In this document: positions 1 to 34,744 of the stretch, one piece after another | How the letters are laid out: every line of letters starts with the position of its first letter | Position numbering within the stretch: the first letter of the stretch is position 1 | Source: Burkholderiales bacterium | Lineage (GTDB): Bacteria; Pseudomonadota; Gammaproteobacteria; Burkholderiales; Burkholderiaceae_C | NCBI GenBank assembly: GCA_947451035.1 | Contig: CANFXR010000020.1 | Location: 1-34,744 of the forward strand | Reading direction: 5' to 3' | DNA: 34,744 nucleotides | The notes under the pieces: generated by a model | The model's database searches: none | What the model was told of the DNA's origin: nothing | Seen by the model: only the letters and a program-made list of their open reading frames with translations | Program-made: the position numbers and the translations under genes

Positions 1-167
1 GTGGCCGGCAACGCCGCCCACTCGGTGATCGCGTTCATCTTGATGGTTTGCGCCTGCTCTTCGGTCAGCGCGCTGGCGTCGAAGGAGTCCCAGGGGATGT
101 CCTTGTCCATGTTCCAGCGCACGGCTTCGAGCTGCTTGAAGAGTTCGGGATAGAGCATGGTGGACAT
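1..167 (-). CDS. Ferritin-like domain protein, N-terminal part (cut by window edge)
   Basis: Reading from position 167 the frame gives MSTMLYPELFKQLEAVRWNM followed by an acidic helix and an ITEWAALPA segment, and stays open to the window edge (55 codons). This resembles the start of the ferritin-like/rubrerythrin-type diiron proteins common in Burkholderiales, whose iron ligands lie further along and are outside the window. An ATG at 158 is an equally good start. It lies 75 bp downstream of the photolyase on the same strand, so it may share transcription with the light-responsive genes or have its own promoter in the gap. Iron storage or oxidative-stress protection is inferred from the family only. 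Confidence 0.65.
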   Translation of the reverse strand, partial: MSTMLYPELFKQLEAVRWNMDKDIPWDSFDASALTEEQAQTIKMNAITEWAALPA

Positions 168-242
168 GGTGGCAACGCCTTCTGACGAGTTCCAAAGTTT
201 AGTCGGGTTGACATGACCACGCGGCGTGGAGGCCGGCATGGC

Positions 243-1823
243 TCACAGCGTGTCGAGGTCGACGAGCAGCGCGGTGGCCGCCACGCGCCGGCGCTCGCGC
301 TCGGCCGCGTCGAGCCGGGTCACGTTGCGCGCCATCAGTGCCGTGCGCGGGTTGGCCGCGAGTTCGACCTCGTGGCGGTCAAGAAAATTCCAGTACAGCA
401 CCGTGTACGGGCACAGCGGCTTGCCCGTGCCTTGCGCCGCTTTAGCATCGGGCGCGTAAGCGCAGCCGCCGCAGTGGTTGCTCATGCGCTGGATGTAAGC
501 GCCCGAGGCGACATACGGCTTGCTGGTGAAGCGCCCGCCGTCGGCGTACAGCGCCATGCCGGCCACGTTGGGCAGCTCGGCCCACTCCACCGCGTCGACA
601 TAGACCGCGAGGTACCAGGCCGCCACCTGCTTGGGATCGATCTCGGCCAGCAGGGCAAACAGCCCGGTCACCATCAGCCGCTGGATGTGGTGCGCGTAGC
701 CGTACTGCAGCGTTTGCTCGATGGCGTCGCGCGCGCAGGCCATGCGGGTGTCGCCGCTCCAGAACCAGCGCGGCAGCGCGCGATGGTGTCCGAAGTGGTT
801 GGCCTCAGCCATCCCGGGCATGTCCAGCCAGTAGACGCCGCGGATGAACTCGCGCCAGCCCAGGATCTGCCGGATGAAGCCCTCGACGCCGGCGAGCGGC
901 GCTCGCCCGGCGCGATAGGCCTGCTCGGCCGCGGCGATCACCTCGCGCGGGTCGAGCAGATGCAAATTCAAGCTGCTGGCCAGCAGCGAGTGCCAGCCGA
1001 AAGGCGTGCCCGCCCACATGGCGTCCTGGTAATCACCAAAGTTCACCAGCCGGGTCTCGATGAACGCGTCCAGCGCACGCAGCGCCTGCTCGCGCGTGAC
1101 CGGCCACACGAAGTGCTCGAGCGAGCCGGGGTGATCGGCAAACAGCCGGGCCACATCGGCCAGCGCCGAGCGGGTCAGCGCGTCGGGCTCGAAAAACGCC
1201 GCTGGCGGGATCAGCCCGGGCCCGCCCTTCGGGTAACCCTTGCGGTTGTCGGCGTCGTAGTTCCACTGCCCGCCCTCGGGCTGGTCGGTGTCGGTGGCGT
1301 CGAGCAGCACCCGGTGACGCCTGCGCATGTCGCGGTAGAAGTACTCCATGCGCAAGCTGGACTTTTCGGTCTTGCGGTACTTGCCCGCCCAGCGCGCGAA
1401 GTCGGCGCGCGAGCACAGGAAATGCGGATCCGCGATCAACCGCAGCGGCACCCCAGCCTCACCGGCCGCCGCGGTGATGTCTTGCTGCAGTCGCCACTCG
1501 CCGGGCTCCAGCAGGCACAGGCCCTCAGGCCGCAGCCGTTGCAACTGCGCGGCCAGACGGCCGACCAGCGTGGGCTCGTCGCTGTCTTCCAGGCCGATGT
1601 ACTCGACGACCAGGCCGCGCTCGCGCAGCGCATCACGACAGTGGCGCATCGCCGCGATGAACAACGCAATGCGCGCCTTGTGGCTCCACACCCAGCGCGC
1701 CTCGCCGGGCGCTTCGATCATCAACACGCGGTCGTGCGCCGGGTCGAGCCCCGCGAGGGCCGGACTGTCCAATCCGAGCTGGTCGCCCAGCACCAGCACG
1801 AGCTGGCGGATCGCCTGGCTCAT
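243..1823 (-). CDS. Iron-sulfur cryptochrome/photolyase (FeS-BCP, PhrB-like)
   Basis: About 526 residues, starting at an ATG that overlaps the stop of the upstream gene (ATGA). The N-terminal Rossmann-like domain begins with LVLVLGDQL, typical of the deoxyribodipyrimidine photolyase-related family; the C-terminal half is the FAD-binding helical domain. Four cysteines fit the [4Fe-4S] ligands of this class: C363 in a helix, C451 and C454 as CGGC, and C471 before PYTVLYWNFL. The spacing of the first two (88 residues) equals that I recall for Agrobacterium PhrB. Family members repair (6-4) photoproducts in visible light using FAD and often a ribolumazine antenna. Repair of (6-4) lesions rather than pure signalling is inferred. 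Position downstream of a B12-type photoreceptor regulator suggests light induction. Confidence 0.88.
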   Translation of the reverse strand: MSQAIRQLVLVLGDQLGLDSPALAGLDPAHDRVLMIEAPGEARWVWSHKARIALFIAAMRHCRDALRERGLVVEYIGLEDSDEPTLVGRLAAQLQRLRPEGLCLLEPGEWRLQQDITAAAGEAGVPLRLIADPHFLCSRADFARWAGKYRKTEKSSLRMEYFYRDMRRRHRVLLDATDTDQPEGGQWNYDADNRKGYPKGGPGLIPPAAFFEPDALTRSALADVARLFADHPGSLEHFVWPVTREQALRALDAFIETRLVNFGDYQDAMWAGTPFGWHSLLASSLNLHLLDPREVIAAAEQAYRAGRAPLAGVEGFIRQILGWREFIRGVYWLDMPGMAEANHFGHHRALPRWFWSGDTRMACARDAIEQTLQYGYAHHIQRLMVTGLFALLAEIDPKQVAAWYLAVYVDAVEWAELPNVAGMALYADGGRFTSKPYVASGAYIQRMSNHCGGCAYAPDAKAAQGTGKPLCPYTVLYWNFLDRHEVELAANPRTALMARNVTRLDAAERERRRVAATALLVDLDTL

Positions 1824-1996
1824 GGACGGGGCCGGGTTCGCTGCGCTTCGCCCCGGCAACGCTCGCTGCAGAACTTCACGTCAGCCCAGTTCTTCGCCCA
1901 CACGCGTCGCCAGGTCATCGGCCGCGCGCACTGCACGCAGGGCTTTTGCGGCAGCGCGGCCTTGTTGCCCCGGAACCCCGGGGTGGCGCGCGTCAT
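1820..1996 (-). CDS. DUF2256 zinc-ribbon-like small protein
   Basis: A 58-residue protein. It carries CVQC (C20, C23), a basic aromatic core TWRRVWAKNW, and CSERC (C43, C47), the pattern of the DUF2256 family. The four cysteines could bind zinc. Its start overlaps the regulator stop and its stop overlaps the photolyase start, both as ATGA, so the three genes are very likely translationally coupled. The family has no established biochemical function that I know of; it is often found next to photolyase/cryptochrome genes, suggesting a helper role such as cofactor handling, which is inference. Confidence 0.88.
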   Translation of the reverse strand: MTRATPGFRGNKAALPQKPCVQCARPMTWRRVWAKNWADVKFCSERCRGEAQRTRPRP

Positions 1997-2931
1997 GCGC
2001 TGCCGTGCCGCCAGCGCTCGAGCTCGGTGCGGATGTCGCTCAACAAGCCCAACGCGAGCACGCCTTCGACGCTGCGTCGATGCAGCACCGGCGCAGCGCC
2101 TCCCACCCACAGCTCGACCTCGGGCGAGAGCTTGCTGCGCAGCTCCTGGAGACCGTCGACCACCTGATTGGGGTTCATGCAGCCGGTGAAGCCCAGCGCC
2201 ACGATGTCGCACCGGTAGGCGCTGGCCGCCAGCGAGATGTCCCACACGGGCGTTTGCGCGCCGAGCGACACGCAACGCGCGCCCTCGAGCGCGAACAGGC
2301 ATTCAGCGAGCAGCAGGCCCAGACCATGCGGCTCGCCGGGAAAGGTCGTCAGCAAGACTCGCGGGCGGTCACAGCCAGCCGCTTCGGGAATGGTGTTCAA
2401 CGCCAGCCGCAAGATCGCTTGCAGGCATTCGATGTAGGCGTGCTCTTCAAAGATTTCCAGCTGGCCGCGCATCCACGCATCACCCACCATGGTGTTGAGC
2501 GGCAGCACCACCTCCATGATGAAACGCGACACGCCCAGCCTCACCTGCGTGAGCATCAGCTGGCGACGCAGCGCGTCGAGATCGTGCGACCTCACCAACG
2601 CCAGATAGGGTTTGAGGTCGGGTGGGGCGAGGCCCTTGGCCACCGACTGCGGCGAATCGAGGGTGCTCGCGCTGAGGTGCTGCAACTCGTCCATCGGCAT
2701 CGGCACCAGCCGCCCGGGGCGATGCCCGTGGTCCATCAGGCGCTTGACGATGCGCAGTTTCTCGACCTGTTCGAGCGGGTAGGCCCGCTCACCGGCCCCG
2801 TCGCGCTCGGGCTGCGGGAAGCCGTAGCGGCGCTCCCAGATGCGCAAGGCGTCTTTCGTCAGGCCCGTGTCGCGCTCGACGGCGGCGATGGACAGGGTCA
2901 GTGTTCTCAGCTCACGAGCCGGCTTGTTCAT
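1993..2931 (-). CDS. MerR-family regulator with cobalamin-binding light-sensor domain (CarH/LitR type)
   Basis: About 312 residues from ATG 2931 (a GTG at 2934 is one codon earlier). The N-terminal MerR helix-turn-helix spans roughly residues 12-80 (VERDTGLTKDALRIWERRYG). A helical B12-cap region follows, with the W-x9-EH motif (W154, E164, H165), then a Rossmann-type cobalamin domain with E-x-H-x-x-G (E201, H203, G206). In CarH these elements cradle adenosylcobalamin, and light breaks its Co-C bond, dissolving the DNA-bound tetramer and relieving repression. All key positions are visible, so it is probably a functional photoreceptor repressor. It heads the DUF2256-photolyase operon and is divergent from the lipid/redox block, so it probably controls both and itself. 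Numbering counts the GTG as residue 1. Confidence 0.9.
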   Translation of the reverse strand: MNKPARELRTLTLSIAAVERDTGLTKDALRIWERRYGFPQPERDGAGERAYPLEQVEKLRIVKRLMDHGHRPGRLVPMPMDELQHLSASTLDSPQSVAKGLAPPDLKPYLALVRSHDLDALRRQLMLTQVRLGVSRFIMEVVLPLNTMVGDAWMRGQLEIFEEHAYIECLQAILRLALNTIPEAAGCDRPRVLLTTFPGEPHGLGLLLAECLFALEGARCVSLGAQTPVWDISLAASAYRCDIVALGFTGCMNPNQVVDGLQELRSKLSPEVELWVGGAAPVLHRRSVEGVLALGLLSDIRTELERWRHGSA

Positions 2932-3062
2932 CACGGGACCTGGTCTGGACGTTGGTTGGGCACAGAAAACCCGAGGTTTTTTCGGGCCTCAAGTGTTTGG
3001 ACGCCTGATTCTGTATCAATATCGGAGGTTTGAAGATGATTTGAGTACGACAAGGGCTCGAC
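2932..3062. promoter_or_regulatory. Divergent control region between the regulator and glutathione peroxidase
   Basis: This 131-bp gap must carry the promoters of both transcription units. Two inverted repeats are visible: CCCGA (2970-2974) with TCGGG (2982-2986), and TGAT (3006-3009) with ATCA (3015-3018), the latter with additional symmetric C and G inside (TGATTCTGTATCA). A TTGGAC hexamer at 2997-3002 could be a -35 towards the peroxidase, but no good -10 follows at standard spacing. Towards the regulator, TTGAGG and TTTTCT lie 17 bp apart. The operator assignment is inference. Confidence 0.45.
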
Positions 3063-3647
3063 ATGAAGATCCAATGGCTGTTTTTGCGCATCGCTCGCCG
3101 CAGCGCCCTGTGGCTGGCGCTGCTCGTGGGCGCAGCGGGCGCACAGGCCGCCGGCTGCCCCGCGCTGCTCGACCGCGAGATGCCCCGGCTGCAAGACGAA
3201 AAGCCGCAGTCGCTGTGCCAGTACGCCGGCAAGGTGGTCGTGGTGGTCAACACCGCAAGCTTTTGCGGCTTTACCCCGCAGTACAAGGGGCTTGAGTCGC
3301 TCTACGCGCGCTACCGCGATCGCGGCCTGGTCGTGCTCGGATTTCCGTCGAACGACTTCGGCTCGCAAGAGCCGGGCAGCAATCGCGAGATCGCGACCTT
3401 TTGCGAGGGCACCTTCGGCGTCAAGTTCCCTATGTTCACCAAGACGCGGGTCGCGGCGCGCGGCGGCCCGGGCGTCAACCCGCTGTTCGTCGATCTCGAG
3501 CGCATCACCGGTTCATCGCCGGGCTGGAACTTCCACAAGTACGTGATCGCCCGCAACGGCGCCACGGTGGAAAGCTTCAGCAGCTTCACCGGTCCCGATT
3601 CGTCGTCGTTCGTGAAGACGATCGAAAAACTGCTGGCCGCGCCGTGA
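3063..3647 (+). CDS. Exported glutathione peroxidase family protein
   Basis: A 194-residue thiol peroxidase. The first 30 residues look like a signal peptide (basic start, hydrophobic stretch to about residue 25, AQA end), so it should act in the periplasm. The thioredoxin-fold body carries the peroxidatic motif NTASFCGFTPQY with C68 (cysteine, not selenocysteine), the second motif FPSNDFGSQEPG with Q102, and WNF (W155, N156) of the catalytic tetrad. C114 lies where thioredoxin-dependent family members have the resolving cysteine, so reduction by a thioredoxin-like partner is more likely than by glutathione. It is first in the divergent block, with AAGGG six bases before the ATG. It would detoxify lipid or other hydroperoxides. 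Confidence 0.88.
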   Translation: MKIQWLFLRIARRSALWLALLVGAAGAQAAGCPALLDREMPRLQDEKPQSLCQYAGKVVVVVNTASFCGFTPQYKGLESLYARYRDRGLVVLGFPSNDFGSQEPGSNREIATFCEGTFGVKFPMFTKTRVAARGGPGVNPLFVDLERITGSSPGWNFHKYVIARNGATVESFSSFTGPDSSSFVKTIEKLLAAP

Positions 3648-3706
3648 TGCCGACATTCGCAGCCATCCCGTCCAACGCGCTGCGGCGCAAGGCGGCGCTC
3701 GCATGA
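3647..3706 (+). other. Possible 19-codon linking open reading frame
   Basis: Between the peroxidase and the next gene there are 55 bp. An ATG overlaps the peroxidase stop (TGATG, 3645-3649), and the frame runs 19 codons (MPTFAAIPSNALRRKAALA) to a TGA overlapping the next start (ATGA, 3703-3706). Such a mini-frame could relay translating ribosomes between neighbours. No strong ribosome-binding site is seen and the frame may be chance in GC-rich DNA. Confidence 0.2.
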
Positions 3707-5067
3707 GCCATTCAGCGCGTCGGGTGGCGGTCATCGGCTCGGGCATCGCGGGCCTGTCGGTGGCGCATGCGCTTGCGCCCGAAGCGCGGGTCACGCTGTT
3801 CGAGGCGGGCGACTACTTCGGCGGCCACACGCACACCGTCGACGTGACGCTCGAGGGCCGCACGCACGGCGTGGACACCGGTTTTCTGGTGTTCAACGAG
3901 CGCACCTACCCGAAGCTGATCCGGCTGTTTGGCGAGTTGCAGGTGCCCACGGCGCTGTCGGACATGTCGTTTTCGGTGCAGGTGCCCGACATCGGCCTCG
4001 AGTGGAGCGGCAGCAGCCTCAACAGCCTGTTCGCGCAGCGCCGCAACCTGGTGCGCCCGGCCTTCTGGCAGATGCTCGCCGACGTGGTGCGCTTCAACCG
4101 GCTGGCCACGGCGCTGGCCGAGGCCGGCGTGGGCCTGGCCGTGCAGGCCGATGCCGCCGGCGCGCAGTCGATCGGCGACTTCCTCGAATCGAACCGCTTC
4201 AGCGCGGCCTTTCGCGACTGGTATTTCCTGCCCATGATCGGCTGCATCTGGTCGTGCCCGACCGATCAGATGCTGCGCTTTCCGATCGCCACCATGATCC
4301 GGTTCTGCCACAACCACGGCCTGATCCAGATCACCCACCGGCCGCGCTGGTTCACCGTGCGCGGCGGGGCCCGCGGCTACGTCGAGCGCATGCTGCAACG
4401 CATCCCCGACGCGCGGCTGAACACGCCGGTGCGCAGCGTGCGCCGGCTGCGCGAATCGGGCCAGGTGCACATCGGCACCGATGACGGCACCCAGATCTTT
4501 GACGACGTGGTGCTGGCCTGCCACAGCGACCAGGCGCTGGCGCTGCTCGGCGATGCGTCGCCCGCCGAGCGCGAGGTGCTGGGCGCCATCCGCTACCACC
4601 GCAACCGCGCGGTGCTGCACACCGACACCGCCGTGCTGCCGCGCAATCCGGTGGCCTGGGCGGCCTGGAACTACGAGCGCTCGCGCGGCGACTCGCGCGA
4701 ACAGACCGCGGTGTGCCTGCACTACCTGATCAACCGGCTGCAGCCGCTGCCGTTTCAAACGCCGGTGGTGGTGTCGCTCAACCCGACGACCGAGCCGCGG
4801 CCCGACACCATCCACGGCGAGTACGACTACGCGCACCCGGTGTTCGATGCGGCCGCGATCGCCGCGCAGCAGCACGTGCCGTCGCTGCAAGGCCAGGCGA
4901 ACACCTGGTTTTGCGGCGCCTGGACGCGCTACGGCTTCCACGAGGACGGGCTGTCCTCGGGCCTGGCCGTGGCCGAGGGATGGCGCGAGCGCTGGGCGCA
5001 GGGCGGCGTGCCGGGCCCGGCGGGCACTCAGCCGGCTGCCACGGCACAAACGCGGGTGAGCGCATGA
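3703..5067 (+). CDS. FAD-dependent amine-oxidase-like oxidoreductase (COG2907 type)
   Basis: A 454-residue flavoprotein. The N-terminus has the dinucleotide motif VAVIGSGIAGLSVAHAL (glycines 12, 14, 17), an acidic E34 for the FAD ribose and the following GGHTHTV segment of the amine-oxidase/phytoene-desaturase superfamily. Near the C-terminus CGAWTRYGFHEDGLSSG is the second FAD-contacting motif. No signal peptide is visible, so it is cytoplasmic. It is followed by DUF1365 and the Cfa-type methyltransferase, an order seen in many proteobacterial stress loci, so its substrate is probably an acyl chain or lipid; desaturation or oxidation is inferred. The start overlaps the preceding mini-frame, the stop overlaps DUF1365 (ATGA). 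The last 25 residues are low-complexity and probably dispensable. Confidence 0.85.
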   Translation: MSHSARRVAVIGSGIAGLSVAHALAPEARVTLFEAGDYFGGHTHTVDVTLEGRTHGVDTGFLVFNERTYPKLIRLFGELQVPTALSDMSFSVQVPDIGLEWSGSSLNSLFAQRRNLVRPAFWQMLADVVRFNRLATALAEAGVGLAVQADAAGAQSIGDFLESNRFSAAFRDWYFLPMIGCIWSCPTDQMLRFPIATMIRFCHNHGLIQITHRPRWFTVRGGARGYVERMLQRIPDARLNTPVRSVRRLRESGQVHIGTDDGTQIFDDVVLACHSDQALALLGDASPAEREVLGAIRYHRNRAVLHTDTAVLPRNPVAWAAWNYERSRGDSREQTAVCLHYLINRLQPLPFQTPVVVSLNPTTEPRPDTIHGEYDYAHPVFDAAAIAAQQHVPSLQGQANTWFCGAWTRYGFHEDGLSSGLAVAEGWRERWAQGGVPGPAGTQPAATAQTRVSA

Positions 5068-5906
5068 CCGCCTGGTGGTCGTCCCCCACGGAGGGTCATG
5101 CGCCGCTGATCGGCTTTGGCGAGGTGCGCCACACCCGGCTGCGCCCGGCGCGCAATCACTTCGTGTACCCGACGTACTTCCTGATGCTGCCCATGCGTGC
5201 GCTGCGCGCGGCACCCCACGCAGCACTGGCGCGCAACCGCTTCGCGCTGATCAGCTTTGCCGACCGCGACCACGGCGATGGCCGCGCCGACAGTCTGGCC
5301 TGGCTCGATGAGCTGCTGCTGCGCGAAGGCATCGATGACACCGCCGGCGAGGTCTGGCTGCACTGCTACCCGCGGGTGCTGGGCCACACCTTCAAGCCGG
5401 TCAGCTTCTGGTACTGCCACCGCAGCGACGGCACGCTGAGCGCGGTGCTGGTGGAGGTCAACAACACCTTCGGCGAACGTCACTGCTACTTGCTGCGCGG
5501 GCCGCAGCTGGCCTATGGCGGCGTGCAGCGAGCGAGCAAGGTGTTTCACGTGTCGCCGTTTTGCGAGGCCTCGGGCGAGTACCTTTTTCGCTTCATGCAC
5601 AGCGAGGCTGCCCCCGCCGACGCGAAGCACGAGGGCAGCGTGGGCCGCACCGTGGCGCGCATCGACCATGCCGATGCGCTCGGCGCGCTGCTGCAAACCA
5701 GCGTGAGCGGCAGCCTCGTGCCGCTGTCGGCGCGCACGCTGCGGCAAGCCTTTTTCGGCATGCCGCTGATGACGCTGGGCGTGCTCGCACGCATCCACTG
5801 GCAGGCCTTGCGGCTGGTCGTCAAGCGCGTGCCTTTCTTTCGCAAGCCGCAGCCACCCGCGGAGTTCGTGACGCGCGGGCAACCCGCGGGCACCTCCGGT
5901 TATTGA
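5064..5906 (+). CDS. DUF1365 family protein
   Basis: About 280 residues, starting at the ATG that overlaps the preceding stop. Family hallmarks are visible: an early GEVRHTRLRPARNHFVYP segment, the central FKPVSFWYCHRSDGTL, the VEVNNTFGERHCYLL motif and KVFHVSPF. No enzyme activity is established for DUF1365 that I know of. It is consistently found between an amine-oxidase-like flavoprotein and a cyclopropane-fatty-acid synthase, as here, which ties it to fatty-acid or phospholipid modification. No signal peptide is evident. Confidence 0.88.
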   Translation: MTAWWSSPTEGHAPLIGFGEVRHTRLRPARNHFVYPTYFLMLPMRALRAAPHAALARNRFALISFADRDHGDGRADSLAWLDELLLREGIDDTAGEVWLHCYPRVLGHTFKPVSFWYCHRSDGTLSAVLVEVNNTFGERHCYLLRGPQLAYGGVQRASKVFHVSPFCEASGEYLFRFMHSEAAPADAKHEGSVGRTVARIDHADALGALLQTSVSGSLVPLSARTLRQAFFGMPLMTLGVLARIHWQALRLVVKRVPFFRKPQPPAEFVTRGQPAGTSGY

Positions 5907-5928
5907 CCCCCTAACCAAATTGATCGAG

Positions 5929-7158
5929 ATGAGCTCTTCTGCACTGACCTCACACACGCTGCCAACGTCGGCGCCGGCGGCCGCTCGCGCGGTGTTTCGC
6001 ATCATGAAGAACCTGCAGCACGGGGCACTCGACGTGCAACTGCCCGATGGCAGCGTGATGCACTTTGGCAATGCGAGCGACGGCGCGCCGCGCGCGGCGA
6101 TGCGGCTGCTCAACTGGAATGTGTGCGGCGCGACACTGCGCTCGGGCGACATCGGCTTCGCCGAAGCGTTCATTGCGGGCGACTGGAGCTCGCCCGATCC
6201 GACCGCGCTGATCAAGCTGATGCTGGCCAACGCCAGCGCCGTCGAATCGCTGGTCTACGGCACCTGGTGGGGCGCGCTGCTGTACCGCGTGAAGCACTGG
6301 CTCAACCGCAACTCGCGCGCCGGCAGCAAGAAGAACATCCACGCCCACTACGACCTGGGCAACGAGTTCTACCGGTTGTGGCTAGACCCGACGATGAACT
6401 ACTCGAGCGCGTGGTTCGAGGGCGAGCGCAGCCGCCCGATGGCCGATGCGCAGTGGGCCAAGGTGCGCCGCGCGCTGGTCGAGTGCGAGGTCAAGGCGGG
6501 TGATCGGGTGCTCGAGATCGGCTGCGGCTGGGGCGCGCTGGCCGAGTGCACGGCGCGCGAATTCAGCGCCACCGTCACCGGCGTCACGCTGTCGACCGAG
6601 CAGTTGGCCTGGGCCCGCGAGCGCCTGGCTGCGGCGGGGCTGCCGGGCGAGCTGCGGCTGCAGGACTACCGCGACCTGAAGGTCGGCCCGGGCGAGGGCC
6701 CGTTCGATGCCGTCGCCTCGATCGAGATGTTCGAAGCGGTCGGCCGCGAGTACTGGCCGAGCTTCTTTCAGACGCTGAAGGCGCAACTCAAGGCCGGTGG
6801 CAAGGCCTGCGTGCAAAGCATCGTGATCCGTGACGACATGTTCGAGCGCTACGTCAACTCGACCGACTTCATCCAGCAGTACATCTTCCCCGGCGGGCTG
6901 CTGCCCAGTCCGAGCGAGTTTCGCAAGGCGGCGCAAGCGGCCGGATTGCGCGTGGTCAACGAACTGGCCTTCGGGCTGGATTACGCCGAGACGCTGAGCC
7001 GCTGGCGCGAACGCTTCCTGAGCCAGGACGGCCCGGTGCGCCAGCTGGGTTTCGACACCCGCTTCATGCGCATCTGGGAGTTCTATCTGGCCTATTGCGA
7101 AGCCGCCTTCGCGATGGGCAACACTGACGTCATGCAGTTCACCTTGCAACATGACTGA
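5929..7158 (+). CDS. cfa: Cyclopropane-fatty-acid-phospholipid synthase family methyltransferase
   Basis: About 409 residues from ATG 5929; a TTG nine bases upstream is an alternative, and neither has a strong ribosome-binding site. The family pattern is clear: HAHYDLGNEFYRLWLDP (about residues 138-154), SAM-binding motif I LEIGCGWG (about 195-202), IEMFEAVG and the late YIFPGGLLPS motif. Members transfer a methylene or methyl group from S-adenosylmethionine to a double bond of a phospholipid acyl chain at the inner face of the membrane. Products can be cyclopropane, 10-methyl or, in Rhodobacter, furan-fatty-acid precursors. The flavoprotein neighbours make a methylated or further oxidised product possible; this is inference. 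Its stop overlaps the next start by eight bases. Confidence 0.9.
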   Translation: MSSSALTSHTLPTSAPAAARAVFRIMKNLQHGALDVQLPDGSVMHFGNASDGAPRAAMRLLNWNVCGATLRSGDIGFAEAFIAGDWSSPDPTALIKLMLANASAVESLVYGTWWGALLYRVKHWLNRNSRAGSKKNIHAHYDLGNEFYRLWLDPTMNYSSAWFEGERSRPMADAQWAKVRRALVECEVKAGDRVLEIGCGWGALAECTAREFSATVTGVTLSTEQLAWARERLAAAGLPGELRLQDYRDLKVGPGEGPFDAVASIEMFEAVGREYWPSFFQTLKAQLKAGGKACVQSIVIRDDMFERYVNSTDFIQQYIFPGGLLPSPSEFRKAAQAAGLRVVNELAFGLDYAETLSRWRERFLSQDGPVRQLGFDTRFMRIWEFYLAYCEAAFAMGNTDVMQFTLQHD

Positions 7159-7753
7159 GCGGGCCGCCGCGTCACGCCGCGGCGTGCTGGGGTTGCTGGC
7201 CTCACCGCTGGTGTGCAGCGCTTTCCCGCGCGCCACGGCTGCACCCGCATCGCCCGCCGCAAGCGCCATCGCGCCGCCGCCCGAGGTGCTGCATGAGTTG
7301 CCGGCGGCTCGCCTGTTCGGCAGCGGCCGGCTGCGCCGGTTCCTGTTCCATGTGTACGACGCCAGGCTGTGGACCGGCCCCGGTTTCGACGTGGCCCGTT
7401 GGTCGATGGAGCCGCTGGCGCTCGAGCTGGAATACGGCCGCACGCTGAACGGCCCGCTGATCGCCGAGCGCTCCATCGAGGAGATGCGCCGTGGCGCCGA
7501 GATCTCGCCCGCTCAGCAAGGCAGCTGGCTGGCGGCGATGCAACGCTCCTTTCCCGACGTGCATGAAGGCGACCGCATGACGGGCGTGCAGCTGCCGGGC
7601 TTGGCGACACGCATTTTCGTCAACGGCCGACTCACCGGCGAGATCCGCGACGCCGAGTTCACGCGGCTGTTCTTCGGCATCTGGCTGGCACCGCACACCT
7701 CGGAGCCGCGACTGCGCGCCGCGCTGCTGGCCGGCGCGCCGGGCGGCTCATGA
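7151..7753 (+). CDS. Exported chalcone-isomerase-like protein
   Basis: A 200-residue protein that starts inside the methyltransferase gene (ATGACTGA overlap). The N-terminus SRRGVLGLL followed by a hydrophobic stretch and an ATAAPAS end resembles a Tat or Sec signal peptide. The body shows the bacterial chalcone-isomerase-like pattern: GSGRLRRFLFHVYDARLW, LELEYGRTLNG, a GDRMTGVQLPG segment and a final FFGIWLAP. Plant relatives of this fold include non-catalytic fatty-acid-binding proteins, so a lipid-carrier role in the periplasm fits its neighbours, but catalysis on a small molecule cannot be excluded. No flavonoid pathway is implied. Confidence 0.78.
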   Translation: MTERAAASRRGVLGLLASPLVCSAFPRATAAPASPAASAIAPPPEVLHELPAARLFGSGRLRRFLFHVYDARLWTGPGFDVARWSMEPLALELEYGRTLNGPLIAERSIEEMRRGAEISPAQQGSWLAAMQRSFPDVHEGDRMTGVQLPGLATRIFVNGRLTGEIRDAEFTRLFFGIWLAPHTSEPRLRAALLAGAPGGS

Positions 7754-9078
7754 GCGAGCCGGCCAGCCTCACGGTGAGCGCGCCCGGTTCATCGGCCAAC
7801 GAGCACGGCGACCACCGCGTGATGGACGCGCTGGTGGGTTGGCGCGCCGGGCTGGGTTACGGCGCGCTCGGCTTGCCGCTCGCGTTCGTGGCGCTGCCTT
7901 TGTACGTGGTGCTGCCCAATCACTACGCCACGCATTTCGGCGTGCCGCTGGCGGCGCTGGGTGGGGTGCTGCTGGGCGCGCGCTTGCTCGATGCGGTGGC
8001 CGATCCGCTGATCGGCCGCGCGGCCGATGGCTGGCTGGCCGCCGGTGCGCAGCGCACCTGGTGGGCGATGGCGATGGCGGCCATGCTGCTGGCCGTCGGC
8101 TTTGCCGCGCTGTTCTTTCCGCAGGTGAGTGGCACGCCGGCGCTGCTGGCCTGGTGCGCCGGCACGCTGGCCGTGACTTACATGGGCTACAGCGTGGTGA
8201 CCGTGGCGCACCAGTCATGGGGCGCACGACTCGGCGGCGACGCGAGGCAGCAAGCGCGCATCGTCGCCTGGCGCGAGGGGATGGCGCTGGCCGGCGTGCT
8301 GATCGCCAGCGTGATGCCATCGCTGGCCGGGCTGCCGGTGACGACCGTCGTGTTCGTGGCGCTGCTGGTGGCCGGCATGCTGTGGCTGCGCACGGCCCCG
8401 CGGCCGGCGGCGTCCAGCGGCCCGCGCCTACACGTGTCGCTGGCGCTGCCGTTTGCCACGCCGGCGTTTCGCCGGCTGCTCGCGGTGTACCTGGTCAACG
8501 GCATCGCCAGCGCGGTGCCCGCCACGCTGGTGCTGTTTTTCATTCGCGACCGGCTGCAAACGCCCGCCTACGAAGCGCTGTTTCTGGCGAGCTACTTCGC
8601 GGTGGGGGCCATCTCGATCCCGCTGTGGGTGCGCGCGGTGCACCGCTTCGGGCTGGAGCGCGCGTGGCTGGCCAGCATGGGACTGGCGATCGCGGTGTTC
8701 GTGTGGGCCAGCGGACTGGGCGCGGGCGACGTGGTCGCTTTCACTGTCGTGTGCGCGCTCAGCGGACTCGGGCTCGGTGCCGACCTGACGCTGCCCAGCG
8801 CCATGCTGGCCGGCGTGATACAGCGTGCGGGCCACGGCGCGCAATCCGAGGGCGCCTACTTCGGCTGGTGGCATTTCGCGACCAAGCTCAACCTGGCGCT
8901 GGCCGCCGGCATCGCGCTGCCGGCGCTGTCGTGGTTTGGCTACGCGCCCGACAGCCGCAGCCCGCAAGCGCTCGCCGCGCTGACGGCCGCCTACTGTGTG
9001 CTGCCTTGCGTGTTGAAGCTCGCCGCCGCGGCGCTGCTGTACACACTGCTGATCCGACCTCTGCGGGAGAACCGATGA
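7750..9078 (+). CDS. MFS transporter, MelB/GPH type
   Basis: A 442-residue polytopic inner-membrane protein with about 12 hydrophobic segments. The N-terminal LVGWRAGLGYGALGLPLAF and GARLLDAVADPLIGRAADGW are typical of the glycoside-pentoside-hexuronide (MelB) branch of the major facilitator superfamily, including the conserved D-x-x-x-D-P element. Sugar symport is the classical function, but the same branch includes the vertebrate lysolipid transporter MFSD2A. In a fatty-acid gene block a lipid-like or lysolipid cargo is at least as plausible. Both ends overlap neighbours as ATGA, so it belongs to the operon. Confidence 0.8.
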   Translation: MSEPASLTVSAPGSSANEHGDHRVMDALVGWRAGLGYGALGLPLAFVALPLYVVLPNHYATHFGVPLAALGGVLLGARLLDAVADPLIGRAADGWLAAGAQRTWWAMAMAAMLLAVGFAALFFPQVSGTPALLAWCAGTLAVTYMGYSVVTVAHQSWGARLGGDARQQARIVAWREGMALAGVLIASVMPSLAGLPVTTVVFVALLVAGMLWLRTAPRPAASSGPRLHVSLALPFATPAFRRLLAVYLVNGIASAVPATLVLFFIRDRLQTPAYEALFLASYFAVGAISIPLWVRAVHRFGLERAWLASMGLAIAVFVWASGLGAGDVVAFTVVCALSGLGLGADLTLPSAMLAGVIQRAGHGAQSEGAYFGWWHFATKLNLALAAGIALPALSWFGYAPDSRSPQALAALTAAYCVLPCVLKLAAAALLYTLLIRPLRENR

Positions 9079-9608
9079 AACGACGCCTGATCCTGTGCCT
9101 GACCCTGGCCGCGAGTGCCTTGCTGGCGAGCTGCGCCTCGCCCACGGCCGCCGACTACGCCACCGAAAAACCGGTGCTTGACCTGAAGACCTACTTCAAC
9201 GGTGAGCTCACCGCGCACGGGCTGTTCACCGACCGCTCGGGCAAGGTGGTGCGGCGCTTCGTCGTCACCATGAAGTGCGCGTGGCAAGGCGGCGACGGCG
9301 TGCTTGACGAGCACTTCGTCTACAGCGATGGCGAGACGCAGCGCCGCGTGTGGCGGCTGCATCAGCTGCCCGACGGGCGCTACAGCGGCGCGGCCGACGA
9401 CGTGGTCGGCGCGGCGCAGGGAATGAGTGCAGGCAACGCCTTCCAGTGGGCGTACACGCTGCGACTGCCGGTCGACGGCAAGACCTACGAGGTGCAGTTC
9501 GACGACTGGATGTACCTGATCGACGAACACGTGATGCTCAACAAGGCGGTGATGAGCAAGTTCGGCGTGCGCCTGGGCGAAGTCACGCTGGCGTTCCACA
9601 AGCCATGA
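9075..9608 (+). CDS. DUF3833 family lipoprotein
   Basis: About 177 residues starting at an ATG overlapping the transporter stop. The signal peptide ends in a lipobox LLASC with C20 as the lipidated cysteine and Ala at +2, predicting release to the outer membrane. The mature part has LKTYFNGELTAHGLFTDRSG and FDDWMYLIDEHVMLNKA, which match the DUF3833 family. No function is established; members accompany Cfa, DUF1365 and SDR genes in many proteobacteria, so a role in envelope lipid handling is inferred from context. Confidence 0.85.
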   Translation: MKRRLILCLTLAASALLASCASPTAADYATEKPVLDLKTYFNGELTAHGLFTDRSGKVVRRFVVTMKCAWQGGDGVLDEHFVYSDGETQRRVWRLHQLPDGRYSGAADDVVGAAQGMSAGNAFQWAYTLRLPVDGKTYEVQFDDWMYLIDEHVMLNKAVMSKFGVRLGEVTLAFHKP

Positions 9609-9624
9609 GCACCCGGAGCTGGCC

Positions 9625-10398
9625 ATGCCACTGAACCCACGCATCACCGATTGGTCCGGCCGCGTCGTGTGGCTGGTGGGCGCGTCGAGCGGCATCGGCC
9701 TGGCGACCGCGCGGCGGCTGCATGAATGCGGCGCGACGGTGGTCGTGTCGGCGCGCAACGCAAGCGCGCTGGCGGCCTTCGAGGCTGCGCATCCGGGCAG
9801 CCTGGGAATCGCGCTCGACGCCACCGATCGCGAGGCGATGCGCGCGGCCGCCGCACAGATCGTGGGGCGCTGCGGTCGCATCGATCTGGCGCTGTACTGC
9901 GCCGGCTACTACCACCCGGTTCGCGCCACGGCCTTTGACCTCGACGAAATGCTGCGCCATGAGCAGGTCAACTACGTCGGCGCGCTGTACCTGCTCGACG
10001 CGGTGCTGCCGGTGCTGCTCGCCCAGCGCTCGGGGCACATCAGCCTGGTGTCGAGCGTGGCCGGCTACCGCGGGCTGCCCAACGCGCTGGCCTACGGGCC
10101 GACCAAGGCCGCGCTGATCAACCTGGCGCAAGCGCTCTACCTCGATGTGCAGCCGCTCGGGCTGGGCGTGTCGGTGATCAACCCGGGCTTCGTCGAAACG
10201 CCGCTGACTGCGCAAAACGAATTCAAGATGCCCGCGCTGATCTCGCCCGAGGAGGCCGCACGCGCGATGCTGGCCGGCTGGGCGGCGGGCGACTTCGAGA
10301 TCCACTTCCCGAAGCGCTTCACGCGGTTCCTGAAGCTGCTGGGCCTGCTGGGCGACGCTGCGTATTTCAAGATCATCCGCCGGGCCACCGGGCTGTAG
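9625..10398 (+). CDS. Short-chain dehydrogenase/reductase
   Basis: A 257-residue classical SDR. The cofactor motif GASSGIG is at residues 19-25, the NAG-like motif appears as CAG near 92, the catalytic serine lies in VSSVAG (about 143-144), and the active-site YGPTK gives Y157 and K161. The C-terminal region ends with a basic/hydrophobic stretch that may touch the membrane. NAD(P)-linked oxidoreduction of an alcohol or carbonyl, possibly on an acyl chain or aldehyde from lipid oxidation, is inferred from neighbours. A GGAG lies eight bases before the ATG. Confidence 0.85.
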   Translation: MPLNPRITDWSGRVVWLVGASSGIGLATARRLHECGATVVVSARNASALAAFEAAHPGSLGIALDATDREAMRAAAAQIVGRCGRIDLALYCAGYYHPVRATAFDLDEMLRHEQVNYVGALYLLDAVLPVLLAQRSGHISLVSSVAGYRGLPNALAYGPTKAALINLAQALYLDVQPLGLGVSVINPGFVETPLTAQNEFKMPALISPEEAARAMLAGWAAGDFEIHFPKRFTRFLKLLGLLGDAAYFKIIRRATGL

Positions 10399-10407
10399 GA
10401 GCGCGCC

Positions 10408-10860
10408 ATGACCGAACCCCACGCCCCGCGCTGCACCGACGCGCGCGTGGCCCGCATCGTCGAGGCCTTCGAGACGCTCACGCCGGCCGATGTGGCGCGG
10501 CTGGGCGATTTCTACGCCGCCGACGCCGTCTTCAAGGACCCGTTCAACGAGGTGCGCGGCATCAGCGACATCCAGCGCGTCTTCAGCCACATGTACGTGG
10601 CGCTCGACGCGCCGTACTTCGTCGTGAAGGACGTGCTGGTGCAAGGCGACCAGTGCTTCTTGAGCTGGGACTTCTGCTTTCGCTTCCGCCGCTTCAGCCG
10701 CGAGCTGCAAACCGTGCGCGGCGCGTCGCACCTGAAGCTCGGCGAGCACGGTCTGATCACGCTGCACCGCGACTACTGGGATGCCGCCGAGGAGTTGTAC
10801 GAAAAGCTGCCGGGCGTGGGTGTGCTGATGCGCTGGCTCAAGCGGCAGGCCAATTCTTGA
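10408..10860 (+). CDS. NTF2/SnoaL-like fold protein
   Basis: A 150-residue protein of the nuclear-transport-factor-2-like superfamily: LTPADVARLGDFYAADAVFKDPFNEVRG, a central strand region with VLVQGDQCFLSWDFCFRF, and HRDYWDAAEELYEKLPG. The fold forms a small cone-shaped pocket used by isomerases, cyclases and non-catalytic binders. Such a gene regularly sits beside the SDR in Cfa/DUF1365/DUF3833 loci, ten bases apart here. The substrate is unknown. Confidence 0.82.
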   Translation: MTEPHAPRCTDARVARIVEAFETLTPADVARLGDFYAADAVFKDPFNEVRGISDIQRVFSHMYVALDAPYFVVKDVLVQGDQCFLSWDFCFRFRRFSRELQTVRGASHLKLGEHGLITLHRDYWDAAEELYEKLPGVGVLMRWLKRQANS

Positions 10861-10906
10861 GGCCACCACCAACGCTGACGCAGCCTGCCCGCCAGGGTGC
10901 ACGGCG

Positions 10907-11914
10907 ATGAGCCGCATCGCCGTGATCGGCGCGGGCCTCGCCGGGCTCACCGTGGCGGCCGAATTGCAGGCGGCGGGCCACGCGGTGACGCTGTTCGAAA
11001 AGAGCCGTGGGCCCGGTGGGCGTTGCGCCACACGGCGCAGCGCGGCCGGACCCTTCGACCACGGCGCACCCGGCTTCGTGCCGAGCACGGCGGCGTTTGC
11101 TGCGCAGGTTCAGGACTGGCAGCGTGCCGGCTGGGTCGCCGCCGACCCGTCCGCGGGCACGGGTCAGGTGATCGGTGTGCCCTCGATGAACGCCTTGGCG
11201 CAGCAGCTGGCGAGCGGTCTGCGAACAGGCCTCGACCTGCGTGTGGAAACCCATGTCGCCGCGCTTGAGCCCGGGGCGCCGGCCGGCTGGCGGCTGCGGC
11301 TGCTCGACGGGCGGCTCGACGCGGGTCACTTCGACGCGGTGGCCGTCGCCGTGCCCGCCGAGCAGGCGGCTGCGCTGCTCGCGCCCGACGCCTCGCTGGC
11401 CGAGGCCATGCGGCTCACGCGCAGCGAACCATGCTGGACGGTGATGGTCGCTTGGTCAGACCCGTGGACCGCACCTGTCGCCGCGTGGGTGGCCACCGAT
11501 CACGCCAGCGTCCTCGCTCGGGTGCACCGCGACGATGCCCGCACCGGTCGACCCGCGCTGGCCGGCAGCGCCAGTCGCTGGGTGCTGCACGCCACGCCGC
11601 AGTGGAGCGCCGATCACCTCGACATGGCGCCCGCCGATGTCATAGCGACGCTGACGACCGCCTGGGCGAAGGCGCTGGGCGTGCGTCTGGCGCCGCCGGT
11701 GCATGCCGCGGCGCACTGCTGGCGCTATGCGCAGGTGCCCGACGCGAGAGCCGAGCCGTGCGGCTGGAACGAGTCGCTGCGCCTGGGCGCCTGTGGCGAT
11801 GCGTGGCATGCCGCGGGGGATGCTGCCGGATCGCAGCCCGGTGGCGTCGAGCGGGCCTGGCTGAGCGGCCGGGCGCTGGCGCGGCAGATCGCGCTGAGCG
11901 TGTCGCTCGCCTGA
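10907..11914 (+). CDS. Renalase-like FAD/NAD(P) oxidoreductase
   Basis: A 335-residue flavoprotein with IAVIGAGLAGLTVAAEL (GAGLAG at residues 8-13), E31, and FEKSRGPGGRCATRR (about 30-44), the signature of the renalase-like/COG3380 group. The C-terminus has GACGDAW and GVERAWLSGRALA, typical of the FAD-closing helix. Bacterial relatives I know of oxidise misreduced dihydronicotinamides, but the sequence alone does not settle the substrate. It is last in the block, 46 bases after the NTF2-like gene, and converges on a minus-strand MFS gene. Its link to the operon is probable, not certain. Confidence 0.8.
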   Translation: MSRIAVIGAGLAGLTVAAELQAAGHAVTLFEKSRGPGGRCATRRSAAGPFDHGAPGFVPSTAAFAAQVQDWQRAGWVAADPSAGTGQVIGVPSMNALAQQLASGLRTGLDLRVETHVAALEPGAPAGWRLRLLDGRLDAGHFDAVAVAVPAEQAAALLAPDASLAEAMRLTRSEPCWTVMVAWSDPWTAPVAAWVATDHASVLARVHRDDARTGRPALAGSASRWVLHATPQWSADHLDMAPADVIATLTTAWAKALGVRLAPPVHAAAHCWRYAQVPDARAEPCGWNESLRLGACGDAWHAAGDAAGSQPGGVERAWLSGRALARQIALSVSLA

Positions 11915-11942
11915 GCGCGTGCGGGCCAGGCCGAGCTTCGCG

Positions 11943-13100
11943 TCAGGCGTGCCCGACCCGTGTCGAAAAGCGGCGCGACACCACCAGCACCGCCAACCCG
12001 AGGGCACTCAGCCACGCCGACTGCCCGACGACGCCAAACGTGTCGAGCATCAGACCGCTGAACGACGGACCGATGGCGCCGCCCACGGTGTAGCCGGTGA
12101 TCATCGCGGCGGTGCCGGCCATCGCCGACGAGGCGGCGAATTCGTGCGCCACGCGGATCATGGTCAGCGTGTACAGCGCGCCGCCCACGGCGCCCCAGAC
12201 GAAAGCACAGATCCACAGCAGCGGCACCCACGCCGGCGCCAGCTCGAAGGCGGCCGAAGCCGCCAGCAGCAGCGCCCCGGCCAGGCCGAACACGCTGCGC
12301 GGTGACAGGTGGTCGGACAACCAGCCACAGGGGTACTGAAAGGCGAGGCTGCCCACCCCGATCACGCCCGCCAGCGACGTCGCTGCCGCCATCGACAGGC
12401 CGATCTGCGAACCGTAGGCCGTGGTGATCGCGCCCAGGCCGGTCTCGAACACCCCGCCGGCAAACGCCACCGCCACCAGCCCGGGCACACCGCAGATCGT
12501 GGCCCACAGGCCCGTGGGTGCGGCCCCCTCGTGGCTCACCCGCAAGGAGCCCACGCGCCCGCCCAGCGTGAAGGCGATGCCCGCCACCGGCATCAAGGCG
12601 GCGAGCACCGTCAGTGCCCGCGGCGACAACGGCAGCAGCCCCGGCAGGAACGGGCCCAGCGCCAAGGCGCCGCCCAGCGCAGTTTGGTAAAGCCCGGTGA
12701 AGCGCCCGCGCCGATCGGGCGGTGCGTTGTGGGCGATCATGGCCTCGGTGCCATTCCACGCGGCGGCCGCCCCGACGCCGCCGAGGATTGCCAGGACGCA
12801 CCACAGCCGGTAGTGGTCGGTCAGCGCGTAGCCCAGGATGGCCAGCCCTTCCAGACCCAGGCCCAGGCGATAGGCCGCGGCCACGCCGAGTCGATCAAAC
12901 ACCCAGGGCATCAACGGCACCATCAGCGCGATGCTCAAAAACGGCAACATCGCGAACAGGCCGATGGCCGATGCGCTCTCGCCCGCCGTTTGCAGCCGCA
13001 CCGCCAGCACCGGCGTGAGCATCGCGAACGACAGCACCATCAGCGTGGTGGCCGATGCCACGCGGACCAGGGCCTTTTGAACGGGCGCGGCCTCAGCCAC
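11943..13100 (-). CDS. MFS transporter
   Basis: A 385-residue major facilitator protein starting at GTG 13100 with AAAGG seven bases upstream. About 12 hydrophobic segments are seen; RRGRFTGLYQTALGGALALGP is the cytosolic loop and start of the segment after it, and YPCGWLSDHLSPR the loop between the halves. It most resembles small-molecule efflux or YcaD-like transporters; no substrate can be read from the sequence. It converges on the renalase-like gene with only 28 bp between stops and has no clear terminator there. Confidence 0.78.
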   Translation of the reverse strand: MAEAAPVQKALVRVASATTLMVLSFAMLTPVLAVRLQTAGESASAIGLFAMLPFLSIALMVPLMPWVFDRLGVAAAYRLGLGLEGLAILGYALTDHYRLWCVLAILGGVGAAAAWNGTEAMIAHNAPPDRRGRFTGLYQTALGGALALGPFLPGLLPLSPRALTVLAALMPVAGIAFTLGGRVGSLRVSHEGAAPTGLWATICGVPGLVAVAFAGGVFETGLGAITTAYGSQIGLSMAAATSLAGVIGVGSLAFQYPCGWLSDHLSPRSVFGLAGALLLAASAAFELAPAWVPLLWICAFVWGAVGGALYTLTMIRVAHEFAASSAMAGTAAMITGYTVGGAIGPSFSGLMLDTFGVVGQSAWLSALGLAVLVVSRRFSTRVGHA

Positions 13101-13142
13101 CGGGGAGCCTTTCAGTCAAGGCATTCCTCGGGGCCACGGGTC

Positions 13143-14102
13143 TCACAACCAGCCCTTGCGCCGGAAGTAGACGAACGGTGCGATCACCGACAAGACCATC
13201 AAAGCGATGGCGAACGGGTAACCGTAGTGCCACTTCAACTCGGGCATGACGTCGAAGTTCATGCCGTAGATGCTCGCGATCAGCGTGGGCGGCAGCAGCG
13301 CCACGCTGGCCACGGAGAACAGCTTGATGATCTTGTTCTGGTTGATGTTGATGAAGCCGACCGTGGCGTTCATCAGGAAGTTGATCTTGTCGAACAGGAA
13401 CGTCGTGTGGCTGTCGAGCGAGTCGATGTCGCGCATGATCTGGCGCGCTTCCTCGAACTGCTCGGCGTTGAGCAACCGGCTGCGCATCATGAAACTGATG
13501 GCGCGGCGCGTGTCCATCACGTTGCGGCGGATGCGACCGTTGAGGTCTTCCTCCTTGGCGATCGCCGACAGGGCCTCGGCTGCCACGGCGTCGTTCACGT
13601 CTTCTTTGAGCACGCGCTGGCCCACGACTTCCAGCGCGTCGTAGATGCCCTCGAGCGCGTCGGCGCTGTACTCGGCGTCAGCCGCATAGAGCTTGAGCAA
13701 GACGTCCTTCGCATCCTCGATCAGCGCCGGGATGCGGCGCGCGCGCAGGCGCAGCAGGCGAAACACGGGCAACTCCTCGCCGTGTATCGAGAACAGCACG
13801 TTGCGAAACAGGATGAACGCCACGCGCACATTGCGCGGGTTCTCGTCGTCGTCGATCAGGAAGTCGCTTCGGATGTGCAACTCGCCGTTGTCTTCCTCGT
13901 AAAAGCGCGCCGACTCCTCGAGGTCGTCGTCGACCGCGTCGTCGGGAATCGTCACGCCGAAGTGCTGCGCGATCCAGCCTTTTTCCTCGGGTGTCGGCGC
14001 GTCAAGGTCGACCCACACCGGCTGCACGTGGGCTAGGGCGTCGAGACTTTCGATTTCTTCCTGGACCAGCCGGCCAAGGGCCAACGAAAAGACATTGAGC
14101 AT
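13143..14102 (-). CDS. corA: CorA-family magnesium/cobalt transporter
   Basis: A 319-residue CorA protein. The long N-terminal cytosolic domain is acidic (DDAVDDDLEESARFYEEDNG), followed by the coiled stalk helix with FEEARQIMRDIDSLDSHTTF, the first membrane segment near 262-278, the signature YGMNF at 279-283 between the two C-terminal membrane helices, and a basic tail RRKGWL. It forms pentameric inner-membrane channels for Mg2+ and Co2+. A GGAG precedes the ATG by six bases. It is divergent from hpf across 281 bp. Confidence 0.94.
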   Translation of the reverse strand: MLNVFSLALGRLVQEEIESLDALAHVQPVWVDLDAPTPEEKGWIAQHFGVTIPDDAVDDDLEESARFYEEDNGELHIRSDFLIDDDENPRNVRVAFILFRNVLFSIHGEELPVFRLLRLRARRIPALIEDAKDVLLKLYAADAEYSADALEGIYDALEVVGQRVLKEDVNDAVAAEALSAIAKEEDLNGRIRRNVMDTRRAISFMMRSRLLNAEQFEEARQIMRDIDSLDSHTTFLFDKINFLMNATVGFININQNKIIKLFSVASVALLPPTLIASIYGMNFDVMPELKWHYGYPFAIALMVLSVIAPFVYFRRKGWL

Positions 14103-14383
14103 GCGAACTCCAGCAAAACCAGTGCGCCGAGCGCGCCCCGGCGGGGATGTCTATCGAGAAATCAGCCGGTCAAAACCCAAAAATTATCGCACCGGGGGTT
14201 TGACCATCCTCGCCACGAGGGGCGCTTGCAAACCCCCCTCCAGCGCGCGTGCTGGGGTCGGCTTGCAAGCGCCGAAGTTCAGGAGCAAGATGGGCTCGCG
14301 GTCGACCGGAGATGTCGCTTTTGGGTCGGCGTCCCGGTCGCCCGCACAGCCACCTGTCTTTTATCTGTGCGAAAGGAGTTCCC
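14103..14383. promoter_or_regulatory. corA-hpf divergent region with two inverted repeats
   Basis: This 281-bp gap carries no convincing gene. An inverted repeat GGTCAAAACCC (14168-14178) / GGGTTTGACC (14196-14205) with a one-base bulge brackets a GATAAT-like -10 for corA on the minus strand (14183-14188). Further along, GGCGCTTGCAA (14221-14231) and TTGCAAGCGCC (14263-14273) form a perfect 11-bp outer stem, with CCAGC/GCTGG (14240-14244, 14251-14255) as inner stem. AAAGGAG at 14373-14379 is the hpf ribosome-binding site. Confidence 0.5.
14221..14273. repeat. 53-bp two-stem inverted repeat upstream of hpf
   Basis: The outer arms are perfect over 11 bp (GGCGCTTGCAA and its complement) and the inner arms over 5 bp around a GCGCGT loop. 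It could be a transcript hairpin, a cruciform, or a dispersed palindromic element. No T-run follows on either side, so a simple intrinsic terminator is unlikely. Confidence 0.75.
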
Positions 14384-14725
14384 ATGAACTTGACTATCAG
14401 CGGACATCATCTGGACATTACTGCAGCCTTGCGGGAGTACGTGATCACCAAATTGGAGCGCGTCACGCGCCACTTCGACCAGGTGGTCGACATCAACGTG
14501 CTGCTGTCGGTGGAAAAGCCGCGGGAAAAGGCGTTGCGGCAAAAGGCAGAGGTCACGCTCCACGTGAAGGGCAAGGACATCTTCGTGGAGCATTCGGCCG
14601 AGGACATGTACGCGGCCGTCGATCAGTTGATGGACAAGCTCGATCGGCAGGTTTGTCGCTACAAGGCCAAGGTGCAGGACTATCACCACGTCGCTGCGAA
14701 GCGCATGGAGGCACCTGCCCCCTGA
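14384..14725 (+). CDS. hpf: Ribosome hibernation promoting factor, short form
   Basis: A 113-residue protein of the HPF/RaiA family: [41 protein letters not shown] split over the sheet, and [19 protein letters not shown] in the second helix. It binds in the mRNA/tRNA channel of the 30S subunit and inactivates ribosomes in stationary phase. The length is that of the short form, without the C-terminal dimerisation domain of long HPF. The start is fixed by a strong AAAGGAG seven bases before. It precedes ptsN and hprK, as is usual in betaproteobacteria, but rpoN does not precede it. Confidence 0.93.
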
Positions 14726-14729
14726 CCGG

Positions 14730-14777
14730 TTGCCAGCTCTCTGGCAAGAACAAAAGCGGCCCGCGGGCCGCTTTTTT
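14730..14777 (+). terminator. Tandem hairpins with intrinsic terminator after hpf
   Basis: TTGCCAG (14730-14736) and CTGGCAA (14741-14747) form a first stem with a CTCT loop. Immediately after, a self-complementary AAAAGCGGCCCG / CGGGCCGCTTTT (14752-14775) runs into six T (14772-14777), a textbook rho-independent terminator. It should end most hpf transcripts before ptsN. Confidence 0.85.
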
Positions 14778-14818
14778 GTGCCCCGCGCAACAACCTCCCC
14801 CCGACAGGGGCGGCGACG

Positions 14819-14847
14819 TTGCTGCAATGCAGCACCCTGTGCACAAT
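14819..14847 (+). promoter_or_regulatory. Candidate promoter for ptsN-hprK
   Basis: TTGCTG (14819-14824) and CACAAT (14842-14847) are 17 bp apart, in the gap after the hpf terminator where a new promoter is needed. Match to the consensus is moderate. The rest of the gap up to 14966 shows nothing else clear. Confidence 0.25.
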
Positions 14848-14966
14848 CAAAACGCGCCCGTGCCATCATTCGCTCAGCTGCTCTGTGCCCGTTTCATCAC
14901 CCCTTGCTTTGGCATCTCGCGGCCGATCAACGCCGCCGATGCTGGAGCCATCGCCCTGACTTCCCG

Positions 14967-15437
14967 ATGAATCGTCTCGCCGCCATCCTTCCCGCCAGCA
15001 ACGTGCTGGTCGATGTGGACGCCACCAGCAAGAAGCGGGTGTTCGAGCACGCGGGTCTGCTGTTCGAAAACCAGCACGCCATCGCTCGCGCGACGGTGAC
15101 GGACAACCTGTTCGCCCGCGAGCGGCTCGGGTCGACCGGCCTCGGGCACGGCGTGGCCATTCCTCACGGGCGAATCAAGGGCCTGAAGAATCCACTGGCT
15201 GCGGTGGCCCGCGTCGTGCAGCCCATCCCGTTTGACGCGCCCGACGATGAGCCGGTGTCGCTGCTGATCTTTTTGCTGGTGCCCGAGGCGGCCACGCAAA
15301 GGCACCTCGAGATACTTTCAGAGATCGCCGAAATGCTCAGCGACCGCGAGTTGCGCGAACGGCTGAAGACAGAGCCCGACGCCGCCAAGGTCCATGAGCT
15401 GATCGCGAACTGGGAACCGTTGAAGTCCGTGGCATGA
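14967..15437 (+). CDS. ptsN: Nitrogen-PTS EIIA protein
   Basis: A 156-residue EIIA-Ntr. The phosphorylated histidine lies in [10 protein letters not shown] (H67). Further family traits are [44 protein letters not shown] and [10 protein letters not shown]. It receives phosphate from NPr/HPr and regulates potassium uptake, sensor kinases and nitrogen/carbon balance by protein contact. It is followed by hprK after 61 bp, a pairing that fits control of HPr phosphorylation. Confidence 0.94.
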
Positions 15438-15498
15438 GGCATCAACCCGCCCTGATCAACGGCTCGACTTTGCCCTCAGATCAACGGATGCGGATCGA

Positions 15499-16452
15499 AT
15501 GAAGCCCAGTTTCATCAGCGCCGAAGCGCTTTTCGAACACCACCGCGTGGCCCTGCGCTGGGAGTGGATCGCCGGCCATGCGCACCCGGAGCGCCGCTTC
15601 GACGAGGCGGCCGTGCGCAATGCGCAGTCGGCGGCAGATCTGGTCGGGTACCTCAACTACATCCATCCGTACCGCGTGCAGCTCGTGGGGCGCCGCGAGG
15701 TGGCCTACCTGCAGGATTCGCAGGCCGAGGATCAAGAGCGGCGCATCCAGCGCATCGTGACGCTGGAGCCGCCGGTCGTGATCGTGGCCGACGGCGAGCC
15801 CCCGCCGGACCGGCTGGTGGCCATGTGCGAGCGTGCGTCCATTCCGCTGTTTGTCACGGCCGAGTCAGCCGGGCAGGTGATTGACGTCGTGCGCGGCTAC
15901 CTTGGTCAGTTGTTTGCCGAGCGCACCACGCGCCACGGCGTGTTCATGGACATCCTGGGGCTGGGCGTGCTGCTCACCGGCGAGTCGGGGCTGGGCAAGA
16001 GCGAGTTGGGGCTGGAGCTGATTTCACGCGGGCACGGCCTGGTGGCCGATGACGCCGTGGACATCTACCGGATGTCGCAAACCGCCCTCGAAGGGCGCTG
16101 CCCCGAGCTGCTGCTCAACCTGCTCGAGGTGCGCGGCATCGGCCTGCTCGACATCAAGGCGATCTTCGGAGAGACCGCCGTGCGCCGCAAGATGCGCGTC
16201 AAGTTGATCGTGCACCTGGTGCGCAAGGAAACGCTCGAGCGCGAGTTCGAGCGGCTGCCCTACGAGCCGCTCTATGAGCGCATCCTCGATGTGCCCGTGC
16301 GCAAGGTCGTGATCGCAGTGGACGCCGGACGCAACCTGGCCGTGCTGGTCGAGGCCGCGGTGCGCAACACGATCTTGCAACTGCGCGGCATCGACACGTA
16401 CAAGGAATTCATCGAGCGCCACCAGCGCGCCCTCGAACGCGGTCCGGACTGA
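15499..16452 (+). CDS. hprK: HPr kinase/phosphorylase
   Basis: A 317-residue protein. The C-terminal kinase core has H146 in [16 protein letters not shown], Walker A GESGLGKS (161-168), D184-D185 in VADDAV, and the HprK signature [20 protein letters not shown]. It phosphorylates and dephosphorylates a serine of HPr using ATP or pyrophosphate. In proteobacteria it works with the regulatory nitrogen PTS. The downstream gene in many relatives is rapZ; here fur follows on the opposite strand. Confidence 0.95.
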
Positions 16453-16455
16453 GCT

Positions 16456-16487
16456 CACCGGCCACGCCGCGCTCAACTCAGCCGGTG
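16456..16487. terminator. Candidate bidirectional hairpin between hprK and fur
   Basis: CACCGGC (16456-16462) and GCCGGTG (16481-16487) are perfect 7-bp complements around an 18-base loop at the convergent ends. No T-run is adjacent, so termination is uncertain. Confidence 0.25.
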
Positions 16488-16901
16488 CGGGCAGTCCTGC
16501 TTGGTGCACACGGCGTACAGCGACAGGGCGTGGTCCTGAAGCTCGAACCCCCGGATCAGGGCCGCTGATTTCTGGCGCGCTTCGATCTCGGCATCAAAGA
16601 ACTCCTCCACCCGGCCGCAATCCAGGCACACGATGTGATCGTGATGCGACCCCTCGTTGAGCTCGAACACCGCCTTGCCGGTCTCGAAGTGATTGCGCGA
16701 CAGGATGCCTGCCTGCTCGAACTGCATCAGCACCCGGTAGACCGTGGCCAGACCCACGTCGGAACCTTCGGCCAGCAGCAACCTGAACACATCCTCAGCG
16801 GCCATGTGGCGCTGGTCGGTCTTCTGGAACATCTCGAGGATCTTGATGCGCGGAAGCGTGGCCTTCAGCCCGCTGCTCTTGAGTTCATCTGCTTGTGTCA
16901 T
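16473..16901 (-). CDS. fur: Ferric uptake regulator Fur
   Basis: A 142-residue Fur protein. The winged-helix domain covers about residues 1-82 ([20 protein letters not shown] is the recognition region). The dimerisation domain holds HHDH (86-89), the CLDC pair (C92, C95) and a second pair C132/C137 for structural zinc. It represses iron-uptake genes when Fe2+ is available. It is divergent from bamE across 96 bp; I see no convincing Fur box there. Confidence 0.95.
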
Positions 16902-16940
16902 GGGGCTCCCTCCCGCAGCTCAGGTGCCGAACCCTGCCGG

Positions 16941-16946
16941 TAGAAT
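16941..16946 (+). promoter_or_regulatory. Candidate -10 element for bamE-dapB
   Basis: TAGAAT matches five of six bases of the -10 consensus and lies 52 bases before the bamE ATG. No good -35 is seen 16-18 bp upstream. Confidence 0.35.
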
Positions 16947-16997
16947 CGTTTGATCATATCGAGTCAGGGCGTCCGTCTGCGGCGCTCTGCAAGCCCC

Positions 16998-17576
16998 ATG
17001 ACCCTGCAAACTTCCGTCCGTTCGGGCCTCGTATTCGCGTGCGTCGGGTGGGCGTTGGCCGGCTGCGAGTCGATCCCGTCCCTGCCGTCCATGCCAGACA
17101 TGCCCAACATCGACGTGATCTCCGCGCTGGTCACGCCATACAAGGTGGAGGTGGTGCAGGGCAACGTCGTGACGCAAGAGCAGGTGGCCCAGATCAAGAC
17201 CGGCATGTCGCGCAATCAGGTCCGCGACATCCTCGGCTCGCCGCTGCTCACGGACGTGTTCCATGCCGATCGGTGGGATTACGTGTTCACGATCCGTCGT
17301 CAAGGCACCGAGCCGCAGCGCCGCAGCGTCGTCGCACTGTTTGACGGCGAACGCCTGAAGAGCCTCGACACCGGCGGCGAGTTGCCCTCTGAAGTGACCT
17401 TTGTCGCATCGATCGATGCGACAAAGCAGGAAAGCAAAATCCCGAAGCTCGCGCTGACAGACGATCAACTCAAGGCCTTGAAGGTACCGGCCAAGCCGGT
17501 GGCTGCGGTCGAGGCCACGCCGGCGCCTGCCGTTGCCGTGTCGACTCGCACCTACCCCCCTCTCGAGCCGAACTGA
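16998..17576 (+). CDS. bamE: Outer-membrane assembly lipoprotein BamE
   Basis: About 192 residues from ATG 16998, chosen because it places a normal signal peptide before the lipobox LAGC (C23). The SmpA/OmlA domain is clear: [38 protein letters not shown] and VALFDGERL. BamE is a small subunit of the BAM complex that folds outer-membrane proteins. The C-terminal 40 residues are Pro/Ala/Lys-rich and extend beyond the domain. Its stop overlaps the dapB start (TGATG), and it is divergent from fur, a common arrangement. Confidence 0.92.
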
Positions 17577-18400
17577 TGGGTTCGTCGGTGCGTCCGGGCG
17601 CGTTGCGTGTGGCCGTCGCCGGCGCCTCGGGGCGCATGGGCCGGGTGCTGATCGAGGCCGTGGTCGCGGCGGACGATCTTGTGCTGAGCGGCGCCCTGGA
17701 TGTCGAGGGCAGCCCCGCGCTCGGTCAGGACGCCTCGCTGTTCCTCGGGCACGCCAGTGGTGTGCTCATCACCAGCGATCTGCGCGCCGGTCTGGCACAA
17801 GCGCAGGTGCTGATCGACTTCACCCGCCCGACAGGCACCCTGGCGCATCTGGCCGTTTGCCGTGACCTCGGCGTCGCCGCCGTCATCGGCACCACCGGCT
17901 TCACCGACGAGCAAAAGGCCACGATCGCCGAGCACGCACGGCACATGGCCATCACGATGGCGCCCAACATGAGCGTGGGCGTCAACGTGGTGCTCAAGCT
18001 GCTCGACACCGCGGCGCGCCTGCTCAACGAAGGCTACGACATCGAGGTGATCGAGACCCACCACCGGCACAAGGTCGACGCGCCGAGCGGCACCGCCTTG
18101 AAAATGGGCGAGGTGGTGGCCGCCGCGCTCGGGCGCGATCTGAAGCAATGCGCGGTGTACGGCCGCGAAGGCGTCACCGGCGAACGCGATCCGTCCACGA
18201 TCGGATTTGCCACCATCCGCGGTGGCGACGTGGTCGGCGACCACACGGTGCTGTTTGCCGGCACCGGCGAGCGCATCGAGATCACGCACAAGAGCTCCAG
18301 CCGCGCCACCTACGCACAGGGCAGCTTGCGCGCCGCGCGCTTCATGGCGTCGCGGGCCCATGGCCTGTTCGACATGAGCGACGTGCTCGGCCTGAGCTGA
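17576..18400 (+). CDS. dapB: 4-hydroxy-tetrahydrodipicolinate reductase
   Basis: A 274-residue DapB. NAD(P)H-binding GASGRMGR is at residues 16-23, GTTGF near 105-109, and the catalytic [14 protein letters not shown] segment gives H162 and K166. It reduces hydroxy-tetrahydrodipicolinate in the lysine and diaminopimelate pathway, in the cytoplasm. Translation is coupled to bamE by overlap. The gene is complete and unremarkable. Confidence 0.96.
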
Positions 18401-18422
18401 TCGCCTGCGGCGCCTGAACAGC

Positions 18423-19109
18423 ATGTCCGGCTTGCAACAATTCTGGGATCAAGGCGACGCCATCACCCGCAGTGTGGCGGCACTGCTGCTGGCCATGTCG
18501 GTCAGCGCCTGGGTGCTGATTTTCTGGAAGGGCTGGCTGCTGCGCCGGGTTCGCTCGGACCTGGCGCGTGCCGTACCGGCCTTCTGGGCCGCGGGCAACC
18601 TGGAGGCAGCGCGCGCGCAACTGCTGGCGTTCGACCGCGAACGCGCCTTGTTGCCGTTGCTGTCGGCGGCGACGGCGCAACCGGAAGCCTTGACCCTTGA
18701 GGCGCAGGGCCGCCGCGAATCGCAGCTCACCCGGCGCCTGCGCGACTCGCTCAATGCGGTGCTCACGCAGCTGCGCTTCGGTCAGGTGCTGCTGGCGTCC
18801 ATCGGCAGCACGGCGCCGTTCATCGGCCTGTTCGGCACCGTGTGGGGCATCTATCACGCGCTGGTCAGCATCTCGACGGCCGGCTCGATCACCATCGAGC
18901 GGGTGTCCGGTCCGGTGGGCGAGGCGCTGGTCATGACCGCTGCCGGGCTGGCCGTCGCCATCCCGGCGGTGCTGGCCTACAACATCTTCGGCAAGCTGGT
19001 GGCCGCCTGCGAGGCCGACCTCGAGGGCTTCGCCCACGACCTGCGCGAGATGCAGTCCGACCATGGGGCGGCCACCGATGGCGCGGCCTCGACACCGCCG
19101 CACGGCTGA
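18423..19109 (+). CDS. exbB: MotA/TolQ/ExbB proton-channel family protein
   Basis: A 228-residue inner-membrane protein with three membrane segments (about 16-38, 118-140, 160-185). The family core is [20 protein letters not shown] followed by [20 protein letters not shown]. Together with the ExbD-type protein downstream it should form the proton-driven motor energising TonB receptors. No tonB or tolA is in view, so TolQ cannot be fully excluded; length and context favour ExbB. Confidence 0.85.
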
Positions 19110-19114
19110 GCCGC

Positions 19115-19537
19115 ATGGCCTTCGGACGTCTCGAGCGCAACACCGGCCCGCAGCCGATGAGCGACATCAACATGACGCCCCTGATCGACGTGATGCTGGT
19201 GCTGCTGGTGATCTTCATCATCACGGCGCCGTTGATGAGCAGCAGCCTCAAGCTCGATCTGCCCAAGACCGATGCCGCCCGCCCGAGCGAAGCGCCCGAC
19301 TTCATCGCGGTGTCGATCGATCCGACAGGGCGGTTCTTTGTGGCCGACAAGGAGCTCGATGCTGCGGCGCTGGGCGAGCGCGTGGCCGAGGCGGCTCGCC
19401 GCAATGCGCAAACCGAGGTCCGCTTGAGCGCCGACCAGTCCGTGCCCTATGGCCGCGTGGCCGAGTTGATCGGCATCGTGCAAAAAGGCGGCCTCTCGCG
19501 CATCGGCTTTGTCGCGCAGGCTCCTGCGTCGCGGTGA
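19115..19537 (+). CDS. exbD: ExbD/TolR family protein
   Basis: A 140-residue protein with one N-terminal membrane segment, [18 protein letters not shown], whose aspartate (D26) is the conserved proton-carrying residue of ExbD/TolR. The rest is the periplasmic domain with [14 protein letters not shown] and [17 protein letters not shown]. It begins five bases after the exbB stop. It partners the preceding gene product in the proton-motive motor complex. Confidence 0.88.
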
Positions 19538-19617
19538 GTTCCCGCGGGCTCATCCGTGTCGATGTCTCGAGCGGCTCGGCGGCAGGCGCGCCAGGGCTCG
19601 TCGGGCAGGCCGCTTCC

Positions 19618-19623
19618 TATAAT
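19618..19623 (+). promoter_or_regulatory. Candidate -10 element for leuS
   Basis: A perfect TATAAT lies 36 bases before the leuS ATG, in the 121-bp gap after exbD. The expected -35 position has no good match, so activation or a weak -35 is possible. Confidence 0.45.
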
Positions 19624-19658
19624 CCCGCTCCAAGTTCCCGAGCGCACCGCGCCCCCTC

Positions 19659-22298
19659 ATGAATCCCGAATTCAAGCCGACCGAGGTTGAACGCGCGGCC
19701 CAAGCCGCCTGGAGCGCAAGCGACGCCTATCGCGTCAGCGAAAACGCCCGCGATGCCCGCGGCACGCTCAAGCCCAAGTTCTACGCCTGCTCGATGCTGC
19801 CGTACCCGAGCGGCAAGTTGCACATGGGCCATGTGCGCAACTACACCATCAACGACATGCTGGCCCGTCATCTGCGGATGAAGGGCTACAACGTGCTGAT
19901 GCCCATGGGGTGGGACGCCTTCGGCCTGCCGGCCGAGAACGCGGCGATGAAGAACAAGGTGCCGCCGGCGCAATGGACCTACGACAACATCGCCCACATG
20001 AAGGGCCAGATGAAGTCGATGGGCCTGGCGATCGACTGGAGCCGCGAGGTTGCCACCTGCTCGCCCGACTACTACCGCTGGAACCAGTGGCTGTTTCTGA
20101 AGATGCTCGAAGCCGGCATCGCCGAGCGCCGCACGCAAGTCGTCAACTGGGACCCGGTGGACCAGACCGTGCTGGCCAATGAACAGGTCATCGACGGCAA
20201 GGGCTGGCGCAGCGGCGCGGCGGTCGAAAAGCGCGAGATCCCCGGCTACTACCTGAACATCACTCGCTACGCCGACGAGTTGCTCGAGCAGGTGCAGCAG
20301 CAGCTGCCGGGTTGGCCCGAGCGCGTGCGGCTGATGCAGGAAAACTGGATCGGCAAGAGCGAGGGCGTGCGCTTTGCCTTCACGCACGACATCCGCGCCG
20401 CGGACGGCACACCCGTCAACGCGGGCCGGTTGTACGTGTTCACCACCCGCGCCGACACGATCATGGGCGTGACGTTCTGCGCGGTGGCGCCCGAGCATCC
20501 GCTGGCCCAGCATGCCGCCGCGTCGAACCCGGCGGTGGCCGACTTCATCGTCGAGTGCCAGGCCGGAGGCACCACCGAGGCCGAACTGGCCACGCAGGAC
20601 AAGAAGGGTGTACCCACGGGGCTTTTCGTGCAGCACCCGCTGACCCATCAGCCGGTCGAGGTGTGGGTCGGCAACTATGTGCTGATGAGCTACGGGGACG
20701 GCGCCGTGATGGGCGTGCCGGCGCACGACGAGCGCGATTTCGCGTTCGCGCAGAAGTACGGCATCGACATCCAGCAGGTCGTGAGCGTCGATGGCGAAGC
20801 CTTCAGCCACGACCACTGGCAGGACTGGTACGCCGACAAGCAGCGCGGCGTGTGCATCAACTCGGATTGCTTCAGCGGTCTGGCGCATCAGGCCGCGGTC
20901 GATGCGGTGGCTGCGGCGCTCTCGGCACACGGCCTGGGCGAGAAGAAGACCACCTGGCGGCTGCGCGACTGGGGCATCAGCCGCCAGCGCTACTGGGGCA
21001 CGCCGATCCCGATCATCCATTGCGACACGCACGGCGCAGTGCCGGTGCCCGCGGCCGACCTGCCCGTGGTGCTGCCCGAAGATCTGATCCCCGATGGCTC
21101 GGGCAACCCCCTGGCCAAGCACGCCGCATTCCTGAATGTGCCGTGTCCGACTTGTGGCCGCCCGGCGCGCCGCGAGACCGACACGATGGACACCTTCGTG
21201 GACAGCTCGTGGTACTTCATGCGCTACTGCGACCCGAAGAACACCGAGGCGATGGTCGGTGAGGGCGCTGCGTACTGGATGCCGGTCGACCAGTACATTG
21301 GCGGCATCGAGCACGCCATCTTGCACCTGCTGTACGCGCGCTTCTGGACCAAGGTGATGCGCGACTTGAAGCTGGTGTCGGTGGACGAACCGTTCACCAA
21401 GCTGCTCACGCAGGGCATGGTGCTCAACCACATCTACTCGCGCAAGACCGCCCAGGGCGGCATCGAGTATTTCTGGCCCCACGAGGTGGACGACCAGCAC
21501 GATGCGAGCGGTCGCATCACCGGTGCCGCGCTCAAGCAAGACGGCTCGGCCGTGACCTACGAAGGCGTGGGCACCATGAGCAAGAGCAAGAACAACGGCG
21601 TCGACCCACAGCAGCTCATCGACCAGTACGGGGCCGACACGGCGCGGCTGTTCGTGATGTTCGCCTCGCCTCCCGAACAAACGCTGGAATGGAACGACGC
21701 CGGGGTCGAGGGCGCGCACCGCTTTCTCAAGCGCGTCTGGGGCTTTGGCGCCAAGCATGCGGCCATCCTCAAGAAAGCCGCGCCTCTCGCCACCGAATTG
21801 AGCGCCGCCGCCAAAGACCTGCGCCGCGAGGTCCATCAGGTGCTGCGCCAGATCAGCCATGACTACGAGCGCATGCAATACAACACGGTCGTGTCGGGCG
21901 GCATGAAGTTGCTCAACGCGCTCGAGGCCTGCAAGGCCGCCGACGCCGCTGCGGTGCTGCGCGAGGGCTTCGGCATCCTCTTGCGCACGCTGTACCCGGC
22001 GTGCCCCCATGCCACTTGGACGCTGTGGTCCGAACTCGGCTACGCCGAGCTGCAGGGCGACCTGCTCGATGCGCCCTGGCCCGAGGTCGACGAGTCGGCC
22101 CTCGTCCAAGACGAGATCGAACTCATGCTGCAGATCAACGGCAAGCTGCGCGGCTCGGTCACGGTGCCTGCCGGGGCCGACAAGGCGGCCATCGAGCGCG
22201 CCGCGCTGGCGAGTCCCGAACTGTTGAAGTTCACCACCGGGGAGCCCGTCAAGCGCGTCGTCGTCGTGCCGGGTCGGCTGGTCAACGTGGTATTTTGA
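19659..22298 (+). CDS. leuS: Leucyl-tRNA synthetase
   Basis: An 879-residue class I synthetase. HMGH (55-58, in [15 protein letters not shown]) and MSKSK (from residue 640) are the ATP-binding signatures. The inserted CP1 editing domain shows [20 protein letters not shown] and [14 protein letters not shown] with the conserved aspartate. The anticodon-binding and C-terminal domains follow. It charges tRNA-Leu and hydrolyses mischarged products. A very long antisense open frame covers this gene but is a codon-bias artefact. Confidence 0.97.
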
Positions 22299-22316
22299 CC
22301 CGTGGCCCGCCCTCAC

Positions 22317-22865
22317 ATGACCGCATCCTTCGTCTCGCCCTATGCCAGGTCCGGCATCGCCAACCCCGCTCGCCGCAGCGGCCTGCGGTGGGCGAGCGCG
22401 GTGTTCCTCGCACCGCTCGCTGGCTGTGGCTTCGCGCTGCGTCACCCTCCGGCCATGCCGTTTCGAACCGTGCAGTTGAGTGGGTTCCGGCCCAACTCGC
22501 CGCTCGAGATCGAGCTGCGCCGCAACATCAACGCGACCCAGAGCGCGCTGGTGGTCGATTCAGCGGCGCAGGCCGAGGTGATTTTCGAATCCCTGTCCGA
22601 ACGACGCGAGCACAGTGTCGTGGGCAGTTCCGCCGCCGGTCAGGTGCGCAACTTGAACCTGCGCCTGCACTTCAAGTTCCGGCTGCGCACCGTCTCGGGC
22701 CGCGAACTCATCGCGGCGACCGAGTTGCTGCTGGCGCGCGACATGAGCTACACCGAGTCGGCTGCGCTGGCCAAGGAGCAGGAACAAGAAGCCATCTTCC
22801 TCGCCATGCAGTCGGACATCGTCATGCAGGTGATGCGGCGACTTTCCGCATCGCCGGCACCCTGA
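22317..22865 (+). CDS. lptE: LPS-assembly lipoprotein LptE
   Basis: About 182 residues from ATG 22317; a GTG at 22302 is five codons earlier. The lipobox LAGC gives lipidated C37, and the mature protein starts CGFALRHPP, the usual LptE beginning. FRTVQLSGF and the late EQEAIFLAMQSDIVMQVMRRL helix agree with the family. LptE plugs the LptD barrel that inserts lipopolysaccharide in the outer leaflet; lptD is far away in this window (32105-34582). The position between leuS and holA is standard. Confidence 0.9.
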   Translation: MTASFVSPYARSGIANPARRSGLRWASAVFLAPLAGCGFALRHPPAMPFRTVQLSGFRPNSPLEIELRRNINATQSALVVDSAAQAEVIFESLSERREHSVVGSSAAGQVRNLNLRLHFKFRLRTVSGRELIAATELLLARDMSYTESAALAKEQEQEAIFLAMQSDIVMQVMRRLSASPAP

Positions 22866-22893
22866 ACGCCAGCGCCACTGCCCACGCACGCCG

Positions 22894-23997
22894 ATGCAAC
22901 TGCGCCACGACCAGCTCGGCTCGCACCTGCAAAAGGGCTTGCGGTCGCTGTACACGGTGTGGGGTGACGATCCGCTGCTGACGCAAGAAGCCTGCGATGC
23001 ACTGCGTGCGGCCGCGCGGCAGGCGGGCTACGCCGAACGGCAGGTGCACACCGTGGCCGGAGCGCACTTCAACTGGAGCGGGTTGATCGGCGCCTCGCAG
23101 GCGATGAGCCTGTTTTCCGACCGGCAGATCATCGAGATCCGCATTCCCTCGGGCAAACCCGGCAAGGACGGCTCGGAAGCCCTGCAGCGTTACTGCCAAT
23201 CGCTGAGCGACGACGTGCTGACGATCGTTCAGTTGCCACGGCTCGATCGCCCGCAGCAGCAAAGTGGCTGGTTCACGGCGCTTGACGCGTCGGGGGTGTC
23301 GATCCGCATCGATCCCATTGAGCGGCGTGCGCTGCCGCTGTGGCTCGCGCAGCGCCTGGGCGCGCAGGGACAGCGCGTGCAAGGTGGCGAGGCCGGCCAG
23401 GACACGCTCGCCTTCTTTGCCGATCGCATCGAAGGCAATCTGCTGGCCGCCCACCAGGAAATCCAGAAACTCGCCCTGCTCTACCCGCCTGGCGAACTGA
23501 GCTTCGATCAGGTCGAGTCGGCGGTGCTCAATGTGGCGCGCTACGACGTGTTCAAGCTGGGCGAAGCCGTGCTGGCCGGCCAGGTGGCCCGCGCGCTGCG
23601 CATGCTCGATGGCCTGCGCGCTGAGGGCGAAGCTGCCGTGCTGGTGCACTGGACGCTGGCCGAGGACCTGCGCGCGCTCAAGCGCACGCAGGATGCCGTC
23701 AGCGCGGGGCGCCCGCTGCCGCTGGCGCTGCGTGAAGCGCGCGTGTGGGGCACCAAGGAGCGGTTGTTCGAGCGGGCGCTTCCGCTGTTCACCGAGAACG
23801 CTCTGGCGCAGCTGCTGCATGCCGCACAGATCTGCGACGGCCTGATCAAGGGCCTGAAGCACCCCGATTGGCCGCTGGAGCCGTGGGACGGGTTGAAGCG
23901 GCTGGTGCTGATGGCGCTGCAAAGCACCTCGGTGGCACCCGGCGCGACGCGCGGCCGGGCGGTGGTGGTGCCGCCCCGCCTGGCACTTCACGCCTGA
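22894..23997 (+). CDS. holA: DNA polymerase III delta subunit
   Basis: A 367-residue HolA. The N-terminal AAA+-like domain begins LRSLYTVWGDDPLLTQEACD and has FSDRQIIEIRIPSGKPGKDG; the family's DRIEGNLLAAHQEIQKLALL segment and a helical C-terminal collar domain follow. It is the clamp-opening subunit of the clamp loader. The gene is 28 bp after lptE and converges on pncC with 13 bp between. Confidence 0.93.
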   Translation: MQLRHDQLGSHLQKGLRSLYTVWGDDPLLTQEACDALRAAARQAGYAERQVHTVAGAHFNWSGLIGASQAMSLFSDRQIIEIRIPSGKPGKDGSEALQRYCQSLSDDVLTIVQLPRLDRPQQQSGWFTALDASGVSIRIDPIERRALPLWLAQRLGAQGQRVQGGEAGQDTLAFFADRIEGNLLAAHQEIQKLALLYPPGELSFDQVESAVLNVARYDVFKLGEAVLAGQVARALRMLDGLRAEGEAAVLVHWTLAEDLRALKRTQDAVSAGRPLPLALREARVWGTKERLFERALPLFTENALAQLLHAAQICDGLIKGLKHPDWPLEPWDGLKRLVLMALQSTSVAPGATRGRAVVVPPRLALHA

Positions 23998-24010
23998 GCG
24001 AAGCGAGTCG

Positions 24011-24550
24011 TCAGGTTCTGCCGAGCGAATCGAGCAGCGCCTGCAGTGCCGTCAAGACCGTCTGCCCGCGCACGGCGGCGCGGTCACCGGCACACTGGAG
24101 CCGCATGGCGGTGGTCGCGTGCGAAACGCCACCGGCCGCGGCGTCCGAGCGGCAAATCGCCAGCCACACGGTGCCCACCGGCTTTCCCGGCGTGCCGCCA
24201 CCCGGCCCGGCAATGCCGGTCAACGACACCGCCACCTGGGCCCTGGATCGCCGCAGCGCGCCCTCGGCCATCGCCCGTGCGACGGCCTCGCTGACCGCAC
24301 CGTGCGCCTCAATCACGCAGGCAGGTACGCCCAGCAGCTCGGTCTTGGCCTCATTGGAGTACGTGACGAAGCCGCGCTCGAACCACTCGCTCGAGCCGGC
24401 CAGCGAAGTGCATGCGGCCGACATCAGGCCCCCCGTGCAGGACTCCGCCGTGACCAGACGAAGCCCGCGCGAGCGCAGCGCCTCGGCCAGCGACTCAGCG
24501 GCCGCTTGTTGATCGGCGGGCAGTTCGCTCACGCTGGGCCGACCACGCAC
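24011..24550 (-). CDS. pncC: Nicotinamide-nucleotide amidohydrolase (CinA C-terminal family)
   Basis: Up to 179 residues. Hallmarks are LVTAESCTGGLMSA, VTYSNEAKTELLGV, and SLTGIAGPGGGTPGKPVGTVW. The enzyme deamidates nicotinamide mononucleotide in NAD recycling. Only the amidohydrolase domain is present, without the N-terminal COG1058 domain of long CinA. The start is uncertain: GTG 24550 or GTG 24532, neither with a clear ribosome-binding site. It directly follows pgpA, so coupling is likely. Confidence 0.9.
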   Translation of the reverse strand: MRGRPSVSELPADQQAAAESLAEALRSRGLRLVTAESCTGGLMSAACTSLAGSSEWFERGFVTYSNEAKTELLGVPACVIEAHGAVSEAVARAMAEGALRRSRAQVAVSLTGIAGPGGGTPGKPVGTVWLAICRSDAAAGGVSHATTAMRLQCAGDRAAVRGQTVLTALQALLDSLGRT

Positions 24551-24551
24551 G

Positions 24552-25100
24552 TTATGGCCAAAACCAGCGCCAGCCGGCGATCACGAGCAGCGTGCACAGG
24601 GCGGCCACCAGATCGTCGAACACGATGCCAAAGCCCTGCGCCCAGCCGATGGGCTGGCCGCGCCGTCCCTTGAAGAGGCGATCGGCCCATGCCACCGGGC
24701 CCGGCTTGGCCGCATCGAAGTAGCGAAACAACGCAAATGCCACCGCCTGCCCGAGCAGCCCGGTCGGCATCACCAGCCACAGGATCAGCCAGAAGGCGAG
24801 CACCTCGTCCCAAACGATGGCGCCCGGGTCGGCCACCGCCATCGCGCGTGCCGTGACCGTGCAGGCCCACCAGCCCACGAAAAAGCTCACCAGCAGCAAC
24901 ACGCCCATCTCGGTGGTGCCGAGCCGCGGCTGAATCACCAGATACGCCAGCCACGCCCACAGCGTGCCCACGGTGCCCGGCGCCACCGGGGACAAGCCGC
25001 TGCCAAAACCCAGGGCGATCGCATGCGCAGGGTGGCTCAACAGCAACCGCACCGTCGGCCGGCGCGGCTCGGCTGCTGGCAACGTGGCCGGGTCGTTCAT
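24552..25100 (-). CDS. pgpA: Phosphatidylglycerophosphatase A
   Basis: A 182-residue inner-membrane enzyme. HAIALGFGSGLSPVAPGTVG near the N-terminus, WDEVLAFWLILW in the middle and GFGIVFDDLVAALCTL at the end are the PgpA motifs, with the acidic residues expected for Mg2+. It dephosphorylates phosphatidylglycerol phosphate to phosphatidylglycerol. Start overlaps the thiL stop as ATGA. Confidence 0.93.
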   Translation of the reverse strand: MNDPATLPAAEPRRPTVRLLLSHPAHAIALGFGSGLSPVAPGTVGTLWAWLAYLVIQPRLGTTEMGVLLLVSFFVGWWACTVTARAMAVADPGAIVWDEVLAFWLILWLVMPTGLLGQAVAFALFRYFDAAKPGPVAWADRLFKGRRGQPIGWAQGFGIVFDDLVAALCTLLVIAGWRWFWP

Positions 25101-26083
25101 GTTTTGAAGTGGTCGAAGCAGGGGGCTTGGTGAATCACCACCCGCCCCTGCGCGTCGATGAGTTGCAGCTGTGCGTCACCCGCATCCAGGTGCTCGGTGA
25201 TGCGACCAATGCGCGTGACCGCCACGCCCGCAGCGGCACCGGCAGCCGCCACCGCGGCCGCGCGCTCGGCCGGTGCCGTGAACAGCAGCTCGTAGTCATC
25301 GCCACCGCTCAGGGCGCACAGGCGCTGCAGGCTCAGCGGCTGTGCGCGCATCACATCGCTCAGCGGCAGCGTGTCAACCTCCAGCACGGCGCCCACACCG
25401 GAGCGCCGCAACACGTGAGCCAGATCGCCCAGCAGCCCGTCGGACACGTCGATCGCGCTGCTGGCCATGCCGCGCAAGGCCATCCCGAGCGCGAGGCGCG
25501 GCTGAGGCAACTCCATCGCCTGGCGCACCGCATCCAAAGAGGTGCCGTCGAGCGAAACGGTGCCTCGAAACACCTCGAGCGCCAGCCGCGCATCGCCGAG
25601 CGTGCCGCTGACGTACAGATCATCGCCGGGCCGCGCGCCCGAGCGCAAGAGTGCGCCGGTGCCCTTCACTGGCACCGGAATCTGGCCAAACACGCTGATG
25701 CAGATGTTGAGCGGGCCTCGCGTCGTGTCGCCACCGATCAACTCGCAACCACTGGCGTCCGCCAGCGCCAGCAGCCCTCGCGAAAAGCCGGCCAGAAAGG
25801 CCTCGTCGGCCCGCGGCAGCGCCAGCGCCAGCGTGAACGCCAGCGGCTCGGCGCCACAGGCCGCCAGGTCGCTCAGGTTGACCGCCAGCGCCTTGTGACC
25901 CAGCCGCTCGGGGTCCACCGTCGACAGGAAGTGGCGCCCCTCGACCAGCATGTCGCAGGAAACCGCCAACTGCATTCCGGGCAGCGGGGTCAACAAAGCG
26001 CAGTCGTCCCCGATGCCCAAGGCCGCGCGCCGCACCGGGCGGTCGAAATAGCGAGCGATGAGGTCGAATTCGCCGAGTGACAT
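25097..26083 (-). CDS. thiL: Thiamine-monophosphate kinase
   Basis: About 328 residues from ATG 26083, which gives the canonical start SLGEFDLIARYF; upstream in-frame codons are not protein-like. GIGDDCALL binds ATP/Mg2+, and VNLSDLAACGAEPLAF, GGDTTRGPL, DVSDGLLGDL and SGGDDYELLFT are family motifs. It phosphorylates thiamine monophosphate to the diphosphate cofactor. It heads thiL-pgpA-pncC and is divergent from maeB. Confidence 0.95.
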   Translation of the reverse strand: MSLGEFDLIARYFDRPVRRAALGIGDDCALLTPLPGMQLAVSCDMLVEGRHFLSTVDPERLGHKALAVNLSDLAACGAEPLAFTLALALPRADEAFLAGFSRGLLALADASGCELIGGDTTRGPLNICISVFGQIPVPVKGTGALLRSGARPGDDLYVSGTLGDARLALEVFRGTVSLDGTSLDAVRQAMELPQPRLALGMALRGMASSAIDVSDGLLGDLAHVLRRSGVGAVLEVDTLPLSDVMRAQPLSLQRLCALSGGDDYELLFTAPAERAAAVAAAGAAAGVAVTRIGRITEHLDAGDAQLQLIDAQGRVVIHQAPCFDHFKT

Positions 26084-26238
26084 GAGCGCATTCTCATGCG
26101 TTGCGTGCCGGTGCCCCGCGCTCTCGGCGGGCCGTGGGCTTTGCGCAAGAGGCTCACGATGGGCGAGGTGTGCGTCGGTTCGCTGTCGCGAGAGGGGGCG
26201 CCGCGCTGCGAGGCGGGCCTGCACCCAGGTGGACTCCT

Positions 26239-26244
26239 ACAATC
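26239..26244 (+). promoter_or_regulatory. Candidate -10 element for maeB
   Basis: TACAAT matches five of six -10 positions and lies 117 bases before the maeB ATG, in the 278-bp thiL-maeB gap. No convincing -35 precedes it; the rest of the gap shows no gene. Confidence 0.35.
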
Positions 26245-26361
26245 AACCCCGCGTTTGTCACTCCTGGCCCCCGGGGAAGAGCTCATTGCCGAGCCACCCG
26301 CTGCGGCAGGCCCCAGACGCCCCTCGCGCCCGCCGCGCGCCACTCAGCGAGATCAGGCCAC

Positions 26362-28659
26362 ATGACCACCCCCAACGATGTGAAACAAGCCGAACTGCGG
26401 CGTGCCGCGCTCGAGTACCACGAGTTCCCGACCCCCGGCAAAGTGGCGATCGCACCGACCAAGCAACTGGTCAACCAACGCGACCTGGCGCTGGCCTATT
26501 CACCAGGGGTCGCCGCCGCCTGCGAAGAGATCGTGGCCGACCCGGCCAACGTCTACAAGTACACCTCGCGAGGCAACCTGGTTGCGGTCATCACCAACGG
26601 CACCGCCGTGCTGGGGCTGGGCGACATCGGCCCGTTGGCGGCCAAGCCGGTGATGGAGGGCAAGGCGGTGCTGTTCAAGAAGTTCGCGGGCATCGATGTG
26701 TTCGACATCGAGTTGGCCGAGCGCAACCTCGACAAGTTGATCGACACCATCGCCGCGCTGGAGCCCACCTTCGGCGGCATCAACCTCGAAGACATCAAGG
26801 CGCCGGACTGCTTCTACGTCGAGCGCGCGCTGCGCAAGCGCATGAAGATCCCGGTCTTCCACGACGACCAGCACGGCACGGCGATCGTGGTGGGCGCGGC
26901 GATGCTGAATGCGCTGAAGGTCTCGGGCAAGGACATCAAACAGGTCAAGCTCGTCACTTCCGGGGCGGGCGCAGCCGCGTTGGCGTGCCTGGGCCTGCTC
27001 ATGAAGCTGGGCCTGCCTCGCGAAAACATCTGGGTCACCGACCTGGCCGGCGTGGTCTATGTGGGCCGACCGGCACTGATGGACGAGGACAAGATCGTGT
27101 TCGCGCAAGACACACCGCACCGCAGCCTCAGCGACGTGATTCGAGGCGCCGATGTATTTCTGGGCCTGAGCGCGGGCGGGGTCCTCAAGAAGGACATGGT
27201 CGCGACGATGGGCGCCAGCCCGATCATCTTTGCGCTGGCCAATCCGACGCCTGAGATCCTGCCCGAGGATGTCAAGGCCGTTCGCGATGACGCCATCATC
27301 GCCACCGGCCGCTCGGACTACCCCAATCAGGTCAACAACGTCCTTTGCTTTCCCTACATCTTCCGCGGGGCCCTCGACTCGGGGGCCACGACGATCTCCG
27401 TCGAGATGGAAATCGCCGCGGTGCATGCGATTGCCGAGTTGGCTCAGGCCGAGCAAAGCGAGGTGGTGGCTGCCGCGTACGGCGGGGCCACCCACAGCTT
27501 CGGGCCGGAATACCTGATCCCCAAGCCGTTCGATCCGCGGCTGATGATCAAGATTGCGCCTGCCGTGGCACTGGCCGCGGCCGCCTCAGGCGTCGCCTCG
27601 CGCCCGGTACCGGACATGGGTGCCTACGGCGAAAAGCTGCAAAGCTTCGTCTACGCCTCGGGCACGACGATGAAGCCCATCTTCAACCTCGCCAAGCGAG
27701 CGCTGAAAAAGCGTGTCGCCTACGCCGAGGGAGAAGAAGAGCGCGTCCTGCGCGCCGCCCAGATCGTCGTCGATGAGGGCCTGGCGCGTCCCACGCTGAT
27801 CGGCCGCCCTGCGGTGATTGCCTCGCGGATCGCCAAGTTCGGGCTGCGTCTTGAGGCCGAGCGGGACTACGACCTGGTCAGCACCGAAAACGACCACCGC
27901 TACCGCGACTACTGGCAAACCTACCACCAGCTCACCGCGCGCAAGGGCGTCACCGAGCAGATTGCCAAGATCGAGATGCGGCGGCGCCTGACGCTCATCG
28001 CGTGCATGCTGCTGCACAAGAACGAGGTGGAGGGCATGCTGTGCGGCACCTGGGGCACGACGGCGCTGCACCTTCAGTACGTCGAGCAGGTGATCGGGCT
28101 GCGCGAGGGTGCCCGGACGTTTGCCTGCATGAACAGCTTGTTGCTGCCCGGCCGGCAGGTCATGCTCGTCGACACCCACGTCAACTACGACCCGACAGCG
28201 GAACAATTGGCGGAGATCACCACCATGGCCGCGGAAGAAATGCTGCGCCTGGGCCTGCGCCCCAAGGCGGCGCTGCTGTCGCACAGCAACTTCGGCTCCA
28301 GCAACCAGCCATCCGCGGTCAAGATGCGCGAGGCGCTTGCGCTGTTGCGGGAGCGCGCGCCTTGGCTGGAGGTCGACGGGGAAATGCACGGCGACACCGC
28401 GCTCGACGCCGACTACCGCCGCGGCCTGATGCCCGACAGCACCCTGAGCGGCGAAGCCAACCTGCTCGTGCTGCCCAACATCGATGCGGCCAACATTTCT
28501 TACAACCTGCTCAAGACCGCAGCGGGTGGTGGCATTGCGATCGGGCCGGTGCTGCTCGGCGCTGCCAAACCCGTGCACATCCTGACCCCATCGGCCACGG
28601 TTCGGCGCATTGTCAACATGACAGCCTTGACCGTCGCTGACGCCAATGCGGTCCGCTGA
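26362..28659 (+). CDS. maeB: NADP-dependent malic enzyme with phosphotransacetylase-like domain
   Basis: A 765-residue protein from ATG 26362; the open frame extends upstream but that part is not malic-enzyme-like. The catalytic half (about 1-430) has [29 protein letters not shown] (from residue 165), and NADP-binding [15 protein letters not shown] (199-213). The C-terminal half (about 430-765) resembles phosphotransacetylase ([18 protein letters not shown] and [11 protein letters not shown]) and serves regulation and oligomerisation. It decarboxylates malate to pyruvate with NADPH production. Confidence 0.95.
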
Positions 28660-28892
28660 CCGTCGGCGTTGAGCCGAGTTTTCCCGCCCGCAAGGGCACG
28701 AGCCGTCCGCTAGATGCCACCTTCGGTGGACCTTGACTCAGGCGTCTTGGCGCTCTCAACTGGCCCTCAAAGCATCCCACCAGATGTGAGCGCGCACTTT
28801 ATGGGTGCCTCTCCCGCGCTTATTTGAGGTGCCGGCTTGAGGTTTTCGGGCCGATTGGATACCATGCGCACTTGTGTTTTGAGGGAATACCC
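28660..28892. promoter_or_regulatory. maeB-ribonuclease gap: small hairpins and weak promoter candidate
   Basis: GCCC-GCAA-GGGC (28686-28697) and CCACC-TTC-GGTGG (28717-28729) are short hairpins that may end the maeB transcript, though neither has a T-run. TTGACT (28733-28738) and TCAACT (28756-28761) with 17-bp spacing could be a promoter for the ribonuclease genes. GAGGGA at 28881-28886 is the ribonuclease ribosome-binding site. Confidence 0.3.
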
Positions 28893-29315
28893 GTGCTGCT
28901 CTCAGGCCCCGCTGGGTCTCGTGGATGGTTTTTCAGGTCAGCGCAGGTGTCTGCCCTTGCGTTCGCTCTGGTTGGTGCCATCTCATTTTCCGGTTGGGTG
29001 GGCGCTGAGGCGCCTCAAAGGCCGGGAGATCATATTGAGTGGGCTCAACTCCCTACAGAGGCGCGACTCACGCACCGTTTGATCCTTTCTGGCGGACCGT
29101 TCCCCTACACGAAGGATGGTTCGGTTTTCGCCAATCGTGAGAAGTTGCTCCCCGCAAAGCCGAGGGGTTTTTATCGTGAGTACACCGTGCCCACCACCGC
29201 CGCCGCGGACAGGGGTGCGCGTCGCATTGTTTGTGGTGGCGGCCGGCCCCGGGCACCCGAGGCCTGTTTTTACAGTGGCGACCATTACGCAAGTTTCGGC
29301 CTGATCGTTCAGTGA
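28893..29315 (+). CDS. Secreted barnase-family guanyl-specific ribonuclease
   Basis: About 140 residues from GTG 28893, chosen for the GAGGGA six bases upstream; an in-frame TTG at 28824 lacks such a site. A signal peptide (arginines, then VSALAFALVGAISF, cleavage after VGA near 38) leaves a mature enzyme of about 102 residues, close to barnase. Catalytic features are conserved: FANRE (79-83) for guanine recognition, YRE with general base E96, the RGARRIV arginines (107, 110, 111) and GDHYASF with general acid H131. It cleaves RNA after guanine. Barstar follows directly. Use as an exported toxin against competitors or for scavenging RNA is inferred. Confidence 0.88.
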   Translation: MLLSGPAGSRGWFFRSAQVSALAFALVGAISFSGWVGAEAPQRPGDHIEWAQLPTEARLTHRLILSGGPFPYTKDGSVFANREKLLPAKPRGFYREYTVPTTAAADRGARRIVCGGGRPRAPEACFYSGDHYASFGLIVQ

Positions 29316-29336
29316 CGGCCGCAGGGTTTTTTGACC

Positions 29337-29344
29337 AAAGGAGG
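29337..29344 (+). promoter_or_regulatory. Strong ribosome-binding site of the barstar gene
   Basis: AAAGGAGG nine bases before the ATG is near-perfect, far stronger than the ribonuclease's GAGGGA/GTG start. It should ensure excess inhibitor over enzyme. Confidence 0.7.
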
Positions 29345-29353
29345 AGCGAGTCC

Positions 29354-29749
29354 ATGCTTTTGCAGACCGTCCGTTCAAATATCGTCCAGTCGATACGCGC
29401 TTACCGCGTTGAGGACTTGATGCAGGCCGCGCAAAGCGCTAGTCAGCATTTCCTCTATGCCAATCTCACGGCAGCACAGTCCAAGCAGGAAGTTCTCGAC
29501 ACGATCGCGGAATCGTTTCTTTTCCCGCTGCACTTCGGCAAGAACCTTGATGCACTCTACGACTGCATGACCGATCTGGTGCACAAGGCCGGCTCGCAAC
29601 CCGGGTTTGTGGTCGTTCTCGAACAACTCCCAGACAACCCTCGCTTCGATCGAGAGGCGCGCGAGCAGTTGCTGGACGTGTTCCGGGATGCGGCGGATTT
29701 CTGGGCCGAGCGGAAGATACCGTTCAGGTGCTTTTATTCTTTTCAGTAG
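29354..29749 (+). CDS. Barstar-family ribonuclease inhibitor
   Basis: A 131-residue barstar. The recognition helix FGKNLDALYDCMTDL keeps both acidic residues (D66 and D70) that in barstar block the barnase active site (D35 and D39). The C-terminal part FVVVLEQLP, a REAREQLLDVFRDAADFWAE helix and FRCFYSF strand complete the fold. It has an N-terminal extension of about 30 residues relative to the 89-residue prototype and no signal peptide, as expected for a cytoplasmic immunity protein. It lies 38 bp after the ribonuclease gene, presumably co-transcribed. Confidence 0.9.
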   Translation: MLLQTVRSNIVQSIRAYRVEDLMQAAQSASQHFLYANLTAAQSKQEVLDTIAESFLFPLHFGKNLDALYDCMTDLVHKAGSQPGFVVVLEQLPDNPRFDREAREQLLDVFRDAADFWAERKIPFRCFYSFQ

Positions 29750-29785
29750 CCCGCTCTCAAGAACTTGGTTCTTGGGAGCGGGCTA
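29747..29785. repeat. 18-bp near-perfect inverted repeat starting in the barstar stop codon
   Basis: The left arm 29747-29764 (TAGCCCGCTCTCAAGAAC) and right arm 29768-29785 pair at all 18 positions, one being G-T, around a TTG loop. No T-run follows. A strong transcript hairpin or a recombination end of the ribonuclease/inhibitor island are both possible. Confidence 0.85.
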
Positions 29786-29945
29786 CCGAAACGCCCAGCA
29801 CCCCCGAAAAGCCAGCGAAACCGGCCGCCAAGAGCGCGGCCAATGCCAGCTTCGGCATGAACATGCCGCTGATGAGCAGCGCTTTTGACACCTCGATGTG
29901 GCTGAACGCCGCTTGAGCAGCACCTGATCGGGGGCGGGCCGAGCC
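29786..29945 (+). pseudogene. Unrecognised coding remnant or small open frame
   Basis: A plus-strand frame ending at the TGA 29914-29916 reads, after the inverted repeat, TETPSTPEKPAKPAAKSAAN then SFGMNMPLMSSAFDTSMWLN and two alanines. It has the look of a Pro/Ala/Lys linker and short tail of a real protein, but no start with a ribosome-binding site is visible; the frame's only ATG upstream (29728) lies inside barstar. I do not recognise the family. It may be the 3' end of a gene replaced by the ribonuclease island. Confidence 0.3.
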
Positions 29946-30725
29946 CTACGGGGCTTGACTCTCGGTCCGCCCGAGGTTGCAACACAGGTCCAGGTATTCG
30001 CTCACGCTCACTTCTTCTGCCCGGCGCTGCAGATCAAAGTGCCCGGAGAACGACCTTTCTTCGAGCCAGCGGCCCAGGGTGTTGCGCAGTACTTTTCGTC
30101 GCTGCGAAAAGGCCACCGTGACCAGTTCTCCCAGCAGACGGGCATCCACATCTGCCCGAGCCGGCAACGGCCTCATCCGAACGATCGCCGACTGAACCTT
30201 CGGCGGAGGATCGAACGCATCAGGCGCCACATCAAGCACCGATTCGATGTCGTAGCGCCACTGCAGCATCACCGACAGCCGCCCGTAGATCTTGCTGCCG
30301 GGCGCGGCCGCCATGCGCGAAACCACTTCTTTCTGGAGCATGAAGTGCTGATCGACGATGTGTTCGGCCGACGGCAACAGATGGAAAAGTATGGGCGTTG
30401 AGATGTTGTACGGAAGGTTGCCCACCACTCGCAGCGGGCGGCCAGCGGCAGCAGCCAGCGCGGGGAAGTCAACCGTCAGCACATCCGCCTCGATCACCTG
30501 CAGGGATGGGTTGCCCCGCAGGCGAACGGCCAGATCGCGATCCAACTCGATCACCGTCAGCGGCTTGACGTAGTCCAGCAGCGGCAAGGTCATCGCCCCG
30601 AGACCGGGGCCGATTTCCACCATGGCATCCCCAGGCTCAGGGCGAATGGCATCGATGATCGCGTCGATCGCCACGCGATCCGTCAGGAAGTGTTGCCCAA
30701 AGCGCTTGCGCGCGACATGGCTCAT
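29946..30725 (-). CDS. rsmA: 16S rRNA dimethyladenosine transferase
   Basis: A 259-residue RsmA (KsgA). [11 protein letters not shown] at the start, SAM motif [11 protein letters not shown] (36-46), the acidic E60 after it, and NLPYNIS (103-109) for adenine binding identify it. It dimethylates A1518 and A1519 of 16S rRNA during 30S maturation. It follows surA after 58 bp on the same strand. Confidence 0.96.
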
Positions 30726-30783
30726 GGCTAGCCCGCGAAGCGCGACAACTGACTTGGGTTAACGATTTTCGCCGGCGTCGGCA

Positions 30784-32112
30784 TCACGGCGGAGGCTCGC
30801 GCAACTCCACGTAGGCGCGTGCGCGCAACTCCCGGTTCCATTCGGCCAGTGCGACCGGGTAACGCTCTTCGCGCAACAGGCTTCGGGCCTGCTCACGCTC
30901 TTGCTTGGCATCGAGGGCGGACTGCCGGCGCTCATCCACGCGGATCAGATGCACCCCGAAGCGCGACACCAGCGGGTCGGAGATACCGCCGACCGGCAGC
31001 GCATTCATGGCATCCTCAAACTCGGGCACGAATGTGCCCGGAGAGGTCCAGCCCAGATCGCCGCCCTGTTGCGCGCTGCCGTCTTCCGAGTGTTCCTTTG
31101 CAAGTTGCTCGAAACTGCTGGCGCCTGAAACGATCTGCCGCTTGTACTCCATCAGTCGACGCATCGCGGCGGGCTGATCGAGTTGTGGTGACCCCCGCAA
31201 CAGAAGATGCCGCGCGTGCGTTTGAACCACCGAGAAAGCCTGCACATCGCGCCGCTCCTGCAACTTGAGCACATGGAATCCTGCGCCGGTTCGCAGCAAC
31301 GTGGTTGACAGCTCACCCGTCTGAAGGTCGCGCACCCTCTCGGCAAACACATCGGGCAACCGGTCCAGGGCCCGCAAACCCATGGCCCCACCAGCCGCCT
31401 TGTTCGAATCTTCGGACACCTCGCGGGCCACCGCCTCGAACGATTCGCCCGCCTTGACACGCTCCAGCGCCGCCTCGGCACGCGCGCGCCGCTCGTTCAC
31501 GATCGCATCGGTGGCACCGTCTGGCACGGTCACCAGAATCTGCGCCACGTTGTACTCGGGCTTGCCGCCCGACTGCTGCCGCCGTTTTTCGAGGAGCGCA
31601 TCGATGTCGGAGTCGGTGATGCGAATGCGGATCTGCATTTCCCGCTCACGCGCACGGTCAACCAGAATCTGGTCGCGCAGGTTGTTTCGAAACCGCGCGT
31701 AGTCCATGCCCTCCTCAACCAGCCGCGCTCGCAACTGCGGCAGCGTCATCTGGTTTTGAGATGCCACGTTGAGCACGGCCCGCTCGACCTCGACGTCGTC
31801 GATCTTCACGCCAAGATCCCGGGCGTAGGACATCTGCGCACGCTCGTCGAGCATGGTGTCCACCACCTTGCGCCGGAACTCGTCAGGCGGCGGCACCTGG
31901 GCACCGGCGCGCATGGCGGCGTCACGCACGGCGCTCATTCGCTGGTCCACCTCGCGCGCCGTCAGCAACTCCTGGTTCACCACGGCCACGATGTAGTCGC
32001 CCGCACGCACCGTCGGTACCGATGGCGCTTGCGCCTGCGCGGCGGTGGCGCCGCAAACCAATGCGCCGCAAACCACGGCGGCCCCTAAAGTCAGTCGGAA
32101 ATATTCAGTCAT
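30784..32112 (-). CDS. surA: Periplasmic chaperone/peptidyl-prolyl isomerase SurA
   Basis: About 442 residues from ATG 32112, which overlaps the lptD stop by eight bases (ATGACTGA). A signal peptide ends near AAQAQA (residues 24-29). The N-terminal chaperone domain (DYIVAVVNQELLTAREVDQR to about 165) precedes two parvulin domains, about 185-290 (EYNVAQILVTVP, GGAMGLRALDRLP) and 300-400 (THARHLLLRG, GGDLGWTSPGTFVPEFEDAM). It escorts outer-membrane proteins, including LptD, to the BAM complex. Confidence 0.95.
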   Translation of the reverse strand: MTEYFRLTLGAAVVCGALVCGATAAQAQAPSVPTVRAGDYIVAVVNQELLTAREVDQRMSAVRDAAMRAGAQVPPPDEFRRKVVDTMLDERAQMSYARDLGVKIDDVEVERAVLNVASQNQMTLPQLRARLVEEGMDYARFRNNLRDQILVDRAREREMQIRIRITDSDIDALLEKRRQQSGGKPEYNVAQILVTVPDGATDAIVNERRARAEAALERVKAGESFEAVAREVSEDSNKAAGGAMGLRALDRLPDVFAERVRDLQTGELSTTLLRTGAGFHVLKLQERRDVQAFSVVQTHARHLLLRGSPQLDQPAAMRRLMEYKRQIVSGASSFEQLAKEHSEDGSAQQGGDLGWTSPGTFVPEFEDAMNALPVGGISDPLVSRFGVHLIRVDERRQSALDAKQEREQARSLLREERYPVALAEWNRELRARAYVELREPPP

Positions 32113-34582
32113 AAATGCTGGAAGTCTGCGGGGCAAGCGGCCCGTCTCGCAACAACCGATACCCCGGCACATTGTGCTGCAGTGCCTGGAGCGGATTGGA
32201 TCCGATTCGTGACAGCCCGACCAACTCCAGCTGGATCATGAAGCGTGTGGTCGCCTCGGTCTGGCCGGTGGACTGTCGTTCGGCCACGATGCGTCCTATC
32301 CAGCACCCGGCGTCGTATTCAAAACCGAGCAATGCATCAATGAGACGCCTGTCGCGGGGGCTGTAGTTGGCGCGGCCCACGGTATAAAGCGAGCCGTTGC
32401 AACTGCTCCGTCCGGCCGAGGACTGATCCGGCGTGCGTCCGAACAGCGGCCACTGCCAGCCCAGTTCCACCTCCTCCGACTGATCTCGCGTGAAGCGATA
32501 GTTGAACGAGAGCGTGCGAAACGGCCCCGGCGAGTAACTGGCACCGAAGGTGGACCGAGCGGACCTTCCCACGTCTGGCCGGTACAGCATCGACCCGCTC
32601 AGCGTCCACAGTGGAATCAGATTCGTGGAGCCGAGCAGCAGCAGGTCCGAGACGCGCCGGGTGAGCGGCTTGTTGTCGGGTGTGATGCGCTGGTCGCTGA
32701 AAAGATAGCTCTGAACCATGGCGAGGCGCATGAGCTCGCCTTCGGTGCGCGGATCCAGCAGCCGCGTGGTGACGCCCGCCGTGACCTGATTTGCGTCGGA
32801 CACGCGGTCGACGCCGGAGAACGTGTTCTGGCTGAAACTGGACTCGAAGTTGACGTCCTTCGCCGCGGAGTCGAAGTTGGGCAGACCGTCTTGCCGGTGG
32901 TAGGGCGTGTTGGTGTACAAAAGCCTGGGCTCCAGCGTCTGCCGCAAGTCGTGCCCAAACCAGCTGGTGTCGCGCTCAAGCACCATCCCACCGTCCACGC
33001 TGAAGGTCGGGATCACGCGCGAGGCCTCCGAGCGGCCGTCCGCCATCGGACGGTCGAGCGAATAGGAGGCGGCGTTCAGCGCAATCTTCGGCGTCACGCT
33101 CCAGCCCGGGTTCAGCCACGGCATGCTGATGGACGCCAACGAATGCAGCCGGGAACCCTCCACGCGGTTCGGCGTGATGTTTCCGGCCGGGTTGACGAAG
33201 TGGTTGAACTCGCCTTCGAAGCCCAACTCGAGGCCGTAGTCCAGCGGCTGGATGATCCTCGCGCCGACCTGTGGCAAGCGCTCATAGGGCGTTTCGAACC
33301 GGCTGTCGGGGTTTTGCAGCACCTGCCAGCTCTGCACCCGTGCGTAGGTCGTCCAGTTGCCGAACGGTCGCGTCGCGCGGACGTCGGAGAGCAACAGGCG
33401 CGGCGTGATCTGGTCCGGATTCGACTCCTGCCTGAAGTCCTTCCAGTAGTTGTCGTCGGACACTCTCAGCGCACGAACCTTGACCTCGGTGTGATCGTCC
33501 AACAGCATCTCGTGTCGAACCCCGAAGGAGTACCGGGATCTCTTGGCGACCTGGTCATCAGGCAGGAAGTCCAGGTTGAGTTGCCCGCGATAGTTCGGCT
33601 CGAGGTAACGGAACTCCGTGCCCAAGCCCACCCCACGCTTGGTGCTGAGCAGGGGCGTGAGGGTCGCATCGCGGTTGGGTGCGATGTTCCAGTACCAGGG
33701 CATTTGCACCTGCAATCCGGTGCGACTGTCGACCGCGATGCTGGGCGGCAACCACCCGGACTTGCGCTCGTCGGTCAGCGGAAACCGCAAGATGGGTGCG
33801 GCCAGGATGGGCACGCCAAGAAAACGCAGCACCGCATTTTCTGCAATCCCCTCGTTGGCCTCGAAGTCCATCTTCACCCGCGAGGTACTCAACTCCCAGG
33901 CCCTGTCGCCGCCGTCAGCGGGGCAGCTGCTGTAGGTGGTGTTGGTGGCCACCGAGCGCTGGTTGTCGATGAAGTCGATGCGCTCGGCCACGCCACCGGC
34001 CCCCGTGCGCCCGAAAAAGTAGGTGGGCTTGATGAAGTAGCCCTCGAAGCGCTGGACCTTGAGCTGCAGTTCAGGCCCACCGTAGCGGTTGCCCTCTTGG
34101 CGGATCTGAACGTTGCCGCGGGCCAGCGCCAGGTCCTCGACCTGGTCATAACTCAGCAGGTCGGCCCGGATCGACAGCTCTCCCCGGCGCAACACTGCGT
34201 CCCCTTCGGCGACCATCTCGATGTCCGGGCGGCCGCGCATGGACTGCGCCTGCACCGTGATGGGCAATTGCTTGCCCGCCTCACCGCGCGGCAAGGACTG
34301 AATCGACGGGATGATCTTCAAGGCGATGCCCGCGCCTGACAGCATCGGCGCGGCAACCGGTGCCGACGCAGGCACTGCTGCTGTCGCTGCTGCTGCTGCT
34401 GCGGCGGCCGCCGCAGCAGGCGTGCCGGGCAGGGGCTTGCCCCACTGGGCTCGGGCCGGGCTCGTTCCCATCAACAGCACAACGGCCCAGAAGACTGCCG
34501 TCAACACGCAACGGTGCTGTCCTGCGGCATGCGGGGCAAACGCGCCAGAACTCAGCGAATGGGCGGTGGGACGAGGGAACAA
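32105..34582 (-). CDS. lptD: LPS-assembly outer-membrane protein LptD
   Basis: Up to 825 residues from TTG 34582; a GTG at 34507 (800 residues) is an alternative, and neither has a good ribosome-binding site. The signal peptide ends at SPARA before QWGKP. An 11-alanine tract follows, then the OstA-type periplasmic domain (DAVLRRGELSIRADLLSYDQ) and the long beta-barrel (FRYLEPNYRGQLNLDFLPDD). Visible cysteines in SSCPADGG, SSCNGS and AGCWIG could form stabilising disulfides. It inserts lipopolysaccharide with LptE. Confidence 0.95.
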   Translation of the reverse strand: MFPRPTAHSLSSGAFAPHAAGQHRCVLTAVFWAVVLLMGTSPARAQWGKPLPGTPAAAAAAAAAAATAAVPASAPVAAPMLSGAGIALKIIPSIQSLPRGEAGKQLPITVQAQSMRGRPDIEMVAEGDAVLRRGELSIRADLLSYDQVEDLALARGNVQIRQEGNRYGGPELQLKVQRFEGYFIKPTYFFGRTGAGGVAERIDFIDNQRSVATNTTYSSCPADGGDRAWELSTSRVKMDFEANEGIAENAVLRFLGVPILAAPILRFPLTDERKSGWLPPSIAVDSRTGLQVQMPWYWNIAPNRDATLTPLLSTKRGVGLGTEFRYLEPNYRGQLNLDFLPDDQVAKRSRYSFGVRHEMLLDDHTEVKVRALRVSDDNYWKDFRQESNPDQITPRLLLSDVRATRPFGNWTTYARVQSWQVLQNPDSRFETPYERLPQVGARIIQPLDYGLELGFEGEFNHFVNPAGNITPNRVEGSRLHSLASISMPWLNPGWSVTPKIALNAASYSLDRPMADGRSEASRVIPTFSVDGGMVLERDTSWFGHDLRQTLEPRLLYTNTPYHRQDGLPNFDSAAKDVNFESSFSQNTFSGVDRVSDANQVTAGVTTRLLDPRTEGELMRLAMVQSYLFSDQRITPDNKPLTRRVSDLLLLGSTNLIPLWTLSGSMLYRPDVGRSARSTFGASYSPGPFRTLSFNYRFTRDQSEEVELGWQWPLFGRTPDQSSAGRSSCNGSLYTVGRANYSPRDRRLIDALLGFEYDAGCWIGRIVAERQSTGQTEATTRFMIQLELVGLSRIGSNPLQALQHNVPGYRLLRDGPLAPQTSSIYD
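34385..34417 (-). repeat. 11-alanine codon tract in lptD
   Basis: Eleven consecutive GCN codons, five of them GCA in a row, lie just after the LptD signal peptide. They are followed by ACA and two further GCA codons. The triplet repeat could vary in length by slippage without changing frame. Confidence 0.8.
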
Positions 34583-34744
34583 AGGCGACGGGGCGGGCTG
34601 AGGGAAATGGCCGGCGCCACGAACGCGTACGACGGTTTGTAAAATCGATTATCCATGAGGGTCTGGCTGCGGCCGCTTTCGGTTCACTCGGAGTTTCCGG
34701 ACTCGATTTCCTTGCCTCCCTTTTCTGACACGAGCCCGCCATGA
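34583..34744. promoter_or_regulatory. Divergent region upstream of lptD and start of the next gene
   Basis: TAAAAT (34640-34645) is a possible plus-strand -10, and TACAAA on the opposite strand overlaps it; no clear -35 accompanies either. The window ends in ATGA, with ATG 34741-34743 probably the start of the next plus-strand gene. A 29-codon frame from ATG 34655 ends on the overlapping TGA and looks like chance. Confidence 0.3.

Follow-up and report, generated by a model that had tools for sequence, protein, structure and literature searches.

The window, by which we mean the whole 34,744-nt stretch of DNA analysed, carries a divergent gene island in which litR-DUF2256-phr on the minus strand face ten co-directional plus-strand genes (3063-11914), in the order GSHPx, a flavin amine-oxidase type gene, DUF1365, CMAS, Chalcone_3, MFS_2, DUF3833, SDR, a SnoaL-like gene and a second flavoprotein. 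Pfam searches recovered every gene of the arrangement originally predicted, namely a CarH/LitR regulator heading DUF2256 and an FeS photolyase and facing ten co-directional genes. Several of the ten overlap by 4-8 bases, litR and DUF2256 overlap by 4 bases, and the possible phr ATG falls within DUF2256. Neither RNA families nor tRNAs were found in the window. The coding features are as follows.

243..1859, minus strand: FeS-type (6-4) photolyase-like protein (phr), PhrB/CryB family (PF04244, 232 bits; possible ATG at 1823)
1820..1996, minus strand: DUF2256 small Cys-containing protein, 58 aa by translation (PF10013, 65 bits)
1993..2934, minus strand: litR, MerR-B12 regulator of the CarH/LitR type (MerR_1, B12-binding_2 and a weak B12-binding match; ATG at 2931)
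3063..3647, plus strand: glutathione peroxidase-like protein (gpx), probably exported (PF00255)
3703..5067, plus strand: ufaD-like flavoprotein, methyl-branched fatty acid desaturase (PF01593/PF13450; D-O-M order)
5064..5906, plus strand: ufaO (DUF1365), proposed fatty acyl monooxygenase (PF07103, 252 bits)
5920..7158, plus strand: ufaM-like SAM methyltransferase, CFA family (PF02353)
7151..7753, plus strand: chalcone-isomerase-like protein (PF16036)
7750..9078, plus strand: MelB/GPH-type transporter (PF13347)
9075..9608, plus strand: DUF3833 protein (PF12915, 237 bits)
9625..10398, plus strand: short-chain dehydrogenase (PF00106)
10408..10860, plus strand: SnoaL/NTF2-like protein (PF12680)
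10907..11914, plus strand: second flavoprotein, optional among relatives (PF01593/PF13450)

CarH was the top structure match of the regulator in a PDB profile search (3whp/5c8d, E ~5e-31), and the AlphaFold model of the regulator matches CarH as well. MerR HTH, helix-bundle and Rossmann B12 domains are present (Pfam, PDB profiles, AlphaFold model comparison); the B12-binding Pfam match lies under Pfam's own cut-off (22.1 against 32.1 bits), and the NCBIfam CarH equivalog gives 116 bits, below its cut-off of 400. The AdoCbl-photoreceptor signature GxxW, EH, GxxH and GxxxP, taken from the published description (PMC11796333), is kept in 79 of 81 regulators, the window's included; the regulators L083 and L089 have lost B12 residues. 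Comparison supports a CarH/LitR-like protein with an AdoCbl signature, as had been predicted from the sequence, and the presence of that signature speaks against a class II LitR identity. The cobalamin motifs claimed at the same time hold up as signature residues and fall short as a Pfam B12-binding match.

The regulator resembles the class I CarH/LitR of Thermus thermophilus in joining a MerR HTH to a two-part B12 domain and in having equivalents of W131, E141, H142 and H177. Thermus CarH/LitR acts on carotenoid genes; the window system differs in that its output would be lipid and photolyase genes and in that it has no His132. Met stands at that position in the window regulator, and His132 occurs in 0 of the 81 regulators. 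The H132A variant of TtCarH is reported to remain mostly tetrameric under light (PMC10442372), and CtMerR of Chloracidobacterium, with Arg in place of the His, is described as still photolysing AdoCbl (PMC11796333). CtMerR and other SignatureFinder B12 photoreceptors share with the window regulator the AdoCbl signature and a non-His at position 132, and differ in that the available part of the same source describes no link to furan lipids. With no His132 in any regulator examined, DNA release must differ in detail from that of Thermus CarH.

Judged by family, gene order and published descriptions, three of the plus-strand genes probably encode the furan-fatty-acid enzymes UfaD, UfaO and UfaM: UfaO is described as a DUF1365 protein, and the genes RPA2571-2570-2569 of R. 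palustris have the same D-O-M order as the window (PMC7380195). No solved fold matched UfaO at E 0.001. The homologues of all three lie together in the window, in agreement with the earlier proposal that the output is a Rhodobacter-type furan-fatty-acid gene set. The window UfaM keeps Glu239 and Tyr317 and has Gln at E. coli CFAS His266, with Ala and Ser at the positions that we take to be His240 and Cys139 in E. coli CFAS numbering. Glu239, His266 and Tyr317 are the bicarbonate ligands of CFA synthase (PMC11387697). Gln replaces His266 in 151 of 152 UfaM examined and in 97/97 family UfaM, a set in which some genomes are counted twice (e.g. through the same-contig loci L177/L031, L184/L032, L187/L033 and L191/L039). 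The ufaM protein does belong to the CFA family, and cyclic fatty acids too are reported in E. coli over-expressing Halomonas ufaM (PMC12089945), so that a cyclopropane fatty acid might be made rather than a furan or methyl-branched one; we consider this very improbable given the Gln, the separate CFA synthase with its ligands kept in the same genome, and the adjacency of ufaD and ufaO to ufaM. The lipid had been predicted to be methylated, cyclopropane or furan, and the UfaM-type residues (Gln for His266) make the methylated or furan forms likelier than the cyclopropane one.

Among solved chains, the photolyase is closest to PhrB (5kcm/4dja, E ~1e-139) and CryB (3zxs). Its Cys 375, 463, 466 and 483, presumably the FeS-cluster ligands, align with Cys residues of PhrB, and PhrB/CryB homology together with these four Cys assigns it to the FeS-BCP (6-4) photolyases. 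The genome also encodes photosynthetic reaction-centre subunits (PufL/M-type genes).

Recurrence was followed in two samples: 80 litR loci of the family, drawn mainly by score from the 115 genomes in which the regulator was matched (the 35 left out were weaker, fragmentary or surplus), and 60 annotated loci of the class out of 81 genomes with DUF1365. In 62/80 family loci ufaD, ufaO and ufaM are all divergent from litR, each gene singly in 63, and the island arrangement is thus far beyond chance. Where all three genes are present they lie on one strand within 3 kb (55/57 class and 62/62 family loci). Divergent gpx is found in 35/80 family loci and the second flavoprotein in 6/80; a co-directional phr stands at most 3.5 kb from litR in 7/80, and at any distance downstream of litR in 11/80, some loci stopping at contig ends. 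The variable extras of the island are phr, DUF2256 and the second flavoprotein. The neighbourhood comparison also bore out the expectation that related sets exist under ECF-ChrR: the block adjoins ECF-ChrR in 9/60 class loci, and in 20/60 a LitR-like protein is encoded no more than 10 kb away, with no overlap between the two groups. Next to ECF-ChrR, gpx occurs as well (L113 and L126). ChrR gave 0 matches in the window's own genome, which is 88% complete.

Between litR and its divergent neighbour, relatives carry a candidate palindromic operator, TTGTCYWRGACAA, often paired 63 bp apart; as a feature of the litR intergenic region it appears to be new here. Removal of identical intergenic regions left 99 that adjoin ufaD or gpx, and 78 of them contain a site of at least 8 bits (mean of 20 shuffles, 0.15). 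Outside the discovery set, with duplicates likewise removed, such a site is present in 20/33 loci (10-shuffle mean, 0.1), 8/33 having the strict form. The sites form 62 pairs, with a spacing of exactly 63 bp in 22 and of 62-64 bp in 34, against zero pairs in one shuffled set. Strict sites in the 80 family loci fall inside the litR intergenic region in 41 of 48 cases (backward control, 0), and all 3 in the 60 class loci, from two other families, lie between litR and the divergent neighbour (L134 and L161, including one pair 63 bp apart; backward control, 0).

Sites away from the locus were sought in 25 genomes, picked because an exact site adjoins litR in the majority of them. The scan returned 13 off-locus sites against 7 in the backward control, so that roughly half of the 13 could have arisen by chance. 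A photolyase, a lipocalin, three MCPs and an ECF-ChrR pair (L252) each have such a site in front of them, and 6/13 (L243, L244, L245, L250, L251 and L253) have no clear target. The palindrome is a putative LitR site by sequence, and with one copy upstream of that ECF-ChrR pair it could instead serve a different regulator acting on this region, e.g. as an ECF promoter element. We regard this as improbable: the site is palindromic, and no strict occurrence was found in the nine ChrR loci among the 60 class loci. The 7 of 65 distinct family regions with a neighbour that have no site of at least 8 bits include those of L083 and L089, whose regulators lack B12 residues, which also speaks against a different regulator, though the other five (L031, L032, L049, L058 and L108) belong to regulators that keep them.

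In the window, the litR-gpx intergenic region (2935-3062) contains the following.

2977..2991, plus strand: position of the relatives' distal operator, 63 bp upstream, placed by the spacing in relatives
3005..3025, no strand assigned: conserved block CTGATTYTGTATCANTATCGG, near-invariant in the window and L174-L176
3040..3054, plus strand: putative proximal operator TTTGAGTACGACAAG, 8 bases ahead of the gpx ATG, at the homologous place

The proximal site is weak, scoring -1.8 bits by the family matrix, within shuffles (best of 40 shuffles, 8.6); the window's closest relatives, L174, L175 and L176, all retain it while other letters vary. No distal copy is recognisable at 2977..2991. The block at 3005..3025 is perhaps a core promoter; a scan of the intergenic region for sigma-70 promoters and terminators returned none. 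The genome assembly contains a single match to the degenerate pattern TTGWRTACRACAA, and a single match to its backward control as well. The loose family operator TTGTCNNNGACAA was rejected in the same genome, having a single place on contig C142, outside the window, and likewise one in the backward control.

No cobalamin adenosyltransferase of PF02572 or PF01923 was found in the 88% complete genome; PF02572 is likewise missing in the two congeners, whose genomes are 99% and 95% complete, and present in just 10/20 relatives. The missing enzyme and an operator score within shuffles weaken the B12 light-switch reading for this genome. In this genus the regulator might be CarH-like in fold and not sense light, reading cobalamin supply or redox, acting as an apo-protein or decaying; the adenosyltransferase record, the missing His132 and the weak operator all fit such a protein. 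We nevertheless think it somewhat unlikely, as every AdoCbl signature residue is kept in the window, CtMerR photolyses AdoCbl without the His, the proximal site persists in the closest relatives, and the genome is incomplete.

Close published counterparts are Pseudomonas putida PplR1 and P. mendocina PmlR1-PmlR2, where a class II LitR repressor adjoins phrB, an SDR, an FAD oxidoreductase and ufaM, and where induction of phrB and ufaM by light has been described (PMC9758184); the idea is accordingly less new than the original prediction implied. The island could be this light-response cluster merely in another family, its content being alike down to the hypotheticals and conserved in Pseudomonas. 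That reading is unlikely, because the class II LitR proteins are described in the available part of that source as having no B12-binding domain, with LOV proteins sensing light and TGTACA-N12-TGTACA as operator, whereas the system described here keeps a B12 signature and has TTGTCYWRGACAA as its conserved site. The best class II operator match in the window region has 4/12 mismatches, and as a candidate across 81 regions that operator was rejected (1 mismatch in one, 2 in three and 3-5 in the rest, as raw counts). UfaD, UfaO and UfaM are also known in a photooxidative context from the Rhodobacter sphaeroides RpoE-ChrR regulon (RSP1091-1087) and R. palustris RPA2569-2571 (PMC7380195); those sets are described under an ECF sigma factor and ChrR, whereas the window set lies beside a MerR-B12 protein. 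The blue-light response of Vibrio cholerae, reported to induce photolyase and CFA-type genes, has MerR VCA0056 and ChrR VC2301 as inputs (PMC5241685) and differs in using the two regulators jointly in one cell; the available part of that source describes neither an operator nor a part played by B12. A B12-competent regulator and the operator thus appear, from sequence, to set the window system apart from its close published relatives. No B12-regulated furan module was met in the literature searched, at the level of titles and abstract openings, where coverage of LitR classes II and III is incomplete.

We favour, at a probability of roughly 60%, an AdoCbl-capable LitR/CarH-type repressor that would govern both its own unit and a photoprotective operon. 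One divergent intergenic region would control litR-DUF2256-phr and the operon gpx/ufaD-O-M/chi/transporter/DUF3833/SDR/NTF2-like/flavoprotein. In the dark, the B12-loaded repressor would sit on the palindromic operator, which relatives often carry as a pair spaced by 63 bp, or about six helical turns; in the light, the Co-C bond would break and the repressor would leave the DNA. The derepressed cell would then make FeS photolyase, peroxidase and methylated or furan phospholipids, either in advance of the oxidants that light generates or as these appear. This proposal is read from gene content, signature residues, the operator and its conservation in relatives, the UfaM-type active site and the reaction-centre genes; repression, light response, in vivo B12 loading, the nature of the lipid and its role in protection are what we infer from them.

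A broader version, which we offer tentatively and hold to be less probable than not by some way, is that a distinct His132-less clade of B12 photoreceptor repressors, using a palindrome of its own and the 63-bp pair, runs a feed-forward light regulon in Burkholderiaceae. The regulon would take in furan lipids, photolyase, peroxidase, lipocalin, chemoreceptors and, in one lineage, even the ECF-ChrR singlet-oxygen system, and in phototrophs such as the present one light would turn on membrane protection ahead of the singlet oxygen made by bacteriochlorophyll.

The comparison suggests that one photoprotective output has been placed on interchangeable inputs: a B12 light repressor, a LOV-driven LitR or a singlet-oxygen ECF-ChrR system. 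The explicit operator makes the B12 regulon searchable across many genomes, and the UfaM residue marker may distinguish methyltransferases of the furan pathway from true cyclopropane synthases. How such repressors release DNA is a direct question raised by the absence of His132.

The island is real and conserved. All the genes that the original prediction listed were found in the window, which is one contig of a 2.95-Mb assembly (164 contigs, 87.85% complete). The genes for the MerR-B12 regulator (litR), a DUF2256 protein and the photolyase (phr) form a compact unit, divergent from a run of ten genes:

243-1859, minus strand, PhrB/CryB-type photolyase (phr)
1820-1996, minus strand, DUF2256 protein of 58 residues
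1993-2934, minus strand, regulator gene litR
3063-11914, plus strand, ten-gene run with gene ends overlapping or close

The solved structures nearest to the photolyase are the (6-4) photolyase PhrB and cryptochrome B, and a scan of 12 more ORFs at 11.9-24.6 kb revealed ten transporter or household genes and two without a Pfam family. A search detected a regulator match in 115 of 250 same-family (Burkholderiaceae_C) genomes; titled relatives in the collection scan were mostly uncultured Burkholderiales, Rubrivivax and Rhizobacter-type genomes, and the regulators of the closest relatives are 94, 91 and 91% identical to that of the window. Family locus counts rest on 80 loci fetched from these 115 genomes, in which the flavoprotein gene ufaD, the DUF1365 gene ufaO and the CFA-family methyltransferase gene ufaM are each divergent from litR in 63 and all together in 62. 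The other divergent partners are SDR (58), DUF3833 (56), chalcone-like (55), transporter (54), NTF2-like (53) and glutathione peroxidase-like gpx (35) genes. Since these genes are frequent and phr is rare (co-directional with litR within 3.5 kb in 7 loci, or 11 including more distant ones), the conserved block represents the core and the photolyase an optional passenger.

The regulator proved to be of the type first guessed: both profile search and its AlphaFold model (mean pLDDT 84) place it with CarH, and it possesses all four motifs reported to define light-responsive cobalamin domains (PMC11796333). It scores below the NCBIfam CarH equivalog cut-off (116 vs 400 bits). W131, E141, H142 and H177 (Thermus CarH numbering) are retained in 79 of 81 regulators, and position 132 is never His, being mostly Met, Ala, Leu, Val or Ser. 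When His132 is lost, Thermus CarH is reported to stay mostly tetrameric under light (PMC10442372). CtMerR, also described as a B12 photoreceptor, carries Arg at this position (PMC11796333). Based on motifs, profile and model, the window regulator should work in a CarH-like manner. In G033, G241, G247 and G225, the regulator match breaks into two parts near residues 94/105 inside a single long open frame, indicating an insertion between the HTH and B12 domains.

The lipid enzymes were likewise guessed correctly. UfaM, UfaD and UfaO are reported to produce a furan fatty acid from cis-vaccenate, and the window shows the same neighbouring ufa order as R. palustris (RPA2569, RPA2571 and RPA2570, respectively; PMC7380195). 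Halomonas, in which ufaM, ufaD and ufaO are consecutive, provided a ufaM that yielded 11-methyl-octadec-12-enoate in E. coli (PMC12089945). Among the bicarbonate ligands described for cyclopropane synthases (Glu239, His266 and Tyr317; PMC11387697), window UfaM retains Glu and Tyr, with His266 replaced by Gln and, in addition, His240 by Ala. Gln occupies the His266 position in 97/97 family UfaM proteins (a few loci counted twice via two collections) and 54/55 from the wider class, and His266 is kept in all eight CFA-like paralogues and in the second CFA synthase that the window genome encodes, a residue pattern that fits methyl transfer without ring closure. The UfaO model (DUF1365; 5064-5906; pLDDT 82) matched no solved-fold relative at E 0.001, so no structural precedent was found for its oxygenase chemistry.

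The original prediction cited related sets under ECF sigma-ChrR control as known, and the neighbourhood comparison agrees. DUF1365 was detected in 81 of 276 class genomes (own genome included) and ChrR above cut-off in nine, all nine having a ChrR within ~6 kb of DUF1365. The 60 annotated class loci comprise nine with ChrR, 20 in which a LitR-like protein is encoded no more than 10 kb away (13 of these proteins keep the W131, E141, H142 and H177 equivalents together), none with both and 31 with neither. Comparable published cases, class II LitR with LOV in Pseudomonas (PMC9758184) and MerR with ChrR in Vibrio (PMC5241685), agree with varied inputs on one output. In L114, L115 and L130, other B12-domain-like proteins adjoin ufa genes, the H177 equivalent being Tyr in L114 and L115.

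The search for an operator began from words over-represented in 66 intergenic regions and gave a 13-bp palindrome, TTGTC-N3-GACAA (3-base centre in 51/52 occurrences), with the consensus TTTGTCYWRGACAAA, as the putative operator. Of 119 distinct intergenic regions, 99 have a ufaD or gpx neighbour, and 78 of these 99 contain a site of at least 8 bits (20-shuffle mean 0.15). Spacing is exactly 63 bp in 22 of 62 site pairs and 62-64 bp in 34, and one shuffled set contained no pair. Because the motif was derived from the discovery regions themselves, 33 further loci were examined, revealing a site in 20 (shuffled mean 0.1) and its strict form in eight. Of the 48 strict sites in the 80 family loci, 41 fall in the litR region (reversed-pattern backward control, none). 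The 60 class loci have three strict sites, all in the stretch separating litR from the divergent gene; they come from two other families (L134 and L161), and two of them are 63 bp apart (backward control 0). A second strict operator stands within the litR coding region of G226, G235, G010 and G213, ~350-375 bp from the intergenic one. The two regulators that have lost the W131, E141-H142 and H177 equivalents (L083 and L089) have no operator beside them; it is also absent in 5/63 other loci with the neighbour (L031, L032, L049, L058 and L108), so this apparent co-loss is only suggestive.

The window's own putative operator is the weak point. The best candidate, TTTGAGTACGACAAG at 3040-3054, scores -1.8 bits, inside the shuffle range; the assembly contains a single match to its degenerate form and likewise one to the backward control, and a distal copy is unrecognisable in the window intergenic region. 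The candidate occupies the homologous proximal place, and TTTG(A/T)(G/A)TACGACAA is kept in the three closest relatives (L174, L175 and L176), with much surrounding sequence altered. In ten sister genomes with regulators 75-78% identical, the best, proximal site scores -5.6 to 9.1 bits.

Two reaction-centre genes (PF00124; contig C27, 23652-25325, L241) make anoxygenic phototrophy likely for this organism, which would then produce bacteriochlorophyll and meet singlet oxygen. Counting against a B12 switch, neither adenosyltransferase (PF02572 or PF01923) was found in this 87.85% complete genome; PF02572 is also lacking in both congeners, and 10/20 relatives have it. The window genus could have lost light sensing, which would account for these absences; adenosylcobalamin uptake, assembly gaps or a different ligand could also explain them. 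The proposed light wiring of the island is plausible.

The literature searched yielded no description of the operator and its pairing, of the absence of His132 or of the UfaM residue marker. The strict pattern was counted 47 times in 25 relatives, most of them picked for an exact site next to litR: 30 copies adjoin litR, four fall inside it and 13 are elsewhere, in 12 regions. The backward control gave seven hits in all. Six of the 13 off-locus sites have no clear target, about the chance number expected from the backward control, which leaves the photolyase, lipocalin, ECF-ChrR and chemoreceptor genes as leads rather than established regulon members. Two sites precede a photolyase; the nearer one is 298 bp away from the photolyase start and is flanked on its other side by a glutathione transferase. 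One lies 46 bp before a lipocalin. Three genera have a site shortly ahead of a 4HB methyl-accepting chemotaxis protein, at 91, 99 and 112 bp (L242, L247 and L249; two of the receptors 87% identical), an arrangement that may point to light-regulated taxis. Another (L252, 567-1986) lies upstream of an ECF-ChrR pair, the ECF being 44% identical to the ChrR-adjacent ECF in L113; if it is a real target, a cascade from a B12 light repressor to a singlet-oxygen sigma factor would be possible.
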